From the NCBI RefSeq assembly GCF_002896875.1, contig NZ_CP023278.1, positions 4,720,501-4,784,500 on the forward strand: a stretch of DNA of 64,000 nt. The letters are read 5' to 3'. Position 1 is the stretch's first letter. The number at the start of each line of letters is the position of its first letter. This DNA is from Nostoc sp. CENA543. GTDB lineage: Bacteria > Cyanobacteriota > Cyanobacteriia > Cyanobacteriales > Nostocaceae. The position numbers were made by a program, and so were the translations under genes. Below are positions 1 through 64,000 of the stretch, in pieces. The notes under the pieces were generated by a model. The model was not told the origin of the DNA, did not search any database, and saw nothing but the letters and a program-made list of their open reading frames with translations.

Positions 1-44
1 ATATTGAGTAAAACTTGATTAATTCTCACTACTAAAAAATACTG

Positions 45-72
45 TTGACAAGTTAAATAGCTGAATTATATT
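45..72 (+). promoter_or_regulatory. Candidate sigma-70-type promoter
   Basis: TTGACA at 45-50 is followed after 16 bp by TATATT at 67-72. It lies about 200 bp upstream of the kinase-FGE gene on the same strand. The assignment rests only on consensus match and position. The rest of 1-268 holds no convincing gene. Confidence 0.45.
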
Positions 73-268
73 ATTAATTTATTCGTGAGAATATGATTGC
101 TAATCTCAATAGTAGTCAGTTAAAAGTAACAAATAAATCTACTTGGTATGTATCTTTTACTTACAGTATAGATATCAAGTGCCTGAAGAATCTTATTTGT
201 TTCAATATCAGTTTCCAATTTCATAATATTGGGGCTAACTTTGGACAAGATGCTACCCTCTCCTCATT

Positions 269-2113
269 ATGCAAATTTGCCAAAATCCCAATTGCTCAAA
301 TCCATTCAACCCTGATGGCAATAAATTTTGCATGACTTGCGGGCAAAGCAGTTTTGGCCAATTGCTGAGAAACCGTTATCGTGTGTTGCGGCTATTAGGT
401 GAAGGTGGATTTAGTAAAACTTACGCGGCTGAAGATGTAGACAGGCTGAACGCGCCTTGTGTGATTAAGCAATTCTTCCCCCAAATTCGCGGAACGGGAC
501 AACGAACTAAAGCCGCCGAATTCTTTAAGGATGAGGCTTTTAGATTATATGAACTAGGGGAAAATCATAACCAAATTCCTAGATTATTGGCTTACTTTGA
601 ACAAGGTTCAAGCTTATATTTAGTGCAGGAATTTATTCCTGGGTTAACTTTGTTACAGGAATTGTTCAAAAATCCTTTTAACGAGGCACAAATTCGTCAG
701 GTTTTATTTGATTTATTGCCTGTTTTAGATTTTATTCATTCTTGTAATGTTATACACCGCGATATTAAGCCGGAAAATATTATTCGTCGTGATGGTGATG
801 GCAAATTAGTATTAATAGATTTTGGTGGTGCTAAACAAGTTACACAAACTAGTGTGGCTCGACAAGCAACTGTAATTTATACCCTTGGTTATGCTCCGAC
901 AGAACAGATGGCAGGGTTTGCTTGTCCTGGTAGTGATTTATATGCTTTGGGTGTGACTTGTGTGCGGCTATTAACGCAATGTTTGCCGATACAGAATCTT
1001 TATGGCAATATCGATGATGGTCTTTATGACCCAATGAATGCTAAATGGCTATGGCGAGATTATTTAGAAAAGAAAGGTATTTTCGTTAGTGATAATTTAA
1101 GCAAAGTTTTAGATAAATTAATTCAACATTTACCTAGTGAAAGATATCAATCAGCCAGGGAAGCGTTAGAGGATTTAAAAAATACCACTATCCCTGATGT
1201 GGAAACACAAATATTATTAGTCAACCAACCGACACTAGTACCATTACAGCCAAGTTTACAAAAAACTAAGCTGCCACTACCATCCTTACAAAGTTGTGAA
1301 TTTGAGGTAGTGACGGTAGATACTGGGGGACGTGTAGTGAATCGCGATCGCCATACTACCCAATTTTTTGTCGAAGAAATCAGCAAAGATATCACCCTAG
1401 AAATGGTAGAAATTCCTGGGGGTGAATTTAGGATGGGTTCGCCTAACTTTGAAGGCGACGCTGACGAACGCCCACAACATCAAGTTGCGATCGCACCTTT
1501 TTTCATGGGTAAGTATCCCATCACCCAAGCCCAATGGCGGGCTGTTGCTGCTTTACCCAAAATCAACCAACCCCTCAACCCCTATCCCTCTAAATTTAGG
1601 GGTTATCATCGACCAGTAGAAAACGTCTCTTGGCATGAAGCGGTAGAATTTTGTGCCAGATTATCCCAAAAAACTGGACGAGAATACCGTTTACCCAGTG
1701 AAGCGGAATGGGAATACGCCTGTCGCGCCGGGACTACCACATCCTTCCACTTTGGCGAAACTATTACCCCTGACTTAGTTAACTACAGCAGTAGCGACAA
1801 CACCGACAAAGAAGCCAAAAACCGCCCCCGCAAAGAAACAACAGATGTCGGTAGTTTTCGGGTAGCCAACGCCTTTGGATTGTACGATATGCACGGGCTA
1901 GTGTGGGAATGGTGCGCTGATCCTTGGCACAACAATTATCAAGGCGCACCCACAGATGGGAGTGTGTGGGAAGAAGGCGGGGATATCTATCGGCGAGTTT
2001 TGCGCGGTGGTTCGTGGAATTTTGGTGCAGAACTATGTCGCAGTGCTAGCCGCAGTTGGAATGAGTCAGACGGGGGATTAAGGATTTGTGGGTTTAGAGT
2101 TGTTGTTGGTTAA
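269..2113 (+). CDS. Ser/Thr protein kinase with C-terminal FGE-sulfatase domain
   Basis: Cytosolic Hanks-type protein kinase fused to a formylglycine-generating-enzyme-fold domain. Residues 4-24 form a C-x4-C...C-x2-C zinc ribbon. The kinase domain (about 36-300) has a glycine loop GEGGFS, a VIK lysine near 67, HRD at 163-165 and DFG at 184-186, so it should be active. Residues about 372-612 match the FGE-sulfatase family (MVEIPGGEFRMGS, LPSEAEWEYACRAG, LRGGSW, GFR). The first of the two catalytic cysteines expected near the C-terminus of true FGE is missing (WNFGAELCR), so this is more likely a binding or sensing module than a sulfatase activator. No transmembrane segment is seen. It stands alone and convergent with hisC. 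The first Met of the zinc ribbon is taken as start. The target is unknown. Confidence 0.9.
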   Translation: MQICQNPNCSNPFNPDGNKFCMTCGQSSFGQLLRNRYRVLRLLGEGGFSKTYAAEDVDRLNAPCVIKQFFPQIRGTGQRTKAAEFFKDEAFRLYELGENHNQIPRLLAYFEQGSSLYLVQEFIPGLTLLQELFKNPFNEAQIRQVLFDLLPVLDFIHSCNVIHRDIKPENIIRRDGDGKLVLIDFGGAKQVTQTSVARQATVIYTLGYAPTEQMAGFACPGSDLYALGVTCVRLLTQCLPIQNLYGNIDDGLYDPMNAKWLWRDYLEKKGIFVSDNLSKVLDKLIQHLPSERYQSAREALEDLKNTTIPDVETQILLVNQPTLVPLQPSLQKTKLPLPSLQSCEFEVVTVDTGGRVVNRDRHTTQFFVEEISKDITLEMVEIPGGEFRMGSPNFEGDADERPQHQVAIAPFFMGKYPITQAQWRAVAALPKINQPLNPYPSKFRGYHRPVENVSWHEAVEFCARLSQKTGREYRLPSEAEWEYACRAGTTTSFHFGETITPDLVNYSSSDNTDKEAKNRPRKETTDVGSFRVANAFGLYDMHGLVWEWCADPWHNNYQGAPTDGSVWEEGGDIYRRVLRGGSWNFGAELCRSASRSWNESDGGLRICGFRVVVG

Positions 2114-2181
2114 TTAGGCATTGGGCATTGAGGTAAAATCTACCTTGTCTACCTTGTCGCCCAGTCCCCAATCCCTAGTCC

Positions 2182-3240
2182 CTAGTCCCCAATCCCCAAT
2201 CCCTGAATCGCCTCTACCAATATTTGATTCTGCTCATCAGTACCAACGGTTATGCGTAATTTATCATCTAAGCCTGGTTGTTTGAAATAGCGAATTAGAA
2301 TGTTTTGCGCTTTGAGTTGTTGATAGATGTATTCGGCGTTGTTTTGGGGAGGTTGGACTAGTAAAAAGTTGGTTTGAGAATCCCAGACGCGAAAACCTAA
2401 TTGCTTTAAGTCGTTGGCTAACTTGTGGCGTGAGGCTGTGATTTTGACAATACACTCGTTTTTATAGGCTTGGTCAATTATGGCTGCTGTTCCAACTGTA
2501 CAGGCGATCGCATCAATGTTATAGCTATCTTTGACCTTAAATAATCCTGCTAATAATTGGGGGTTAGCTATCCCAAAACCTAAGCGTAACCCTGCTAAAG
2601 AATAACCTTTCGATAGGGTTCTAATTACCATCACGTTGTCAAATTCTTGCACCACATCTAAAGCATTCTCATCAGCAAAGTCTGCGTAGGCTTCATCAAT
2701 GACTAACACTCCAGACAAATTACTCGCTAGTTTTCGCAAGTCTGCTTTCGGTACAACGTGACCAGAGGGACTGTTGGGTGATGCAATAAATGTTACAACC
2801 CCATCTGCGGCGATTAAGTCAGCAATGGGTAAAGTGTAGTCTTCTGCATAGGGAATCTCTAGAATATCCGCCGCTTGCATCTCAGTTAAGGTGCGATATA
2901 ACACATAGGTCGGCATAGGATAAACCACTTTGCGTCCAGGTTCAGCACAGGCGCGAATCACTATACTTAAAACTTCATCGCTACCATTACCCACAATTAC
3001 CCAATCACCGGGAACGCCTAAAACCTGGCTAACGGCTTGGCGAAATTGTCCGCCAAAGGGTTCTGGATAACGCCGCAACCATTCCCCATCAATATTTTTC
3101 AGTGCTTCTAATGCTTGCGGTGAGGGGGGATAGGGGTTTTCGTTACTGTTGAGTTTAATAACTTGTGTACCCCGTGGCGGCTGTTCACCAGGCACATAGC
3201 TAGCCATCGCCTCAACATTGGCGCGAAAGTAGTTAGACAT
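2182..3240 (-). CDS. hisC: Histidinol-phosphate aminotransferase
   Basis: PLP-dependent fold-type I aminotransferase converting histidinol phosphate and 2-oxoglutarate to imidazole-acetol phosphate and glutamate in histidine synthesis, in either direction. The protein has the family order: SNENPYPPSP near the N-terminus, GNGSDEVL for cofactor phosphate binding, SPNSPSGH, VIDEAYADF, and the Schiff-base lysine in TLSKGYSLAGLRLG. The frame is open to 3372, but the start at 3240 (MSNYFRANVEA) gives 352 residues, the usual HisC length, and the upstream part is unlike the family. It stands alone, as his genes in cyanobacteria are usually scattered. A related aromatic aminotransferase is the main alternative. 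Confidence 0.9.
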   Translation of the reverse strand: MSNYFRANVEAMASYVPGEQPPRGTQVIKLNSNENPYPPSPQALEALKNIDGEWLRRYPEPFGGQFRQAVSQVLGVPGDWVIVGNGSDEVLSIVIRACAEPGRKVVYPMPTYVLYRTLTEMQAADILEIPYAEDYTLPIADLIAADGVVTFIASPNSPSGHVVPKADLRKLASNLSGVLVIDEAYADFADENALDVVQEFDNVMVIRTLSKGYSLAGLRLGFGIANPQLLAGLFKVKDSYNIDAIACTVGTAAIIDQAYKNECIVKITASRHKLANDLKQLGFRVWDSQTNFLLVQPPQNNAEYIYQQLKAQNILIRYFKQPGLDDKLRITVGTDEQNQILVEAIQGLGIGD

Positions 3241-3390
3241 AAACGGTTTTAATAAAAATGAGTATGGGGCATTGGGTAATAATACGTCAGTCTTACCCTG
3301 TAGCCCTACACGTCTTATTAAAACATGGGCGATCGCTAGTTGTTGTTGTCCACCACCTACGTTATTCAGCACTCACAACTCGTAAGATAC

Positions 3391-3678
3391 CTAATCTTCT
3401 TCTAAATCATCGACTTCTTCCGCCTCAAAGTCAAAGCTATCTACAAGTTCTTCCACGTAATCTTCTTCATCTCCTTCCTCTTGGTAAGAATAATCAATAG
3501 TTGAGGAAGAAATTAATCGACCACTATTTTGCAACCAATCAATTAAAGATTCCTCCTGTTTCAGAGGAATTATTGGTGCTGGTTGATAACGTGGTTCTTC
3601 GTGAATAGCTGGGTTAGATTGTTTTACCATTTTTCTGTACTCCCAAAGCATCTTTGCTTTCTCTAAAAACTTAGACAA
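3391..3678 (-). CDS. Small acidic cyanobacterial protein (DUF3134-like)
   Basis: 95-residue protein with a basic N-terminus (KFLEKAKMLWEYRKMVKQ), a central conserved-looking block (EEPRYQPAPIIPLKQEESLIDWL) and a very acidic tail of Asp/Glu runs. The central block resembles DUF3134, a family confined to cyanobacteria and of unknown function; this is a recall-based match. It ends 150 bp upstream of hisC on the same strand and could be co-transcribed. No signal peptide or membrane segment is visible. Confidence 0.7.
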   Translation of the reverse strand: MSKFLEKAKMLWEYRKMVKQSNPAIHEEPRYQPAPIIPLKQEESLIDWLQNSGRLISSSTIDYSYQEEGDEEDYVEELVDSFDFEAEEVDDLEED

Positions 3679-3898
3679 AACAATTGTTCTTTCTTACTAG
3701 TGTGATTCTGGGAGTAGCTAAGACTTCCCTCTGATGAGTGATATTTGTCTTATCGCCCTCTTAAACAAAAGCTACTCAATCCGTATAAGGGCATAGGGCA
3801 TTGGGCAAGCAGGAAGTGTGGGAGGATAGGGAAGAAATCTTTCCCCTCTCTCCCCACACTCCCCACACTTCCCCATCTTCCCAGTCCCCAGTCCCCAA

Positions 3899-4675
3899 TT
3901 AAGGCAATTTAGCTCCACATCTTTTACAAAAATCTGCATCTTTATCGTGAAATGCTAAACCACAACCCAAACAACTTGTTTGCACTTGATTAGCAGTTTT
4001 TACCAAACCTTTAATTAAATCTCCCACTTGCCAAGGAATTAGAGTAACTCCTGTCAAAATCATCAAAACTGTCAATAATCTTCCTAGTTCCGAAATTGGC
4101 GTAACATCACCAAATCCGACAGTAGTCATAGTGACGACGGAGAAGTAAAAAGCATCTAAAAAAGTTCCGTAAACTTGGGGGTTGACGGGATGCTCTACCT
4201 GATAAATTAAGCCGGAATAGACAAAAATAATCGCAAATAATGTAAATAATATGCGAATGGAAATTATGCTGTCTGCTGTGCTGAGATTGCTAAATAAAAA
4301 TTTTTTATCTATAAATCTAATTAAGCGCAAAATTCTAAACCAGCGCAATAAGCGAATAAAACTAATATCTACTAAACCAATAAAGAACGGTAAAATCGCC
4401 AACAAATCAATAATTGCGTAGAAACTAAAAATGTAATTAATTTTATTTTCTGCACTCCACAAACGCAGAATATACTCTACAGCAAAAATTATCAAGATAA
4501 TCTTATCTACAACATCTAACTGTAAGCGGATATCTCCAGGTAGATTATATGTCTGAGCAACAAAAATTCCTGATGAGATTAAAACTAAAGCCGCGATCGC
4601 TAAATTAACGGCTTTACCAATAGGCGTTTCTAAGTCTGTTAAGTAAAATTCTGTTTGTTTTCTAGTCAGTAACAT
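3899..4675 (-). CDS. Voltage-gated-type potassium channel with zinc-ribbon tail
   Basis: 258-residue six-helix ion channel of the inner membrane. Hydrophobic segments S1-S3 lie in about 22-100. S4 (about 106-121) carries Arg at every third position (FIRLLRWFRILRLIRF), the voltage-sensor pattern. The pore loop has the K+ selectivity filter TVGFG at 185-189, followed by S6. The short cytoplasmic tail has a four-cysteine zinc ribbon, C235-x2-C238 and C250-x2-C253, instead of the usual RCK or cyclic-nucleotide domain. The gene diverges from the deaminase gene with only 64 bp between the starts, so they may share a promoter region. Ion selectivity is inferred from the filter. Confidence 0.88.
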   Translation of the reverse strand: MLLTRKQTEFYLTDLETPIGKAVNLAIAALVLISSGIFVAQTYNLPGDIRLQLDVVDKIILIIFAVEYILRLWSAENKINYIFSFYAIIDLLAILPFFIGLVDISFIRLLRWFRILRLIRFIDKKFLFSNLSTADSIISIRILFTLFAIIFVYSGLIYQVEHPVNPQVYGTFLDAFYFSVVTMTTVGFGDVTPISELGRLLTVLMILTGVTLIPWQVGDLIKGLVKTANQVQTSCLGCGLAFHDKDADFCKRCGAKLP

Positions 4676-4739
4676 ATTTCATTACCAGTCTGGGAATATG
4701 GTATTTTTACTGATTATTTGCCTGAATCACCAAGCTAAG

Positions 4740-5165
4740 ATGAACCAAGAATATTTTATGAGTGTAGCAATTGCAGAAGCCAAAAAGGGGGATGCACCTT
4801 ATGGCGCGGTGATGGTTAAAGATAATCAAGTGGTAGCACTAGCACACAATACTGTTGCTAGAGATTGCGATCCTTCTGCTCATGCAGAAATTAATGTGAT
4901 TCGCCGTTTAGCGAATCAAATCAATAACTTTTCCTTAGAAGGTTATAGCATATACACCACTGGTGAACCCTGTCCTATGTGTGCAGCAGCCTGTGTATGG
5001 AGTGGAGTATCAGAAATTATCTATGGTGTTTCAATTGCAGATTTAATTGCTATTAATCAGTCACAAATTAATATTTCTTGTGAAGAGGTAATTGCTAAGT
5101 CATTTAGTAATATCAGAGTGACTAAAGGCGTATTACGCCAGGAATGTTTGAAATTATTCACTTAA
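4740..5165 (+). CDS. Nucleoside/guanine deaminase-like protein (CMP/dCMP deaminase fold)
   Basis: 141-residue zinc-dependent deaminase. Zinc and catalytic residues are clear: HAE at 48-50 and PCPMC with cysteines 78 and 81. The sequence resembles guanine deaminase and tRNA adenosine deaminase TadA; the short form and 'GEPCPMCAAACVWSGV' favour a nucleobase or nucleoside deaminase over TadA, but this cannot be settled by eye. The frame also opens at 4698; the Met at 4740 (MNQEYF) matches the usual N-terminus and is preferred. A small membrane-protein gene follows after 15 bp, probably in one operon. Confidence 0.8.
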   Translation: MNQEYFMSVAIAEAKKGDAPYGAVMVKDNQVVALAHNTVARDCDPSAHAEINVIRRLANQINNFSLEGYSIYTTGEPCPMCAAACVWSGVSEIIYGVSIADLIAINQSQINISCEEVIAKSFSNIRVTKGVLRQECLKLFT

Positions 5166-5180
5166 ATTTATGGGGGATGA

Positions 5181-5498
5181 ATGTCTAAAATTATCGGCAT
5201 AGATAATATGACAGTAGAAGAATTAAATCAAGAATTAGCGAATGGTGCTAAATTTGTTGTGTTCCTCTATTGTATTTCTATAGTCATATTAACATTTAAA
5301 CGTAGTTCGGAAATCTATTTAGTGAAATCAGGCGAAAACACTTTTATGAAAGGTCTGAAGTTTAACCTGATTTCATTCTTTTTAGGTTGGTGGGGTATAC
5401 CTTGGGGGATAATTTACACGATTCAATGTTTGTTTACTAACCTCAGTGGTGGTAGAGATATTACACCACAAGTTATGGCGGCATTAAGACAAGAATAA
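5181..5498 (+). CDS. Small membrane protein of unknown function
   Basis: 105-residue protein with two hydrophobic segments, around 26-42 (FVVFLYCISIVIL) and 64-90 (LISFFLGWWGIPWGIIYTIQCLF). A good ribosome-binding site (gggggatga just before the ATG) supports the start. It follows the deaminase gene by 15 bp and is convergent with the response regulator gene (16 bp between stops). I do not recognise a family; the WWGIPWG motif recurs in small bacterial membrane proteins of unknown role. Confidence 0.7.
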   Translation: MSKIIGIDNMTVEELNQELANGAKFVVFLYCISIVILTFKRSSEIYLVKSGENTFMKGLKFNLISFFLGWWGIPWGIIYTIQCLFTNLSGGRDITPQVMAALRQE

Positions 5499-5514
5499 TT
5501 TTATTAGTGCCAGT

Positions 5515-6177
5515 TTAAATGGAATTGTTGAGATAAGATAAATAGGTATTGGCAATAATAGCGGCTTGAGTGCGATCGCGCAAGTGCAAGCGATTTAAAA
5601 TATTAGTTACATGATTTTTGACTGTGCCTTCAGAAATATAAAGCTGTTGAGCTATTTCTCGATTATTTGCACCTGTGGCAATTAATAATAAAACTTCCTT
5701 TTCTCTGGGTGTGAGTTCTGCTAAACTGGGCGGAATATTTGGTGTTTGATTGGGTGCAGGCGGTTGAAATTCTGTTAACAGTTTTTTGATAATTCCTGGG
5801 CCTAATTGTGTATATCCCCTCTGCACTGCACGCACAGCCACGGCTAATTCTTCTGAAGGTGTATCTTTGAGTAAATAACCCATTGCCCCATATTGTAAGG
5901 CGGCTTTGACATACTCCTCATCATCAAAAGTTGTCAGCACTAAAACTTTCACTCCCTGAAAACGCTTTTGAATTTCTTTAGTAGCTGCAACTCCATCCAT
6001 AATGGGCATTCTCATGTCCATTAATACCACATCAGGTTCTAATTGAGCAATGAGATTCAAGGCTATTTCGCCATTTTCTGCTTCTCCGACAATTTCTAAA
6101 TCAGGTTCTAGTTCTAATAAAACTCTTAAGCCTTGACGAATTAAACTCTGGTCATCAACTAATAATACTTTAATCAT
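5515..6177 (-). CDS. NarL/FixJ-family response regulator
   Basis: 220-residue two-component regulator. The receiver domain has the acidic pair D8-D9, the phosphoacceptor D54 (VVLMDMRMP) and a lysine in YLLKD. A LuxR-type helix-turn-helix at about 150-210 (LTPREKEVLLLIA, NREIAQQLYISEGTVKNHVTNI) binds DNA. Its start codon overlaps the stop of the histidine kinase gene as ATGA, so the two are translationally coupled and surely partners. A likely target is the divergent Spy-like gene, whose promoter region has palindromes at 7473-7498. Confidence 0.93.
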   Translation of the reverse strand: MIKVLLVDDQSLIRQGLRVLLELEPDLEIVGEAENGEIALNLIAQLEPDVVLMDMRMPIMDGVAATKEIQKRFQGVKVLVLTTFDDEEYVKAALQYGAMGYLLKDTPSEELAVAVRAVQRGYTQLGPGIIKKLLTEFQPPAPNQTPNIPPSLAELTPREKEVLLLIATGANNREIAQQLYISEGTVKNHVTNILNRLHLRDRTQAAIIANTYLSYLNNSI

Positions 6178-7403
6178 TTAATTAACCTAGTTAACGGAAT
6201 CTCAACAGTGATTTGACAACCACAACCAAAGGCACTGTTAATAGTAAATTGACCACCTAAAGATAAAGCGCGATCGCGCATACTTTGTAAGCCAAATCCT
6301 GTAGTGTTTTGTTCTAAATCAAACCCCCTACCATTATCTTGAATCGTAATATATAAACTACCCCTATGGATAGCAGCATTGATATTGACTTCTGTGGCGT
6401 TAGCGTGTTTAGAAATATTCGTTAATGATTCTTGAATAATCCGGTAAATCGCAGTATTAAATTCACTAGCAAAAGCATATTCAATATCAATTTGACAATT
6501 GAGAATAATATTATTTGTCTTTTGAAAATCTTCAGCTAAATTATTAATTGCCTCTGCTAAAGTTTTATCTTGTAATGGCTGCGAACGCATCGTGGAAACC
6601 GACTGTCGCACATCCTGTAAAGCTTTAGAACCCAACTCTTTCGCCTTGGATAAAAAACTATAGGCTTTATCTGGATTAGCTTGATAAAGTTTTAAAGCCG
6701 TCTCTAATTGTAGATTTAAAGCTGTCAAAGAATGACCCAATGAATCATGAATTTCCCGTGCGATGCGATTGCGTTCTTCTAAGGTAGCTTGATTTTCAAT
6801 TCGGAGGGCATATTGCCTGAGTTTTTCATTAGCGATCGCTAAATCTTCTCGACTTTGGCGTTCTGATAATACTGTATTCATTAACATTAAGACAAACACT
6901 AAACTTAAGCCAGACAATAAAGCCAAACTCAACGTAAAAAATATTACCCTTTCCGGTGCTGCTGGTGGTATAAAAGGATTACGTCGAGAAGCATGGGGTA
7001 TGCGATATATTAAAGTAATTAAAAATAAAGAAAATGAGACAAATGTAACTGATAATCTTCCAGGTAATTGGAACATTAAACAGCTACGAATTACTAAAAT
7101 CATATAGAGAAACGGAAATGGGCGATCAGGTCTACCGCCGAATAAACTAGTGATAAAAATTAAACTTAATCCACAGGCTGTATAAATAATTTTAACGACA
7201 TTATTACTAGTAGGTAATCTCAGACCCATCAAACCGAAAATAATCAGATTCAAAACGGCTAACTCAGGGAATCTACTAGCAGCTCGTGGTGAGGAATAGG
7301 GCAAAACTAGTATAAGAACGGAAAGTGCTAGTAATATCCATTCCAAATACAGTAAAAAGCGAAAAGGATGATTATTAATTTGAATAGGACGGCTCATAAT
7401 CAA
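6174..7403 (-). CDS. Sensor histidine kinase (HisKA_3/NarX type)
   Basis: 409-residue inner-membrane sensor. About five or six hydrophobic segments fill residues 15-175, with no large periplasmic domain, so sensing is likely within or near the membrane. A short coiled coil (about 180-212) leads to the HisKA_3 dimerisation helix with phosphoacceptor H219 in REIHDSLGHSL. The HATPase domain follows with N box IIQESLTNISKHA and G boxes DNGRGFD and GFGLQSM. It is the partner of the downstream response regulator by ATGA overlap. MIM at the start leaves a choice between 7403 and 7397. It is divergent from the LTxxQ protein gene. Confidence 0.93.
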   Translation of the reverse strand: MIMSRPIQINNHPFRFLLYLEWILLALSVLILVLPYSSPRAASRFPELAVLNLIIFGLMGLRLPTSNNVVKIIYTACGLSLIFITSLFGGRPDRPFPFLYMILVIRSCLMFQLPGRLSVTFVSFSLFLITLIYRIPHASRRNPFIPPAAPERVIFFTLSLALLSGLSLVFVLMLMNTVLSERQSREDLAIANEKLRQYALRIENQATLEERNRIAREIHDSLGHSLTALNLQLETALKLYQANPDKAYSFLSKAKELGSKALQDVRQSVSTMRSQPLQDKTLAEAINNLAEDFQKTNNIILNCQIDIEYAFASEFNTAIYRIIQESLTNISKHANATEVNINAAIHRGSLYITIQDNGRGFDLEQNTTGFGLQSMRDRALSLGGQFTINSAFGCGCQITVEIPLTRLIK

Positions 7404-7472
7404 AATAAAAAATTAATAGCCTGCTCTCCCCACATATACCCGATTTATACGAGTATCACCAGTCACCTTAAT

Positions 7473-7498
7473 CATAGTTAAACTATGACTAAAGTCAT
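7473..7498. promoter_or_regulatory. Overlapping palindromes, candidate response-regulator operator
   Basis: CATAGTT-A-AACTATG (7473-7487) is a perfect dyad, and ATGACT-AA-AGTCAT (7485-7498) is a second perfect dyad overlapping it. They lie in the 186-bp gap between the divergent histidine kinase and Spy-like genes, about 70 bp from one start and 90 bp from the other. NarL/FixJ regulators commonly bind such inverted repeats; the assignment to this regulator is inference. Confidence 0.45.
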
Positions 7499-7589
7499 GG
7501 GTAGATTCGTGACTTTCTCCTCATGTGGATAGTTGATTTGAGTTCATAAGATAGTCGCATACCAACCACAAAATTACATGAGGTTATCA

Positions 7590-8099
7590 ATGCAACTTAA
7601 ATCATTATCTCTGTTAGCTGGCGCGATCGCTCTTACTTTAACCGCAACTGCAACTCCCTTTGTTGTCCAAGCTCAAAACACTCCAGCCTCTGCATTTCAA
7701 ATTGCCCAAGCAGGTAAAAAAGGCCCCTGGGAAGCTTTAGGACTCACACAAGAGCAACAAACCAGAATTAGACAAATTCGGGAAAATGCTCGAACTCAAA
7801 TGGAAGCAGTCTTCACCCCAGAACAAAAAGCCAAGCTAGAAGCAGCACGCCAGGAAAGACAAGCACGCCGAGCGCAAGGCCAAACTGGTCAACGTCCCGA
7901 AGCGGGAGCGCGTCGCGGAAAGAAAATGGCGGAATTGAATTTGACCGATGACCAAAAAGCCAGACTCAGAGCGATTAGAGAAGAGTCTAAAAAACAAATG
8001 GAAGCAGTTTTAACCCCAGAACAACGCACCAAACTACAAGAACTCAAAGCTAGTCGTCGTGAGCGTTGGCAACAACGTCGTCAACAAAATAGTAACTAG
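7590..8099 (+). CDS. Exported Spy/CpxP-like LTxxQ-repeat protein
   Basis: 169-residue periplasmic protein. A signal peptide (MQLKSLSLLAGAIALTLT...) ends at about VQA. The mature part has two similar helical hairpins, each starting LGLTQEQ/LNLTDDQ and ending TPEQ-K/R-TKL, the LTxxQ arrangement of the envelope chaperone Spy and stress sensor CpxP. Between them is a basic, Arg/Gly/Gln-rich linker. The start at 7590 is chosen because GAGG at 7580-7583 sits 6 bp upstream; the Met at 7578 would put that site inside the gene. It is divergent from a two-component system, which suggests control by it. A chaperone-like envelope stress role is inferred from the family. Confidence 0.8.
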   Translation: MQLKSLSLLAGAIALTLTATATPFVVQAQNTPASAFQIAQAGKKGPWEALGLTQEQQTRIRQIRENARTQMEAVFTPEQKAKLEAARQERQARRAQGQTGQRPEAGARRGKKMAELNLTDDQKARLRAIREESKKQMEAVLTPEQRTKLQELKASRRERWQQRRQQNSN

Positions 8100-8141
8100 T
8101 TCTATATCCAACATACTCTCCCATTCAACCAGGATATTGGC

Positions 8142-8441
8142 ATGAAACGCTTAATTGCTGCTGCTGTATGTGCTAGCGTTATTTTTCTACCAACAATTGC
8201 TTCTGCTGGCGAAGTTTATCGTCGTGAAGTGAATCAGGAACAACGTATTTACAACGGTGTTAGAAACGGTTCTATCACTCCAGTCGAACTGCGGAATTTA
8301 CAACGTCGAGAAGCCGCAGTTGATGCTACTAGAAGACGTTACATACACAGTGGCAGAGGCTTAACAGTTAGGGAGCGTAGACAATTAAATCGTCGAGAAA
8401 ATAATATATCTCGCACTATTTATCGCTACAAACACAATTAA
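8142..8441 (+). CDS. Small exported basic protein
   Basis: 99-residue protein with a clear signal peptide (MKRLIAAAVCASVIFLPTIASAG). The mature part is rich in Arg, Gln and Asn and is built of two similar halves (QEQRIYNGVRNGSITPVELRNLQRRE and RRRYIHSGRGLTVRERRQLNRRE), suggesting an internal helical-hairpin duplication. It follows the Spy-like gene by 42 bp in the same direction and probably belongs to the same transcript. The function is unknown; envelope stress is a guess from context. Confidence 0.75.
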   Translation: MKRLIAAAVCASVIFLPTIASAGEVYRREVNQEQRIYNGVRNGSITPVELRNLQRREAAVDATRRRYIHSGRGLTVRERRQLNRRENNISRTIYRYKHN

Positions 8442-8455
8442 TCACCACTAATACT

Positions 8456-8484
8456 TAGTCAAGATGGGAAATTACCCATCTGAC
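8456..8484 (+). terminator. Hairpin after the Spy-like pair
   Basis: Inverted repeat AGATGGG/CCCATCT with extended outer pairing (agtc...gact, one bulge) directly after the 8441 stop. There is no strong T-run, so it may be an attenuating or RNA-stabilising hairpin rather than a full terminator. Confidence 0.4.
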
Positions 8485-8513
8485 TGAATTAAACAAGACT
8501 TAATTAAAAAATT

Positions 8514-9035
8514 ATGATGCAACCTCTTGCTGATACTTCTAATCCTACGCCTAATCTACAGAAATTTTTAGATTTAATTGATCGCGTCACCGCAGCCACA
8601 GGAAAAGATGTCCCAGCAATTGTGAATATAGAACAATTGCGATCGCTTCCTCCAGGTACTTTTGGCAGAAGTTGGGCTGATTTTCTCGACACTCATCAAA
8701 TCCCACCCTTCACCACTGGCCCCCGACGCAAACAACTTCATGACGGCGTTCATGTCCTCACAGGCTACGGTACAGACCCCATTAATGAAGCAGAATTACA
8801 AGCATTTCTGTTGGGAGCTAAATTACAACTAGCCAATATGTTGTTAGGACTAGGACTATTACGTGTCATTCACCGCAATCTCAACTATCTTCAACAATTT
8901 AGCTGGGATAGACTATGGCGAGCTTATCAACGTGGTTGTCAGTCTCAATTTGACCCCGATACCTGGCAACCCGAACTGCTTTGGCATTTACCTTTAGCTG
9001 AAGTCCAAAAAATATTTGTCATAACTCCCAATTAA
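8514..9035 (+). CDS. Coq4-family protein
   Basis: 173-residue protein of the Coq4 family, which in eukaryotes acts in ubiquinone synthesis. The family metal motif HDxxH-x11-E is intact: H76, D77, H80 and E92 (LHDGVHVLTGYGTD...NEAE). Cyanobacteria make plastoquinone and not ubiquinone, so the substrate here is unknown; a role in another prenyl-lipid or quinone modification is possible. An alpha-helical region (GAKLQLANMLLGLGLLRVI) follows the motif. Start ATGATG at 8514 or 8517. A 72-bp gap separates it from the small exported gene upstream. Confidence 0.8.
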   Translation: MMQPLADTSNPTPNLQKFLDLIDRVTAATGKDVPAIVNIEQLRSLPPGTFGRSWADFLDTHQIPPFTTGPRRKQLHDGVHVLTGYGTDPINEAELQAFLLGAKLQLANMLLGLGLLRVIHRNLNYLQQFSWDRLWRAYQRGCQSQFDPDTWQPELLWHLPLAEVQKIFVITPN

Positions 9036-9094
9036 CAGACTTCTTGCAGAAGAACGGGAACGGGGAAATGTTCCCTCCCCTTTCCCATTACCTA

Positions 9095-9195
9095 ATACCA
9101 ATTTTGGATTTTGGATTTTGGATTTTGGATTGAAAACCTAGATTATTAGCCTATTCCCAAATCTCGAAACCATACTACTTACCCCAATTTAGTAT
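9095..9195 (-). repeat. About 100-bp MITE-like repeat, copy A
   Basis: Imperfect terminal inverted repeats (ataccaattttgg at 9095 and ccccaatttagtat ending at 9195) bound a core that is found again, in the other orientation, at 60357-60442. The shared core includes gtttcgagatt, gaatctag-like and aatccaaaat segments. This copy has extra heptamers (ttttgga) inside, which accounts for most of its greater length. It fills the gap between the Coq4-like gene and sipA. Confidence 0.75.
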
Positions 9196-9286
9196 AACTC
9201 CCAACATCACAAAATCTTCCGTCACACCTCTAGTAAAGTTGAAAGTAATGAGCTATGAGTGGTTTAAAACTCCTAGCTCTTTTCGT

Positions 9287-9535
9287 ATGTCTGAAGAATT
9301 TATCATTGGTAGTAAAGTCCGAGTCATAGCATTACCCCCCTATGTCAAAACCGCCGACCCCATGCCTATGCTACGTCCCCCTGATGTCATTCATATAGGT
9401 GAAGAGGGTATAGTTCTTGACCGTCGCCCCGGCGGCTATTGGGGTATTCGCTTTGCTAAGGGAGCTTTTCTTTTAGATAGTCAATACATTGAAAGTATAG
9501 ACAAGCCGCCAGCCAGCAATGAGGCTGAAAGTTGA
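9287..9535 (+). CDS. sipA: SipA, NblS-interacting regulatory protein
   Basis: 82-residue SH3-barrel-like protein matching cyanobacterial SipA (Ssl3451 type): start MSEEFIIGSKVRVIALPPYV, then KTADPMPMLRPPD, GEEGIVLDRRPGGYWGIRFAKG and FLLDSQYIE. SipA binds the sensor kinase NblS (Hik33) and increases its activity toward high-light regulators. The frame is open from 9239 with ATGs at 9239 and 9248, but the family N-terminus begins at 9287. The 17 extra residues cannot be ruled out, as no strong ribosome-binding site decides it. The downstream prxQ gene has an HLR1-type box, which fits the same regulatory circuit. Confidence 0.85.
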   Translation: MSEEFIIGSKVRVIALPPYVKTADPMPMLRPPDVIHIGEEGIVLDRRPGGYWGIRFAKGAFLLDSQYIESIDKPPASNEAES

Positions 9536-9546
9536 AATTGATTGAG

Positions 9547-9567
9547 GACGCGATCAATCGCGTCTTT
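9547..9567 (+). terminator. Hairpin after sipA
   Basis: Perfect 7-bp stem GACGCGA-TCAA-TCGCGTC followed by TTT, 11 bp after the sipA stop. A short, GC-rich, probably weak intrinsic terminator. Confidence 0.55.
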
Positions 9568-9617
9568 AAAGAACTAAAAGTAAGAAGCACTTAAATATAC
9601 CTACAGTTCTGAGCAAG

Positions 9618-9635
9618 AATGTAAACTTATGTAAA
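9618..9635 (-). promoter_or_regulatory. HLR1-type box (RpaB site) before prxQ
   Basis: Read on the minus strand the site is TTTACATA-AG-TTTACATT, which fits every position of the published HLR1 consensus (K-TTACA-WW-NN-K-TTACA-WW) bound by RpaB. It ends 21 bp before the prxQ ATG. The site suggests high-light control of prxQ; the exact promoter was not identified. Confidence 0.6.
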
Positions 9636-9656
9636 GTTGTCATTCTTATCTGCATT

Positions 9657-10214
9657 ATGATTTCCCGACGCAATCTTTTGAATATATTTTTGGTTTGCTG
9701 TTTTACGGTTATCAGTTGGTTAAATTTCGCGCCTGTTACTCATGCACTAGGGGGGAAACTACCTGCAATTAATCAACCTGCACCGGAGTTTACTTTGCCG
9801 ACTAATACAGGAGATGGCCAATTAGGGTTAGCTGATTTGCGTGGTAAGTGGGTAGTTCTGTATTTTTATCCCAAAGATTTTACATCTGGTTGCACGATTG
9901 AAGCCCGTCGTTTTCAGCAGGATTTACCTAAATATGTGGCGAAAAATGTCGAAATAGTCGGTGTTAGTGCTGATGATATCGATTCCCATGCCGAGTTTTG
10001 TGATTCTGAGGGGCTAAAATTTCCGCTTTTAGCTGACACTACCGGTGCTGTGAGTAAAGCTTATGGTTCTTGGCTGGGTTATTTATCTATGCGTCACAGT
10101 TTTATCATTGACCCACAAGGCATCCTCCGGGCTACTTTTGTTAAGGTTAATCCTTCTGTTCACAGTGCAGAAGTCCTGGCGACACTGGAAAAGCTGCAAT
10201 CGGAAGCCTCTTAG
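9657..10214 (+). CDS. Exported peroxiredoxin Q/BCP-type peroxidase
   Basis: 185-residue thiol peroxidase reducing H2O2 and organic peroxides. An N-terminal signal (MISRRNLLNIFLVCCFTVISWLN...THA) predicts the thylakoid lumen or periplasm. The AhpC/TSA domain starts near PAPEFTLP; FYPKDFTSGCT has the peroxidatic Cys at 79. The resolving Cys that PrxQ usually carries five residues later is Arg84 (CTIEARRF), so resolution must use another Cys (C115 in HAEFCDSEG) or an outside thiol. The start at 9657 is the only Met before the signal peptide. An HLR1-type box precedes it. Confidence 0.88.
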   Translation: MISRRNLLNIFLVCCFTVISWLNFAPVTHALGGKLPAINQPAPEFTLPTNTGDGQLGLADLRGKWVVLYFYPKDFTSGCTIEARRFQQDLPKYVAKNVEIVGVSADDIDSHAEFCDSEGLKFPLLADTTGAVSKAYGSWLGYLSMRHSFIIDPQGILRATFVKVNPSVHSAEVLATLEKLQSEAS

Positions 10215-10255
10215 AATTTTGGATTTTGGATTTTGGATTTTAAATTAAAGACTTA

Positions 10256-10390
10256 GGGAACACCAAAAAATAAATTATGCCAAATAAACAGCTTAGTAGG
10301 GTGCGTCAGTATGAATAATCTCTTGGTATAGTTAGGTTTTCTCGCACTGACGCACCCTACAGTTTGGATATTTTTTTATCTGGAAGCCCC
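10256..10390. repeat. MITE with outer TIRs and an inner 15-bp palindrome
   Basis: Outer imperfect terminal repeats (gggaacaccaaaaaataaat... and ...tttttttatctggaagcccc) surround a perfect inner pair gtagggtgcgtcagt (10296-10310) and actgacgcaccctac (10346-10360). The inner unit recurs at 38544-38767, where another element has split it. The outer ends resemble those of 36937-37057. Flanking TTA may be a 3-bp target duplication. Confidence 0.65.
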
Positions 10391-10400
10391 TTAACAGCCG

Positions 10401-10433
10401 TACCCTGATTTTTCGTAGAAATCGGGGTTTTTT
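10401..10433 (+). terminator. Intrinsic terminator
   Basis: Ten-pair stem (accctgattt at 10402-10411 with aaatcggggt at 10419-10428, one G-T pair) and a run of six T. It lies 187 bp after prxQ, past the MITE, and also insulates the ssl1498-family gene. Confidence 0.75.
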
Positions 10434-10513
10434 ATATAAGTAGATTTTATGGATAGTATCAAGTTTTATATGTCAAGTCATCTTGATGTTTTGTAACGAT
10501 ATTGTTATATTTA

Positions 10514-10531
10514 TTTACATAAGTTAACAAG
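10514..10531 (+). promoter_or_regulatory. HLR1-like box before the ssl1498-family gene
   Basis: TTTACATA-AG-TTAACAAG matches the HLR1 consensus in the first half completely and in 6 of 8 positions in the second. It lies 14 bp before the ATG at 10546. Light-harvesting-like genes are known RpaB targets, which makes the imperfect match more believable. Confidence 0.4.
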
Positions 10532-10545
10532 TAAAGGAAAACGAA

Positions 10546-10716
10546 ATGTACACCACCATTAACGAAAGCGGTCAACTCAATAACTACCCCACCGAACCTG
10601 AAATGTACTACGCTGCTTACCCCAATCAGGAACAGCAAAGCCGCTATGCACTTCAAGGTGCGATCGCGACTTTATTTGTGACTGCAATTATCTTGATCGG
10701 TTGTGGTGTCAGCTAA
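10546..10716 (+). CDS. ssl1498-family light-harvesting-like small membrane protein
   Basis: 56-residue protein beginning MYTTINESGQLNNYPTEP, with YYAAYPNQEQQSRYALQG and one transmembrane helix (IATLFVTAIILIGCGVS). This layout is that of the cyanobacterial ssl1498 family, related in style to high-light-inducible (Hli) thylakoid proteins and thought to help photosystem assembly or pigment protection. It is short enough to be missed by length-filtered gene calling. An AGGA ribosome-binding site lies 8 bp upstream. A conserved 65-residue gene follows 59 bp downstream, probably co-transcribed. A HLR1-like box precedes it. Confidence 0.78.
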   Translation: MYTTINESGQLNNYPTEPEMYYAAYPNQEQQSRYALQGAIATLFVTAIILIGCGVS

Positions 10717-10775
10717 TAACGACTGCACACATACCAAAGAATTTAAGAAAATCTAGTAGCTGTGAGGAATTAACA

Positions 10776-10973
10776 ATGTTTGCACCTTTAGTAGTTTTAA
10801 TCCGTAACCTGATGGGCAAAGTACAATTTAATCAATTGCGTGGTAAAGCGATCGCTTTACATTCGCAAGCGATCACTAATTTCTGTAATCGAATTGGTGT
10901 AGAATCCAAGGAAAGACAAAAGTTGATTCGTCTTGCCAAAGATAATGGCAAAAAGCTGGGTTTATTAGCTTAA
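10776..10973 (+). CDS. Small conserved-looking protein of unknown function
   Basis: 65-residue basic protein (MFAPLVVLIRNLMGKVQF...) with a predicted helical body (RGKAIALHSQAITNFCNRIGVESKERQKLIRLAKDNGKKLGLLA). The start at 10776 has GAGG 8 bp upstream; the longer frame from 10701 would overlap the ssl1498-family gene and is rejected. It follows that gene, so a photosynthesis-related role is plausible by context only. Its stop directly abuts the stop of the convergent gene at 10974. Confidence 0.7.
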   Translation: MFAPLVVLIRNLMGKVQFNQLRGKAIALHSQAITNFCNRIGVESKERQKLIRLAKDNGKKLGLLA

Positions 10974-12212
10974 TTAACGTAAACCATCATTATCTATTGC
11001 GCTGTATGCGTCATTGGGAGCGAGTCCCAACCAAGGATCAGAACTGGGAGTGAGAAATAATTGTGCGTATACTTTTTCATTAAGTAACGCCACGTTATCA
11101 GTCTGATTACCTTCTACAAACCATTGATGAATTTGACTGTGCAGCATATATTCGTTTCTGACTGTATCTAAAGCCATTGCTGCTTCAAAATTCTGCACTA
11201 ATCTGGGTAAATTATTCTGTTTAGTTTTAGCTTTGATTAAAGCCACACTATTATCATCTAATTGTGCCTCAACAGTATAAAGTTGAGCAATCCTATTCCA
11301 AGCATCTTCGTTGGTAATTCTGACTAGGTTATCGCGATCGCTGCTAGGTTGAATACTTCTCAGTAATGGACGTTCTACCATCATTTTAGATACTGCTATC
11401 GGTGCAGCAATTCCTGCTGTAGCTGGCTGACTCGGATTAACTGAAGCTGTGCGTTCAGGGGGAGACTGTATCCCTAATTTCGATAAATCAGCTCGCCATT
11501 GGGTTTCAATTGCTTGCAGGCGATCGCTATGGTATTTTTGTAAAAAAGCATTACGGTTTGCACTGGGAAGTCTGCTATATTCCTTAGCTGCAATTTCAGC
11601 TTGCTGGAGTTGTTTTAAAAAAGCTTTCGGCCCATACAATCCAGGAATAGCATCAATCGGACGACCGGAACTATCTAAAACGTAGTGAATACTATTACCT
11701 GTAATTGTCCGTTCTAACTTGCGACCATCGCCAAAATCAACTGTAACTTTAGGCGCAGGACGCACTGACTCCCAGTGGAGAATAAAACGGTCTTGCAGCA
11801 TTTTGGATATTTCTGCATTGGGGTAAAGTGCGACTCTAAAAAAGCGACTATTCGCACAGCTTAAATCTTGGTCGAGTTTACCTAACAACCGCAGAGATAA
11901 AATCGGTTTACCACTAGCTTGAGCTGCTGCTTTAGCCTGTGCTAAATCTGTATACCAATATAAGCGAGAGGCGTAACAGTCTCGTTGCTGACAAAGTGCA
12001 TCTAAAGCTGTCCTCACTTGAGGATCATTAAGTTGGTTAGCATGAATCTTTAGAAATCTTTGTAAGCCTTTCGATCCCTGTTTTCGCAATGTAGCAACTT
12101 CTTGAGATAGTTGAGATGGGGAATTTACCGGAGTGATAGCATCAGCAGGTTGGATGCAACTCAAGCTGAGGAATGCTAATACAAATAAATTTTTATAGCT
12201 GCTGATTTTCAT
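10974..12212 (-). CDS. Exported thioredoxin-fold-like protein
   Basis: 412-residue protein with a signal peptide (MKISSYKNLFVLAFLSLSCIQPADA). Residues about 90-190 look like a thioredoxin-like domain without the CxxC motif: AQAKAAAQASGKPILSLRLLG, then a helix and FILHWESVRPAPK, a Y-V-L-D-S strand and PGLYGP. The C-terminal third (after a Pro/Ala linker at about 255-290) is of unknown fold. Four cysteines in the exported part (CQQRDC, LSCANS) may form disulfides. The gene stands alone. A periplasmic redox or structural role is possible, but I do not recognise the family precisely. Confidence 0.7.
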   Translation of the reverse strand: MKISSYKNLFVLAFLSLSCIQPADAITPVNSPSQLSQEVATLRKQGSKGLQRFLKIHANQLNDPQVRTALDALCQQRDCYASRLYWYTDLAQAKAAAQASGKPILSLRLLGKLDQDLSCANSRFFRVALYPNAEISKMLQDRFILHWESVRPAPKVTVDFGDGRKLERTITGNSIHYVLDSSGRPIDAIPGLYGPKAFLKQLQQAEIAAKEYSRLPSANRNAFLQKYHSDRLQAIETQWRADLSKLGIQSPPERTASVNPSQPATAGIAAPIAVSKMMVERPLLRSIQPSSDRDNLVRITNEDAWNRIAQLYTVEAQLDDNSVALIKAKTKQNNLPRLVQNFEAAMALDTVRNEYMLHSQIHQWFVEGNQTDNVALLNEKVYAQLFLTPSSDPWLGLAPNDAYSAIDNDGLR

Positions 12213-12355
12213 ATTATTTTCTCAAGTGCAAGGAGCATTACATAAATTAGGTGTAATATGCCAGTTATATGCACACCGTCTAACTAATAATGAAGGAACA
12301 AGCATTACCAAAGTTTCCAGCTACCAATGAGAACAGGGTAAATAATTCAAGGTTT

Positions 12356-12401
12356 GTAGTAAGGACTAAAGTCCTTTCTTGAGGACTAAAGTCCTTACTA
12401 C
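12356..12401. repeat. Palindromic 'aggacttYagtcc' repeat, copy 1
   Basis: gtagtaaggactaaagtcc and ggactaaagtccttactac form a 46-bp dyad that contains smaller dyads. Related copies lie at 38635-38682 and, as a half, at 50793-50818. The flanks (aatgagaacagg at 12326 and cctattctcatt near 12430) are also inverted, so it may be the core of a larger element. Confidence 0.6.
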
Positions 12402-12443
12402 GAACGCTATCTTATTATTTTGTTAAATAGCCTATTCTCATTT

Positions 12444-13691
12444 TCATTGGGACTGATTTTTGTGACTACCTAAACAAACTTGCTCATAACGTTGTCCGGC
12501 GATTTCCCAGGTAAATTGTTTTTCGACTAATTGTCTCCCGTTATGAGATAGTTCTGCTCTCAGTGATGGATGATCGAATAATTCACTAATCGCGTCAACG
12601 TATTCTGCGGGGTGATTGGCTCTCAATGCAGCTAATGGTACACCATCACCATCTACATTTAGTCCTTCTAAACCGCGATCGCTTGCTACTGTGGGTACAC
12701 CCGCGGCCATAGCTTCCAGAGTTTTATTTTTGATGCCGAAACCTGTGCGTAATGGCACAACACACACAGTAGATTTATGTAGATAATCTGCCATCACAGG
12801 GACGCGTCCCAAGACTTTGACACCAGGAATTTTTTCTAGACTTAAAACCTCTGGTGTAGGTCTAGCACCTACAATACTAAAGGTTGCATCAGGATAACGG
12901 TTTTGCAGTTCTGGGAAGACAGCGAAGGCAAAAAATCTAGCTGCGTCGATGTTGTGGGAAGCATCCATCGCGCCGACAAAGATTAAACTGTGTCCCCCTG
13001 GGTCTTGGTGACGATAGGGAAATAAGTCTAAATCTACACCGTTGGGAATCACTTGAATGTCAATGTCAGGACGCAGTTTGAGGAATTCTTGGCGGTCATC
13101 TTCCGTGGTGACGACGATATTAGAAAATTTACTACAGTATCGCTGCTCGTAACGCTTCAAAACCAAGGTAAGATAGAGGCGATCGCGCAAAGCATTAGCA
13201 GCTGCACCCATTTCTAAATGATCCCGTATCCAGCCGTACACTGAACTATGCACATCAATCACCGTATTCACTTGATGGCGAAATTCGGGACGGATATAAA
13301 TTTCATTGACACTGTGTTCACAGGTAATCACATCATATTTTTGTTCACGCACACAATTATCAACAAACGCCTGAATTTCCGGCGAATAGCGATGGAGAAC
13401 ATTCGGTGGTGTCGCCTTAGTGACTGATTCTAGGAAGCGTCCCGTTTTCGCCAACAACCCAGCCACAGGATTTTGAGATTGGGGATCTGGTGGTAAGGGG
13501 AAAATCAATAATTCATTAACATACTTGCGTAACTCTTCTACTTCCACATCAGACACACTTTTATTGTACTGAGTTACCAATGTCACATCATGATTTTGCT
13601 GGAGGTATTTCAGTAAATTAAAAGTTCTAATTTCCGTACCACCCCGACTTGGTGGATAAGGAAAAGTCGATGAAAGCATGAGAATACGCAT
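12444..13691 (-). CDS. Glycosyltransferase, GT4 type
   Basis: 415-residue GT-B glycosyltransferase that likely transfers a sugar from a nucleotide-sugar donor onto a cell-surface or lipid acceptor. The N-terminal acceptor half has the start RILMLSSTFPYPPSRGGTEIR; the donor half has VIPNGVDLDLF, LIFVGAMD and the EAMAAGVPTVASDRGLEGL segment with the E-x7-E-type spacing of GT4 enzymes. No transmembrane helix is seen. It is divergent from a GT2-type gene 530 bp away, suggesting a small polysaccharide or glycolipid locus. Acceptor and sugar are unknown. Confidence 0.88.
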   Translation of the reverse strand: MRILMLSSTFPYPPSRGGTEIRTFNLLKYLQQNHDVTLVTQYNKSVSDVEVEELRKYVNELLIFPLPPDPQSQNPVAGLLAKTGRFLESVTKATPPNVLHRYSPEIQAFVDNCVREQKYDVITCEHSVNEIYIRPEFRHQVNTVIDVHSSVYGWIRDHLEMGAAANALRDRLYLTLVLKRYEQRYCSKFSNIVVTTEDDRQEFLKLRPDIDIQVIPNGVDLDLFPYRHQDPGGHSLIFVGAMDASHNIDAARFFAFAVFPELQNRYPDATFSIVGARPTPEVLSLEKIPGVKVLGRVPVMADYLHKSTVCVVPLRTGFGIKNKTLEAMAAGVPTVASDRGLEGLNVDGDGVPLAALRANHPAEYVDAISELFDHPSLRAELSHNGRQLVEKQFTWEIAGQRYEQVCLGSHKNQSQ

Positions 13692-14046
13692 AGATGAGCC
13701 TTAGATGGGTTAGTATTTTTTATAACTTTTATACTTTACTTGTAAAATATAGCGGCAAATCATCTCAATATTCAAATGTGCTATTGACTCATCAGCAAAC
13801 CTCACCACTCACCATTCACTACTCAGCACGGGCTAAACGCCCCGCTTCCGCTAACAGCACTCAGCACTCACCACTTACCACTTTCACGCTAAGATTGCTG
13901 TAGGCAAAATCTAGATACTCTTGATATACTGACCGATTGACAAGTGTATAAATATTTTTATCTATGTAAACAATAGCGGTAATCAAAATCATCTGCATAT
14001 TATGTAGGATTCCTACTAGATTTTTGAACAGATACGTAGATAAGTA
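13692..14046. other. Intergenic region with dispersed repeat text
   Basis: Between the two glycosyltransferase genes. About 13785-13885 holds a dispersed non-coding repeat (actcatcagcaaacctcacc..., then acgggctaaacgccccgcttccgctaac). Weak ORFs on both strands here have no family features and read through the repeat. Confidence 0.5.
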
Positions 14047-14123
14047 AGGTGTGTTAGCGACAGCGTAACGCACCTAACACCAAGGCCTTTGGTGCGTTAC
14101 GGCTAAAGCCTAACACACCCTAC
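14047..14123. repeat. MITE-like hairpin
   Basis: About 30-bp imperfect terminal inverted repeats (aggtgtgttagcgacagcg... and ...ctaaagcctaacacaccct) with a central near-palindrome caccaaggcctttggtg. This kind of element is frequent in heterocystous cyanobacterial genomes. Confidence 0.65.
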
Positions 14124-14221
14124 TGGACTACATATACTTAGATTTTCCTTCAAATAAAATCGGATTCCTATAAATAGATTTAAGCCAGGAATTTTATTTA
14201 ATATTTTGCACCAAAAAAACT

Positions 14222-15175
14222 ATGAATAATCAACCTTTACTCTCGATAATTACGCCAACCTTGGGAAAATTTTCTGATTATTGGTTAGAAAATCTGCTGA
14301 AAATAGAAGGTTCTGTGCAGTTTGTTTTAGTTTATCCGCCAAACGTAAAAATTAAAGCAATTGATGATCCTAGAGTCACAGCTATAGTTAGTCCCTATAA
14401 AGGAGAAATGCCACAGAGATTTGTGGGCTTACTCAATGCTCAAGGTAAATATATTTTAGCCTTAGATGATGATGATTATGTACATCCACAAGTTTGTTCA
14501 GCAGTCGAGAAATACTTTCACCGATTTCCTGAAAGTTGGGTTTTGAGATTACAAAAACTCAATATTGATATGAAGGACGAAGTGAGGATTAAACAAGCTT
14601 GGGAAGAAATTCCTGATGTTGACCAATTAGAAATTTGCAAAAAAACACCGGAAAACCCCTATCCTTATAATCAAGGTAACTTTCAAGGTTTATTAGAAGT
14701 TCCCATTGCACCTTTAGATAAAAACTTTGATTGGCGTTATTTATTCTGGCCTTTTATTAATAGAACTGATAATAATGGCTATCACTTTGAGAACTTTAAT
14801 AATATTGTGTGGCGTAACGATATAATTCAGCAAGCATTACCAGAACTTTCCCAAGCCACCAAGGTTTTAGGTGCAGTAACCTGGATACCATCAAGCGGAT
14901 TTGATAGATTATCTGGTTTATTTGTGCAAGCAAATTTATTTGAAAAAGATGCGATTATCGGTCACTGGATGCCAAAGCCAGAACAAATTAGATATATAGA
15001 TAAAGACCCTGCTTTAAAGCCACCGAGATTTCATGTAATTTCTGATGTGTTGCTAGTGAAGCATTTCCCGAAATACGGTTATTTATGGAATTTGGTATTT
15101 AGTAAGCTTTATGGTGTTCCGAGAACAGTAGGAAAAGTAATGAAGTTGAAGTTAGGGAAGACACCACAGAAGTAA
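14222..15175 (+). CDS. Glycosyltransferase, GT2 type
   Basis: 317-residue GT-A-fold glycosyltransferase. The N-terminus LLSIITPTLGKFSDYW starts the fold, and YILALDDDDYVHP (about residues 79-91) holds the metal-binding Asp cluster. The C-terminal part (GHWMPKPEQIRYIDKDPALKPP...) is not assigned. The usual GT2 C-terminal motifs are unclear, so the sub-family is unknown. It is divergent from the GT4 gene and precedes the unusual three-gene operon by 144 bp; no link between them is implied. Confidence 0.8.
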   Translation: MNNQPLLSIITPTLGKFSDYWLENLLKIEGSVQFVLVYPPNVKIKAIDDPRVTAIVSPYKGEMPQRFVGLLNAQGKYILALDDDDYVHPQVCSAVEKYFHRFPESWVLRLQKLNIDMKDEVRIKQAWEEIPDVDQLEICKKTPENPYPYNQGNFQGLLEVPIAPLDKNFDWRYLFWPFINRTDNNGYHFENFNNIVWRNDIIQQALPELSQATKVLGAVTWIPSSGFDRLSGLFVQANLFEKDAIIGHWMPKPEQIRYIDKDPALKPPRFHVISDVLLVKHFPKYGYLWNLVFSKLYGVPRTVGKVMKLKLGKTPQK

Positions 15176-15319
15176 TTGTGTATCTCTTTGGGAATAAATT
15201 TGCGATCGCTCGATATTAACTCACCACTGGTAACAATTAGAGCTACTATATAAGAGAGTGTGTAAATTATTGCTTATTGGGCTAGAGTAGTTAGGTTGTA
15301 GATGCTCTAAATTACCAGT

Positions 15320-16168
15320 ATGGACACAAATGAATTAAAGTTCCTCTTAAAGCTATTGGGATTTTCCAACTATCGTGCTGGACTGAGTGCAAATGCCTTT
15401 AGTAGTTTTAAAGGGAAGGATAAAATTTGTCGAGCATTGGGCGATCGCGAACTGGTAGACTATTCCCGTGAGATTGCCACAGTTAAAATTTTATCTCCTG
15501 GTCAAGCCTTGCTGAAACTCCCACCAGGACAGTTACCCATCACCGACAAAGAACGGAAGGTGCTGGAGAAAATCAGTAGTGCTGGTAAAATCGCACCCAG
15601 CAAAATTACCTCAGTCAAAGCTGCTGAACGAGACGCGATATTCAAAACCCTCAGTGAACGGGGATTGATTGAAACTGAATTACAACGTAAAAAAAATGGG
15701 GCTGAGGTGTGGCTAACTGAAAGAGGAGTTGAATTTTTACGGGATGACTACACACCAAACAAAAGTTCTAATCCTGTTATCAGTCAAGAACTGCTGGGAA
15801 ACTATCTCCGATTTTTACGCAAGACTTTGCGCGTTAAGCCAGAAACAGAATCTATTTTGTCTATTCCCACTGTTGAGTCATCAGTTGAAACGATTATCAA
15901 TATCACTGATGAAGAAATTTTACAAACTATTGAGAAATTAGACAAAGAATTGGGTACACAAAATTATTTACCCATCTTTCATCTACGGCAAAAATTACAA
16001 CCACCACTCTCACGCGATGAATTAGATCAAGCTTTGTATCGGTTGCAAAAGAATGATCTAATTGAACTGAGTACATTGTTAGATCCTACACCATATACAA
16101 CAGAACAGTTAAATAGTGGTATTCCACAGAATATAGGTGGTTCGTTGTTTTTTCTCAGTGTTAATTAA
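15320..16168 (+). CDS. Multi-winged-helix protein, first gene of the FtsK-fusion operon
   Basis: 282-residue soluble protein with no catalytic motif. At least two winged-helix-like units can be read: about 73-137 (ITDKERKVLEKISS ... SKITSVKAAERDAIFKTLSERGLIETEL ... VWLTERGVEFL) and about 215-270 (QNYLPIFHLRQKL, SRDELDQALYRLQKNDLIELS). The N-terminus (ELKFLLKLLGFSNYRAGLSANAF) is also helical and its pattern (KICRALGDRELVDYSRE) is like a third. It likely binds DNA or acts as an adaptor. The ATPase gene follows after 58 bp and the nuclease-FtsK fusion after that. I cannot assign a named family. Confidence 0.75.
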   Translation: MDTNELKFLLKLLGFSNYRAGLSANAFSSFKGKDKICRALGDRELVDYSREIATVKILSPGQALLKLPPGQLPITDKERKVLEKISSAGKIAPSKITSVKAAERDAIFKTLSERGLIETELQRKKNGAEVWLTERGVEFLRDDYTPNKSSNPVISQELLGNYLRFLRKTLRVKPETESILSIPTVESSVETIINITDEEILQTIEKLDKELGTQNYLPIFHLRQKLQPPLSRDELDQALYRLQKNDLIELSTLLDPTPYTTEQLNSGIPQNIGGSLFFLSVN

Positions 16169-16226
16169 CACTTATCTTCATGATTTTGCCTTGTAGTTCA
16201 GGTTGCTCACTCACCAAAATTTAAAT

Positions 16227-18371
16227 ATGACATCAATTAACGAAATTATCAAACGCGAGATTAACCCTTTTGACCTTGTAAATTTAAAGTCAGGTAATTT
16301 TTGGAGTGAAAAACAAGGTTTTGAGTCTGTAGTTGAGTCAATTCATCAAGAAGCAATCAGTGAAATCGAAGCATTATTAGACTTGGTGGAGAAAGATCAC
16401 CGTACCCGTACTGTTTTGCTTACAGGTGATTCTGGCTCTGGTAAAAGTTACCTACTAGCTAGACTAAAATTTAAGTTGAATTCTAGAGCTTTTTTTGCTT
16501 ATGTAAGTCCTTGGCCTGACAACGATTATATTTGGCGGCACATTTTACGTTATACAGTTGATAGTTTAATCCAAATACCAGAAGGACAACAAGATTCTCA
16601 ATTGATATTGTGGCTTAAAAGTTTATCTGCTTTTACTAAGCAAAGTCTCAAGAAGCGCATTTTTAATCATAATTTGTGGGAATTATTACTCAGTGATCGC
16701 CAAAACTTTATTAAGGAACTCAAGAAAACATATAAACAAGTAGGTATCTATAACCCTGACATATTTTTTGGCATACTGCATGACCTAACTGATCCTGAAT
16801 TATATCCTTTGGCTTGCGAATGGTTGCGCGGCGACGACTTAAGTGAAGATTCAATGGCTGAATTAAAAGTTAAACACTGTATTGATAGTGAAGATGCAGC
16901 CAAAAATATTTTAGCTAACTTTGGTAAAATCTCTACTGACACTCAACCAATAGTTTTATGCTTTGATCAAGTTGAAAGCCAAGCAAATTGGGAGTCAAAT
17001 CCTCAACCTATTTTTAATATTAATACTACAGTACACAATGATAATCTCAGGAATTTTCTCATTATCATAAGTATAGTTCAATCAGAATGGAGACAAAAAA
17101 GCAGCCGAATTTTACAATCAGATAAAGCTAGGGTAGATAAGCAGGTAATACTAAAACCTATTAATTTAAATCAGGCAGAATCACTTTGGATGTATCGTCT
17201 AAACTTTCTGCATCAAAGAGCAAATACCAAGCCTGATTCGCTTCTTTTTCCTTTAGATAAGGAATTATTGGAGAAAAATTTTCCAGGTGGTAAAACTCTA
17301 CCAAGAAACACCTTAATTTTAGGTAGACATGAGTATCAAAGATATAAACTTTCTTTATTAGATAGTGACGAAACAGTTCCAACAAAACCTCCTGTTACTG
17401 TTCCATCCTTAAGACCAGAAGTAATAGATCCAAAAAAAGTTAATATACATCTAGTTAAAAAGCATGATGGTACGCTAATTATCCCTCCGCCTCCTCCACC
17501 TCCAGATAATCTTGAGCAAGTTCAGGCAGAGTTTCAACTACTATGGCAAAAAGAATATAAGAAAAATCAGGAGAAATATAGCAAGATTTCATTGTTATCA
17601 TCACCTGATTTAATTGTAATGTTGCAACAAGCATTGATAGCCTTACAAATTCAGGAAATTAAGCTGAAACTATTAAGAGGTAACTATGCTAGTTATTCTT
17701 TGAGTTATCAAGAATCTGGTAAGAAAGAAAGAGTAGGTGTAGTATGGACTGAAGACGCAAGTATGACAAGCTTTTTTCATGTCATGAATGCTTGCCAGAG
17801 AGTTATTCAACAAAATTTATGTCACACCCTATATTTAATTAGACTCGCAGGAGTAGGAACATCAAGACTAGCTGGAAATCAGATATATCAGCAAATTTTT
17901 ACCCACACTAACCATTATCACATAAGACCCAATCTTACTTCGGTTCACTATTTAGTAACATATCAAAATTTGGTCAACTCTGCGCTATCTCAAGAATTGG
18001 TACTGACAAGTCAACGTAGAGCAATTAGCTTACAAGAATTACAATCTTTAATTAGGCAGTCGAAAATTTTACACAAGTGTACTTTATTTCAGGAATTAGG
18101 AATTATTCCGAAAGAACAAACTAAGCCAGACAATGGTAATGATACAAGCAAGAATTTAAACCCAGTCAAAGATTTCTTATTGAATCTGGTGAAAACGCAA
18201 AGCTTTATGGGTGTACCTACTTTAATTAAAAATGCCGTTGATCAGTTTCCTAGTGTCAAAGAAAATGATGTTCAGCTACTAATTGATATGCTATGCCAAG
18301 AGAAGAGAGTAGAGATTATTAACCCAAAAGCTAAGTTTCAAGATAAATTAATCTGTCTGATTGCAAAATAG
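16227..18371 (+). CDS. P-loop ATPase of the FtsK-fusion operon
   Basis: 714-residue soluble ATPase. It begins like Orc/BrxC/BrxD-type ATPases (EINPFDLVNLKSGNFW). Walker A is GDSGSGKS at 67-74; Walker B is PIVLCFDQVES with D247. An 'ACEWLRGDDLSEDSM' segment (about 196-210) lies between them. A proline run (about 421-428) separates the ATPase part from a C-terminal half of unclear fold that may resemble an inactive nuclease-like domain (ERVGVVWTED) and ends in a winged-helix-like unit (about 650-714). A TTG at 16203 would add eight residues; the ATG at 16227 is preferred. The fusion gene follows after 27 bp. The role is probably to recognise or load onto DNA; the family is not certain. Confidence 0.82.
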   Translation: MTSINEIIKREINPFDLVNLKSGNFWSEKQGFESVVESIHQEAISEIEALLDLVEKDHRTRTVLLTGDSGSGKSYLLARLKFKLNSRAFFAYVSPWPDNDYIWRHILRYTVDSLIQIPEGQQDSQLILWLKSLSAFTKQSLKKRIFNHNLWELLLSDRQNFIKELKKTYKQVGIYNPDIFFGILHDLTDPELYPLACEWLRGDDLSEDSMAELKVKHCIDSEDAAKNILANFGKISTDTQPIVLCFDQVESQANWESNPQPIFNINTTVHNDNLRNFLIIISIVQSEWRQKSSRILQSDKARVDKQVILKPINLNQAESLWMYRLNFLHQRANTKPDSLLFPLDKELLEKNFPGGKTLPRNTLILGRHEYQRYKLSLLDSDETVPTKPPVTVPSLRPEVIDPKKVNIHLVKKHDGTLIIPPPPPPPDNLEQVQAEFQLLWQKEYKKNQEKYSKISLLSSPDLIVMLQQALIALQIQEIKLKLLRGNYASYSLSYQESGKKERVGVVWTEDASMTSFFHVMNACQRVIQQNLCHTLYLIRLAGVGTSRLAGNQIYQQIFTHTNHYHIRPNLTSVHYLVTYQNLVNSALSQELVLTSQRRAISLQELQSLIRQSKILHKCTLFQELGIIPKEQTKPDNGNDTSKNLNPVKDFLLNLVKTQSFMGVPTLIKNAVDQFPSVKENDVQLLIDMLCQEKRVEIINPKAKFQDKLICLIAK

Positions 18372-18398
18372 TCTGTTTGTATTATGTAACCTGAATCA

Positions 18399-20978
18399 AT
18401 GCACTACCTGAAAGAAGCGACGGAAATAACAGATGTCATATCCCAATTAGCAACAGCTAAAACACTGTGGCTAGACACAGAAATTGCTCATTGTTATACA
18501 TCTAATCCTCAACTATCGCTGATTCAGGTATTAGCTGAACCTACAGATAGAACAGGCGCATCAGCCTATATCCTAGATGTGTTGAATAAACATGATTTGG
18601 TGGAACATTTTATTAACCAAATCATGGTGAAACCTAACATCCAAAAAGTGTTTCACAATGCTGGTTTTGATTTAAAGTATTTAGGAAAAAAGCTGGCTAA
18701 TAATATAACCTGTACTTACGAATTAGCTAGAAAAATTACACATAAACGCCTGCAAACAACCAACTTAAAATTAAAAACGTTAGCCGCAGAACTCTGTCAT
18801 TTTGTAGATGTAGATGGAACAGAACAAGCTAGTGATTGGGGAAAACGTCCCCTCAGCCAAAAGCAGCTAAAATATGCAGCAATGGATACGGTTTATTTAG
18901 CGGCTGTTCATCGTCGCCTGTTGGAAATATCTAACCCTGGTGCTGTCAGTCAAATTTTTATAATTAATAACTTCTCAAAGCAGTTAACAGAAGATATGGA
19001 AAACCCATCTTTAAGCGTGACTAAAGTCCGCATTGCTTTTGAATGTCCTCGGCTGTTTTATTTAAATCATAAGTTTAGTGATAAAGCTATATTTCTACCA
19101 CCAGATACAGCAATTGGTATTGGCAACCCTTTTCATCAATTAGCAGATAAATTTATTAAATTAGCGTTGATTGAGCCGCAATTTACAGATTTATTTAAAC
19201 CAGCCGCATCACAGCTAAATACAGAATCAATTACTAGTGCAGTTCAACAACTGTTCTATCAGCTAGAGTTTTTTCCCTATCTACAACAAGCTATACAAAA
19301 AGATAGTGAACAGGGTAAGACACTTTTACAGGTATGGAATGGATTACAAGGATTGATTAGACGCTTTGTTGAGTTATTAGTGATTAATAGACGCTATTGT
19401 AATACAGATAAATTGATTAGTAACACTTTTCTGTCTACAGGACGTAACATTGAAAATTATTTCACTTTACCCAATGCTACGAAGCAATTAGTTAGAGGTG
19501 AATTTGATTGTTTAGTCTTTAATTTTGAAATAAATCGTCTATGTGTAGTGGAATTTAAAACTTATAAACCGGTAGATCCTGCTGCACAATTAGCTCAGGT
19601 TTCACTTTATAGTTATATGCTGCATCATCACAAAAAAGTCCCTGTTGATTCAGCAGTTTATTGTGTATTACCTGAATTTAAAGAATATCGTTATTCTTGG
19701 GAACAGCTAGAAAATACGGTAAATCAGCTAATTCCCCACAAATTGCTACAAATGCAGCAATGGTTAACTTGGGAATCACCCCATCCTAACCCACCACCAC
19801 GCACAACTCAGCCCCATCTGTGTGAAATTTGTCCCCAAAAGCAAAAGTGCGGGACTTTTTTTGGTGATGCGATATTTGATCCCCCCCAACCCCCCTTAAA
19901 AACGGGGGAGAAAGAATCTGTTGATACCAAAATTGCGGAACCAACAACCAATGCTGATGACATGGGACAGGCTTTGGTAAATACCCTGCAATCTTTTAAT
20001 GTTGCTGTGGAATATTTAGGTGCGGCTGTGGGGCCTGCTTTTATTAGGGTAAAATTGAAACCCAATTTGGGTGTCAGAGTGAATACATTGCTCAGATGTT
20101 CCAATGATTTACAGGTGCAATTAGGATTAACAGATAAACCATTAATTGCGCCACAGGCTGGGTATGTCAGTATTGATTTACCACGTTCAGATAGACAGGT
20201 TGCTAATTTTACAGATTATATTCAAAAACAAAATTTAAGTTCGACTGCACCAATGAAAATTGCTATTGGTGTAAGTCTAGAGGGAAAATTGCTAGAGGCT
20301 GATTTATCTGATCCTAATTCCTGTCACTTCTTAATAGGGGGGACGACTGGTAGCGGTAAGAGTGAGTTTTTGCGATCGCTCCTCCTCAGTTTACTATATC
20401 GTCATACCCCGCAAAATCTCAAAGTTGCTCTAGTTGACCCCAAACGCGTCACCTTTCCAGAGTTTGAGCGCATGGCTTGGTTACATTCGCCAGTTGTGAA
20501 AGATAGCGATCGCGCTACCGAACTTATGGAAGAATTAGTTTTAGAAATGGAATCTCGTTATCAGCAGTTTGAAAAAGCTGGCTGTGCTGATTTAACTACC
20601 TATAATCAGCGTTCTCATCAACCCTTACCGCGTACAGTTTGCATTTTTGATGAATACGCCGATTTCATGGCGGAAAAAGAAATCCGTAAAACTTTAGAAC
20701 AAAGTATTAAACGTTTAGGCGCAATGGCGAGGGCGGCGGGAATTCATCTCATCATCGCCACCCAACGTCCTGAAGCTGGTATTGTCACCCCCATTATCCG
20801 TTCCAATTTACCTGGAAGAGTCGCTTTAAGAACCGCTAGTGAAGGCGACTCAAAAATTGTCTTGGGAGGTACAGAAACATCCGCCGCTTATCTATTAGGA
20901 AAAGGTGACTTACTCTACCAAATCGGCCCTCAATTACATCGTTTACAAAGTTTATTTGCTCAACAGATTCAGATATAA
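18399..20978 (+). CDS. RNase D-type exonuclease / Fe-S Cas4-AddB-like nuclease / FtsK motor fusion
   Basis: 859-residue triple fusion. (1) Residues 1-180: DEDDy 3'-5' exonuclease of RNase D type, all catalytic residues kept: D26-x-E28, N87/D91 (FHNAGFDLKYL), Y159-x3-D163 (SDWGKRPLSQKQLKYAAMD). (2) About 204-486: PD-(D/E)XK nuclease of Cas4/AddB type: C216 (FECPRLFYL), H246 (GNPFHQ), D370, E385-x-K387 (VEFK) and C475-x2-C478-x5-C484; one plus three cysteines is the 4Fe-4S arrangement. (3) About 521-859: FtsK alpha and motor domains, Walker A GGTTGSGKS (647-655), Walker B VCIFDEYAD (D751), AARAAGIHL-like and ATQRP segments. There is no membrane anchor and no gamma domain. A repeat encodes part of the 494-504 linker. 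Probable DNA translocating nuclease, possibly defence or recombination. Confidence 0.88.
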   Translation: MHYLKEATEITDVISQLATAKTLWLDTEIAHCYTSNPQLSLIQVLAEPTDRTGASAYILDVLNKHDLVEHFINQIMVKPNIQKVFHNAGFDLKYLGKKLANNITCTYELARKITHKRLQTTNLKLKTLAAELCHFVDVDGTEQASDWGKRPLSQKQLKYAAMDTVYLAAVHRRLLEISNPGAVSQIFIINNFSKQLTEDMENPSLSVTKVRIAFECPRLFYLNHKFSDKAIFLPPDTAIGIGNPFHQLADKFIKLALIEPQFTDLFKPAASQLNTESITSAVQQLFYQLEFFPYLQQAIQKDSEQGKTLLQVWNGLQGLIRRFVELLVINRRYCNTDKLISNTFLSTGRNIENYFTLPNATKQLVRGEFDCLVFNFEINRLCVVEFKTYKPVDPAAQLAQVSLYSYMLHHHKKVPVDSAVYCVLPEFKEYRYSWEQLENTVNQLIPHKLLQMQQWLTWESPHPNPPPRTTQPHLCEICPQKQKCGTFFGDAIFDPPQPPLKTGEKESVDTKIAEPTTNADDMGQALVNTLQSFNVAVEYLGAAVGPAFIRVKLKPNLGVRVNTLLRCSNDLQVQLGLTDKPLIAPQAGYVSIDLPRSDRQVANFTDYIQKQNLSSTAPMKIAIGVSLEGKLLEADLSDPNSCHFLIGGTTGSGKSEFLRSLLLSLLYRHTPQNLKVALVDPKRVTFPEFERMAWLHSPVVKDSDRATELMEELVLEMESRYQQFEKAGCADLTTYNQRSHQPLPRTVCIFDEYADFMAEKEIRKTLEQSIKRLGAMARAAGIHLIIATQRPEAGIVTPIIRSNLPGRVALRTASEGDSKIVLGGTETSAAYLLGKGDLLYQIGPQLHRLQSLFAQQIQI
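19878..19909. repeat. Palindromic repeat inside the fusion gene
   Basis: gatcccccccaacccccctt-aaaa-acgggggag type sequence, a very common dispersed cyanobacterial repeat (C-run, AA, C-run, TTAAAA, G-run). Here it is in frame and encodes DPPQPPLKTGE at residues 494-504, the linker between the nuclease and motor domains. Confidence 0.7.
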
Positions 20979-21465
20979 GACTGATATCGTTTTAAGAAGA
21001 TATACTTAAGAGATTTTACTGAATTGCTATCATTTACCATTTCAGGTTACTGATAATTTAAAATATCCCTAACTTATCCGATAAATATTACTGTATTAAC
21101 GCATAAATTACCGAAAAAACGAAAAGAATTAATTCATACATTTTAGAGACTAAAAACCAAGCAATACTTGTAAACCCAGGATAAACGGTGTATTTAGTAC
21201 CTATTTTCATCACCATAGATTCTGGAATAAACTGCACAAAGCATAAGTATTTCTCATGGTTTTCTGGCAATCATCCAGGCTGAATAAAGATTGCGATCGC
21301 TGAAAAACCCTGTGCCTCAAAGCAATCTAGCCCTTGAAAACTCACAAATAATTGAGGATAGATAAATATTTCTCCAAAACTTATCTAACTTCATCCTGTA
21401 GGACTAATAAGAAACTGAAAAATAAATATATATAAACCTCTCACACCCCAATGGGAAGTACAAAA
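20979..21465. other. Intergenic region after the operon
   Basis: AT-rich stretch of nearly 490 bp. A weak 60-codon minus-strand ORF (21088-21270) ends in a hydrophobic segment but has no family likeness. One HIP1 site is present. I see no terminator with a clear T-run and no RNA gene. Confidence 0.5.
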
Positions 21466-21663
21466 ATGACTACTAAATTGCTGTCAATGATTGCCGTTAA
21501 TCAACTAACACTAGTTGTTTATATTGATCAATATGGCTATTATCATTATGAAATAATTCACGGCAAAGGTGTTTTACAAAATACTGAGATATTCTATAAT
21601 CAAAATGCTGCTGAATTAACAGGAATGTTATGTATAAATTCTATATTAAATTACTATAGATAG
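21466..21663 (+). CDS. Small hypothetical protein
   Basis: 65-residue ORF (MTTKLLSMIAVNQLTLVVYID...) with alternating hydrophobic stretches suggestive of a beta-rich small domain (LTLVVYIDQYGYYHYEII). A GGAAG at 21455 may serve the ATG at 21466; another ATG in frame lies at 21451. No family is recognised and the AT-rich setting makes chance possible. Confidence 0.4.
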   Translation: MTTKLLSMIAVNQLTLVVYIDQYGYYHYEIIHGKGVLQNTEIFYNQNAAELTGMLCINSILNYYR

Positions 21664-22046
21664 AATTTATCTATATTCCAGCTTAAGTAAGATTGCAGAA
21701 TGATTAATATCACTTCAAAGCGACAAAGATTAAATTTTAGGGTTAACAACTACGGCAATTGAGTGCATTTGTGAATATTGTGAAATTTTAGAACCCCGGT
21801 TTCTTCAAGAAGGCGGGGTTCTCGCTTCACACAAATAGAGGCGACAGAGTACAGAGAAACCACCTTTGTGACTAATACTGTTTAAGAAGCAATTACGAAT
21901 TACAAATTAGGAATTATCATGATGACGTGTTGCTATATACTCTATCGAGGTCATATTGTTGGCACAACTCTTTTAATTTACCTGTAAATATTAAATTTAC
22001 CGGAATGTTCAATTAACTGGGAACGCGTCATCAGAGGAATCAAGCA
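21664..22046. other. Intergenic region with a strong hairpin
   Basis: Upstream region of parA. Only the hairpin at 21790-21822 (agaaccccggtttctt / aagaaggcggggttct, 14 of 16 matched) stands out. It is of a repeat type common in cyanobacteria and has no T-run. Confidence 0.5.
21790..21822. repeat. Dispersed hairpin repeat
   Basis: 16-bp arms with two mismatches and a one-base loop. No T-run follows, so terminator action is unlikely; it belongs to the abundant 'accccgg-tttctt' class of cyanobacterial palindromes. Confidence 0.55.
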
Positions 22047-22931
22047 ATGGGATACGTAATTGCAACTGCAAATATGAAAGGTGGTGTAGGGAAAACAACC
22101 CTCACCGTAAATTTAGCTACTTGTTTAGCAAAAAATTACGGTAAAAAGGTACTAGTTCTGGATTTAGATACCCAAATCAGTGCTACGCTCAGTCTGATGT
22201 CACCTTTAGATTTTGCCAAACGTCGCAAACAAAGATTGACATTTAGATATCTGATTGATGAAGTGATCAACCCAGATCCTAAGTCTGAGCTAAACATCAA
22301 CGATATCATCCAAACTCAGGTCTGTAATCTGTCAGAACTACATTTATTACCGGGAGATATCGACTTATATGATGAGTTTGTGGTGTCAGAAATGCTGCAC
22401 AGACAAACAGTGGCTTTGGGGGAACAAGACTTTGAAACTGTGTGGAATCGGTTTGAACGTGTCTTGATTAATAACATTTTAAAACCAGTGCGTGAGCAGT
22501 ATGATTTTATTCTTTTGGATTGCGCTCCTGGATACAATTTAATGACGCGTAGTGCTTTAGCGGCAAGTGATTTTTATTTACTTCCCGCTAAACCAGAACC
22601 TTTATCTGTGGTGGGAATTCAACTGTTAGAAAGACGCATTGGCCAGCTAAAAGACAGTCATGAACAGGAAGCCAAGATAAATATTAAAATGCTGGGAATT
22701 GTTTTCAGTATGTGCAACACCAATTTACTTACGGGTAGATATTACAAACAAGTGATGCACCGCGTTGTAGAAGATTTTGGTGTTGAACAAATTTGTAAAG
22801 CCCAAATTCCAGTAGATATTAATGTTGCAAAAGCTGTTGATAGTTTTATGCCGGTTGTCTTAAATTCACCCCAGTCAGCAGGTTCTAAAGCGTTTATGCA
22901 GTTAACTCAAGAGTTGTTGCAGAAGTTGTAG
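22047..22931 (+). CDS. ParA-family partition ATPase (orphan)
   Basis: 294-residue ParA/Soj-type ATPase. It has a deviant Walker A with signature lysine (MKGGVGKTTLTVNLA), Walker A' (VLVLDLDTQISATLSL) and Walker B (FILLDCAPGYNLMTRSALAASD). Such ATPases move DNA, proteins or organelles by gradients on the nucleoid with a partner such as ParB or McdB. There is no parB directly downstream, so the cargo is unknown. A ParB-like candidate at 35182 is far away. It may serve chromosome or plasmid-derived partition or protein positioning. Confidence 0.88.
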   Translation: MGYVIATANMKGGVGKTTLTVNLATCLAKNYGKKVLVLDLDTQISATLSLMSPLDFAKRRKQRLTFRYLIDEVINPDPKSELNINDIIQTQVCNLSELHLLPGDIDLYDEFVVSEMLHRQTVALGEQDFETVWNRFERVLINNILKPVREQYDFILLDCAPGYNLMTRSALAASDFYLLPAKPEPLSVVGIQLLERRIGQLKDSHEQEAKINIKMLGIVFSMCNTNLLTGRYYKQVMHRVVEDFGVEQICKAQIPVDINVAKAVDSFMPVVLNSPQSAGSKAFMQLTQELLQKL

Positions 22932-23065
22932 GGGACTGGGTATTGGGGACTGGGGACTGGGAAGAAATTCTAATTTATCTCTTTCCTATCTCCATACCAG
23001 ATAAGGCAGAAATGCAGCGATCGCACCATAACAGATGCTCTTGATATTCTGCTATGCTTTGATTG

Positions 23066-23566
23066 CTACTGTTGATTGTTGCTCATCTTTTGACCATTTT
23101 CAGCATTATATTGAGGGTGGTAATAATCATCGGGGTCATAGCCAACGTCACCTACAAAACAGAAAGAGGTGGCTAAATTAAAAGTTCTCTTTTCAAAAAT
23201 AAAACTTTGTGATGGTGGCATTTTGATAAAGTCATTTTTAAACTTATGCCATTCTCTCTGGTTATACATATCTCTAGAAGAATGTAGCTGTTCTAATTCT
23301 TCAATAAATTTATCTTTTTCGATAATTATTGTTTGTTCATTTTGTTCTTCAAATTTAAAATAAATTTCTTCTAAGATTTTTCGCATTTGACCTGTATATC
23401 TGCCAGCTAAAGCGAGAAACGCAATTAAGGTTTGCTTCACTTCTATTTCTGGTTCTTGCTGCCATGTTATATCGTTGGGTGTGGGTGTCCAGATAATTTT
23501 GATAATTTTGCAAATATTAATTAGGCGTTTAGGTATTGCTACTTCTTGCTGTGGGTTTAGTTCCAT
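23066..23566 (-). CDS. Hypothetical protein
   Basis: 166-residue soluble, charged protein (MELNPQQEVAIPKRLINICKIIKIIWTPTPND...). A central long helix (about 66-110: EILEEIYFKFEEQNEQTIIIEKDKFIEELEQL) is probably coiled. A later segment (SFIFEKRTFNLATSFCFVGDVGYDPDDYYHP) is rich in aromatics and acidic residues. No known family is recognised. It is convergent with parA and divergent from the 23879 gene. Confidence 0.55.
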   Translation of the reverse strand: MELNPQQEVAIPKRLINICKIIKIIWTPTPNDITWQQEPEIEVKQTLIAFLALAGRYTGQMRKILEEIYFKFEEQNEQTIIIEKDKFIEELEQLHSSRDMYNQREWHKFKNDFIKMPPSQSFIFEKRTFNLATSFCFVGDVGYDPDDYYHPQYNAENGQKMSNNQQ

Positions 23567-23770
23567 ACCAGTGATGTTACTAGTAATTTTTTATGCCGTT
23601 GTAGTAATTGTTCACTGTTAATATTTGATTGTAAATAGTTTTACAAGTTTGTTTACAAGTAAGGGTATGGGGGTGTAGAGGAATATGAGAAAGCAATATG
23701 TATTTTTGCTTTCTTAAAAGGCTTGAATGCTTTCTTATGTCAGTAGATTCACCAAACAATAAGACAAATC

Positions 23771-23825
23771 AAAGGATGCTCTTGGGATTCTCCTACAGTA
23801 GTAGAATAATTCCAACAGCGATCGC
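23771..23825 (-). pseudogene. Displaced fragment of the ileS 3' end
   Basis: 55 bp, without gaps, 46 identical to the intact ileS gene at 25728-25782, same orientation. It encodes DRCWNYSTTVGESQEHPL against DRCWNYSTHVGESQEHPL in the C-terminal zinc finger of IleRS. Seven of nine differences are third-base synonymous, so both copies once evolved as coding DNA. Outside the fragment similarity stops, so it cannot be functional. Confidence 0.8.
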
Positions 23826-23878
23826 CATTAAACTAAAATCAAGATGGTTTAATCAAGGCATGGGTAGGAAATTGAGCA

Positions 23879-24283
23879 ATGGTCACAGAAACAATTACGC
23901 TGCAAATTCCACAAATACTCTATCAGCGTTTAGTCAACACTGCCCACGCTCAACGTCGTCCCATTGAAGAGGTAATAGTTCATGCTTTGCAGGTAGGAAG
24001 TCCACCAGCATGGGATGATGTACCAGAGGAATTTCAAGCTGATATCGCAGCTTTAGATAAACTAGATGACAATAGTTTGTGGCAAATTTTCCGCAGTTGC
24101 AAAACAGCAGAGCAAATGGAGCGATACGACTGGCTGCTGGAGCGTAATTCTAGTGGTAATATAACAGATGCAGAAAAATTAGAACTCATAAAACTGCGTC
24201 ACGAAACTGACCGTTTTATACTGTGTAAAGCCCAAGCTGCTGTTTTACTCCGTTGGCGAGGCCATCATCTGCCAAGTTCTTAA
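23879..24283 (+). CDS. RHH-like protein upstream of HNH nuclease
   Basis: 134-residue protein. The N-terminus (TETITLQIPQILYQRLVNTAHAQRRPIEEVIVHALQ) reads as a ribbon-helix-helix DNA-binding unit. The rest (EEFQADIAALDKLDDNSLWQIFRS ... LIKLRHETDRFILCKAQAAVLLRWRGH) is helical and appears often in cyanobacteria by my recollection. Six bp separate it from the HNH gene, so they form an operon. The arrangement is compatible with an antitoxin-toxin or modulator-nuclease pair, which is inference. Confidence 0.72.
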   Translation: MVTETITLQIPQILYQRLVNTAHAQRRPIEEVIVHALQVGSPPAWDDVPEEFQADIAALDKLDDNSLWQIFRSCKTAEQMERYDWLLERNSSGNITDAEKLELIKLRHETDRFILCKAQAAVLLRWRGHHLPSS

Positions 24284-24289
24284 AATATT

Positions 24290-24721
24290 GTGTCTAAATA
24301 CATTCCTGAAAGTTTAAAAACTCAAATAGCTGCTATTGATAAAGGGCGTTGCTGTTATTGCTTAACTACTGAAGCTAATAGCAGCATTCCTATGAGTTAT
24401 GATCATATTCAGCCCCGTTCAAAAGGTGGTGAAACTACCTTTAATAATCTTTGTTTGGCTTGTCGGTCTTGCAATGAATTTAAAGCTGATGCAACAGAAG
24501 CCATAGATCCTTTGAGTGGAGAAAAAACACCTCTATTTAATCCACGTCAACAAAGATGGTCTGAACATTTTACTTGGAATTATGATTCTACAAAAGTTGA
24601 AGGTTTAACTACTATTGGTAGGGCTACTATTGTTTGTTTACGAATGAATAATCCAGTTATAGTTGTTGCCCGACGACGTTGGACAATTAGTGGTTGGCAT
24701 CCTCCTGATGATGTATTTTAA
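24290..24721 (+). CDS. HNH endonuclease
   Basis: 143-residue protein with an HNH (McrA-type) domain: CCYCLTTE (C-x2-C), MSYDHIQPRSKGGETTFNNLCLACRSCNEFK with the DH catalytic pair, the Asn and a second C-x2-C zinc pair. It would cut DNA. The C-terminal part (NNPVIVVARRRWTISGWHPP) is of the type that follows HNH in cyanobacterial pairs. The start is a GTG six bp after the upstream stop; no better ATG fits. It lies in a region bounded by a displaced ileS end and a tnpB remnant, signs of mobility. Confidence 0.82.
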   Translation: MSKYIPESLKTQIAAIDKGRCCYCLTTEANSSIPMSYDHIQPRSKGGETTFNNLCLACRSCNEFKADATEAIDPLSGEKTPLFNPRQQRWSEHFTWNYDSTKVEGLTTIGRATIVCLRMNNPVIVVARRRWTISGWHPPDDVF

Positions 24722-24796
24722 CTTGAGTTTTATAGTCTTTTTTGACCTCTCCCCTTGGCAGACATACTGCACTCAAACGAAACACTCTGTATCCGC

Positions 24797-25405
24797 TTAC
24801 CAAATTTGACTTAAATCTAAAACAAATCCTGGTAATATATCTTCATCGCTTAATGTCGAAGGATTATCTAATTCTTCTACAGCTTTTTCAGGACGATAAA
24901 TAAATACTTTTTGTTGTTTTCTATCGATTAACCAACCTAATTCTGTACCATTAGCTATATATTCTGCCATTTTTTCTTGTAATGTCTTCAAATTATCTGT
25001 CTCTGAACGCAATTCCACTACAAATTCAGGACAAATAGGGGCAAACCTCTTTCTTTGTTCTACAGGTATTGTTTCCCATCTGGCTTTTTTTATCCAGGCT
25101 GCATCAGGAGAACGCACTGCACCGTTAGGTAAGGTAAAACCACCGCTAGAACCAAAACCTACACCTGTACCATCTTGCTTTGTCCATATCCATAATTGGC
25201 CAGTTAAATTAAAATTGCGTTCATCTGTTTCTGAGCCTGTGGGGGGCATAATCAATAATTCTCCCTGGTGATTACGTTCAATGCGAAAATCACGGTTTAC
25301 TTGACAGAAATCAAAAAGTTGCTCATCACTTACGATGATGTTTGGTTGCATTTTCAACACCATTCCTAAGAAGTCTGTGGTTACAGGTGATTGGGTATTC
25401 ATCAT
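24797..25405 (-). CDS. Uma2-family (DUF820) endonuclease
   Basis: 202-residue protein of the PD-(D/E)XK-like Uma2 family, greatly expanded in cyanobacteria. Family motifs are seen: NHQGELLIMPPTGSETDERN, GFTLPNGAVRSPDAAWI (D of the active site), CPEFVVELRSETDNLKTLQEKMAEYIANG (E-x-K-like) and LGWLIDR. The frame runs on to 25504, but the part above 25405 comes from the tnpB-like remnant, so MMNTQSP at 25405/25402 is preferred. The biological role of the family is unsettled. Confidence 0.83.
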   Translation of the reverse strand: MMNTQSPVTTDFLGMVLKMQPNIIVSDEQLFDFCQVNRDFRIERNHQGELLIMPPTGSETDERNFNLTGQLWIWTKQDGTGVGFGSSGGFTLPNGAVRSPDAAWIKKARWETIPVEQRKRFAPICPEFVVELRSETDNLKTLQEKMAEYIANGTELGWLIDRKQQKVFIYRPEKAVEELDNPSTLSDEDILPGFVLDLSQIW

Positions 25406-25425
25406 CGAAACCTCTGGGTCTGAAA

Positions 25426-25616
25426 CCCCGTCCTTATAGGACGGTTTTGTGCTAGAGTTAAGTACATACCGAGGGACATCCGGGAATTTAAGTCTGTGGA
25501 GCAAACATAAGACCGAAAAACCTTTGGGGTGGAGGCAGTTGCTAAGAAGCAGAAATCTAAGCCGTGAGACTTAGAGAATCCTTGTACCTTTAAGTTAAGG
25601 AGTATGTCAACTTGGA
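25426..25616 (+). mobile_element. Eroded tnpB / IS200-IS605 right-end remnant
   Basis: A 45-codon open stretch ends with LSTYRGTSGNLSLWSK, then TEKPLGWRQLLRSRN and a stop (25440-25574); this looks like the end of a cyanobacterial TnpB. It is followed by agaatcc..., a weak stem (cctt...aagg) and ggagtatgtcaa, which resembles the right ends of IS605-type elements. A perfect hairpin ccgtcct-tat-aggacgg lies at 25428-25444. No TnpA or full TnpB remains. Confidence 0.55.
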
Positions 25617-25632
25617 AAATATAAATTCCTAT

Positions 25633-25672
25633 ATGAATGTAGAAACGTTTGATCAAACGTCCCTACATTCAT
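25633..25672. repeat. Palindrome after ileS
   Basis: atgaatgtag...ctacattcat flanks acgtttgatcaaacgt, a roughly 40-bp dyad. It lies 12 bp beyond the ileS stop. The 'gtttgatcaaac' core is of the dispersed 'gagacgtt...aacgtctc' type known from Nostoc; it may end ileS transcription as a hairpin, though there is no T-run. Confidence 0.6.
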
Positions 25673-25684
25673 GTTAAACCTCTT

Positions 25685-28567
25685 TTAAAACTCACCAGCT
25701 AAGGCGGGAATGCACCTTTCGCACAATAAAGGATGCTCTTGTGATTCTCCCACATGGGTTGAGTAGTTCCAGCAGCGATCGCATTTTTCGCCGTCTGCAT
25801 TCACTACGCCAATTCCCCAATTATCAGATTGCAAGTTATATTTCACAGTTGGCAATTTCTCCGGTGAATCTAATAACTCAACCTGGGAAGTGAGGAATAA
25901 ATAACGCAGTTCATCGATACCGTTACCGCTAACAGGATTTAATGTTGCAATGGCGGTACGTGCTTTGTCATCGCTGACGTAAATTAAAGCTTTCGCTTCT
26001 AGGGAAGAACCAATCATTTTTTCTACCCTAGCTTGTTCTAAAACCTTGTTTACATCAGTCCGCAACTGACGTAATTGTTGCCAAGATTCCGCCAACTCTG
26101 TATTATGCCATTTATCTTCTAGTTTCACCCAACCAGCTTGAAATACTGATTTGTAGGGTGTTTTGTAGGGGAGATATTGCCAGATATCTTCAGCAGTATG
26201 GCAGAGAACAGGTGCGATCGCTCGTGCTAAATTTTCTAAGGCGATGTGGATGACTGTTTGGCAACTGCGACGACGGAAAGAATTTGGCGCACTGATATAT
26301 AGCCTATCTTTCGCTACATCTAAATAGAAGTTAGATAAATCCACCACACAGAAATTCTGTACAGTTTGGAAGAACCGGAAGAATTGGAAACTTTCAAAAG
26401 CTTCTGTTACTTCTAGGAACACTTCCCGGATGCGGTGCAGCATATATTTATCTAACTGCGGTAACTCCTCAAAAGGAATTGCATCTTTTTCGGGGTCAAA
26501 ATCATGCAAACTTCCCAGCAAGAACCGCGCCGTATTGCGAATCTTACCGCGCACATCGTTGAGTTGCTTAATGATATTTTTCCCAATGCGGACATCACCG
26601 GAGTAGTCTACCGAAGATACCCACAATCTCAGTACATCTGCACCATAAGCTGGATCTGATTTTTGATTTTTCCCGCCTTCAATGATGGCATTGGGATCAA
26701 CCACATTTCCTTCTGATTTACTCATTTTCCGACCTTGTTCATCCAAAGCAAAGCCGTGAGTTAACACAGTTTTGTAAGGTGCAATGCCATTTACCGCTAC
26801 ACTAGTCAGCAAACTCGACTGAAACCAACCGCGATGTTGGTCAGAACCTTCTAAATATATATCAGCTGGGTAACGTAACTCTGGACGCTGCTTGACTACA
26901 GAAGCCCAAGACGAACCAGAATCAAACCACACATCCATTGTGTCAGTACCGCGACGGTAAGACCGACCATTATTTCTGTAAGACTCTGGTAATAATTCCT
27001 CTACCGACAACTCCCACCAAGCATCAGAACCTTTTTCGGCAATGATAGCTTGCACATGATTAATCGTTTCCTCATTGAGTAAAGGTTCACCCGTTTCCTC
27101 ATCATAGAATACCGGAATTGGCACACCCCAAGAACGCTGACGAGAGATACACCAATCAGAACGTTCCGCCACCATTGGCGTGATGCGATTTTCACCTTGG
27201 GCTGGTATCCATTTTACAGATGCGATCGCCTTTAATGCGTCCTCTCGAAATCCCGCCACCGAAGCAAACCACTGTTCAGTCGCCCGGAAAATCGTCGGCT
27301 TCTTCGTCCGCCAGTCATAAGGATACTTATGCGCGTAAGCCTCCTCCTTCAACAGCGAACCCGCAGCCGTCAACGCATCAATTACCGCCTGATTCCCATC
27401 ACCCAGGACATTCAACCCAGCAAACTGTCCCGCTTCCTCAGTAAAATTACCATGATCATCCACAGGCGCAAGAATCGGCAGACCATAACGCAAACCCACA
27501 ATATAGTCTTCTTGACCATGACCAGGCGCAGTATGCACCAACCCAGTACCCGATTCAGTAGTGATATAATCACCACCCACCACCACCGGACTTTCCCTAT
27601 CAAACAAAGGATGACGGTAAGTAGTATGTTCTAAATCCTGCCCTTTGAATGTGGCTTTTACAGTCAAATCCGCCGAGATAGTAGCAGCCAACCGTTCCAC
27701 CAACTCAGCCGCCACGATGAGATATTTGAACTTACTTTGCGCCTCTGCGTCTTTGCGTGAGATTTCCACCAAAGCATAATTCAACTCGCCATTAACCGCT
27801 ACCGCCAAATTCCCCGGAATAGTCCAAGGAGTAGTAGTCCAGACAGCCACACCCAAATCAGGCAAATACTCACCCAAAACAGGCTTAACCGCCTCAGCCA
27901 ACCCCGTCACCGGAAAAGCCGCGTAAATACTTCTGGAAGTATGACCTTCAGGATATTCCAACTCCGCCTCAGCCAAAGCCGTCTGAGAACTGGGACTCCA
28001 GTGAACTGGCTTCAAACCCCGGTAGATGTAACCTTTCAAGTACATCTGGCCAAACACCCCAATTTGCGCCGCCTCATATTCCGGCTTCAGCGTCAAATAA
28101 GGATTATCCCAGTCACCCCAAACCCCATAGCGTTTAAAACTCTTGCGCTGGTCATCAACGGTCGCCAAAGCAAATTCCTTCGCTTTTTGCCGCAATTGCA
28201 GAGGTGTTAAATTTTGCCGTTCTGCCGACTTGAGATTTTGCAAAACCTTCAATTCAATTGGCAAGCCATGACAGTCCCAACCAGGCACATAACGCACCTT
28301 CCGCCCTTGTAGCAGTTGGTAACGATTAATAATATCTTTGAGAATTTTATTTAAGGCATGACCAATATGAAGTGAGCCGTTTGCGTAGGGAGGCCCATCG
28401 TGCAGTATAAATAATTCGCCTGGGTTATTTTGCGACAGGCTCTCAAAAATTTGATTCTCTTCCCAGAACTTTTGAATTTCAGGCTCACGCTTGATGGCAT
28501 TCGCCCGCATATCAAAACTAGTCTTGGGTAAATTTACAGTATCTTTGTAACTTCCGGTTTCTGTCAC
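25685..28567 (-). CDS. ileS: Isoleucyl-tRNA synthetase
   Basis: 960-residue class I aminoacyl-tRNA synthetase that charges tRNA-Ile, with an editing domain for valine. Seen: GSLHIGHALNKIL (HIGH), the CP1 editing region (TTTPWTIPGNLAV, GTGLVHTAPGHGQEDY), WFDSGSSWA, RKMSKSEGN (KMSKS), and the C-terminal zinc finger C-DRC...LLCERC that marks the bacterial type. Length is normal. The 3' end is partly duplicated at 23771-23825. The antisense ORFs here are shadows. Essential housekeeping gene. Confidence 0.97.
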   Translation of the reverse strand: MTETGSYKDTVNLPKTSFDMRANAIKREPEIQKFWEENQIFESLSQNNPGELFILHDGPPYANGSLHIGHALNKILKDIINRYQLLQGRKVRYVPGWDCHGLPIELKVLQNLKSAERQNLTPLQLRQKAKEFALATVDDQRKSFKRYGVWGDWDNPYLTLKPEYEAAQIGVFGQMYLKGYIYRGLKPVHWSPSSQTALAEAELEYPEGHTSRSIYAAFPVTGLAEAVKPVLGEYLPDLGVAVWTTTPWTIPGNLAVAVNGELNYALVEISRKDAEAQSKFKYLIVAAELVERLAATISADLTVKATFKGQDLEHTTYRHPLFDRESPVVVGGDYITTESGTGLVHTAPGHGQEDYIVGLRYGLPILAPVDDHGNFTEEAGQFAGLNVLGDGNQAVIDALTAAGSLLKEEAYAHKYPYDWRTKKPTIFRATEQWFASVAGFREDALKAIASVKWIPAQGENRITPMVAERSDWCISRQRSWGVPIPVFYDEETGEPLLNEETINHVQAIIAEKGSDAWWELSVEELLPESYRNNGRSYRRGTDTMDVWFDSGSSWASVVKQRPELRYPADIYLEGSDQHRGWFQSSLLTSVAVNGIAPYKTVLTHGFALDEQGRKMSKSEGNVVDPNAIIEGGKNQKSDPAYGADVLRLWVSSVDYSGDVRIGKNIIKQLNDVRGKIRNTARFLLGSLHDFDPEKDAIPFEELPQLDKYMLHRIREVFLEVTEAFESFQFFRFFQTVQNFCVVDLSNFYLDVAKDRLYISAPNSFRRRSCQTVIHIALENLARAIAPVLCHTAEDIWQYLPYKTPYKSVFQAGWVKLEDKWHNTELAESWQQLRQLRTDVNKVLEQARVEKMIGSSLEAKALIYVSDDKARTAIATLNPVSGNGIDELRYLFLTSQVELLDSPEKLPTVKYNLQSDNWGIGVVNADGEKCDRCWNYSTHVGESQEHPLLCERCIPALAGEF

Positions 28568-28725
28568 AGCTTCATGCCTAAGATTTTATGTGTACAGGTT
28601 CTATCAATTATAGAAGATGGCAGGAAGTCCCAAATTAGCGATTTTTCCAAGAGTGAGCTTTTCTCAACTTCATATTGAGTTAGGTAAAACCCGTTGTAGA
28701 AAATGCTTGGTAGCGAGTTGATACT

Positions 28726-29079
28726 TCAAAATGGGATAGACATAATTTGATTTACCCATTCCTCAGCAGTAGATGCTTCCCAAACGATAATGAGTGAATC
28801 AATTGCATCACTGATAGGCAGATTTTGAGACAGAATCAAAACCCCAAAACTGGTTTTTGACATAATGAAATTTCCAAACTCACCAGGCATAGTTGTGCGG
28901 TCATGGGTTACAAGTACCCTGCTATCCTGTGCAGCTATCATTAATACCTCTGAGTCTTGCTTTCCTTCCAGTCCAGCAGCATTGGCTGATTGAAAGTCAA
29001 TATTTGGTTGTCTGCGTAGTACACCAGTCACTATCGCTTGTTTGAGATCCGCATCTGCTTGAAATTTGACTAACCTCAT
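28726..29079 (-). CDS. DUF5615 PIN-like toxin
   Basis: 117-residue protein with the Mut7-C/PIN-like pattern of DUF5615: FQADADLKQAIV acidic start, IDFQSANAAGLEGKQDSEVLMIAAQDSRVLVTHDRTTM (D residues of the active site) and FGVLILSQNLPISDAI. Predicted RNase toxin that pairs with a DUF433 antitoxin. Its start overlaps the end of the upstream DUF433 gene by four bases. The first acidic motif has Q where many members have D/E-rich text, but the key Asp is present. Confidence 0.82.
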   Translation of the reverse strand: MRLVKFQADADLKQAIVTGVLRRQPNIDFQSANAAGLEGKQDSEVLMIAAQDSRVLVTHDRTTMPGEFGNFIMSKTSFGVLILSQNLPISDAIDSLIIVWEASTAEEWVNQIMSIPF

Positions 29080-29408
29080 ATCTGCTTCTGCTTATGGGTT
29101 TGGGCTGCCTGTAATTTTTGATAAAGAAGCAGATTCTTATCTCTTAAGGATTGTTGTAGTTTGGCAAACTCTGCCTCACCTTCCCTTAAGTAAGCATCAA
29201 CTAGCTCTCGGTTGGCAAGATAGAAAGCAATCGCACCATACACTTGTTCTAAAGAAAGTAACGGAAAATTCTGGGCAATATTTTCCGGTGAATCTCCATT
29301 TAAGAAAGCGTAAACCACAGAATCCAGGGAAATACGAGTACCTGCGAGCCAATATCCTTGATCCCGTTGTTCAATATAGTTTTTAACTGGGGTTGGTGAT
29401 GTGGTCAT
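29076..29408 (-). CDS. DUF433 antitoxin
   Basis: 110-residue protein with a DUF433 winged-helix-like domain (YIEQRDQGYWLAGTRISLDSVVYAFLNGDSPENIAQNFPLLSLEQVYGAIAFYLANRELVDAYL), the usual partner of DUF5615 PIN toxins. The C-terminal part (about 80-110) is charged and may bind the toxin. The frame runs to 29468, but MTTSPTP at 29408 fits the family start. The four-base overlap with the toxin gene argues for coupled translation. Confidence 0.82.
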   Translation of the reverse strand: MTTSPTPVKNYIEQRDQGYWLAGTRISLDSVVYAFLNGDSPENIAQNFPLLSLEQVYGAIAFYLANRELVDAYLREGEAEFAKLQQSLRDKNLLLYQKLQAAQTHKQKQI

Positions 29409-29716
29409 AACAGTGCAGACTATATTTATTGAAATATTAGGCGATCGCCTCATCTCATTCCAATTCACTAAAATTCTGATACAGATACAAACCCAAAAAC
29501 CTCTGTCAAGTCAGGATTTATCAATTGCGAATTGCGAATTGCGAATTGCGAATTGCGAATTGGTATCATTCCAAGAACAGCAAGAATTTCACCCTTTGAG
29601 AAAATGCCTGCTGACGACGAATAGCAAGTAAGGATGGTCAGCATCAAGACATCGCTGGCAACTCTAATAAAAATTAAACCCAACATAATATCAGGTTAAT
29701 GTTGGGTTTCACTATA
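29409..29716. other. Intergenic region with a dispersed repeat
   Basis: Holds a repeat (29478-29566) with the text ctgatacagatacaaaccc... followed by aattgcg tandem units; a related inverted copy is in the 3' end of the 49305 gene. Near 29680 a taatgttgggtttc element forms a dyad with aaacccaacata, possibly the ycf66 terminator. Confidence 0.6.
29523..29562. repeat. Heptamer tandem repeat (aattgcg)
   Basis: Five perfect copies of aattgcg from 29523 to 29557, then aattgg. Heptameric short tandem repeats are typical for heterocystous cyanobacteria. Confidence 0.85.
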
Positions 29717-30487
29717 TCAACTAGTCTGATTATCTGACGGTAACGCTCCCGGTGGTGCTTCGGCTGGGGGAGCTAACACCGCATCTGGGGCAATTTCTTC
29801 TACAGGAATTGGTGTTTTCTCCTCAGCCTCATTATGTGGTTGAGCAGCTTCCACCAGTTCGGGGGATGGGGGATGGGGTGGAATTACTTCTGGTACAGTT
29901 TCAGTTTGCGGTTCTGTTTCAGTTGTCGCCGCTACTTCTGTAGGTTGTTCTGCGGCGACAGTTGGGGATTCAGGTTCAGTAGTAGTAACAGGCTCTTGGG
30001 TTGGTGTTTCTGTATTGTCGATAATCTCCACAGTAGGTTTTGTTGTGGTTTCTGGCTCTGGAGTTGTGGTTTTTGGAGTAGTCGGTTTTTGAGTGCGGTT
30101 TTTCAAGCCACCGAACAAACCACTGACAGCTTGCTGCAATTGCGCCAAAGGTTGGGGTAAAGACAACTTATTAGTCTGTTCCTGTAGTGTGGTTTTCACC
30201 GCTTCTGAACTAGGAACTGGAGTTTGTTGTAGTAAGGGAGTCACCTGACGACGTAAAGAGAGAGTTTGCCAACCAAACCACACCAAAAGAGCCACACTAG
30301 CCACATGACCCAATAGCAAACCTCCAGAAATACGAGGAGCAAACACCCATAAAACTAGGGCGTAGAATAATCCCACACCACTCCAAATAAAATCATTCTT
30401 GCGGTGGATTTCTGGGAAAAAGAAAGCTGATATGTAGAGGGCTAAACTACCAAGGCCAACCACCAAAGCTAGGACATTTGCCAGCAT
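29717..30487 (-). CDS. ycf66: Ycf66-family protein
   Basis: 256-residue membrane protein of the cyanobacterial/plastid Ycf66 family. Three hydrophobic segments (LALVVGLGSLALYISAFFF, IWSGVGLFYALVLWVFA, GGLLLGHVASVALLVWFGWQTL) fill residues 1-78. The rest is a long low-complexity tail rich in Pro, Thr and Glu (about 110-256). Function is unknown; it is tied to oxygenic phototrophs. The tail length is variable in the family. It lies between a toxin-antitoxin pair and gnd. Confidence 0.85.
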   Translation of the reverse strand: MLANVLALVVGLGSLALYISAFFFPEIHRKNDFIWSGVGLFYALVLWVFAPRISGGLLLGHVASVALLVWFGWQTLSLRRQVTPLLQQTPVPSSEAVKTTLQEQTNKLSLPQPLAQLQQAVSGLFGGLKNRTQKPTTPKTTTPEPETTTKPTVEIIDNTETPTQEPVTTTEPESPTVAAEQPTEVAATTETEPQTETVPEVIPPHPPSPELVEAAQPHNEAEEKTPIPVEEIAPDAVLAPPAEAPPGALPSDNQTS

Positions 30488-30827
30488 TTTTGCTTACTCC
30501 TTTTACTAGGGAATGGGGACAGGGGGCAGGGGGCAGAGAGCAAGGCGGTCTTGGGCTTTGCCCAAGTGGAGCAATTGCGGAGGGGCAGGGGACTTTCTCC
30601 TTGTCTCCCTGCACCCCTGCGCCTCTGCTTTCAGTCCCCAGTCCCTAATAAAAGCAAATTTTACAAATTAATTGTTGACTTAGATACAAATTAAAACTAT
30701 TGAACGGTGTTCCTAGTGAGCTTTTATTGTTTAGATTAACTCTTAATGTCTTCTTTAGGGGAGAAGAGAAGAACTCAGACTACCCTTAAAGATGAAAGAA
30801 CCTGCAAGAGTTAGCCAAACATAGTTT
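30488..30827. other. Intergenic region before gnd
   Basis: 340 bp with a dispersed C/G-rich repeat (gggcagggggcagag, and its partner cctgcacccctgcgcc) at about 30515-30645 and a palindrome ggtcttgggctttgcccaag. The rest (30650-30827) is AT-rich and should hold the gnd promoter, which I could not place. Confidence 0.5.
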
Positions 30828-32258
30828 ATGACACTACAAAGCTTTGGTGTGATTGGTTTAGCCGTTATGGGCGAGAACATCGCTCTAAACGTTGAGCGTA
30901 ATGGCTTCCCAATTGCAGTTTATAATCGCTCCAGAGAAAAAACCGATGCTTTCATGGCACAGCGTGCCGGAGGCCGCAACGTTAAGGCTGCTTTTACCTT
31001 AGAAGAATTTGTTGCCGCTCTAGAACGTCCCCGCAAGATTCTAGTGATGGTGCAAGCTGGTAAACCAGTTGATGCGGTCATTCAGCAACTAAAACCCCTG
31101 CTCGATGAAGGCGATATCATTATTGACGGTGGTAACTCTTGGTTTGAAGATACCCAAAGACGTACTCAAGAATTAGAACCCGTTGGTTTACGCTTTTTGG
31201 GTATGGGTGTCAGTGGTGGTGAAGAAGGCGCGCTCAATGGCCCTTCACTGATGCCTGGTGGTACACAAAGTTCTTATGAGTATCTGTCCCCAATTTTCAA
31301 CAAAATTGCGGCTCAAGTTGATGATGGCCCTTGTGTAACCTACGTTGGCCCTGGTGGCTCTGGTCACTATGTCAAAATGGTACACAACGGTATTGAGTAC
31401 GGCGATATGCAGTTAATTGCAGAAGCCTACGATTTGCTGAAAAATGCTGGTGGACTCAACGCACAACAGCTACATGAAGTATTTGCTGAGTGGAACACCA
31501 CAGACGAACTCAATTCTTTCTTGATTGAGATTACAGCTAATATCTTCCCCTACGTTGACCCCGACACCAAGAAACCCCTTGTTGATTTGATTGTTGATGC
31601 AGCCGGTCAAAAGGGTACTGGACGTTGGACAGTACAAACTGCTTTAGAATTGGGCGTTTCTATCCCCACCATTACAGCAGCCGTAAATGCGCGGATTATC
31701 TCTTCTATTCGTGATGAACGGATTGCTGCATCTAAGCAGTTAACAGGCCCCAGTGGCAAGTATGACGGTGCTACCAAAGACTTTATCAATAAAGTCCGCG
31801 ATGCGCTCTACTGCTCCAAGATTTGCTCCTACGCTCAAGGGATGGCACTGCTATCTACAGCTTCCTCAACATTTAACTGGAATTTGAATCTGAGCGAATT
31901 GGCGCGAATTTGGAAAGGTGGTTGTATTATTCGCGCTGGCTTCTTGAATAAGATTAAGAAGGCATTTAACGAAAATCCTGCATTGCCTAACTTGTTACTG
32001 GCTCCTGAATTTAAACAAACAATTCTCGACAGACAAGCAGCTTGGCGGGAAGTAATTATCACAGCTGCCAAACTCGGTATCCCTGTACCTGCGTTTAGCG
32101 CGTCCTTGGATTATTTTGACAGCTATCGTCGCGATCGCCTACCCCAAAACCTCACCCAAGCACAACGCGACTACTTCGGCGCGCACACCTACCTGCGTAC
32201 CGATAAAGCTGGTGCATTCCACACCGAATGGGTTCCTATTACTGAAGCTAAAAAGTAA
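30828..32258 (+). CDS. gnd: 6-Phosphogluconate dehydrogenase (decarboxylating)
   Basis: 476-residue NADP-dependent enzyme of the oxidative pentose phosphate pathway: 6-phosphogluconate to ribulose 5-phosphate plus CO2 and NADPH. Seen: GLAVMGENIALNVERNGF with an NADP-type Arg soon after, IIDGGNSWFEDT, GMGVSGGEEGALNGPSLMPGG, KMVHNGIEYGDMQLI with the catalytic Lys, and the large helical C-terminus with LPQNLTQAQRDYFGAHTY. Length is typical. This pathway feeds heterotrophic and nitrogen-fixing metabolism in filamentous cyanobacteria. A strong terminator follows. Confidence 0.97.
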   Translation: MTLQSFGVIGLAVMGENIALNVERNGFPIAVYNRSREKTDAFMAQRAGGRNVKAAFTLEEFVAALERPRKILVMVQAGKPVDAVIQQLKPLLDEGDIIIDGGNSWFEDTQRRTQELEPVGLRFLGMGVSGGEEGALNGPSLMPGGTQSSYEYLSPIFNKIAAQVDDGPCVTYVGPGGSGHYVKMVHNGIEYGDMQLIAEAYDLLKNAGGLNAQQLHEVFAEWNTTDELNSFLIEITANIFPYVDPDTKKPLVDLIVDAAGQKGTGRWTVQTALELGVSIPTITAAVNARIISSIRDERIAASKQLTGPSGKYDGATKDFINKVRDALYCSKICSYAQGMALLSTASSTFNWNLNLSELARIWKGGCIIRAGFLNKIKKAFNENPALPNLLLAPEFKQTILDRQAAWREVIITAAKLGIPVPAFSASLDYFDSYRRDRLPQNLTQAQRDYFGAHTYLRTDKAGAFHTEWVPITEAKK

Positions 32259-32292
32259 GTTTGTCATCCTTTCAATCCTGAACTGATTTAAG

Positions 32293-32323
32293 AGTGGCTC
32301 TAATATTTTAGAGCCACTTTTTT
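32293..32323 (+). terminator. Intrinsic terminator of gnd
   Basis: Perfect 11-bp stem (agtggctctaa / ttagagccact), four-base loop, then a run of seven T. It lies 34 bp beyond the gnd stop. Confidence 0.9.
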
Positions 32324-32418
32324 GTTAGCCGTTGCCAGTTTTAATTTAGCCTCTGTTTATTCAAGAAATAGGCTTTATAAATCCCGTTTCTTTCATCAAT
32401 CAAATAGTATTAGTATGC

Positions 32419-32739
32419 TTAACTAGCATAAATGAACAAGCATTTTTCTATCCAAGAATTAATACTTTGACCTTCTTTCTTGGCTTTGATAGCAATTGTT
32501 TTATGTAGCTCAGGGTTAATTCTCAGCATCAGTTTACCTGAAAATGGTTTTTCAGGTTCTTCACCACGTTCTTTACAAAACTCTAAATAATCATCAACTG
32601 AGTCATGAAAAGCTTGCTTTAGTTCTTTTGCATTATCACTCTGAAATGTAATCACATCACGCAGATTGATGACTTCACCATGAAAAATTTCAGCCTCATC
32701 ATCAAACTCAACAACGGCTTCATATCCTTTATATTTCAT
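32419..32739 (-). CDS. hicB: HicB-family antitoxin
   Basis: 106-residue antitoxin. The N-terminal part (MKYKGYEAVVEFDDEAEIFHGEVINLRDVITFQ) is the partial RNase H-like HicB fold; the C-terminus (KLMLRINPELHKTIAIKAKKEGQSINSWIEKCL) is a ribbon-helix-helix for DNA binding. It neutralises the HicA toxin and represses the operon. The frame goes back to 32766, but MKYKGY at 32739 is the family start. It overlaps the hicA gene by 11 bp in hicA-hicB order. Confidence 0.85.
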   Translation of the reverse strand: MKYKGYEAVVEFDDEAEIFHGEVINLRDVITFQSDNAKELKQAFHDSVDDYLEFCKERGEEPEKPFSGKLMLRINPELHKTIAIKAKKEGQSINSWIEKCLFIYAS

Positions 32740-33025
32740 CGTTACCAGTTTCTCCTGTATCCGCAACTTCTTTAATACCAGACTCCGTTAAGAAGCGACG
32801 CATAGATTTAACAGCACCTTTATCAGTTTCTTTTTCTGGATTTGGTCTGTGAAAAGTAGCCTTTACACCATTAAGAACTATTCTTACTCTTGACCCCCTT
32901 CCTTCTGACACTTCTGCACCAAGCGCAATCAGCATAGACTCAATATCACTCCAAGAGATATTGGATTTAATAGGGGTTTCAAAGATGTCATCTAGTGTTT
33001 TTTTATGTTTACTGTTGATTTCCAT
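32729..33025 (-). CDS. hicA: HicA-family mRNA interferase toxin
   Basis: 98-residue HicA toxin with a dsRBD-like fold. The motif GSRVRIVLNGVKATFHRPNPEK holds the catalytic His and the usual G-S-R text, preceded by SDIESMLIALGAEVSEG. HicA cuts mRNA. The start at 33025 (MEINSK) fits better than 33040. The N-terminal extension (about 25 residues, KTLDDIFETPIKSNISW) is typical of the longer HicA forms. Coupled to hicB. Confidence 0.85.
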   Translation of the reverse strand: MEINSKHKKTLDDIFETPIKSNISWSDIESMLIALGAEVSEGRGSRVRIVLNGVKATFHRPNPEKETDKGAVKSMRRFLTESGIKEVADTGETGNDEI

Positions 33026-33143
33026 TATACATAGTATCATTTGGTGATACTATCTATCTACCACACTTGTTATTTATTTCCAAAAACCTATGAGTTTGGC
33101 AAACGAAGATAATCTTTGAGAGTATAAGTTTCTATCATAAATT

Positions 33144-34301
33144 TTATGGATTATTATTCCCCATATATTTAGCTTTTAATTCTTCTAGTTCTTTATCAAT
33201 TTCGCTTTGGTTAGTCGATGTATTAGTTGTAGGTTGCGGCTGATTGTTTTGAGGTTTGGATTTACCACCAGGGAGAAATTGCGTTTTCAATTGCTCTAGT
33301 TCTAAGTCAACTTGACTTGGTGTTGGGCTAATATAAGTAGGCGGTAAAGTCGGTGATGTTTGATTAGTCGGTTGAACTGCGATCGCTCCATTGGCAACAG
33401 GTTGATTTAAATCTTGCAAAACTGCGTCTACTGTTTGATAGCGTCTGGCGGGAATGCTTGCTAACATTTTGTTGAGAATGTTAGTTAAACTATTGCTGAT
33501 GGGTGTTTTTAAGTATTGCTGCCACATCCAAGTGTCATTATTTGTATCATAGGAATCAAAAGGCGATCGCCCAGTCAATAAATGAATACAAGTCGCCCCT
33601 AAACTGTAAATATCACTGGCAAAAGTCGCCCGTCCTCTAATTTGTTCTGGGGCAACATATTCAGGGCTACCAATACTAGTTCCAGTTCTATTTAAAGCTG
33701 TGCCAGTTGCAGATTTAGAAGCCCCAAAATCAACTAAGACTAATTTATGATCACTACCGCGTAAAATGATATTTTCGGGTTTAATATCGCGGTGAATTAC
33801 TTGTCTAGCATGGCAAAATTGTAATACATTCAATAAGTCGCTGAGTAATTGCCGAATTTGGGTTTCGTTAAACGCTCCTTTATTTGCCAATTCCTGAGCT
33901 AAATTTGCACCATTAATAAATTCTTGTACTAAATACTGGCGATCGTCTTGGGTAAAGTATGCTAAAAGTTCAGGGATTTGAGGATGTTTACCCAGTTCGT
34001 CTAACTGTACCGCCTCTTGGGTAAATAACTCCACCGCTTTTTGGACTGTGTTTGTCCCTTGGGCTTGGGGGTAAAATTGCTTAATTACACAATGTGGTTT
34101 CGAGGGTTTATCTTCATCTACAGCCAAGAAAGTTCTGCCAAAACCACCTTGTCCGATGGGTTTAATCGCGCGGTAGCGTTCTTTGAGCAGTAATTTAGAA
34201 CCACAACTCAAGCAAAACTTGACATCATCAGAATTTTCCGGCTTGGGACAACGGGGATTAAGACAGTAATTCATTGGCGGGATGGCGTTCACATCGCTCA
34301 A
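33144..34301 (-). CDS. Ser/Thr protein kinase with zinc ribbon
   Basis: 385-residue cytosolic Hanks-type kinase. The N-terminus has a zinc ribbon (C-LNPRC ... FCLSCG). The kinase domain has GQGGFG, VIKQFY, VIHRDIKPENI and VDFGASK, followed by PEYVAPEQ and SDIYSLGAT, so activity is expected. After a Pro/Gln linker there are two similar short blocks (VDLELEQLKTQFLPGG and IDKELEELKAKYMG), which could be docking motifs for a partner. No membrane helix. MSDVN at 34301 and MNYCLN at 34274 are alternative starts. Confidence 0.9.
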   Translation of the reverse strand: MSDVNAIPPMNYCLNPRCPKPENSDDVKFCLSCGSKLLLKERYRAIKPIGQGGFGRTFLAVDEDKPSKPHCVIKQFYPQAQGTNTVQKAVELFTQEAVQLDELGKHPQIPELLAYFTQDDRQYLVQEFINGANLAQELANKGAFNETQIRQLLSDLLNVLQFCHARQVIHRDIKPENIILRGSDHKLVLVDFGASKSATGTALNRTGTSIGSPEYVAPEQIRGRATFASDIYSLGATCIHLLTGRSPFDSYDTNNDTWMWQQYLKTPISNSLTNILNKMLASIPARRYQTVDAVLQDLNQPVANGAIAVQPTNQTSPTLPPTYISPTPSQVDLELEQLKTQFLPGGKSKPQNNQPQPTTNTSTNQSEIDKELEELKAKYMGNNNP

Positions 34302-34375
34302 ACTCTGTCTTTATTTTGCCTTGTGCTAGCCAAGAGTGGTTAAGTTCTTTATCCCAACAAACGCTTTAATCGTTT

Positions 34376-34630
34376 TTAAACCTCATCATCGTTGCGCTTG
34401 CCAACTAAAATGACTTCTACTAAATCTTCTTCAGGAAAAAACCGATACACAATCCGATATTCGCCACTATCAACTCTGTAATAACTTGGATACCCTGACA
34501 ACTGCTTACTATCAGCAGGTAACGGATCAATATTCAAAGCCAAAACTTTTTTTGCAATCTGTGCTGCTATTTTTGGTTGCAAGCCGTTCAAGAAATCGAG
34601 AACAGTTGCTAAACCATCAAGCCTCGCCAT
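34376..34630 (-). CDS. RelE/ParE-family toxin
   Basis: 84-residue protein with the RelE/ParE fold pattern: LQPKIAAQIAKKVLALNIDPLPADSKQLSG, YRVDSGEYRIVYRF and LVEVILVGKRND. Such toxins cut ribosome-bound mRNA or block gyrase. Its gene start overlaps the upstream antitoxin gene by 14 bp. The basic C-terminal KR of RelE is present. Confidence 0.85.
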   Translation of the reverse strand: MARLDGLATVLDFLNGLQPKIAAQIAKKVLALNIDPLPADSKQLSGYPSYYRVDSGEYRIVYRFFPEEDLVEVILVGKRNDDEV

Positions 34631-34985
34631 TAGCTAAACGCTCCAGTGCAGATGTAAAATTCTCCGTCCCAACCATTGCTGATTGGCTCAAAGCTGTTTC
34701 AGCTGCTTGTCCTAAAAGCATATCTTCCAATTTTTTCAGTCGGTTAATTAGTTTTCGGTAATTTTTCGGTGAGATATCTAACCTGTCTGCTGCTTCTGGT
34801 ATCTCATCTACTGAGTTAGGATCATCAGCAAATAATCCCAGTAAATGATCTTGGTTTGGTTCTGTCACTATTAATTGATCAATTGCGTATGCAAACAATT
34901 GTGACAAGTCAAAATGGTGCGAGTTTGCTAAATCGATCGCTTTTTCCAGGGTTTTTTGGTCGAGTTGCAATTCGATTTTTTCCAT
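34617..34985 (-). CDS. Antitoxin of the RelE/ParE pair
   Basis: 122-residue protein that precedes and overlaps the RelE/ParE-like gene, the standard antitoxin position. The N-terminus (MEKIELQLDQKTLEKAIDLANSHHFDLSQLFAYAIDQL) looks like a ribbon-helix-helix; the middle (LDISPKNYRKLINRLKKLEDMLLG) and tail are helical. It is longer than most RHH antitoxins. MEKIELQ at 34985 is preferred over 35000. Family unnamed; identity inferred from context. Confidence 0.7.
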   Translation of the reverse strand: MEKIELQLDQKTLEKAIDLANSHHFDLSQLFAYAIDQLIVTEPNQDHLLGLFADDPNSVDEIPEAADRLDISPKNYRKLINRLKKLEDMLLGQAAETALSQSAMVGTENFTSALERLANGEA

Positions 34986-35181
34986 GCTGCCTAATTTCAA
35001 AACCTCTGTACTAGGGTGATTCTAGCATTTGGGATAGACGGCAAATGGCAGGGCGATAACTTTCAACAAACGCTACTTGAACCGAAAAAACAATCCAAAA
35101 TCCAAAATCCAAAATCCAAAATTCCGATGTCCCCAGTTTGTGTAATAATAAGCCGATCGCTAGAGTAATAAGTTACCAACT

Positions 35182-36213
35182 GTGCAATCAACGGATAATA
35201 TCAATGACCTCGCTGCTGCACTGCAACAGCCTGCGGATCTTACCTTTGAACTGCCTGATCCCGAAGACGAACAGATTCCAGAGTCAGATTTCCAACAGCA
35301 GTTGGATATAGCTTGGCAGGTGTGCGATCGCTTTGATTTGCAAACGGAAATTTGGCGGGGACGCATCTTAAGGGCAATTCGGGATCGAGAAAAAAAAGGT
35401 GGTGATGGACGTGGTACTGGTTTTCTCAACTGGCTTAAGCAACGAGAAATCAGTAAAAGTCAAGCCTACGCCTGGATTCAATTAGCTAATAGTGCTGATA
35501 CTCTCTTGGAAGAAGGCAAGCTAGAACCCAGTGCTGTGAATAATTTCAGCAAACGCGCCTTTGTGGAAACCTCGAAAGCTTCCCCAGAGGTGCAACAGAT
35601 GGTGAGTGAAGCGGCGAGTAAAGGCGATCGCATCACGAGGCGCGAAGTCCGTCAACTCACGGATGAATGGACAGCAATGTCGTCAGAATTATTACCAGAA
35701 CCCGTCAAGGTAAAAGCCGCCGAAAATTCCCTTCCTCCGCGTTACATTGCCCCTCTAGTGAAGGAAATGGAAAAACTGCCCGAACAGCATCAAAAGTTTA
35801 TTCAAAAGGAAATTGCGGCTAATCCTGATGTCGATACTCTCAAGCAGGTAACGACAGAAGCGCGTCAGCTAGCCAAATATCTGAAATCTGCTGCCCAAGT
35901 GCAAGCTTTAACAGATAATGATGTCGATATTGAAACAGCTTTAGAAGAAGCCCAAAGGGTCGGTTGTTTAAGTGTGGCGGCTGATTTAGTTAATCAAGCA
36001 TCCCAAATAGAACAAACCATTGCCAAGTTATACATGACTTGGAAACGGATTACTAATCTCGCAGATAGATTATATGTAGATACTGGAGCAAGTACACCCA
36101 ATTTGCGATCGCTCCTCAGTAGCATTGAACCTTTAGGTAGCGAAGTTATGGAAGTGCAATTAAGTGGTGCAACAGAACATACAGTGAGGTTGCAGATTCA
36201 GGAAACGAATTAG
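35182..36213 (+). CDS. Possible ParB-like DNA-binding protein
   Basis: 343-residue soluble protein of no sure family. An N-terminal acidic stretch (about 1-40) is followed by FLNWLKQREISKSQAYAWIQLANSADTLL (helix-turn-helix-like) and SEAASKGDRITRREVRQLTDEW, a pattern reminiscent of ParB/KorB DNA-binding helices ('s-s-y-i-x-l-A' and 'I-T-R-R-E-V'). The middle (KEMEKLPEQHQKFIQKEIAANPDVDTLKQVTTEARQL) is strongly helical; the C-terminus (about 260-343) is uncharacterised. Start is GTG at 35182. There is no ParA next to it. Confidence 0.7.
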   Translation: MQSTDNINDLAAALQQPADLTFELPDPEDEQIPESDFQQQLDIAWQVCDRFDLQTEIWRGRILRAIRDREKKGGDGRGTGFLNWLKQREISKSQAYAWIQLANSADTLLEEGKLEPSAVNNFSKRAFVETSKASPEVQQMVSEAASKGDRITRREVRQLTDEWTAMSSELLPEPVKVKAAENSLPPRYIAPLVKEMEKLPEQHQKFIQKEIAANPDVDTLKQVTTEARQLAKYLKSAAQVQALTDNDVDIETALEEAQRVGCLSVAADLVNQASQIEQTIAKLYMTWKRITNLADRLYVDTGASTPNLRSLLSSIEPLGSEVMEVQLSGATEHTVRLQIQETN

Positions 36214-36293
36214 GGCATTGGGCATCGGGCATCGGGCATAGCTTCTATTTTCCCACTCCCCCTGCCCCCTGCCCCCTGCACCCCTGCCTTCCT

Positions 36294-36860
36294 TCACTCG
36301 CTGATTAATTTATGAATGTTAAAGCCTGTGAGGATAGCAACAATTAGCCAAGTGATAGCTAAACCGACGACTTCCGCTAGAAACAGGCGGGTTAATTGGT
36401 GTAATAGGATGCCCACAGCCGAACCAACAGGTAAGGCTACAGCCCAACACAAGGAATTCACTATCATCCATTGCCAAGCCCACGGTTTTGGTTTGCGTAT
36501 GGTTAACCATTGAGATAAACCAATAGCAAAGCCGCCAAATGCTCCATGTAATGCCCCAAAATAGAGCCTAACAGATAATGTTTCCGATGCTGGCACACTC
36601 CAACCGAATGCACCCATACCGATGACTGTGAGTATTACCCAGGCTGTAATAGTTAAGATAATCCATCTAATAGTGTAGATATTTTCTCTGAGGATGAGAC
36701 TTTGGGGTATGGCGATCGCAATTCCTCCCATCGCCGCTTGTAATACACCAATCTCAGCCCGTTCACCAATTTCAATCCAACATAAACTCGCCAAAAAACC
36801 GCCAAAAGTCGCAATAGTCCACAGCAAGACAAATTTTAACGGCGTTTTGGCAGAAGTCAT
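36294..36860 (-). CDS. Membrane protein of unknown function
   Basis: 188-residue integral membrane protein with about five hydrophobic segments (LLWTIATFGGFLASLCWI, IGVLQAAMGGIAIAIPQSLIL, WIILTITAWVILTVIGMGAFGW, GALHGAFGGFAIGLSQWL, LCWAVALPVGSAVGILLHQL, VGLAITWLIVAILTGF). Two halves share the 'QAAMGGIAIAIPQSL / HGAFGGFAIGLSQWL' pattern, an internal duplication. No named family. The gene stands alone between repeats. Confidence 0.72.
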   Translation of the reverse strand: MTSAKTPLKFVLLWTIATFGGFLASLCWIEIGERAEIGVLQAAMGGIAIAIPQSLILRENIYTIRWIILTITAWVILTVIGMGAFGWSVPASETLSVRLYFGALHGAFGGFAIGLSQWLTIRKPKPWAWQWMIVNSLCWAVALPVGSAVGILLHQLTRLFLAEVVGLAITWLIVAILTGFNIHKLISE

Positions 36861-36936
36861 TATTAGTCAATAGTTATTAGTCAATAGTCCATAGTGAACA
36901 GTTAATAGCCATTAGTCAATAGCAATTAACCGTTAA

Positions 36937-37057
36937 GGGACTTCCAGAGAATAAACTATCCAATTTATCTACTTCAAAACAACTGTCTCTCCCCTGCTCC
37001 CTGCTCCCTGCCCCCTTGCCATTCAGGTGATTGTATATTTTTTTAATTGGAAGTCCC
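36937..37057. repeat. MITE-like element with GGGACTTCCA ends
   Basis: Terminal repeats gggacttccagagaataaac and ...tttttttaattggaagtccc (10 bp perfect, then similar A/T text). The core contains ctgctccctgctccctgccc tandem units. The ends resemble those of 10256-10390. Confidence 0.6.
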
Positions 37058-37064
37058 GTCTCCC

Positions 37065-38306
37065 CTACTTTCTCCCTATCGTCAAAGGTCTATTCGCCTT
37101 AGCTGCAAACAAATCACGAAAAACTTTGCGGCGTGTTTGGGGTGATTCTGGACTAATGTAACCCCACAGACTTTCCCAGTAGAAAAAAGACATACCAAAA
37201 AATCGGCGATCGCGCACAGCTTCTACCTGTCCTTGCACCTGTGTAATCTTGACTGGATTCCTTAAAGTACCTGTAGAAATCCCAATCGCCACAGGAATTT
37301 TAGTTTGAGCAAATTTTACAGATGGTGCTTCTAATTCAGCCAAAAACCCAGTTTGATCACCACGATAAACTTGTAAAATCAACTCATCTATCAACCCTTT
37401 TTTGACCCAATTTTCCCAATCTTGTAAATAATTTTTATAAGAAAAATTTTGTCCATTAGGAGACAAAGAAATTTTAATATTGGATTTTATCTCCTTCACA
37501 GCTTTATGGATTTCTGCCATAAACCCAGTAATTTTATTAGCACGCCAACTCATCCATTCTGGGTTTAAAGGGTCACTTGGTGGATTTTTCCCTTGATTTT
37601 CTCTTTGATACAGTTCCACGGTAAATGGGTCATAACCAAATTTTACAGGCATTCCAAAATGATCATCAAATTGAATACCGTCTACATCATAATTACTGAC
37701 AACTTCTGTAACTAATGACAAAATAAACTCTCGCACTTCAGGATGTAGTGGATTTAGCCAAGCTAATTTATTCGTCGGCTCATTATTCATTTCTTCCGGT
37801 AGCATTTCACTAATAGTTTTTTCACCCTGTTTTCCCGTTGTTAACCAATCAGGATAACGTTTTGCTAGTTCGGAATCAGCAGGAGTCATCAAACCATATT
37901 CAAACCAGGGAATAACAGTCAAGTTTTTAGATTTTGCTAACTTCAGTAACTTGGCTAAAACATCTTGACCGCCATGTACAGTATTCAGTAAAGGTTCAAC
38001 ATCACTACCAGTAAATAATTTTGCTGCATTACTTTTATAAAAAGTGTAGCCCCGATTCCACACTACAGGATAAATCGTATTAAAATTGAGTGCCGATAAT
38101 TGATTAATAGCACGCTCAATACCCCAAGGTACGAATAGCACACCGCTAGCAACGTTAGTTAGCCAAACTCCGCGAATTTCTGTGGTGGTGGGTAAGCTAT
38201 TTTTTTCTTGATAGTCAGATAATGAAGGATCTGAAAATATTGTTAAGCACAATATAAGTTGTACACAAAGCAAATAAAATAAACAAAGTTTCGCCAACCG
38301 ATTCAT
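37065..38306 (-). CDS. Glycoside-hydrolase-like GHL10 (DUF187) protein
   Basis: 413-residue exported TIM-barrel hydrolase of the GHL10 family. A signal or anchor helix (LCLFYLLCVQLILCLTIF) is at 6-23. Family text: EIRGVWLTNVASGVLFVPWGIERAINQLSALNFNTIYPVVWNRGYTFY, TVIPWFEYGL, WLNPLHPEVREFILSLVTEVVSNYDVDGIQFDDHFGMP and LILQVYRGD. The putative acid residues D and E are in these segments. Substrate is likely a surface or envelope polysaccharide; enzyme activity is not proven for the family at large. Function in the cell envelope is inferred. Confidence 0.88.
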   Translation of the reverse strand: MNRLAKLCLFYLLCVQLILCLTIFSDPSLSDYQEKNSLPTTTEIRGVWLTNVASGVLFVPWGIERAINQLSALNFNTIYPVVWNRGYTFYKSNAAKLFTGSDVEPLLNTVHGGQDVLAKLLKLAKSKNLTVIPWFEYGLMTPADSELAKRYPDWLTTGKQGEKTISEMLPEEMNNEPTNKLAWLNPLHPEVREFILSLVTEVVSNYDVDGIQFDDHFGMPVKFGYDPFTVELYQRENQGKNPPSDPLNPEWMSWRANKITGFMAEIHKAVKEIKSNIKISLSPNGQNFSYKNYLQDWENWVKKGLIDELILQVYRGDQTGFLAELEAPSVKFAQTKIPVAIGISTGTLRNPVKITQVQGQVEAVRDRRFFGMSFFYWESLWGYISPESPQTRRKVFRDLFAAKANRPLTIGRK

Positions 38307-38398
38307 GTGTGGTTTTGACTTCGTTGGGTAGAGATATTTATCAATACGGAATCCATCATAATTTTTCTGGATAATGTAGAAATATCATAATAATCTGC

Positions 38399-38444
38399 CA
38401 AGATATAAAGTGCCAAATAAACATCTATCACTTTATATCTTGGC
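38399..38444. repeat. Inverted repeat upstream of the GHL10 gene
   Basis: ccaagatataaagtg and cactttatatcttgg form a perfect 15-bp dyad with a 16-base loop, about 95 bp upstream of the GHL10 start. It could be a terminator-like stem for glcD-side transcripts or a regulatory dyad. Confidence 0.6.
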
Positions 38445-38543
38445 TTAAATCTCACTATTGAGTAGTTAACAGTGAACAATTATATAGCTCTTAGTAAGGG
38501 CTTTAGCCTTTTATCTTGAATCCCAAAGGACTAAAGTAGTTTG

Positions 38544-38767
38544 GTAGGGTGCGTCAGTATGAATAATTTCTGAGTATAGTTCAGTACGGTTCAGTTAAGT
38601 CTAAAGTCTGGGGTTTGTGAAGTAAGGAAAAGTTCGTAGTAAGGACTTCAGTCCTTAGACGAGGACTAAAGTCCTCTCTACGAGACGCTGCGCGAACACT
38701 ACAAACTATTTTCTTAACTGAACTGTATTGGAGTATAGTTAGTTTATCTGGCACTGAAGCACCCTAC
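38544..38767. mobile_element. Nested MITE: hairpin element split by a 149-bp element
   Basis: The outer element is gtagggtgcgtcagt (38544-38558) and actgaagcaccctac (38753-38767), the same unit as at 10296-10360. It is interrupted at 38582-38730 by an element with 18-bp terminal inverted repeats (cagtacggttcagttaag / cttaactgaactgtattg, two mismatches) and a direct 10-bp duplication gagtatagtt on both sides (38572-38581, 38731-38740). The uninterrupted copy at 10 kb has only one such sequence, tggtatagtt. The inserted element carries a 48-bp palindrome (38635-38682). Confidence 0.85.
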
Positions 38768-38780
38768 ATTTTGCATCTTT

Positions 38781-40253
38781 TCAAAACCTGTCTACACCTG
38801 CAAACTGCTGATTATTCATTTGATTTGCAGCCTCTCCACAAGTGCGCGGTGTCGGAAATATCTTCCCAGGATTTGCTAAACCTTGGGGATTAAAAACTTG
38901 TCTTACCCACTGCATAGTTTCCAAATCAGTATTACTAAACATATCTGGCATATAGCATTTTTTATCAGCACCTATACCATGTTCACCAGAAATACTACCG
39001 CCAACTTTGACACAAAGTTTTAAAATTTCTCCGCCTAATTCCTCAACTTTTTCTAACGCGCCAGGAACAGCATTATCAAACAAAATCAATGGATGTAAAT
39101 TACCATCACCAGCATGAAAGACATTCGCAATTTGATAACCAAATTTTTGGCTTAATGCTTCAATTTCTTGTAAGACATAGGGTAACTGCGTCCGAGGAAT
39201 TACCCCATCCTGCACATAATAATCTGGGCTTAAATGACCCGCCGCCGCAAACGCCGCTTTCCTTCCCTTCCACAGCTTCAATCGTGTTTCTGGGTCACTA
39301 GCCGCAGTCACATTCCGCGCCCCATTCTTTTTACAAATTTCTGCAACCCGCTTTTTATTTTCTGCAACTTCGATTTCTAACCCATCAATTTCAACTAATA
39401 AAATAGCCGTCGCATCACGGGGATAACAATTAGTAGCAACCACATCTTCCACAGCGTTAATACTAATATTATCCATCATCTCCATTCCACCAGGAATTAT
39501 CCCCGCGCTGATAATATCAGAAACAGTTTCCCCCGCAGCTTCGACACTAGTAAAATCTGCCAACAATACACAAATAGATTCTGCACTTTTCAGAATTCTC
39601 AGCGTAATTTCAGTAGCAATTCCCAAAGTACCTTCCGAACCAACAAACACACCCGTTAAATCATAACCAGGAGTTTCAGGAATTTCTCCGCCTAAATCAA
39701 CAATTTCCCCTTCCGGTGTGACGATTTTTAAACCCAAAACATGGTTAGTAGTCACACCATACTTTAAGCAATGCACCCCGCCAGAATTCTCCGCCACATT
39801 CCCCCCAATGGAACAGATAATTTGGCTGGAGGGGTCAGGAGCGTAGTAAAATCCAGCACCACTTACAGTCTGAGTTACCCAACTGTTAATCACTCCTGGC
39901 TGAACCACAATGCGTTGGTTATCTAAATCAACATTCAATATTTGCCGCATCAAAGAAGTAACAATTAAAACTGAGTCATCAGAAGGCAATGCACCGCCAG
40001 ATAAACCAGTCCCTGAACCCCGTGCGATGAAAGGTACAGCATACTGGTTGCATATCTTCACTACCGCCGCCACCTGTTCCGTAGTGCGTGGTAACACCGC
40101 CACAGCCGGACGTTGACGATAGCTAGTTAAGCCATCACACTCATAGGTGATGAGTTCTTCACGACGTTGCACTACGCCATTTGTACCTAAAACAGCCTCG
40201 AATGCTTTGATGATGGGTTTCCAGTTAAGTTGTTGTTTATCTTGGGTAAGCAT
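38781..40253 (-). CDS. glcD: Glycolate oxidase/dehydrogenase subunit GlcD
   Basis: 490-residue FAD-binding oxidase oxidising glycolate to glyoxylate in photorespiration. The PCMH-type FAD domain is marked by ARGSGTGLSGGALPSDDS, IVQPGVINSWVTQ, DPSSQIICSIGGNVAENSGGVHCLKYG and GSEGTLGIATEITL; the C-terminal domain ends with GGSISGEHGIGADKKCYM and NPQGLANPGKIFPTPRTCG. Length is typical of GlcD. No glcE or glcF is adjacent, as usual in cyanobacteria. A D-lactate dehydrogenase role is an alternative within this family. Confidence 0.92.
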   Translation of the reverse strand: MLTQDKQQLNWKPIIKAFEAVLGTNGVVQRREELITYECDGLTSYRQRPAVAVLPRTTEQVAAVVKICNQYAVPFIARGSGTGLSGGALPSDDSVLIVTSLMRQILNVDLDNQRIVVQPGVINSWVTQTVSGAGFYYAPDPSSQIICSIGGNVAENSGGVHCLKYGVTTNHVLGLKIVTPEGEIVDLGGEIPETPGYDLTGVFVGSEGTLGIATEITLRILKSAESICVLLADFTSVEAAGETVSDIISAGIIPGGMEMMDNISINAVEDVVATNCYPRDATAILLVEIDGLEIEVAENKKRVAEICKKNGARNVTAASDPETRLKLWKGRKAAFAAAGHLSPDYYVQDGVIPRTQLPYVLQEIEALSQKFGYQIANVFHAGDGNLHPLILFDNAVPGALEKVEELGGEILKLCVKVGGSISGEHGIGADKKCYMPDMFSNTDLETMQWVRQVFNPQGLANPGKIFPTPRTCGEAANQMNNQQFAGVDRF

Positions 40254-40463
40254 AGATTTTTATTTAACTGCCAAGTGGGTGAGTTTAATTACTATTGTGG
40301 ACAGAATAGCAGTTTAGGGGGATGAAGAGGCGATAACACTCATCGTCAGTAAGTTTTATGGGTGAATAGCAGACTATGACATTGCTGCATTTTTTTATTT
40401 GTTTGTGGTATTGAGGAAGGTAAGAAACACAATATTTAAAAGTTTCAATTGACGCTGATAAAG

Positions 40464-41684
40464 TCAATAAATAACCCTTCCCGTCTTATCTATATAATGC
40501 TCATGTTGAGCAATTCTGACCCATGCCAAACCTTGAGAAAAACTTCCAGCGTCCTCAAAATGAGGAGATATCACTAGTTTTCCTGTTTTATCAATATAGC
40601 CATATTTGTCATTGATTTCGACTATTGCAAGTTCCTCAGAAAAGCCCCAAGCTTCATCAAAATCAGGATATATCGCTAGCTTTCCTCTTTTATCGATATA
40701 TCCCCACTTATCATCGATTTTGACTCGTGCAAGTTCCTCGCAAAAGTCACAAGCATCATCAAACTGAGGTAGAATAACTACCCGCCCCATCTGGTTAATA
40801 TAACCATACTTTCCATTAATCTTGATTCGTTTGAGTGAGGTCGTAAAAGTTAATGAAAGCAAACCTGATTGTTTTAAGGTTTGCAATGCCTCATCTGCAT
40901 CTGCATATCGCTGCCTGAAATTGTATCGCACCATCTTAGTTAAAATGTCTGTGAGCAAGTTGCTCACTTGAGCTTTTTCTCGCCAGACAACTTCTAATGT
41001 TTCAGGATCTATTCTTAGTTCTTGTGGTGAAACTCCAGTTAAAGCTTGAATTGCAGTCATTCCCAGTGCATATACATCACTACATAATCTGGGATGACCA
41101 TGAAACTGCTCACTAGGCATATAACCATGAGTACCAATTGGTACTGTACTACTGATTTTTCCCTGAGCATTAACTTCTAAAGTGCTGATTTCTTTGATGA
41201 TGCCAAAATCAATGAGAACAATTTTATTATCTGAATATCGTCGCATCAAATTTAATGGTTTGATATCTCGATGAATTACATTATTTTGATGAACAAAAGC
41301 CAGCACTTCTAGAATCTCTTGCAAAAGTTGAATTACATCAGCTTCACTCCAAGGTTTTCCCTTTTCTATTTCGTAACCTAGATCATGCCCTTCAATAAAT
41401 TCCTGCACAAGATACAGTTCTCTATTCTCTTCAAAGAAATCATACAGTTCAGGTATTTGGGAATGTTCCTTACCCAATTTAAAGAGTATTGCTGCTTCCT
41501 TTCTGAACCTTTCTTTTGTATCTAAGTCTGGAGTTTGAGGTCTAGTAAGCCGCTTAATAACACATCTATACTTTGGGCTGACGGGTAGATCCTCTGGGTA
41601 TTCAGCTAAATAAGTTTCTCCAAAACCGCCTGATCCTAATTGTTCGATAATTCTATAACGCCGCCGCAGTATGTATCCAATCAT
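40464..41684 (-). CDS. Ser/Thr protein kinase with WG repeats
   Basis: 406-residue cytosolic kinase. The kinase domain (about 9-275) has GSGGFGETY, CVIKRLTRPQ, VIHRDIKPLNLMRR and LIDFGIIKE, then GTHGYMPSEQ and SDVYALGMTAIQALTG. The C-terminal part (about 285-405) holds three or four WG-repeat units (GKYGYINQMGRVVILPQFDDACDF, DKWGYIDKRGKL, DKYGYIDKTGKLVI...), about 35 residues each; the last is degenerate (EHYIDKTGRVIY). WG repeats probably form a protein-binding beta structure. Third Hanks kinase in the window, each with a different C-terminal output domain. Confidence 0.92.
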   Translation of the reverse strand: MIGYILRRRYRIIEQLGSGGFGETYLAEYPEDLPVSPKYRCVIKRLTRPQTPDLDTKERFRKEAAILFKLGKEHSQIPELYDFFEENRELYLVQEFIEGHDLGYEIEKGKPWSEADVIQLLQEILEVLAFVHQNNVIHRDIKPLNLMRRYSDNKIVLIDFGIIKEISTLEVNAQGKISSTVPIGTHGYMPSEQFHGHPRLCSDVYALGMTAIQALTGVSPQELRIDPETLEVVWREKAQVSNLLTDILTKMVRYNFRQRYADADEALQTLKQSGLLSLTFTTSLKRIKINGKYGYINQMGRVVILPQFDDACDFCEELARVKIDDKWGYIDKRGKLAIYPDFDEAWGFSEELAIVEINDKYGYIDKTGKLVISPHFEDAGSFSQGLAWVRIAQHEHYIDKTGRVIY

Positions 41685-41873
41685 TGATGCTGCTCTACAG
41701 ACCTACATATGTAGATTTTGACACAGGCTACACAGTTATTGTAGGTAAATGATTACGTACCGTCTGACTTACAATCAATTAACCTAGAAATAACGCTTTT
41801 ATATAGTAGATAAACTTATGGTAGAACAATTTCTCATTGACTCTGACACTTTATAGATAATAATCACACCATA

Positions 41874-41923
41874 AAATCCCTGACTTTATGTAATTTAAAT
41901 ATTACTCAAGTCAGGGATTTTTT
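41874..41923. terminator. Strong bidirectional terminator hairpin
   Basis: A perfect 13-bp stem (aaatccctgactt at 41874-41886, aagtcagggattt at 41908-41920) with a 21-base loop. T-runs exist on both strands (ttt at 41921-41923; complementary aaaa before the stem on the other). It lies just past the end of the chelatase gene (stop at 41951) and upstream of the WG kinase. Confidence 0.8.
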
Positions 41924-41950
41924 CACGGAGATCGCCTGCTAATATCCGAT

Positions 41951-43069
41951 TTAATGATGGTGGTGGTGATGGTGATGATGAGCTATCTGTGGATTCACTG
42001 CCACAGACTGTTCATTTTGTAACTCAGATATGTGAATATTCGCCCATTGTGCCGCCATTGCCAAAAACTCTGGATGGTCGTTTACACAAGCCATCTGCAC
42101 ATAATCTACTTGGGGATATTTTTTCTCTAAAGCATGAATAATGTGGTGTACATCCAATAAAGTTTCGTGATTTTCTGTAGCAAAGCCAATAGGCATAAAA
42201 ATCACTGCTTTTGCGCCTAATTGAATCAAGTTAGTGGCGGCTTGTGTGGCGTTTGGTTGTGTCCATTCAATTAAGGGTGTGTCGTGATTAAGCCAACCGA
42301 CGGAAATTAAAGGATAGCGATTAATTAATTGATCACGCACCAAATCATATAATGCTTGACTTTCGGTAATACCAGAGGTGAATCCTTTGGCTTTGTGCGG
42401 ACAACCATGATTCATCAACACAATCCCGATTTGGGAAGGTAAATAAGCTGCGGCTAAATCAGCATTAATTTTTTCCTCAACCAGATGTGCCATCAAATGG
42501 ATATATTCCGGCTCATTATAAAATGATGGAATATAACGCAGTCCTTTGACCCAATGGCGATCGCCTTCAGCCATTCCTGTAAGAGCCTTATTAACTTGCT
42601 CAATCGCAATCCCACTAGTAAAGATAGAATCAACTACCAGTAGTGGGTAAATTAAAATTTTCTCAAAACCTTGCTCTTTAATTTCTGCCAAAACCTGGTG
42701 GGGTAAAAAAGGAGCGCAGAAGTTAAACGCTTTAAAAACTTGGATACTATTACCCCACTTAGCTTGTAATAGCTGTTCAATACCAGCACGTTGCTTTTCA
42801 AAAATGGCATTGTGAGGAGAGATAAAATCGTGATGTTGGTGTCCCCACTCGTGACGGTCAAATAATGCCAAGAGTTTTGCTAAAGGTGGATAAATCCAAG
42901 TTGGTACGGGTGCAAATTTAGCAGTCAGTAGATTCAGAGCCTGTTCGTTATAGTTGGCAAAATCTTCATAACTTTCGACCTCACCATATCCCATGAGCAG
43001 AACTGCTACTCTGTCGTGGGTTGATAGATGTTCCTGGATACTTTGTAATTTTTCCGGCGTAGCAACCAC
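41951..43069 (-). CDS. Ferrochelatase-like chelatase with native His9 tail
   Basis: 372-residue protein with the ferrochelatase (class II chelatase) fold. Equivalents of the catalytic His and Glu are kept: NHGCPHKAKGF (SAHS-like motif) and FMPIGFATENHETLLDVHHI. Overall divergence from typical HemH is large, so the metal may be iron, cobalt or nickel. The C-terminus is nine histidines in mixed CAT/CAC codons after QIA, a natural metal-binding tail; cyanobacterial ferrochelatases normally have a CAB-type membrane segment, which is absent here. It stands alone, with a strong terminator after it and a GC-rich hairpin (43166-43191) upstream. A true HemH is the main alternative. Confidence 0.8.
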   Translation of the reverse strand: MVATPEKLQSIQEHLSTHDRVAVLLMGYGEVESYEDFANYNEQALNLLTAKFAPVPTWIYPPLAKLLALFDRHEWGHQHHDFISPHNAIFEKQRAGIEQLLQAKWGNSIQVFKAFNFCAPFLPHQVLAEIKEQGFEKILIYPLLVVDSIFTSGIAIEQVNKALTGMAEGDRHWVKGLRYIPSFYNEPEYIHLMAHLVEEKINADLAAAYLPSQIGIVLMNHGCPHKAKGFTSGITESQALYDLVRDQLINRYPLISVGWLNHDTPLIEWTQPNATQAATNLIQLGAKAVIFMPIGFATENHETLLDVHHIIHALEKKYPQVDYVQMACVNDHPEFLAMAAQWANIHISELQNEQSVAVNPQIAHHHHHHHHH

Positions 43070-43165
43070 AATGAGTTCCTCAATATAAACCAGAATGTAG
43101 ATTCAAACCAGCAACTAATGTGATGAACCTGGAAGTTACTGGATTTATTTCTCATTAGTAAACCA

Positions 43166-43191
43166 TTATCCCCTCCGGGGGGAGGGGATAA
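43166..43191. repeat. Perfect GC-rich hairpin upstream of the chelatase gene
   Basis: ttatcccctcc and ggaggggataa form an 11-bp stem with a GGGG loop, about 100 bp upstream of the chelatase start. On the minus strand it reads as a C-loop hairpin in the 5' leader. No known riboswitch core is recognisable around it. Confidence 0.6.
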
Positions 43192-43358
43192 ACACAAAAT
43201 TGACAATAATATATCAAAAGTCATATGAGTGTTATTACTTGATACTTAGTGTTAACAGGGAATGGGGATTGGGGAATGGGGACTGGGAAAGCAGGGGGGC
43301 AGGGGGCAGGGAGCAGGGGGAGAAAAACTAATGACTATTGACTATTGACTATTGACCA

Positions 43359-43943
43359 ATGACCATAATCATTTGCCCCGGTATTCATGAACCAAATTTA
43401 ACTGAAAGTTTTATTGCAGGATGGTTATATGCAGACTCAGACAAAAAACCAGATACATCCTTACCCTTACACCCTCACATCTTAGTGATCCCCACCGAGG
43501 GAATTTTTACTTTATCAGGATTTCATATTTGGCAGTTTATGCAAGATTGCTTACACAATAGGCTAAAATCGCCAGTTATATTCATTAGTTTTAGTGCTGG
43601 TGTCGTAGGAGCGATCGCTGCTGCTACTCAATGGCAAATGATGGGGGGTAATGTTCAAGCATTTATTGCTATTGATGGATGGGGTGTGCCACTATGGGGG
43701 GATTTTCCTATTCATCGTCTCAGTCATGATTATTTCACTCACTGGAGTTCATTATTACTTGGTAGTGGGCAAGATAATTTTTATGCTGATCCATCAGTAG
43801 ATCATTTAACCATGTGGCGATCGCCCCAAGCTGTTAGCGGCTGGTGGGTAAATTCCTCTGGAGGCGAAATCAATACCCGCAAAAACCCCCTCACCGCAGC
43901 TGAATTTTTACATCTATTATTAGAACGCTATGAACCAAAATAA
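43359..43943 (+). CDS. Alpha/beta hydrolase-like protein
   Basis: 194-residue protein with an alpha/beta hydrolase outline: IIICPGIHEP oxyanion-like start, a nucleophile elbow FISFSAGVVGAIAAA (G-x-S-x-G-like with S before A-G), and a late His region. It is short for the fold. No ribosome-binding site is seen; tandem heptamers (actattg) run up to the start. No transfer-peptide or membrane helix. The substrate is unknown and the family unnamed. Confidence 0.7.
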   Translation: MTIIICPGIHEPNLTESFIAGWLYADSDKKPDTSLPLHPHILVIPTEGIFTLSGFHIWQFMQDCLHNRLKSPVIFISFSAGVVGAIAAATQWQMMGGNVQAFIAIDGWGVPLWGDFPIHRLSHDYFTHWSSLLLGSGQDNFYADPSVDHLTMWRSPQAVSGWWVNSSGGEINTRKNPLTAAEFLHLLLERYEPK

Positions 43944-44166
43944 TCCGGAAAACAGTCTCAATTAACGGGAGTGAGAAATACAAGGATATTGGGCAAAGGA
44001 GTAACAATCTATTGATAAAGATGTGGAAAGGAGACTAAGAAACCAAGGAGTGAGGGAAAATACGCACAACTAACTTCACACTTTCGACTCAGCTTTCCCA
44101 GTCAAGAGTCAAGAGTCCCCAATCCCTAGTTCCCCATCTACCCTAGTAAAAATACTAAAGTGATCC

Positions 44167-45432
44167 ATGTTTCCAACTGAACCGGCTGCCGTCAATAACG
44201 GGTTTGGCGCACTGCTGAAAAATCGTAATTTTATGCTTCTATGGATGGGACAGCTCTTATCCCAACTAGGAGATAAAGTATTTTTTGTCTTAGTGGTGGC
44301 GTTGCTCAAAAATTACCCCCCACTTCCAGGTTTAGCAGAAAGCTCCATGTACTCAATTTTAATGGTGGCTTTCACTTTACCTGCTATTTTATTAGGTTCT
44401 GCTGGTGGTATTTTTGTTGACCGCTTCTCAAAAAAACTCATTCTTGTGGGTTCTAATGTTTTGCAGGCTATCTTTGCCCTGTTGATAGCATTTTCACCCA
44501 AAGAATTCCTACTATTTTTAATCCTAACTTTTATAATTTCTGCTTTGGCACAGTTTTTTGCCCCAGCTGAACAGGCTGCTATTCCTGTGGTGGTGCGGAA
44601 AGAAAACTTTATGGCTGCTAATGCTCTTTACAGTAGCACCATGATGGGGGCTTTAATTATTGGTTTTGCTATTGGGGAACCCATATTGAGTTTTTCAAAA
44701 ACCTTTTTGGGTGCAGTTTATGGTCAAGAAGCTGTAGTCAGTGCATTATATATACTTTCAGCCGTCGCTTTTCAGTTAGTTGATTTTAAATCAGATCATA
44801 AATTTGTTAGCGATCGCCGTACACTCATCGATCCTTGGGCTGATTTTAAGGAAGGCTTGCGTTATCTCAAGAAAAATCGCCTAGTCTTGAATGCCATGCT
44901 ACAACTGACAACATTATATTGTGTCTTAGCAGCTCTGATGGCTTTGGCAATTAGGCTAGCACCGGATTTTGGTTTAAAACGAGAACAATTTAGCTTTTTC
45001 CTGGCAGCAGCAGGTGTAGGGATAGTATTAGGAGCCGCTATTTTAGGTCACTGGGGCAATAAGTTTCATCACAAGCCCTTGCCATTAGTCGGATTCTTAA
45101 TCATGGCACTAGTGTTAGGGGTATTTACTTTTACTCAAAATCTCTGGCTAGCTTTAGGACTTTGTGGATTTCTAGGTGTTGGTGCTTCCTTGATTGGTGT
45201 ACCCATGCAAACACTCATTCAACATCAAACACCGCCGACAATGTACGGCAAAGTTTTTGGGTTTCAAAATCATGCCGTAAATATCGCATTGTCAGCACCT
45301 TTAGCAATTACCGGGCCATTAATTGATAAGCTGGGTTCACGAACTGTATTGCTAGGAATGAGTTTTATCGTTGCAGGTGTAGGTGTTTGGGCTTGGAAAA
45401 GTACCCGCCGAGTCTTACAAGATGTGATTTAG
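44167..45432 (+). CDS. MFS transporter
   Basis: 421-residue inner-membrane transporter of the major facilitator superfamily with about 12 helices, EntS/DUF894-like style: LLWMGQLLSQLGDKVFFVLV, GGIFVDRFSKKLILVGSN (loop 2-3 motif), FFAPAEQAAIPVVV, and the second-half motif GVPMQTLIQHQTPPTMYGKVFGFQN. Likely an exporter of a small molecule. The substrate is unknown. It is convergent with cysK (11 bp between the stops). Confidence 0.88.
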   Translation: MFPTEPAAVNNGFGALLKNRNFMLLWMGQLLSQLGDKVFFVLVVALLKNYPPLPGLAESSMYSILMVAFTLPAILLGSAGGIFVDRFSKKLILVGSNVLQAIFALLIAFSPKEFLLFLILTFIISALAQFFAPAEQAAIPVVVRKENFMAANALYSSTMMGALIIGFAIGEPILSFSKTFLGAVYGQEAVVSALYILSAVAFQLVDFKSDHKFVSDRRTLIDPWADFKEGLRYLKKNRLVLNAMLQLTTLYCVLAALMALAIRLAPDFGLKREQFSFFLAAAGVGIVLGAAILGHWGNKFHHKPLPLVGFLIMALVLGVFTFTQNLWLALGLCGFLGVGASLIGVPMQTLIQHQTPPTMYGKVFGFQNHAVNIALSAPLAITGPLIDKLGSRTVLLGMSFIVAGVGVWAWKSTRRVLQDVI

Positions 45433-45443
45433 TCAATAGCTAT

Positions 45444-46436
45444 TTAATTAACGGAAACACCGTTTTGATTGAATTTTTTTAAGAAAGCAAATTCTACATC
45501 TGGTAATTCTTTAAACAATACGCTGCTCAGATAACGTTCGCCAAAGCTAGGTTGCACCATCACTATTAAACGTCCGGCATTTTCTGGACGTTTGCCTACT
45601 TGAATAGCCGCATATAAAGCCGCACCTGTGGAAATTCCCGATAATAATCCTTCTTCTCTGGCTAGACGACGACTAAAAGCGATCGCATCTTCATCAGCTA
45701 CTTGCATCACTTCATCAACTAATTCCAACCTCAGCACTGGTGGAATAAACCCCGCCCCAATTCCCTGAATTTTATGGGGCTTAGGATTACCACCAGATAA
45801 CACAGGGCTATTACTGGGTTCTACCGCTACTACTTGAAACTCCGGTTTGCGTTGCTTGAGAGCTTCTGCAACTCCTGTAATTGTTCCCCCAGTACCGACT
45901 CCAGAAATTAAAATATCGATTTTACCTTCTGTATCTTGCCAAAGTTCTTCGGCTGTAGTTTCTCTGTGAATCTTAGGATTAGCCGGATTAGCAAATTGTT
46001 GCAACATAAAAGCATCGGGTAAAGATGCTGCAATTTCCTCGGCTCGTCGGATAGCTCCTTTCATCCCCTCACTACCTGGAGTTAGTTCCAGTTGTGCGCC
46101 ATAAGCTTTGAGCATCGCACGCCGTTCTAGGCTCATGGTATCAGGCATCGTCAAAATTAACTGATAACCCTTAGCAGCTGATACCATTGCCAAAGCTATA
46201 CCCGTATTCCCTGAAGTCGGCTCGACTAAAGTCGTCTTCCCTGGTGTAATCAATCCCTCTGCTTCCGCCGCTTCAATCATACTCATCCCAATTCTGTCTT
46301 TGACGGAAGCTGCTGGATTCATTCCCTCCAACTTGACGACAATTTCAGCCACACATCCCTCCGCTTGAGGAATGCGATTCAATCTGACAAGAGGTGTTTT
46401 CCCGATTAATTCTGTGATGTTATTAGCAATTCGCAT
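45444..46436 (-). CDS. cysK: Cysteine synthase A
   Basis: 330-residue PLP enzyme that makes cysteine from O-acetylserine and sulfide. Seen: [26 protein letters not shown] with the Schiff-base lysine K46, [22 protein letters not shown] and SGISTGAAL. It is the typical length. Upstream is a roughly 900-bp gap that contains a possible structured RNA on the same strand. Confidence 0.93.
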
Positions 46437-47358
46437 GATCTTTAGACTCCTGGGATCTACTCACAAGTTTTGATCCTCAGCTTGAGCCTATTATACTACG
46501 GTAAGCCAATTGATTTTTAGCCTTTTAATGTTGATTCCTTTTCAAATATTCGTACAAATTACTCTTGTTGTTCATGAAAAAAGGCAGAAGAGATGCCACA
46601 AACATAGAAAAATCTACGCTTAACGTCGCGGCATCTGCTCATACTGCCATCAGTTAACCATCCCCGTTAGGATGTTATATCCCAACGCTTTGCCGAGGAA
46701 GTTGCAACCCCCAAACATTGCACTACCTTGAATACTTGTTAACAACCATAACTAGGCTGTTGACTTAAAATACTTTAAATCGATTGGCTTAACGTATTTA
46801 TTACCTAACAAAGTTTTTCACACATACCACAAAAAATAAAGTATTCTTCACGACAAATTAGCAAGTAAAGTTCTGTAAACTGCTCTGAAATAACTTTTCC
46901 AGGGTACTTGTATTTTATGACGATTTATGCAAACATCACAAAATAAGCAAAATACTTAATCTCGATAGATTTAGTGTATTTTACTATTTGAGTATGAATA
47001 AAATGGGAAAAGCACCTCATGGAAATTGCGATCGCTAATGCTAAGTTTAGCAACATTTTTATTTTTTGTATGGGAAGCAAATCTGATTACTGAATATACT
47101 GCTTAAAATCAAGATTTCTTGATAATGAATAGCAAAATGTATGCGATTTTATTGAATTTACATACATTCCACAAGAGTCATATAGCCTTAATACAACTGA
47201 CTGGCATAAGAAAATTTATTTCTAATTTATGCCTCATTTGCCATAAAAATATTTATCTTTTTTAACGATGGATGTGATGTCTTACAAATAAAATTTTCCA
47301 CAAAAAATCTAATTAAACCAGTGAAAACCATCTAGTTTTGTGTCAAGGGAAAATATCA
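46437..47358. other. Long intergenic region between cysK and the porin
   Basis: About 920 bp without ORFs, AT-rich, with one HIP1 site. The part next to cysK has a candidate terminated RNA on the minus strand (46577-46720). The stretch 46790-47340 should hold the porin promoter; I see no clear Fur or NtcA dyad. Confidence 0.5.
46577..46720 (-). ncRNA. Candidate terminated structured RNA upstream of cysK
   Basis: Read on the minus strand: an upstream segment with a short stem (atcc-taacgg-ggat) and then ggcagtatgagcagatgcc pairing with ggcatctcttctgcc and a run of six T (complement of 46577-46582). This looks like a terminator-ended RNA in a gene-free area, either a small RNA or the leader of cysK. 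The 5' end is not defined and no known RNA family is recognised. Confidence 0.35.
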
Positions 47359-49059
47359 ATGTTACGATTACTATGGAATTATTTTTTAGTTGTTCCAACT
47401 ATTTTTGGTACTTTTTTAGTAATTTCTTCAGCCAGTAAAGCGATAGAATTACCTGAGCAAAAAATCATCGCTGAAAATGCAGATATACCTGCACAAGAAA
47501 TTGCTCAGAATTTACCGGAATCATCAAATTCATCTAGCAAAAATCCAGAAACAGATAATTCAACCACACAATTGACTGGTCAAGTGACATCTGTCTCACA
47601 GTTATCTGATGTCAGACCGACAGATTGGGCATTTCAAGCATTACAGTCTCTTGTAGAAAGATACGGTGTGATTGCGGGTTATCCCGATGGCACATTTAAA
47701 GGGAATCGTGCGCTGACTCGTTATGAATTCGCCGCAGGTTTGAATGCAGCTTTAGACCGTCTCAATGAATTAATTGCTAGTAATACCGGAGAATTGGTAC
47801 GGAAAGAAGATTTAGCCACATTGCAAAAACTGCAAGAACAATTTGCCACAGAACTTGCACAATTGAGAGGAAGACTAGACACATTAGAAGCGCGGACTGC
47901 GGAAGTCGAAGCTAATCAGTTTTCCACTACTACTAAATTAGTCGGTGATGCAATTTTCGTGGCTGCGGATACATTCGGCGATCGCGCCAATAATACACCA
48001 GCAAATGACACCAAAGATAGCACTAACACCTTCTTTAGCTACCGTGTCCGACTGAATTTGCAAACTAGTTTTACCGGTAGAGACCAACTGACCACAATTC
48101 TTACAGCAGGGAGTGCAGTTCCCAATTTAACCAGCACCACAGGAACAGCAATGACCCGCTTTACCTTTGATACTGATGGTAGAGAAGGAACATACCTCAG
48201 TCAACTAGTCTATCGTTTTCCTGTAGGAAAAAAGGCCACCGTTTGGGTAGGGACAAGAGCTTTACAACCAGCTGTATTTACTCCTACTATCAATGCTTCC
48301 GTTGGTGGTTTGAATGGCGCATTGTCTCGTTTTGCTACATTTAATCCCACTATTTATCGACCAGGATTTGACGGTGCTGGTGCGGCTTTTGCGTATAAAT
48401 TCAACAGCCAGCTACAACTCAACTTGGGTTACATCGTCAACGATAGTCAAGCTAACAGACCCGCAGATGGTAATGGCTTTTTCAACGGTAATAGTTTGGC
48501 ATTAGGTCAACTCACTTATTCACCTAGTCGTCAGTTAGATGTGGCTCTTGCCTATGGTCGTAAATACTTTGGGACTGGGACTGGTTTTAACTTAACTGGT
48601 GGGACAGGTAGTGCTTTTTCGAGAAATCCTTTTGAACAAAACGCGACAACTAGCGATAACTTTGGTCTGCAATTTAATTGGAGAACTAGTAGCCGCTTCC
48701 ATTTAGGTGGTTGGTTTGGTTATACCCTCGCACATCAGCAAAATGGTTCAGATAACGATGCCACTATTATCAATGGCGCGTTAACCTTGGCTTTTCCAGA
48801 CCTGGGTAAACAGGGTAATGTTGGTGGTTTCATCATTGGTGTACCACCAAAAGTCACAAGTAATGATTATCGACCCAGACCAAACGCAGCCCGTCGGGAA
48901 GACCCGGATACATCTTTACATTTAGAGGCTTTTTATACTTGGCGCGTCAGTGACAACATCAGAATCACTCCCTCTTGCTTTGTAATTACCAAGCCAGAAC
49001 ATAACGGAGCGAATGATCCCATTTGGGTGGGTGCTGTTCGTACTACTTTTAGCTTTTAA
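47359..49059 (+). CDS. SLH-domain OprB-type outer-membrane porin
   Basis: 566-residue outer-membrane porin ('iron uptake porin' type). A signal peptide spans the first 30 residues (MLRLLWNYFLVVPTIFGTFLV...SKA). An SLH domain (DVRPTDWAFQALQSLVERYGVIAGYPDGTFKGNRALTRYEFAAGLNAALDRL) anchors to peptidoglycan. A coiled coil (about 148-185) is followed by the OprB/CarO-like beta barrel that ends in SF. The TTG at 47338 is rejected; the ATG at 47359 has AAGGGAAA upstream. It lies 5' of a string of catabolic-type genes and could deliver their substrate. Confidence 0.9.
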   Translation: MLRLLWNYFLVVPTIFGTFLVISSASKAIELPEQKIIAENADIPAQEIAQNLPESSNSSSKNPETDNSTTQLTGQVTSVSQLSDVRPTDWAFQALQSLVERYGVIAGYPDGTFKGNRALTRYEFAAGLNAALDRLNELIASNTGELVRKEDLATLQKLQEQFATELAQLRGRLDTLEARTAEVEANQFSTTTKLVGDAIFVAADTFGDRANNTPANDTKDSTNTFFSYRVRLNLQTSFTGRDQLTTILTAGSAVPNLTSTTGTAMTRFTFDTDGREGTYLSQLVYRFPVGKKATVWVGTRALQPAVFTPTINASVGGLNGALSRFATFNPTIYRPGFDGAGAAFAYKFNSQLQLNLGYIVNDSQANRPADGNGFFNGNSLALGQLTYSPSRQLDVALAYGRKYFGTGTGFNLTGGTGSAFSRNPFEQNATTSDNFGLQFNWRTSSRFHLGGWFGYTLAHQQNGSDNDATIINGALTLAFPDLGKQGNVGGFIIGVPPKVTSNDYRPRPNAARREDPDTSLHLEAFYTWRVSDNIRITPSCFVITKPEHNGANDPIWVGAVRTTFSF

Positions 49060-49304
49060 TAGGGGTGTAAGGGTGTGGGGGTGTAAGGGAAAACCTATGC
49101 CCCATGCCCCATGCCCTATGCCCAATTTTTAGTTCGTGATTCTTAATATTTGGATATCTAATAATTAGATTCTCGATTATTGTGATGAGCAGTACATATT
49201 TTTGATGGACTCATCGTGTAATCTTTATTCACTGAGTAAGATTGCTACGTAAATTTAACTACACGCCAAATAGCGATCGCATTGCATTATTGAAGAACAA
49301 GAAT

Positions 49305-50744
49305 ATGAGTAAGAAACGTAAGTTTCGTTTAGGTGCATTTATTCAAGCTACCGGACATCATGTTTCTGCCTGGCGACATCCAGATGCCCAAATAGATGCA
49401 GGTTTGAATTTCCAGCATTATAAAGAAATCACCCAAACTGCCGAACGGGGTCTATTTGATGCGGTATTTCTGGCAGATAGTCCGGGTGTTTGGGGAGGCG
49501 CACCAGCAACTCAAAAACGCAATGGGAAACTTGTTCATTTTGAGCCTGTGACGCTCTTTTCGGCTTTATCCGCCGTGACTACAAACATCGGCTTTATTGC
49601 TACGGCCTCCACTACCTACGAAGAACCCTATACCCTAGCTCGTAAATTTGCTTCCTTAGATCACTTAAGTCAAGGTCGTGCAGGTTGGAATGTCGTTACC
49701 ACAGGTAATGAAAACGCCGCCGCTAACTTTGGTCTTGAGCATCACCCAGAACATAGCGAACGTTATGAACGGGCGCAAGAGTTTGTGCAAGTGGTGAAGG
49801 GTTTATGGGATAGCTGGGAAGATGATGCTTTTCTCCGTGACCGCGAATCAGGGATTTATTTTGACCCCGATAAACTGCACATCCTCAACCACAAAGGTAA
49901 GCATTTTTCCGTTAAAGGCCCGTTAAACGTCGGTCGCCCACCCCAAGGCTACCCAGTGATTGTGCAAGCTGGAGCTTCGGAAGCTGGAAGAGACTTGGCA
50001 GCACAAACTGCGGAAGTGATTTTCACAGCCAATCAAACTTTAGCTGATGCCCAGGAATTTTATGCTGACGTAAAAGGTCGGTTGGCAAAATATGGACGCT
50101 CTCCAGACGACCTCAAAATCATGCCTGGGGCTTTTCCAGTCATTGGACGGACTGAGGAAGAAGCTCAAGAAAAATACGAATTCATCCAATCTTTGATTCA
50201 TCCTGATGTGGCTTGGGGAATCTTAAAGAACTACTACAAAGGTGTGGATTTATCCAAATATTCCTTTGATGATTTAGCTCCTGAACTCCCCAACGATACC
50301 AACAATAACAAAAGTCGTCTGAAACTAGTCAAGGATTTAGCTAATCGTGGAACTTTGACTCTGCGCCAATTGTATCTTGCCCTAGCTACTGCGCGGGGTC
50401 ATCGCACCATCATCGGTACTCCCGAAAGCATTGCTGACCAGTTAGAAGAGTGGTTTAACAACGGTGCAGCCGATGGGTTTAATATTATGCCCCCCATACT
50501 GCCCACAGGATTGGATGACTTTGTGAATTTAGTGGTTCCCATACTCCAAAAGCGCGGATTATTCCGTACTGAGTATGAAGGTAGCACCCTGCGGGAAAAC
50601 TTGGGATTACGTCGTCCGGTGAATCAGTTTGTTACTCAAAAAGAGTCTCATACCAATTCACAATTCGCAATTCGCAGTTCGCAATTAAAAAACTTAGATG
50701 CAGCAAAACTTTCAGGGTTTACATCTGTATCAGGTTTTTCGTGA
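49305..50744 (+). CDS. LLM-class flavin-dependent monooxygenase (NtaA/SnaA/DszA family)
   Basis: 479-residue FMN-dependent monooxygenase with a bacterial luciferase-like TIM barrel; relatives oxidise nitrilotriacetate, sulfur heterocycles or pristinamycin. Seen: RLGAFIQATGHHVSAWRHPDAQ, TERGLFDAVFLADSPGVW, TTYEEPYTLARKFASLDHLSQGRAGWNVVTTG, YPVIVQAGASEAGRDLAA and GTPESIADQLEEWF. A flavin reductase partner is not adjacent. The Met at 49305 (MSKKRKFRLG) is preferred over 49242. The last 30 residues (after NQFVTQKES) come from a dispersed heptamer repeat and are not part of the family. Substrate unknown. Confidence 0.87.
   Translation: MSKKRKFRLGAFIQATGHHVSAWRHPDAQIDAGLNFQHYKEITQTAERGLFDAVFLADSPGVWGGAPATQKRNGKLVHFEPVTLFSALSAVTTNIGFIATASTTYEEPYTLARKFASLDHLSQGRAGWNVVTTGNENAAANFGLEHHPEHSERYERAQEFVQVVKGLWDSWEDDAFLRDRESGIYFDPDKLHILNHKGKHFSVKGPLNVGRPPQGYPVIVQAGASEAGRDLAAQTAEVIFTANQTLADAQEFYADVKGRLAKYGRSPDDLKIMPGAFPVIGRTEEEAQEKYEFIQSLIHPDVAWGILKNYYKGVDLSKYSFDDLAPELPNDTNNNKSRLKLVKDLANRGTLTLRQLYLALATARGHRTIIGTPESIADQLEEWFNNGAADGFNIMPPILPTGLDDFVNLVVPILQKRGLFRTEYEGSTLRENLGLRRPVNQFVTQKESHTNSQFAIRSSQLKNLDAAKLSGFTSVSGFS
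50655..50742 (-). repeat. Dispersed repeat forming the monooxygenase C-terminus
   Basis: Inverted relative of 29478-29566: minus-strand text cctgatacagatgtaaaccc..., then aattgcgaac-tgcgaattgcgaattgtgaattggtat. It supplies the last codons and the stop of the 49305 gene. Confidence 0.75.
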
Positions 50745-50866
50745 AATGGTCTCAGCGATTGGTTTTGGCGTAAAGACAAGATGGTTTTCGGTTCGTAGTG
50801 AGGACTTCAGTCCTCATTAAAAACTTACTCAGCAATCATTCTGTAATTCTTTAGAGGATAGAAATC

Positions 50867-52402
50867 ATGACAGAATATAGCAGATTAAAAACCTCCCGTT
50901 CCGCCGCTATTAAAGCAAAACTTGATTATCCGGTAATTGATACCGATGTTCATACCAATGATTTCACCCCAGCTTTAGAAGATTACATTGCTAATTACGG
51001 TGGTGCAGAACTTGTAGACGCATTACGCAAAGCCGAATCTTCTCGTCTCAACTCCAAAGTCAACGGTAAAGACTGGTATCAACAAACCCCAGAAGAACGG
51101 CAATATAACCGCACAATTCGTTCTCCTTGGTGGGCGAGAGTTACCCGCAATACTTTAGATTTAGCTACTTACACTTTGCCAGAACTCTTTTATGAGCGTC
51201 AGGCAGAACAAGGTTCAGACTATTCTGTATTATTTCCTAACAATGTATTGGTGCCGGCTGGAGCTAAACCAGAACATCGCCAAGCATTGCAACGGGCTGT
51301 AAATCATTATCATGCTGACTTGTATCGCAAATATAGCGATCGCCTCACGGTAGTTGCTGGTATCCCCATGACTACCCCCCAAGAAGCGATTGAAGAGCTA
51401 GAATTTGCTGTAAAAACACTAGGGCTAAAAGTAGCAAATATTCCTGGTGGTGTAAAACGTCCCATTAAGGCGATCGCTGATAAATACCCCGCAGACCAAT
51501 ACCCAGAAATCGCTAAATACGCCTCCTACATTGACTTCTACGGATTGGATAGTGAATACGACTATGATCCATTCTGGGCGAAAGCAGTGGAATTAGGTGT
51601 ACCCATTACTACCCACTACGGCAGTCAAGGTTGGACTGGACGCTCCTCCATTAGCAACTACATGAATAACCACATCGGTCACTTTGCTGATGGTTCACAA
51701 GCATTTGCGAAAGCATTGTTCTTTGGTGGTGTAACCAAGCGTTTCCCACAATTGCGCGTCGCTATGCTCGAAGGTGGCGCAGATTGGGGCGCACACGTCT
51801 ACATTCACCTAGTAGACCGTTTCTCCAAACGCAATCTCCAAGGACTACAAAACTACAACCCAGAACTCACCAATGCTAACGAGTTGTACGCATTGTTTGA
51901 GCGTTTCGGTAGCGAATTCTTAGAAGCTCATCCCCTCACCAAAGAAGAATTAACAAAGAGCGTCTTAGGTTCTTCTTTTAACCGTCATAGCCGTTCACCC
52001 ATTGGTAGTGAACTAGAAGACTTTGCGGTGGCTGGAATTGAAACTATTGAAGATATTCGCGATCGCTGGGTAAATAGCTTCTTCTTTGGTTCTGAATCTG
52101 ATGATCGTACCATTGGCGCAGCCTTCAACGATAAAGCCAATCCTTTAAAAGTGAAAATTAACGCCATTTACTCCTCAGACGTTGGTCACTGGGATGTACC
52201 CGACCTCACAGATCCTCTAGCAGAAAGCTGGGATTTAGTCCAAGAAGGTGTGATTTCTGAAGCAGACTTTAAAGCCTATGTCTTTGGTAATCCCTACAAG
52301 TTCTACACCCAAGCTAACCCTGACTTCTTCAAGGGTACGGCGATTGAATCTAAAGTCAGCACCACATCCCCACAAGCGGATAAAAACTTGGTAGTGGCTT
52401 AA
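50867..52402 (+). CDS. Amidohydrolase-2-family metal-dependent hydrolase
   Basis: 511-residue TIM-barrel hydrolase. The start VIDTDVHTNDFTP is the metal motif (D-x-H-type); FPNNVLVPAGAKPEHRQALQRAVNHYHADLY and WAKAVELGVPITTHYG, RFPQLRVAMLEGGADWGAHVY fit amidohydrolase-2, often decarboxylases or hydrolases of aromatic or lactone rings. AGAGGA 8 bp before the ATG is a good ribosome-binding site. It follows the LLM monooxygenase in the same direction, with a 122-bp gap. The reaction is inferred from family only. Confidence 0.85.
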   Translation: MTEYSRLKTSRSAAIKAKLDYPVIDTDVHTNDFTPALEDYIANYGGAELVDALRKAESSRLNSKVNGKDWYQQTPEERQYNRTIRSPWWARVTRNTLDLATYTLPELFYERQAEQGSDYSVLFPNNVLVPAGAKPEHRQALQRAVNHYHADLYRKYSDRLTVVAGIPMTTPQEAIEELEFAVKTLGLKVANIPGGVKRPIKAIADKYPADQYPEIAKYASYIDFYGLDSEYDYDPFWAKAVELGVPITTHYGSQGWTGRSSISNYMNNHIGHFADGSQAFAKALFFGGVTKRFPQLRVAMLEGGADWGAHVYIHLVDRFSKRNLQGLQNYNPELTNANELYALFERFGSEFLEAHPLTKEELTKSVLGSSFNRHSRSPIGSELEDFAVAGIETIEDIRDRWVNSFFFGSESDDRTIGAAFNDKANPLKVKINAIYSSDVGHWDVPDLTDPLAESWDLVQEGVISEADFKAYVFGNPYKFYTQANPDFFKGTAIESKVSTTSPQADKNLVVA

Positions 52403-52521
52403 ATCACTGCATAGAGGCTTGGAGATATTTGGGTCAAATCACAGAACTTTTAGGATTTATGGGGATTAGATAATTTCTAGTCCCCAATTCCTAAATCGTA
52501 CACACTTGAGGAATTACAACT

Positions 52522-53175
52522 ATGGCTATTGAACACCGTTCTAGTTTATTTCCCTATCTTTTTTCCCCTGTCTCGGAAGATACCAAAAAACCCGCGCCTC
52601 TGGTGTTGTTTTTACATGGAGCGCGCGATCGCGGTCATGACTTAAATGTACTGTTGAAATGGGGTTTACCTCGTTTTGTTAATGAATCTAGTCCTTTACC
52701 TTACTTTTTTGCAGCTCCCCAACTTCCTGAAGGACAAACTTGGGTAGACAGAGAAGCAGATGTAATTGCTTTGTTAGACAATCTCATCGCCTCTGAAGCG
52801 ATCAATCCCTCTCGTGTAATTTTATCTGGATTTAGCCTGGGTACTGCCGGAGCATGGCACATCGCCGCATCTCATCCTGGCCGCTTCGCTGGATTAGTAG
52901 CGGTATCTGGTCGTGTACCAACCACATTAGAACTCAATCAACTAGCTGCACTTAAAGAAATTCCTATACAAATATTCCAAGGCGGTAAGGACGAAAAACT
53001 GTCACTAGAAGACACACAACAAATTGTTAATACCTTGCGCGAACTGGGGGGAAAAGTAGACTTTACCATCTTCCCAGAAGGGGATCACTTTATTGCCGAT
53101 GAAGTTTACACTGACTCGAAACTGCAACAGTGGTTTGTTTCACAGGGTCTTCGTCAAGCTTCTGTCGTGTCTTGA
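52522..53175 (+). CDS. Alpha/beta hydrolase (carboxylesterase/phospholipase type)
   Basis: 217-residue serine hydrolase of the alpha/beta fold. It has LVLFLHGARDRG (oxyanion), the nucleophile elbow GFSLGTAGAW, the acid in IFQGGKDEKL and the His in FPEGDHFIADEV. The related families are carboxylesterase and dienelactone-like hydrolases. GAGG upstream of the ATG. It sits in the 49-56 kb gene series, so it may cleave an intermediate. Confidence 0.87.
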   Translation: MAIEHRSSLFPYLFSPVSEDTKKPAPLVLFLHGARDRGHDLNVLLKWGLPRFVNESSPLPYFFAAPQLPEGQTWVDREADVIALLDNLIASEAINPSRVILSGFSLGTAGAWHIAASHPGRFAGLVAVSGRVPTTLELNQLAALKEIPIQIFQGGKDEKLSLEDTQQIVNTLRELGGKVDFTIFPEGDHFIADEVYTDSKLQQWFVSQGLRQASVVS

Positions 53176-53220
53176 TGAGGAATTGGGGATTGGTGAATTT
53201 TGAATTAGGAATGCAGCAAC

Positions 53221-54219
53221 ATGACATTACCCACAACTAAACTTGGTCAAACCGGACTGACTGTTTCGCGCCTTGTTCTAGGGACAATGACCTTTGGATT
53301 GCAAACAGATGAAGAAACTTCTAGGCGCATCCTTGATACAGCCGCCGATGCTGGTATTAACTTTCTCGACACAGCCGATGTTTATCCTCTAGGGGGTGGA
53401 CTAGCGACGGCTGGTAGCACCGAAGAAATCATTGGACGTTGGCTCAAAGGGAAACGGGAACACTTTATTGTAGCTACTAAGTGTGTGGGCAAAGTTGGGA
53501 CTGCACCTTGGGATCAGGGTGCTTCTCGTAAGCATATTTTAGATGCAATAGATGCTTCCTTAAAAAGACTGGGAACTGATTATGTTGACTTGTATCAGTT
53601 GCATTCTGACGATGCTTCCACTCCCCTAGATGAGACACTAGAAGCCTTAGACACAATAGTGCGTGCTGGGAAAGTGCGTTATATCGGAGTTTCTAACTTC
53701 TTGGCTTACCGACTGGCTCGCGCCTTGGGTCGTGCTGATGTGCGAAATTTGACCCGTTTTGTTTCCATTCAACCCCGCTACAATTTGTTGTTTCGGGAAA
53801 TTGAGCGAGAACTTCTACCCTTAGCTAAAGAGGAAGGCTTAGGTGTAATTCCTTACAACCCTTTAGCCGGAGGTTTACTGACAGGGAAACATAACTTGAG
53901 TAACGGCCCAACCCAAGGTACACGCTTCACTTTGGGGACTGCGGCCGAACGTTATCAAGAACGCTATTGGCGCGATCGCGAGTTAAATACTGTGGAAGAA
54001 TTACGCACAGTAGCAGAATTTGCGGGATTATCGCTCACTACTCTTGCAGTGGCTTGGGTGTTGGCTAATCCCATTATTACTGCTCCTATTATCGGGGCTA
54101 GCCGTCCAGAACAACTCACTGAAACCCTCAAGGCTGTAGAAATTACACTCGACGACAATTTAAAGCAAAAGTTAGACAATATCACCAGCGAATACCGCAA
54201 GGGTGATTCTCTACGGTAG
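53221..54219 (+). CDS. Aldo/keto reductase
   Basis: 332-residue NADPH-type oxidoreductase of the AKR superfamily: KLGQTGLTVSRLVLGTMTFG, NFLDTADVYPLGGG (Asp and Tyr of the tetrad), IVATKCVGKVG (Lys), DLYQLHSDD (His) and a C-terminal GASRPEQLTETLKAVE. Monomeric AKR of the 'Tas/YhdN' style. 45 bp after the hydrolase gene, likely in the same operon. It would reduce a carbonyl in the pathway. Confidence 0.9.
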   Translation: MTLPTTKLGQTGLTVSRLVLGTMTFGLQTDEETSRRILDTAADAGINFLDTADVYPLGGGLATAGSTEEIIGRWLKGKREHFIVATKCVGKVGTAPWDQGASRKHILDAIDASLKRLGTDYVDLYQLHSDDASTPLDETLEALDTIVRAGKVRYIGVSNFLAYRLARALGRADVRNLTRFVSIQPRYNLLFREIERELLPLAKEEGLGVIPYNPLAGGLLTGKHNLSNGPTQGTRFTLGTAAERYQERYWRDRELNTVEELRTVAEFAGLSLTTLAVAWVLANPIITAPIIGASRPEQLTETLKAVEITLDDNLKQKLDNITSEYRKGDSLR

Positions 54220-54319
54220 TGCAGAAAAATAGTTCAGCACTGTTTCTGTGATAAAGAATGCGACAAATAGATTTCTGTAAAGCGCACCAGTAAACTATTC
54301 CGCAATCCACAATAATGGT

Positions 54320-55276
54320 ATGACTTCCAAAAAACTCATTTTACACGCAGAGATTGCTGCCGAAATTGAGCCGCATTTACCATCTGATACACAGATTGCA
54401 CTTGTGGATAGTGATGGCAATCTTGACCGAGATGCGAAGGATGCAGAAATCTATTTTAGTTGGTTTTTCTTAAAGCCGGCTACTTTACACCGAGTTTTAG
54501 CCGCCGCACCTCAACTGCGTTGGCATCATGCACCAAACGCCGGTGTAAACCACATTTTAACCCCAACTTACTTAGAACGTAACCTCATCCTCACTAATGG
54601 CGCAGGATCTCATGCAATTCCGATCGCAGAGTTTGTGATTACATATATACTGGCTCATGCGAAATATTTGCCAGAACTCTATAATTTGCAAGCTCAACGC
54701 CATTGGCAAAGAGGCTTTGCTATTCAAGAACTGACTGATGCGACTTTACTAATTATCGGTGCAGGCGGTATCGGTCAAGCTATCGCCCAACGTGCCAAAG
54801 CCTTTGGAATGCGCGTTTTTGGTAGTCGTCGTCATCCCCAAGCACTACCAAATTTCGACAAAGTCGTAGGTGCAGATGAGTGGCGAGTGCTGTTACCAGA
54901 AGTAGACTATTTAGTCATTGCTACACCACTCACACCACAAACCAAAGGTCTGATTGATAAAACTGTACTGCGATCGCTACCTCCCCATGCGTATTTAATT
55001 AATATCGCCCGTGGTGCAGTCGTGGATGAGCCAGCTTTAATTCAAGCCCTCACAGAAGGTTGGATTGCTGGTGCAGCTTTAGATACAGTTATCGATGAAC
55101 CTTTACCATCCGAAAGTCCTTTGTGGACTGTTCCCAACTTATTCATTACCCCTCATTGTTCTGGTCATTCCCCCAACGTCAAACAACGTTCCATAGAACT
55201 ATTTCTCGATAATTTCAGACGTTATCAAAACGGTCAACCCTTAAAGAACGTTGTCGATCAACACGCCGGCTACTAA
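54320..55276 (+). CDS. D-2-hydroxyacid dehydrogenase family protein
   Basis: 318-residue NAD-binding dehydrogenase. The Rossmann motif is LLIIGAGGIGQAIAQRAKAFGM; catalytic R in NIARGAVVDE, E in IDEPLPSESPLW and H in ITPHCSGHSP are all kept. The start MTSKKLILHAEI lacks a strong ribosome-binding site but no other Met is near. It is in the catabolic gene series. It may reduce a 2-keto acid or act on a related intermediate. Confidence 0.88.
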   Translation: MTSKKLILHAEIAAEIEPHLPSDTQIALVDSDGNLDRDAKDAEIYFSWFFLKPATLHRVLAAAPQLRWHHAPNAGVNHILTPTYLERNLILTNGAGSHAIPIAEFVITYILAHAKYLPELYNLQAQRHWQRGFAIQELTDATLLIIGAGGIGQAIAQRAKAFGMRVFGSRRHPQALPNFDKVVGADEWRVLLPEVDYLVIATPLTPQTKGLIDKTVLRSLPPHAYLINIARGAVVDEPALIQALTEGWIAGAALDTVIDEPLPSESPLWTVPNLFITPHCSGHSPNVKQRSIELFLDNFRRYQNGQPLKNVVDQHAGY

Positions 55277-55310
55277 ACACACCAAAAAAATGACCAAGGC
55301 AAAAATTTAA

Positions 55311-55338
55311 TTTTGAATTTTGAATTTTGAATTTTGAA
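55311..55338. repeat. Heptamer tandem repeat (ttttgaa)
   Basis: Four perfect copies of ttttgaa immediately upstream of the ribosome-binding site and GTG start of the dienelactone hydrolase gene. Confidence 0.85.
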
Positions 55339-55354
55339 TTCGGAGCGAAGCGAC

Positions 55355-56110
55355 GTGACAAATACAGAAATTCGCACTGCTTACGTGCAGATTCCCAATG
55401 CAGATTTACAAATAGACGCGTATTTAGCCCAACCAGCTAGAGAAGGGGTTTTTCCGGCGGTGATTGTGGTGCAGGAAATCTTTGGTGTGAATATTCACAT
55501 TCGGGAAGTAGCCGAAAAATTTGCTCAAGAGGGATATGTAGCGATCGCACCATCACTTTTTCAACGTGTTGCACCTGGATTTGAAGCTGGATATAACCCC
55601 GAAGATATCCAAAAAGGTCGAGGATATAAAGACAAGACTACAGCCACAGAAATCTTGAGCGATATTCAGGCGGCGATCGCTTATTTAAAAAGCTTACCCA
55701 ATGTCCAAGCAGATGCCATTGGCTCGATTGGTTTTTGCTTTGGTGGTCATGTGGTTTATTTAGCAGCCACCTTACCGGATATCAAAGTTACAGCCTCTTT
55801 TTATGGTGGTGGTATTACCACTTCTACTCCCGGCGGTGGAGAACCTACTCTTACTCTCACTCCTGAAATTAAACGACCGATTTACCTATTCTTTGGCTTA
55901 GAAGACCAAGGTATTCCTTTAGAGCATACACAACAAATTGAGGCTGAATTGCAAAAATATCAAATTCCTCATGCTGTTTATCGTTATCCCGATGCAGGAC
56001 ATGGTTTTTTCTGCAATCACCGCGCCAGCTACAATCCCGAAGCTGCTACTGATGCTTGGCAAAAAGTTCAAGAACTGTTTGCAAACTATCTACAACTCCA
56101 GACAGTTTAA
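55355..56110 (+). CDS. Dienelactone hydrolase family protein
   Basis: 251-residue alpha/beta hydrolase of the dienelactone hydrolase family with the catalytic Cys in GSIGFCFGGHVVYLA, Asp in FGLEDQGIP and His in DAGHGFFCN. Family members open lactones from aromatic ring breakdown. The frame is open to a TTG at 55334, but a GTG at 55355 has GGAG nine bases upstream and gives the usual length. Last gene of the catabolic-like series. Confidence 0.88.
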   Translation: MTNTEIRTAYVQIPNADLQIDAYLAQPAREGVFPAVIVVQEIFGVNIHIREVAEKFAQEGYVAIAPSLFQRVAPGFEAGYNPEDIQKGRGYKDKTTATEILSDIQAAIAYLKSLPNVQADAIGSIGFCFGGHVVYLAATLPDIKVTASFYGGGITTSTPGGGEPTLTLTPEIKRPIYLFFGLEDQGIPLEHTQQIEAELQKYQIPHAVYRYPDAGHGFFCNHRASYNPEAATDAWQKVQELFANYLQLQTV

Positions 56111-56199
56111 AGGACTTTTGAAAGTAATTAGTGGAACTTAAATATTTAGAGATTCACTAAAAATTGTTTGGTGTTTGTGTTTACTTACTTGCAATAGAA

Positions 56200-57090
56200 A
56201 TGAAAACTATCTTCGTCAAAACGATCGCGATCGCTACAGGTGCAGTTTCTTTAATGATGACACTACCTGCTCAAGCAGCATCATTCACTGCATTTTCTTT
56301 TAAAACCAACGTCACGGCTACTCCTGATCCTGCTGGTAATCTGCTAAATGATCCCACAAGAGATGTCCGGCTAGACTCAGTGGAATTTAACGGACGGACT
56401 ATTAATAGTTTTGCAGTTGTCAACCAAGCCAAGATTTTACAAAACGATACTTACACTCTAGCTGATGGCAGTGTATTTGGCGTACTGCATTCAGGACGAG
56501 GCCCCAATACAATTAATGACAATCTAGTTACAGAAGGCCCTTCTAAACCTAACCCAACAGATCAAGATATTGTTAGCAGTTTAGGTAACTTAAATCTCAA
56601 TAGTATTCTAGTGACACGAGAAAATGCTGATAAAGCCAGCATCGAAGTTGCTTTTGCCAATCCCGTAAATACATTTTTCTTTTGGGAGCGTGGTGGAAAT
56701 CCCAGTGGTACAGTTGCGGGTGACAGTGATTTATTAGTTGAGGCTTTGGATGATAATAATGCAGTCATCGCTAGTTACAAAATTTTGAGGCAAAACTACA
56801 CCAAAGCCGACTATAACATCAGTACAGTAGTGCAGCCGATTCTGAATAATGGCCCTTTTAATATTGGTTCTATCGGTATTACTTTGAATGGCATCACTAC
56901 AAGAACACTACGATTAACTAGCTCTAATAATAATGGGTTAATTGCTGATGTTCCTAACGACAACGGGCCAGATTTCAAGGTGATAGCCGCCAATGTAGAG
57001 GCTGTTCCCGAACCTTCTGTAATTATGGGCGTGCTTCTAGCTGGCGGTTTAGCTACGCTTATCAAGCGCAAGAGAATCGTGACCGAGTAA
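56200..57090 (+). CDS. PEP-CTERM protein
   Basis: 296-residue exported protein with a signal peptide (MKTIFVKTIAIATGAVSLMMTLPAQAA) and a C-terminal PEP-CTERM anchor: VPEPSVIMGVLLAGGLATLIKRKRIVTE, i.e. VPEP, one transmembrane helix and a basic tail. Such proteins are sorted by an exosortase to the envelope or matrix. The middle is beta-rich. The upstream 12 codons (to 56164) are rejected since the signal starts at 56200. A hairpin follows. Confidence 0.87.
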   Translation: MKTIFVKTIAIATGAVSLMMTLPAQAASFTAFSFKTNVTATPDPAGNLLNDPTRDVRLDSVEFNGRTINSFAVVNQAKILQNDTYTLADGSVFGVLHSGRGPNTINDNLVTEGPSKPNPTDQDIVSSLGNLNLNSILVTRENADKASIEVAFANPVNTFFFWERGGNPSGTVAGDSDLLVEALDDNNAVIASYKILRQNYTKADYNISTVVQPILNNGPFNIGSIGITLNGITTRTLRLTSSNNNGLIADVPNDNGPDFKVIAANVEAVPEPSVIMGVLLAGGLATLIKRKRIVTE

Positions 57091-57117
57091 TTTTTTATCA
57101 CTAAGCGGCTATGAAAT

Positions 57118-57144
57118 ACCCAGATTTTTCTACAAAATCTGGGT
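57118..57144 (+). terminator. Hairpin after the PEP-CTERM gene
   Basis: An 11-bp perfect stem (acccagatttt / aaaatctgggt) with a five-base loop 28 bp after the stop. The following AAATTT is T-poor, so it may be a weak or bidirectional terminator. Confidence 0.6.
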
Positions 57145-57225
57145 AAATTTGCTTGTGAAATTTAAGAAAGAGTAGTTTGTAATTAGTTTTTCCCCTACAC
57201 CCCTATACCCTCACACCCTTACACC

Positions 57226-58494
57226 CTACTCTTTGTAGTCTTCTAATGTTTTCAACTGGCGAATTTCTGGCCAAATCATAGCTGTAGCAATCACTACTAA
57301 AATCGTACCGACTCCACCCCCCACAACAGAAGCCACTGTACCAAATAAGGCTGCTGCTAAACCTGACTCAAAGCCGCCTAACTCATTAGAAGCACTGATA
57401 AATACACTATTAATTGCTGCAACCCGACCCCGTAAATGTTCGGGGGTGCGAATCTGTACTAAGGTGTGGCGAATCACTACACTAATGCTATCTAGCGCAC
57501 CACTCAATACCAGCATTAACAGTGATAGCCAAAACCACCGAGATAACCCAAAGATAATGGTGACAATTCCAAAACCTGCTACTGACCAAAGTAGGACTTT
57601 TCCGGCTTGGCGTAGAGGAGGTATATGGGCTAAAACTAAAGCCATAAACAGCGCACCTATGGATGGCGCAGCTTGTAGATACCCTAGTTCCACAGGGCCG
57701 ACGCGCAAAATATCTTTAGCAAAGATGGGTAGTAGTGCAGTTGCACCACCGAGTAAGACTGCAAATAAATCTAGACTGATGGCTGCTAAAATCAGCTGAT
57801 TTTGCCAGACAAACTTAGCACCGGCTGATAATGCTTGTAGTGATATCGGTTCTTTGTGAAAGGTTGACTTTTGGGGTTTAACTTTCCAGAGGAGAACAAA
57901 ACACAAAAGTCCAGCGATCGCAGCTAGTATATACACTCCTGTTGCACTATTCCAAACTGCGATCGCCAATCCTCCCAAGGCTGGCCCTATGACTGTCGCT
58001 AGTTGGAAGCTACTACTATTCCAAGTTGCAGCATTGGTATAGGCACTCACTGGTAGTAATTGCCACATCAGCGCATCACTAGCAGGTTTTAAAAATGCTC
58101 GCGCCACACCAGTTAAAAGTAAGCACAGGTAAACTAAGGAAACCGCACCTCGACTATAGGAAACAACACCTAAAGCCAAGGAGCAGAACACTAGTAAAAT
58201 TACTGATAATAAAACAGTGTGCTTGCGATCGCGGCGATCGGCAACGTCTCCAGCAATCAAAGTTAAGATAATCATCGGTAAGACTTGCGCCAATCCTACC
58301 CCACCTAACACCATTGCTGAATTAGTGCGTTCATAAAGTTCCCAGCCAATGGCTACTGTCTGCATTTGTGAGCCTGTAAATAACAGCACACGTCCTATGG
58401 TAAACAGGCGATAATCTCGAAATCTCAAGGCTGCGAAAGGATCGTGCGATGCAACATCAGTATTAGATAGAAGGTTTCGTTTGCTTGAAGACAT
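57226..58494 (-). CDS. MFS transporter
   Basis: 422-residue major facilitator with 11-12 helices. Motifs: FTIGRVLLFTGSQMQTVAIGWELYERT, GDVADRRDRKHTVLL (loop 2-3), WNSSSFQLATVIGPALGGLA, RTPEHLRGRVAAINSVFI. Style is that of EntS-type drug or siderophore exporters. It is the second EntS-type MFS in the window and lies on the other strand from the catabolic series. Confidence 0.88.
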   Translation of the reverse strand: MSSSKRNLLSNTDVASHDPFAALRFRDYRLFTIGRVLLFTGSQMQTVAIGWELYERTNSAMVLGGVGLAQVLPMIILTLIAGDVADRRDRKHTVLLSVILLVFCSLALGVVSYSRGAVSLVYLCLLLTGVARAFLKPASDALMWQLLPVSAYTNAATWNSSSFQLATVIGPALGGLAIAVWNSATGVYILAAIAGLLCFVLLWKVKPQKSTFHKEPISLQALSAGAKFVWQNQLILAAISLDLFAVLLGGATALLPIFAKDILRVGPVELGYLQAAPSIGALFMALVLAHIPPLRQAGKVLLWSVAGFGIVTIIFGLSRWFWLSLLMLVLSGALDSISVVIRHTLVQIRTPEHLRGRVAAINSVFISASNELGGFESGLAAALFGTVASVVGGGVGTILVVIATAMIWPEIRQLKTLEDYKE

Positions 58495-58557
58495 CGGCAG
58501 AATTCAAAATTAGTCAATAGTTAATAGTCAATAGTCAATAGTCAACGGAGTTTGTAA

Positions 58558-59412
58558 CTACATCGCCACCCGTGGATAAAGTTTGGCGCAGATGATAGTT
58601 AAGGTAATTAATGTAAATAAGAGGATAGTAAAGTCTGTACCAAATCCGTAAAGACTTGAGCCGTGGACTAGCATCGTATCCCGCAAGGCATCAACCTCAT
58701 AAGTCAAAGGATTGATGTGGGAGATGAATTTTAACCAATTAGGCATGAGTGATACAGGATAAATGGCGTTACTGGCAAAAAACAATGGCATAGTTAATAA
58801 CTGCCCAATCCCTGTAAATCTTTCTCTGGTTTTCACTAAACAACCAATAATCAGTGAAAATACACAAAAGCTCGCAGCTCCTAAAAATACAATCAACAAT
58901 ACTTTGATGAAAGCTAGGGGATGCAGATTTAGTTGTACACCCAGCAAAATAGCTAGCCCATAAATGAAAATCACCTGGGAAAAGCAGCGTATACTAGCAG
59001 CGATCGCTTTACCTAAAACCATTGCTGCACGGGGTATGGGACTAGCTAAAAGTTTCTGTAAAATTCCTAAATCCCGTTCCCAAATCAGCGTCATACCCCC
59101 TGTAAAAATAGCTACAAAAAGCACGCTCTGTGCCAGAATTCCTGGTGTGATGAATTCTAGGTAAGGTAGATTTCCGGTGGGAATGACACGAGTACGATTG
59201 AATACTTGCCCAAAAATCAGTAGCCACAAAGCAGGTTGTACAGCCCGAATGACTAAATCACTAGGGTCATGTCTGAGTTTTCGGACTTCCAGTTCTGTCA
59301 CTACCAGGGTTTTACTAAATAGCCTGTTGATAGCCACAAACAGATTTTTGGGGTGAGTAAATCTTGTTTTAGCCCAATCTCTGGCTATTACGTCTGGTTC
59401 TGGCGATTTCAC
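58558..59412 (-). CDS. ABC-2-type transporter permease (DrrB-like)
   Basis: 284-residue permease with six predicted helices (about 60-280), of the ABC-2 class. It overlaps the ATP-binding gene by 44 bp, so they are coupled and form one exporter. The pattern 'GMTLIWERDLGILQKLLASPIPRAAMVLGKAIAASIRC' is the typical conserved loop. Substrate unknown; homologues export drugs or lipids. Confidence 0.9.
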   Translation of the reverse strand: MKSPEPDVIARDWAKTRFTHPKNLFVAINRLFSKTLVVTELEVRKLRHDPSDLVIRAVQPALWLLIFGQVFNRTRVIPTGNLPYLEFITPGILAQSVLFVAIFTGGMTLIWERDLGILQKLLASPIPRAAMVLGKAIAASIRCFSQVIFIYGLAILLGVQLNLHPLAFIKVLLIVFLGAASFCVFSLIIGCLVKTRERFTGIGQLLTMPLFFASNAIYPVSLMPNWLKFISHINPLTYEVDALRDTMLVHGSSLYGFGTDFTILLFTLITLTIICAKLYPRVAM

Positions 59413-60226
59413 GGTAGCTCACTCCTGATACTAATTGATTACCTGCGTAGTGAATAAACACGTCATCTAAAGTTGCGTCTGGTTTACCGATGGCGGCTTT
59501 TAATTCTGTGGGTGAACCAGTGACAATCTCTTTACCTCGGTTCATAATGACGACGCGATGACATAAACTGTCAGCTTCTTCGAGAAAGTGAGTAGTTAAA
59601 AATATCGTTGTACCGTAGTCAGTGCGTAGTTGTTCGACTAATTCCCAAACTTGAGTGCGCGCCACAGGATCTAGTCCAACTGTTGGCTCATCTAAAAACA
59701 AAATTGGCGGACGGTGTAATATGGCTTGGGCTATTTCTAATTTGCGAATCATCCCGCCAGAATAGTTTCTCACTAAGCGATGGGCTGCTTCTTGTAAATC
59801 CATGAATTCTAAAACTTCGTGAATGCGCTGTCGTCTTCGTTGAGCGGGAATGTCATATAGTTTGGCAAATATCAACAGATTCTCATAAGCTGTGAGACTA
59901 CCATCAGCTGATAATGCTTGCGGTACGTAACCAATTACTCTTCTAACTTCATTCGGTTGTTGACTGACATCGTACCCCGCCAGGGTAGCGCGTCCTGCAC
60001 TCGGTGGTAATAAAGTCGTCAACATTTTAATGACTGTACTTTTTCCTGCACCATTTGGCCCCAGCAAGCCGAAGACTTCACCAGAAGCTACGGAAATATT
60101 CAGGGTATCAACGGCCGTAAATTGAGCAAAGCGGCGTGTCAGTTCTTGGGTGGCTAAAATGACTTGATTGGCAGGTTTAGCTGATATTGCAGGCCAATCG
60201 TCTATTCTTCCTGTTAGTTTTGTCAC
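59369..60226 (-). CDS. ABC transporter ATP-binding protein (DrrA-like)
   Basis: 285-residue ATPase with Walker A GPNGAGKST, Q-loop GYVPQAL, signature YSGGMIRKLEIA, Walker B ILFLDEPTVGLDP and H-switch TTHFLEEAD. It belongs to the daunorubicin-resistance ABC-2 class and drives the downstream permease. The 44-bp overlap indicates translational coupling. Start at 60226 (MTKLTG). Confidence 0.93.
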   Translation of the reverse strand: MTKLTGRIDDWPAISAKPANQVILATQELTRRFAQFTAVDTLNISVASGEVFGLLGPNGAGKSTVIKMLTTLLPPSAGRATLAGYDVSQQPNEVRRVIGYVPQALSADGSLTAYENLLIFAKLYDIPAQRRRQRIHEVLEFMDLQEAAHRLVRNYSGGMIRKLEIAQAILHRPPILFLDEPTVGLDPVARTQVWELVEQLRTDYGTTIFLTTHFLEEADSLCHRVVIMNRGKEIVTGSPTELKAAIGKPDATLDDVFIHYAGNQLVSGVSYREIARTRRNSQRLG

Positions 60227-60706
60227 AAGTAGAATCCACTTCTGCGGTATATTTAGATATTCTAAATATTAGCTTGACATATATTTCCAGAAAGTCAAGT
60301 ATCTGGATGATTCTGACTTTTCAAGGGAGATAGAAATGCTACTGTTCCCTCATTTGATACCAAATTGGGATAAGTAGTATTGTTTCGAGATTCTGGAACA
60401 GCTAAGAATCTAGGCTTTTAATCCAAAATCCAAAATTGGTATGAATTGGTATTACAGCCCAAAACCAAGGTTTTTGGAACACAACGTCAAAAACCCACAC
60501 TTAAGTAAGTCGGTGAGAAAAAACCTAACTATCTTAAGAAATGTAAACTAGGCTAAAATTCTCTTTCCCCCTGCTCCCTGCACCCCTGTCCCCTGCCTAA
60601 TCAGAACTACAAATATTTACCCTGTTCTACTTATCAGGGTGGGTTAGGTGAGATTTGAATTTACTGACAGTCACAGCAGAATAATTTTCCAATACCCCTA
60701 AATAAT
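60227..60706. other. Intergenic region with a MITE copy
   Basis: 480 bp. Contains the MITE copy B at 60357-60442 and a C-rich repeat near 60565-60597 (cccctgctccctgcacccct). A short inverted pair (cttgac...gtcaag) is at 60273-60299. No gene is seen. Confidence 0.55.
60357..60442 (+). repeat. About 100-bp MITE-like repeat, copy B
   Basis: Inverted counterpart of 9095-9195, with end repeats ataccaaattggg and ccaaaattggtat. It lacks two of the ttttgga-type heptamers of copy A, accounting for the shorter length. Confidence 0.75.
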
Positions 60707-61435
60707 TTAACCGAGTCCCATACCGTCGTTTTCAGACACTAATAATCTACCTTCACCTTCATAAATCCAAACATAACCTTCGCCGCCACCTTTACCAAAA
60801 TGTCCTAATTTTCGATAGTCTTCTTGAATTCCACTAGTGAATCCTTTGACGAAATCATAGTCAGCAATCACAGTTTCGCCTCTATGAATTTCAATAATCT
60901 TAGTAATTGCACTTGTTCCTGTGACGACTCTAGCGCGCTGACCATTTAAGGCTTTAATGGCAATTCTCCATCGCCCATCACTAGAACCAGCCATTTGGCG
61001 AAACTTTAATTTTTTAGTTCCTAAAATCACGTTATCAGAACAAAATTGGAATATGCCATCATCAAATTCCCACTGTTCTTGTTCTGATATATCAATTGCT
61101 GTGTAATGTAAAAATTGACCTTTACCTCTAGGTTCCAGGTACACATTACCACTACCTTTATAGACAGGAGCATTGTAATCAACCTCCGTCATTAAAGACA
61201 CCCAAACATCTCTCAAACGATTATCAGTCTTGTAAACACCATGTGTGAGTTTACCAACACATCTGTGTAAAGCACCTTTTTGAATCACTACTCCAGAATT
61301 TTCCAGTCTGATTTCAACTTGCTGCACAAAAGGAATATTTTTAGTAGGATGATAGAATTTATTGGTCTCTTTATTAATATTATTTTGTAAGTACCATAAA
61401 TCCGTAGGTTCTAAAATCTTGACTTCATATTGCAT
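60707..61435 (-). CDS. AIM24-family protein
   Basis: 242-residue protein with the AIM24/TIGR00266-like beta pattern: ENSGVVIQKGALHRCVGKL, GSGNVYLEPRGKGQFLHY, IFQFCSDNVILGTKKL, and GRWRIAIKALNGQRARVVTG. AIM24 proteins form trimeric beta-prism shapes of unclear function in bacteria and mitochondria. No signal or membrane helix. The tail ends in a Gly-rich FGKGGGEGYVWIYEGEGRLLVSEND. Family by recognition only. Confidence 0.65.
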   Translation of the reverse strand: MQYEVKILEPTDLWYLQNNINKETNKFYHPTKNIPFVQQVEIRLENSGVVIQKGALHRCVGKLTHGVYKTDNRLRDVWVSLMTEVDYNAPVYKGSGNVYLEPRGKGQFLHYTAIDISEQEQWEFDDGIFQFCSDNVILGTKKLKFRQMAGSSDGRWRIAIKALNGQRARVVTGTSAITKIIEIHRGETVIADYDFVKGFTSGIQEDYRKLGHFGKGGGEGYVWIYEGEGRLLVSENDGMGLG

Positions 61436-61741
61436 AGATTTATTTTGATAGAATTGCAGATGCTATACTAAATTATTTAAAATTGGAAATCACGGTCGAA
61501 GATTGTCTGTAAAACCTATTAAAGTTTTCTTCCTCCTACATGCTGAAAGTTTTCCCTCCAACATATACCTCAAGCTGGATTATAAAATCTCAGTAACTAC
61601 ATTTAAATAAATATACCGAGAGAAAAATATCATAGCAATTATGTTGCAGTATTTGTCCGACAAACTTATATATTTAGCGAGAAATTGACTAAAATTAAAA
61701 CATTGAGATAATTGTTAATTAACTACTACTAATAAGAAAAA
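61436..61741. other. Intergenic region
   Basis: AT-rich (306 bp) between divergent genes. No repeat, hairpin or clear promoter stands out. Confidence 0.5.
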
Positions 61742-62632
61742 ATGCGGTTTAATGACTGGGCAACCAGGGTGATATTAATTTCTCTAGTATTTATAGCTTT
61801 GAGCGTCACTATATTAATTGGAGAAGCCAGAAACCTCAAAACAGAAACCACAGCATCACCACCGGATGCGATCGCCTGGAGTCAATACCCTCCAGCCAAG
61901 TTACAATCTCATCCCCTACCCGTAGCAAAATCGCAAAATCTGCTCCAATCTCCTACAAAACCTCAACAAAGTCCACCTAAATACGAAACTACAGCCGCTT
62001 TTGCCAAATACAAACCCAGATATCTAGTTGTAGCCGTAGATCCTAGTAACTACGGCGCAAGATACACTACAGATGTCAATGGCGTACCAGTCAACAATCA
62101 ACCGATCATCGTCATTCATGAAACGAGTAATAGTGCATCGAGTGCGGTGAATTTCTTCCAAACACCCCATGAAGATGAAAATGTGCAAGCAAGTTATCAT
62201 GCGATCGTCGCCTTAGATGGGACTGTGATTTATCTTGTACCGCCTGAATATCGCGCTTTTGGTGCAGGTAACTCGGTGTTTGTGGGTGCAGATGGGGAAG
62301 AGACTGTGCAAACTAACGCCAATTTACCCCCCTCCGTCAATAATTTTGCTTATCATGTTTCTTTAGAAACACCCCCAGACGGACGTGGAAATAATTTTTT
62401 AACTGCTCACAGTGGTTACACAGATGCCCAATATCATGCTTTAGCGTGGTTAATAGCTCAAAGTCAAGTTCCAGGCGATCGCATTACCACCCACAAAGGC
62501 GTAGACCGTTCAGGACAACGAGTTGACCCCTTAAGCTTTGACTTTGATAAGTTTATGACTTTACTAGATACCTATCGTCAAGTCAGTCCAGTTTATCGGA
62601 CAACGAATCAAACTAGTGATAACCCTACGTAA
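61742..62632 (+). CDS. N-acetylmuramoyl-L-alanine amidase (Amidase_2 type)
   Basis: 296-residue amidase that cleaves the amide bond between muramic acid and L-Ala in peptidoglycan. An N-terminal signal-anchor helix (ATRVILISLVFIALSVTILIG) is followed by a Pro/Gln linker (about 35-85) and the domain: IVIHETSN (zinc His), QASYHAIVALDGTVIYLVPPE, HVSLETPPD and ITTHKGVDRSGQRVDPLSFDF (zinc His and Asp-like). It acts in the periplasm. Close to the Uma2 gene (2 bp between convergent stops). Confidence 0.9.
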   Translation: MRFNDWATRVILISLVFIALSVTILIGEARNLKTETTASPPDAIAWSQYPPAKLQSHPLPVAKSQNLLQSPTKPQQSPPKYETTAAFAKYKPRYLVVAVDPSNYGARYTTDVNGVPVNNQPIIVIHETSNSASSAVNFFQTPHEDENVQASYHAIVALDGTVIYLVPPEYRAFGAGNSVFVGADGEETVQTNANLPPSVNNFAYHVSLETPPDGRGNNFLTAHSGYTDAQYHALAWLIAQSQVPGDRITTHKGVDRSGQRVDPLSFDFDKFMTLLDTYRQVSPVYRTTNQTSDNPT

Positions 62633-62633
62633 T

Positions 62634-63383
62634 TTACTCTTGTTCTATTTCCGATGCCAATAAGCCTGTCAACTTAACTACCTGTTCTAGCGTCATTCCC
62701 GTTTCTAGTAAGTTACGTGCAGTTTGTCGTAACTGTGATTGAGCATTGTCTGCGCGTTGACGTTCTTTTTCTTCAGGGGTTGGCAGTAACTCTCCTTGCA
62801 AATTTGCCCAACGCAACCAAGTTGCATCAATTCCTTTGTAATTTCCCTGCCAAAATTGTAATCCTAACTGTAAAGATTGACTCACTAACTGATTTTGATT
62901 ATTTTTGACAATGGGTAGGTACACACCTTTTTGTAAGGAAAACCCCGCTAAATCATCAGCATTAAACGGGTCATACCAGAAATATTCCAATACACGCATT
63001 TGATTTTGATAAATCAGCATTTTCTCATTTTTATCTGTTGAGGCTGTGCTTGCTGACAGTAACTCAATCACTACATCCGGTGCTTTCCCTTCTTCCCAAA
63101 CTACCCAACTGCGTCGTTCTCCCTTGGGGACTCCCAACGCAATAAAAAAATCTGGCCCTTTAAAATCTTTGTTGCGTACCTGTGCCAGACTGTAATAAAC
63201 AAACATATTACCGCCGACAAACCCATCTTCCCGTTGTTCTAACCAAGGAATTAAAGCATCAATTAACAAGTCCATTTGGGCTTTGTGGCGCGCACTTTCC
63301 ATTGGTACACCATCATCATAGGGTAATTCTAGTTGAGTGGGTGGGAGTTGAATATCTGGTGCAGCTAGGGTAGTTTCTGACAT
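62634..63383 (-). CDS. Uma2-family (DUF820) endonuclease
   Basis: 249-residue Uma2 member. LVYYSLAQVRNKDFKGPDFFIALG and VVWEEGKAPDVVIELLSASTASTDKNEKMLIYQNQMRVLEYFWYDP hold the D and E-x-K-type residues. The C-terminal part (KERQRADNAQSQLRQTARNLLETGMTLEQVVKLTG) is the coiled coil typical of this sub-group. The second Uma2 gene in the window; the first is at 24797. Function unsettled. Confidence 0.87.
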   Translation of the reverse strand: MSETTLAAPDIQLPPTQLELPYDDGVPMESARHKAQMDLLIDALIPWLEQREDGFVGGNMFVYYSLAQVRNKDFKGPDFFIALGVPKGERRSWVVWEEGKAPDVVIELLSASTASTDKNEKMLIYQNQMRVLEYFWYDPFNADDLAGFSLQKGVYLPIVKNNQNQLVSQSLQLGLQFWQGNYKGIDATWLRWANLQGELLPTPEEKERQRADNAQSQLRQTARNLLETGMTLEQVVKLTGLLASEIEQE

Positions 63384-63501
63384 AGCTTTTCACCTAATAA
63401 AGTGCTGAAGTGCGATCGCGGTTATTTATATGTTAATTAAAAGGCAAATAGGTAAAAAGAAAAGAGTTTTTACCTTTTACCTTTTACCTTTTGCTTTTTG
63501 A

Positions 63502-64000
63502 TTACCCACCGACTGTCTTAGTAAAACTATATATTTTCTGTGTTTCCAAGCGATCGCCCACCGTAGATGGTAACTCCCCATCTGGTATTGCTTGTCTATC
63601 TAGCTGGATTTGCAAGTTAGTGAGAGGATCACTACCAGCAGAAATCAAAAATTCTAGTTTTTGAATATAAGGTATGGCGGCTAAGTTGTCCAAAATTTGC
63701 AAAATGGCTTGTAGATAGGGATGACCAGCTTGTTGATACCAGTCGTTAGTGGCGACTGTTGGTTGGTCAAAACCCAAATGTACTGTTAATGATGGTTCAT
63801 CGAATAATGCGATCGCTAAGGGACGGGCTTCTTCCTGCAACAATAAGTCATAGCTTCTGACTAAATGCCGTAATTTCTCTAGGCGTTCGTAGCGTTTTGT
63901 GACTAATTGCGGGTCATCTTGCCAGTGAATTGCTACTGTCACCAAATAGGTCTGTAGCAGCATATGACCAAGTTTTTTCGCTTTAGTCGCCAAGTAATAA
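63502..64000 (-). CDS. Hypothetical protein, 5' end outside the window
   Basis: The frame runs open to the window edge (about 165 codons), so the 5' end may be missing; possible internal starts are the TTG at 63993 and the ATG at 63963. The protein (LLQTYLVTVAIHWQDDPQLVTKRYERLEKLRHLVRSYDLLL...IQKLEFLISAGSDPLTNLQIQLDRQAIPDG) is soluble with no family I recognise. Confidence 0.6.
   Translation of the reverse strand, partial: YYLATKAKKLGHMLLQTYLVTVAIHWQDDPQLVTKRYERLEKLRHLVRSYDLLLQEEARPLAIALFDEPSLTVHLGFDQPTVATNDWYQQAGHPYLQAILQILDNLAAIPYIQKLEFLISAGSDPLTNLQIQLDRQAIPDGELPSTVGDRLETQKIYSFTKTVGG

Follow-up and report, generated by a model that had tools for sequence, protein, structure and literature searches.

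A cyanobacterial gene trio uniting two nuclease domains with an FtsK-type motor, and the repeated replacement of its Orc1/Cdc6-like AAA+ gene

Among the known systems close in layout to the locus analysed here is SspFGH, whose three genes include one for a Walker A protein and one for a large protein bearing an FtsK-like motor at its C-terminal end, and DndFGH likewise follows an ATPase plus FtsK-like translocase logic, according to the portions of PMC8092258 that were available. In the partly accessible literature that was searched, we found no published description of the trio reported here, which we call A-B-C and which lies in a window of 64,000 nucleotides (the whole stretch analysed) from Nostoc sp. 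CENA543. Pfam, NCBIfam and PADLOC matched A, B and C to single domains only, in agreement with the preliminary description of this DNA, whose author knew of no named system with such an architecture. As in SspFGH, the trio has three genes, a Walker A protein and an FtsK-like motor (hhalign 99.9 over the motor), and in PADLOC C is matched best by SspH, at ~228 bits, over the motor at positions 1399-1740 only. However, SspH open frames are 1770-1815 aa long, and only their far-end motor aligns to C. For SspH itself, present in 4 of 386 cyanobacterial genomes, the SspH model scores 2040-2395 bits, and it hits 8 of 14 control genomes as well, Escherichia coli and Bacillus subtilis among them. B against SspF and A against SspG gave no match (hhalign probabilities 4.7 and 0.4, one cyanobacterial protein each). 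SspD (E up to 1e-40) showed no association, being present in 7 of 36 trio-positive versus 3 of 20 trio-negative genomes, the latter all from the window's family and SspD being the sole Ssp modification gene searched; in trio-positive genomes it always lay at least about 47 kb from the trio. The CENA543 genome itself holds SspC, SspD and SspA/DndA-like genes, and a PbeA-like helicase lies close to its PT locus. Membership of SspFGH was rejected, with neither full-length homology to SspH, nor homologues of SspF and SspG, nor co-occurrence with SspD being found. No Dnd model was among the PADLOC matches of A, B and C (E up to 1), in a library that we take to include DndF, DndG and DndH models; models of DndA and DndC are present in it.

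The three genes and their products

The trio consists of gene A (15320-16168, 282 aa, a winged-helix protein), gene B (16227-18371, 714 aa, an Orc1/Cdc6-like AAA+ ATPase) and gene C (18399-20978, 859 aa, a fusion of two nucleases and a motor), all on the + strand, and the spacing first reported, 58 bp between A and B and 27 bp between B and C, proved correct, as did coordinates and direction. We infer that the genes are co-transcribed. Alignments back the ATG at 16227 as the start of B; the listed open frame begins with a TTG at 16203.

Protein C opens with a DEDDy 3'-5' exonuclease domain of RNase D type (18402-18923, + strand, residues 2-175; DNA_pol_A_exo1, PF01612, E 5.5e-30), followed by a PD-(D/E)XK nuclease domain (19008-19850, + strand, residues 204-484; PDDEXK_1, PF12705, E 1.3e-10) and by an FtsK alpha plus motor region (19932-20975, + strand, residues 512-859; PF17854 and PF01580; 2iuu, E 2e-49), in which FtsK_alpha matches residues 512-595 (E 4.6e-10) and FtsK_SpoIIIE residues 613-791 (E 2.7e-39). 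The nuclease contains cysteines in a 1+3 arrangement (C216; C475-x2-C478-x5-C484), a pattern linked to Fe-S clusters. Twenty catalytic, cysteine and Walker residues are invariant in 63 of 63 full-length fusions, namely D26, E28, D91, Y159 and D163 in the exonuclease, C216, H246, D370, E385, K387, C475, C478 and C484 in the PD-(D/E)XK region, and G647, G648, G653, K654, S655, D751 and E752 in the motor. All 63 thus carry the catalytic residues of an RNase D-type DEDDy enzyme as well as the D-ExK core and four cysteines that characterize PD-(D/E)XK Fe-S nucleases, an assignment made here from the protein sequence. These matches and residues uphold the domain order first proposed for C; in some relatives the exonuclease domain is missing or separate. 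Canonical FtsK shares the alpha and motor domains, but its membrane anchor and gamma domain had no counterpart among the families matched in C, as the preliminary description had also held on the basis of the letters. Fe-S nucleases of AddB/Cas4 type share the PD-(D/E)XK core and the 1+3 cysteines (Cas4 matches being weak), yet in C the nuclease shares its chain with an FtsK motor and a DEDDy exonuclease. C is the only strong FtsK motor detected in its own genome (133 bits), the second match, on plasmid contig C3, covering 35 positions at 27.4 bits with a cut-off of 24. By eye, this coexisting plasmid contig carries conjugation-type genes.

In the structure model of A, which is of moderate confidence (pLDDT 74), several units resemble winged helices, consistent with the earlier reading of a multi-winged-helix protein; the model had no fold match at E <=0.001, a weak match to ScpB (E 0.011) lying below the cut-off. 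For B, the earlier reading of a P-loop ATPase with an Orc/BrxC-like layout stands in part. AAA_16 (E 9.1e-9) marks B as a P-loop protein, and the model of B matches the folds of Orc1/Cdc6 and further AAA+ proteins, with low Foldseek TM-scores (0.11-0.26 by query length, among the matches listed) and a C-terminal end that looks winged-helix-like by eye; the BrxC half fell away, with no BrxC match in PADLOC and an hhalign probability of 1.6 against one SspC/BrxC-type protein. Across 89 B rows the Walker A lysine is intact, and the Asp of Walker B is followed by Gln, Asn or His (His in 2 of 89 rows). Heterocyst-type excision elements had been suspected at the Walker A site, an idea that was set aside; the one element inspected (L100) carries two tyrosine recombinases and is presumably comparable to Tn554.

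Spread of the trio and its neighbourhood

A-B-C is a conserved cyanobacterial gene set that occurs in many filamentous cyanobacteria and is mostly chromosomal. Among 78 named loci, which came from the best 80 of 221 matches recruited via B and each end within ~10 kb of B, A is present in 77 and the full C fusion in 62, rates that are conditional on B because the loci were recruited through it. When the trio was sought in other genomes, as the preliminary description had proposed, the three genes were contiguous in 30 of 34 genomes with the C nuclease-motor part and an examined locus, and the fusion therefore does not always occur without its partners; in one of these genomes B-C lay at a contig end, and in three A-B was unlinked from C. 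Within the window's family (Nostocaceae) the distribution is patchy, the nuclease-motor part of C being kept in 20 of 42 genomes. Copies are broken or interrupted in 4 of the 42, and three relatives among the 22 genomes without an intact C nuclease-motor retain decayed remnants at the same site. By eye, carriers and non-carriers showed no separation in genome size.

B was absent from all 50,697 phage records and occurred in just 1 of 72,556 plasmid records; one copy of the trio sits on a plasmid typed as conjugative. In viral contigs C had only one weak match (23%), to its exonuclease stretch. Queried against plasmid records, C matched 507, none covering 80%, and among the 40 matches listed the whole nuclease-motor part was covered only in Pseudanabaena PCC 7367 (77%), the others reaching ~36-43% coverage, mostly of the motor.

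Downstream lies a gene for a ParA-type ATPase (22047-22931, + strand, 294 aa), a conserved neighbour that the trio does not require and that is present in 47 of the 78 named loci (best 80 of 221), and further on ileS (25685-28567, - strand), present in 22 of the same 78. This conserved ParA goes beyond what was first described, as do a second gene set in the genome and the between-strain exchange of B. The case for a functional tie between trio and ParA is weakened, since 97 of 386 cyanobacterial genomes have ParA (E up to 1e-80) whether or not they carry the trio. In some genomes an HSDR_N-ParA/ParB pair recurs at the trio site, either member being found within the fetched stretch in 17 of the 78 named loci (best 80 of 221). 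The locus does not resemble a mobile defence island: it is mostly chromosomal, ParA adjoins it at many loci, B is nearly absent from phages and plasmids, and remnants persist at the site. A scan of ten proteins of the window revealed no recognisable modification enzyme, which leaves self/non-self discrimination without an explanation.

Replacement of the end of A and most of B

The new result of this study is that C largely follows taxonomy while a tract comprising the tail of A and most of B has been swapped for divergent alleles. Between the window and Nostoc sp. CMAA1605 (L157), DNA identity is 93-98% at 14200-16000, 32-76% in the tract and 90-99% through C. In two genomes with C 97% and ParA 99% identical, the B proteins are 61% identical; identity in A falls from residue 241 on. 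The tract (16040-18200, + strand, ends approximate), delimited by DNA identity, protein profiles, trees and AU tests, is sharply bounded and takes in the final ~40 codons of A; in several lineages old, divergent alleles have taken its place. The C tree (a quick tree) largely tracks families, whereas the B tree does not and contains allele classes common to several families; identities and the C tree were based on 41 loci with A, B, C and ParA, and the B tree alone included 15 extra B rows. In AU tests on 24 of the 41 rows, with quick trees and groups picked after the trees had been viewed, the B data reject three groupings of C: the window with L157 (p 4e-87), L105 with L129 (p 6e-59), and four members of the Scytonemataceae together (p 8e-33).

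Of 29 locus pairs whose C proteins share at least 85% identity, B was more than 18 points lower in 10, which share members and by our reading reflect about five or six independent events. In these exchanged pairs identity over A 241-282 was 0.49-0.69 and that of ParA 0.96, and just beyond the tract, over A 201-240, it was slightly lower than in the others (0.87-0.99 versus 0.96-0.99). In the four of the ten that were measured, dS of B was 1.2-2.5 against 0.15-0.26 for C, with dN/dS of 0.16-0.22, and the replaced B genes are therefore read as imported alleles, old and functional. Whole-gene positive selection on B was not seen in the 13 pairs measured (dN/dS 0.14-0.26). One pair not counted as exchanged (L115/L152) had a dS of 1.2 in B versus 0.5 in C, and a control pair (L125/L124) had a local dip in C and another near the end of B. 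We consider hidden paralogy, with differential loss from an ancestral B1-B2 pair, unlikely to explain the incongruence of B, because the tract begins inside A and, between the window and L157, stops inside B. Exchange of the A tail may be hitch-hiking beside B. Taken together, C is largely vertical, with the middle gene swapped repeatedly between strains as an interchangeable recognition part might be. Allele exchange of HsdS in type I restriction is a familiar case of one subunit of a conserved machine being swapped by recombination; what is exchanged here is instead an AAA+ ATPase plus the end of a winged-helix protein.

Proposed function and alternatives

We give roughly even chances to the reading of A-B-C as a DNA-translocating nuclease against foreign DNA, with B as an exchangeable specificity or escape part. 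The products would form a multi-subunit, ATP-driven translocase-nuclease attacking foreign or otherwise marked DNA, in which C would be the effector, its FtsK motor probably forming a ring and pumping double-stranded DNA; cutting and trimming of the strands would fall to the PD-(D/E)XK domain and the 3'-5' exonuclease. B with A would recognise the target and load or license C. B and the tail of A would then be the part under conflict, a cassette swapped by homologous recombination while C and most of A are kept, since such exchange is expected of a specificity subunit or of one inhibited by invaders. That a ring forms, that DNA is degraded, that B recognises the target and that the trio serves in defence at all is what we infer. 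A role in conflict is supported indirectly by the repeated replacement of B, the frequent loss of the trio and the HSDR_N-ParA/ParB pair at its site. Counting against defence are the lack of support for a defence-island setting, the largely vertical history of C, the rarity of B in phage and plasmid records and the coexistence of plasmid contig C3. The preliminary suggestion of defence retains the single conserved unit, the intact active sites and the indirect signs of conflict, and loses the defence-island setting. In the trio a single chain unites two nuclease domains and a putative ring-type translocase, accompanied by a conserved pair that resembles a loader, and the exchange of B suggests a way of destroying foreign DNA not yet described, in a phylum whose defences are, in our judgement, less explored. 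Pairs of natural strains that differ in B but have nearly the same C offer ready-made swap experiments on recognition by the Orc-like subunit. Only tentatively do we entertain the fuller version, in which an immune machine specific to cyanobacteria would inherit its FtsK-driven double nuclease vertically and retarget it by importing whole Orc-like AAA+ alleles with an A docking tail, at a chromosomal site collecting nuclease-armed ParA/ParB modules and Gln-type/Asn-type paired ATPases.

A chromosome-maintenance machine, in which C would replace the missing canonical FtsK and clear, resect or segregate chromosome ends, dimers or damaged DNA, with A and B as an initiator-like loader, seems to us rather unlikely. 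It would make the trio a stand-in for an FtsK otherwise missing from this genome, in keeping with the lone strong motor, the ParA-ileS setting at many loci, the vertical tendency of C and the Orc/Cdc6-like fold of B, but ParA is not confined to trio carriers, about half of the family's genomes lack an intact nuclease-motor, some with remnants, and repeated replacement of B would not be expected of a housekeeping loader. Improbable, too, is a partition or incompatibility function, in which the trio and the HSDR_N-ParA/ParB pair would control co-resident plasmids rather than phages and B alleles would be incompatibility classes; the recurrence of ParA/ParB-type genes, the copy on a conjugative-typed plasmid and allele classes spanning families fit this, but within the stretches fetched only a minority of the named loci had either member of the pair. 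Given the comparisons above, it is very improbable that the trio is an SspFGH-like restriction module that depends on phosphorothioation by Ssp-type modification genes located elsewhere, despite the SspH match and the Ssp-type genes of this genome.

The second winged-helix/ATPase/third-gene set in the CENA543 genome (L184, 7138-11284) resembles the trio in its A-like protein (hhalign 80%), its B-like ATPase (hhalign 97.4%) and, by eye, a PD-(D/E)XK-like motif in its third gene, as in C. Unlike C, that third gene product has an N-terminal part matching DUF1802 and no FtsK motor, and the ATPase of this second set differs from B in having DE at Walker B.

Gene layout, domains and conservation of the three-gene set

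The three genes lie where the preliminary description had placed them, with the winged-helix gene A at 15320-16168, the AAA+ ATPase gene B ending at 18371 and the nuclease-motor fusion gene C at 18399-20978, and the gaps of 58 and 27 bp were confirmed; B starts at the ATG at 16227 (16227-18371), and its listed frame opens with a TTG at 16203. All domains previously read in C were recovered with Pfam, namely an RNase D-type DEDDy exonuclease (residues 2-175), a PD-(D/E)XK nuclease (204-484), FtsK_alpha (512-595) and FtsK_SpoIIIE (613-791), no FtsK gamma or membrane family was matched, and among solved FtsK structures 2iuu is a close match to the motor (E 2e-49). B matches AAA_16 (Pfam), and its structural model (pLDDT 85) matches AAA+ folds with modest scores and low TM-scores, including Orc1/Cdc6 (2qby_B, E 1.5e-4; 1fnn_A, E 3.6e-4), with p97 and Rix7 at the top ranks; the likeness to the BREX ATPase BrxC suggested earlier was not supported on comparison. 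For A, all Pfam matches were under curated cut-offs (top ScpB, E 0.011), and its model (pLDDT 74) is similar to various winged-helix proteins, none of them with E ≤0.001.

The nuclease-motor part of C was found in 36 of 386 cyanobacterial genomes (20 of the 42 in the same family as the window, and 16 from other families of the order), a count that leaves out SspH, hits to the motor alone, two fragments of the C-terminal end (G024, G042) and the copies in G383 (a pseudogene), G305 (interrupted) and G320 (nuclease only). All 36 also have B. The locus was inspected in 34 of the 36, namely the window and 33 fetched genomes (all except G066 and G298): A-B-C are contiguous in 30, A-B and C are unlinked in three (G233, G051, G101), and B-C stand at a contig end in one (G207); the interrupted copy of G305, outside this count, is contiguous too. 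Shortened or split frames occur in a few examined loci (e.g. L103, L097, L069).

Searching with B gave 221 hits, the best 80 of which yielded 78 named loci, all of them with cyanobacterial titles. A is present in 77 and the full-length C fusion in 62, with the motor part and no or a partial DEDDy domain in two, other parts of C only in nine and no C in five, some through a missing contig. All 63 full fusions (these 62 and the window) are identical at 20 catalytic, cysteine and Walker positions of C. In L136, L137, L142 and L148, C is reduced to the DEDDy and PD-(D/E)XK domains (488-495 aa) without the motor, of which L142 keeps a 73-aa remnant, and in L096 (4924-12872) a separate PD-(D/E)XK gene of 287 aa stands upstream of A, and C reaches 1121 aa through extra length between domains. 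The neighbourhoods in L173 (gene at 16776-17705), L177, L178 and L182 also contain free-standing RNase D-type genes of 309-311 aa, from which C may have acquired its DEDDy domain.

All 89 aligned rows of B keep the Walker A lysine; directly after the position of the Walker B aspartate, 46 have Gln, 41 Asn and two His, so ATP hydrolysis by B may, judging from sequence, proceed slowly or rely on the acid two residues downstream. Some named loci carry A-B-B operons, and in all seven that were read (L156, L165, L169, L173, L177, L178, L182) the Gln-type B comes first and the Asn-type second; A-B-C is also present in L156, L165, L177 and L182.

Exchange of the ATPase gene between strains

The C tree sorts loci mostly by family, whereas the B tree does not. 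In the C tree, the sister of the window is L157 (Nostoc sp. CMAA1605), with C 97% identical and B 61%; the B tree instead pairs the window with L105 and L157 with L129 (support 100/100 for both), and L105 and L129 are themselves sisters in the C tree with C 97% identical. Likewise, the B proteins of L158, L167, L168, L179 and L180, from five families, form a single clade (support 100/100), whereas each C groups with members of its own family or its nearest relatives. AU tests, run on 24 of 41 rows with groups picked after the trees were seen, rejected the C groupings for B (p 4e-87, 6e-59 and 8e-33).

At the DNA level, identity between the window and L157 is 93-98% over 14200-16000, 32-76% between there and roughly 18200, and 90-99% across C, and L105/L129 and L158/L170 have profiles of the same shape. 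The control pair L125/L124, in which B was not exchanged, lacks this profile, its only dips being one at an indel in C and a smaller one where B ends. Exchange was found in 10 of the 29 pairs whose C proteins share 85% identity or more, and in these ten the identity of A residues 241-282 is 0.49-0.69, against 0.79-0.99 for earlier parts of A and 0.96 for ParA. When motor and ParA identity were controlled for across the 41 loci, A 241-282 had a partial rank correlation of 0.67 with B 1-380, compared with -0.08 to 0.07 for other parts of A; the A tail is either part of the exchanged cassette or merely adjoining DNA. In four exchanged pairs measured, dS is 1.2-2.5 for B versus 0.15-0.26 for C, and dN/dS of B is 0.16-0.22. 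Old, functional B alleles therefore most likely came in by homologous recombination, in roughly five or six events as read from the trees.

Chromosomal site and probable loss of the set

A ParA gene (294 aa) lies downstream of C in the window, with an orthologue in 47 of the 78 named loci (ileS in 22); as ParA occurs at E ≤1e-80 in 97 of 386 genomes, including 41 of 42 in the window's family, it is a marker of the site rather than a required part. Two congeners (G024, G042) retain C-terminal pieces of C, 179 and 196 residues long, at this site, G383 has pieces of A, B and C there, and the DEDDy domain stands alone in G251 and G199, the latter with A and B retained. Ancient presence followed by repeated loss is the likeliest history. 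One plasmid, in Pseudanabaena PCC 7367, carries the trio, with a C devoid of the DEDDy domain, and B was not found in phage records. In L100 (7908-15002), an element with two tyrosine recombinases, which we take to resemble Tn554-type transposons, splits C at the Walker A codons and also encodes a P-loop-like protein (by eye).

A fusion of a ParA ATPase with a type I restriction HSDR_N-like domain is found repeatedly at the ParA site, often in loci that lack the trio (L192 7355-9522; L187, L188, L194, L195, L196, L197, L200, L202 and others), and is mostly trailed by a ParB_N-type protein; its HSDR_N Pfam matches are mostly slightly under the cut-off. This fusion or a similar ParA occurs in 13 of the 78 named loci and the ParB-type partner in 14 (either in 17, both in 10), and the corresponding counts are 10 and eight of the 19 ParA loci fetched that lack an intact trio. 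The pair is possibly a nuclease-armed partition module.

Possible role and related systems

In the most economical reading, A and B would act as a loader or sensor that brings C onto DNA, where its motor would reel DNA past the PD-(D/E)XK nuclease and the 3'-5' exonuclease. That divergent B alleles have repeatedly entered a machine whose inheritance is otherwise largely vertical suggests an arms race or incompatibility classes acting on B, which points to defence, a function we consider to have an even chance of being correct. Its main rival, a maintenance role in which the trio serves in place of a missing FtsK, is in keeping with the sole strong FtsK motor found in the strain's own genome being that of C, and seems to us rather improbable.

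Of the phosphorothioate-linked restriction system SspFGH, SspH has only the motor in common with C; the SspH model also matches eight of 14 control genomes, and no match was obtained between SspF and B or SspG and A. SspD is not associated with the trio (seven of 36 trio-positive vs three of 20 trio-negative genomes). No description of the trio was found among the open-licence papers listed in literature searches. The strain's own genome does contain an Ssp-type DNA phosphorothioation locus (L214, C1:962001-982000) with SspA/DndA, SspC and SspD, beside which lie a PbeA-like helicase and an MzaB-like protein. It also encodes a second set (L184 7138-11284, C1:4483138-4487284) with an A-like (hhalign 80%) and a B-like protein (hhalign 97%), whose third gene encodes a DUF1802 protein with a PD-(D/E)XK-like motif seen by eye.
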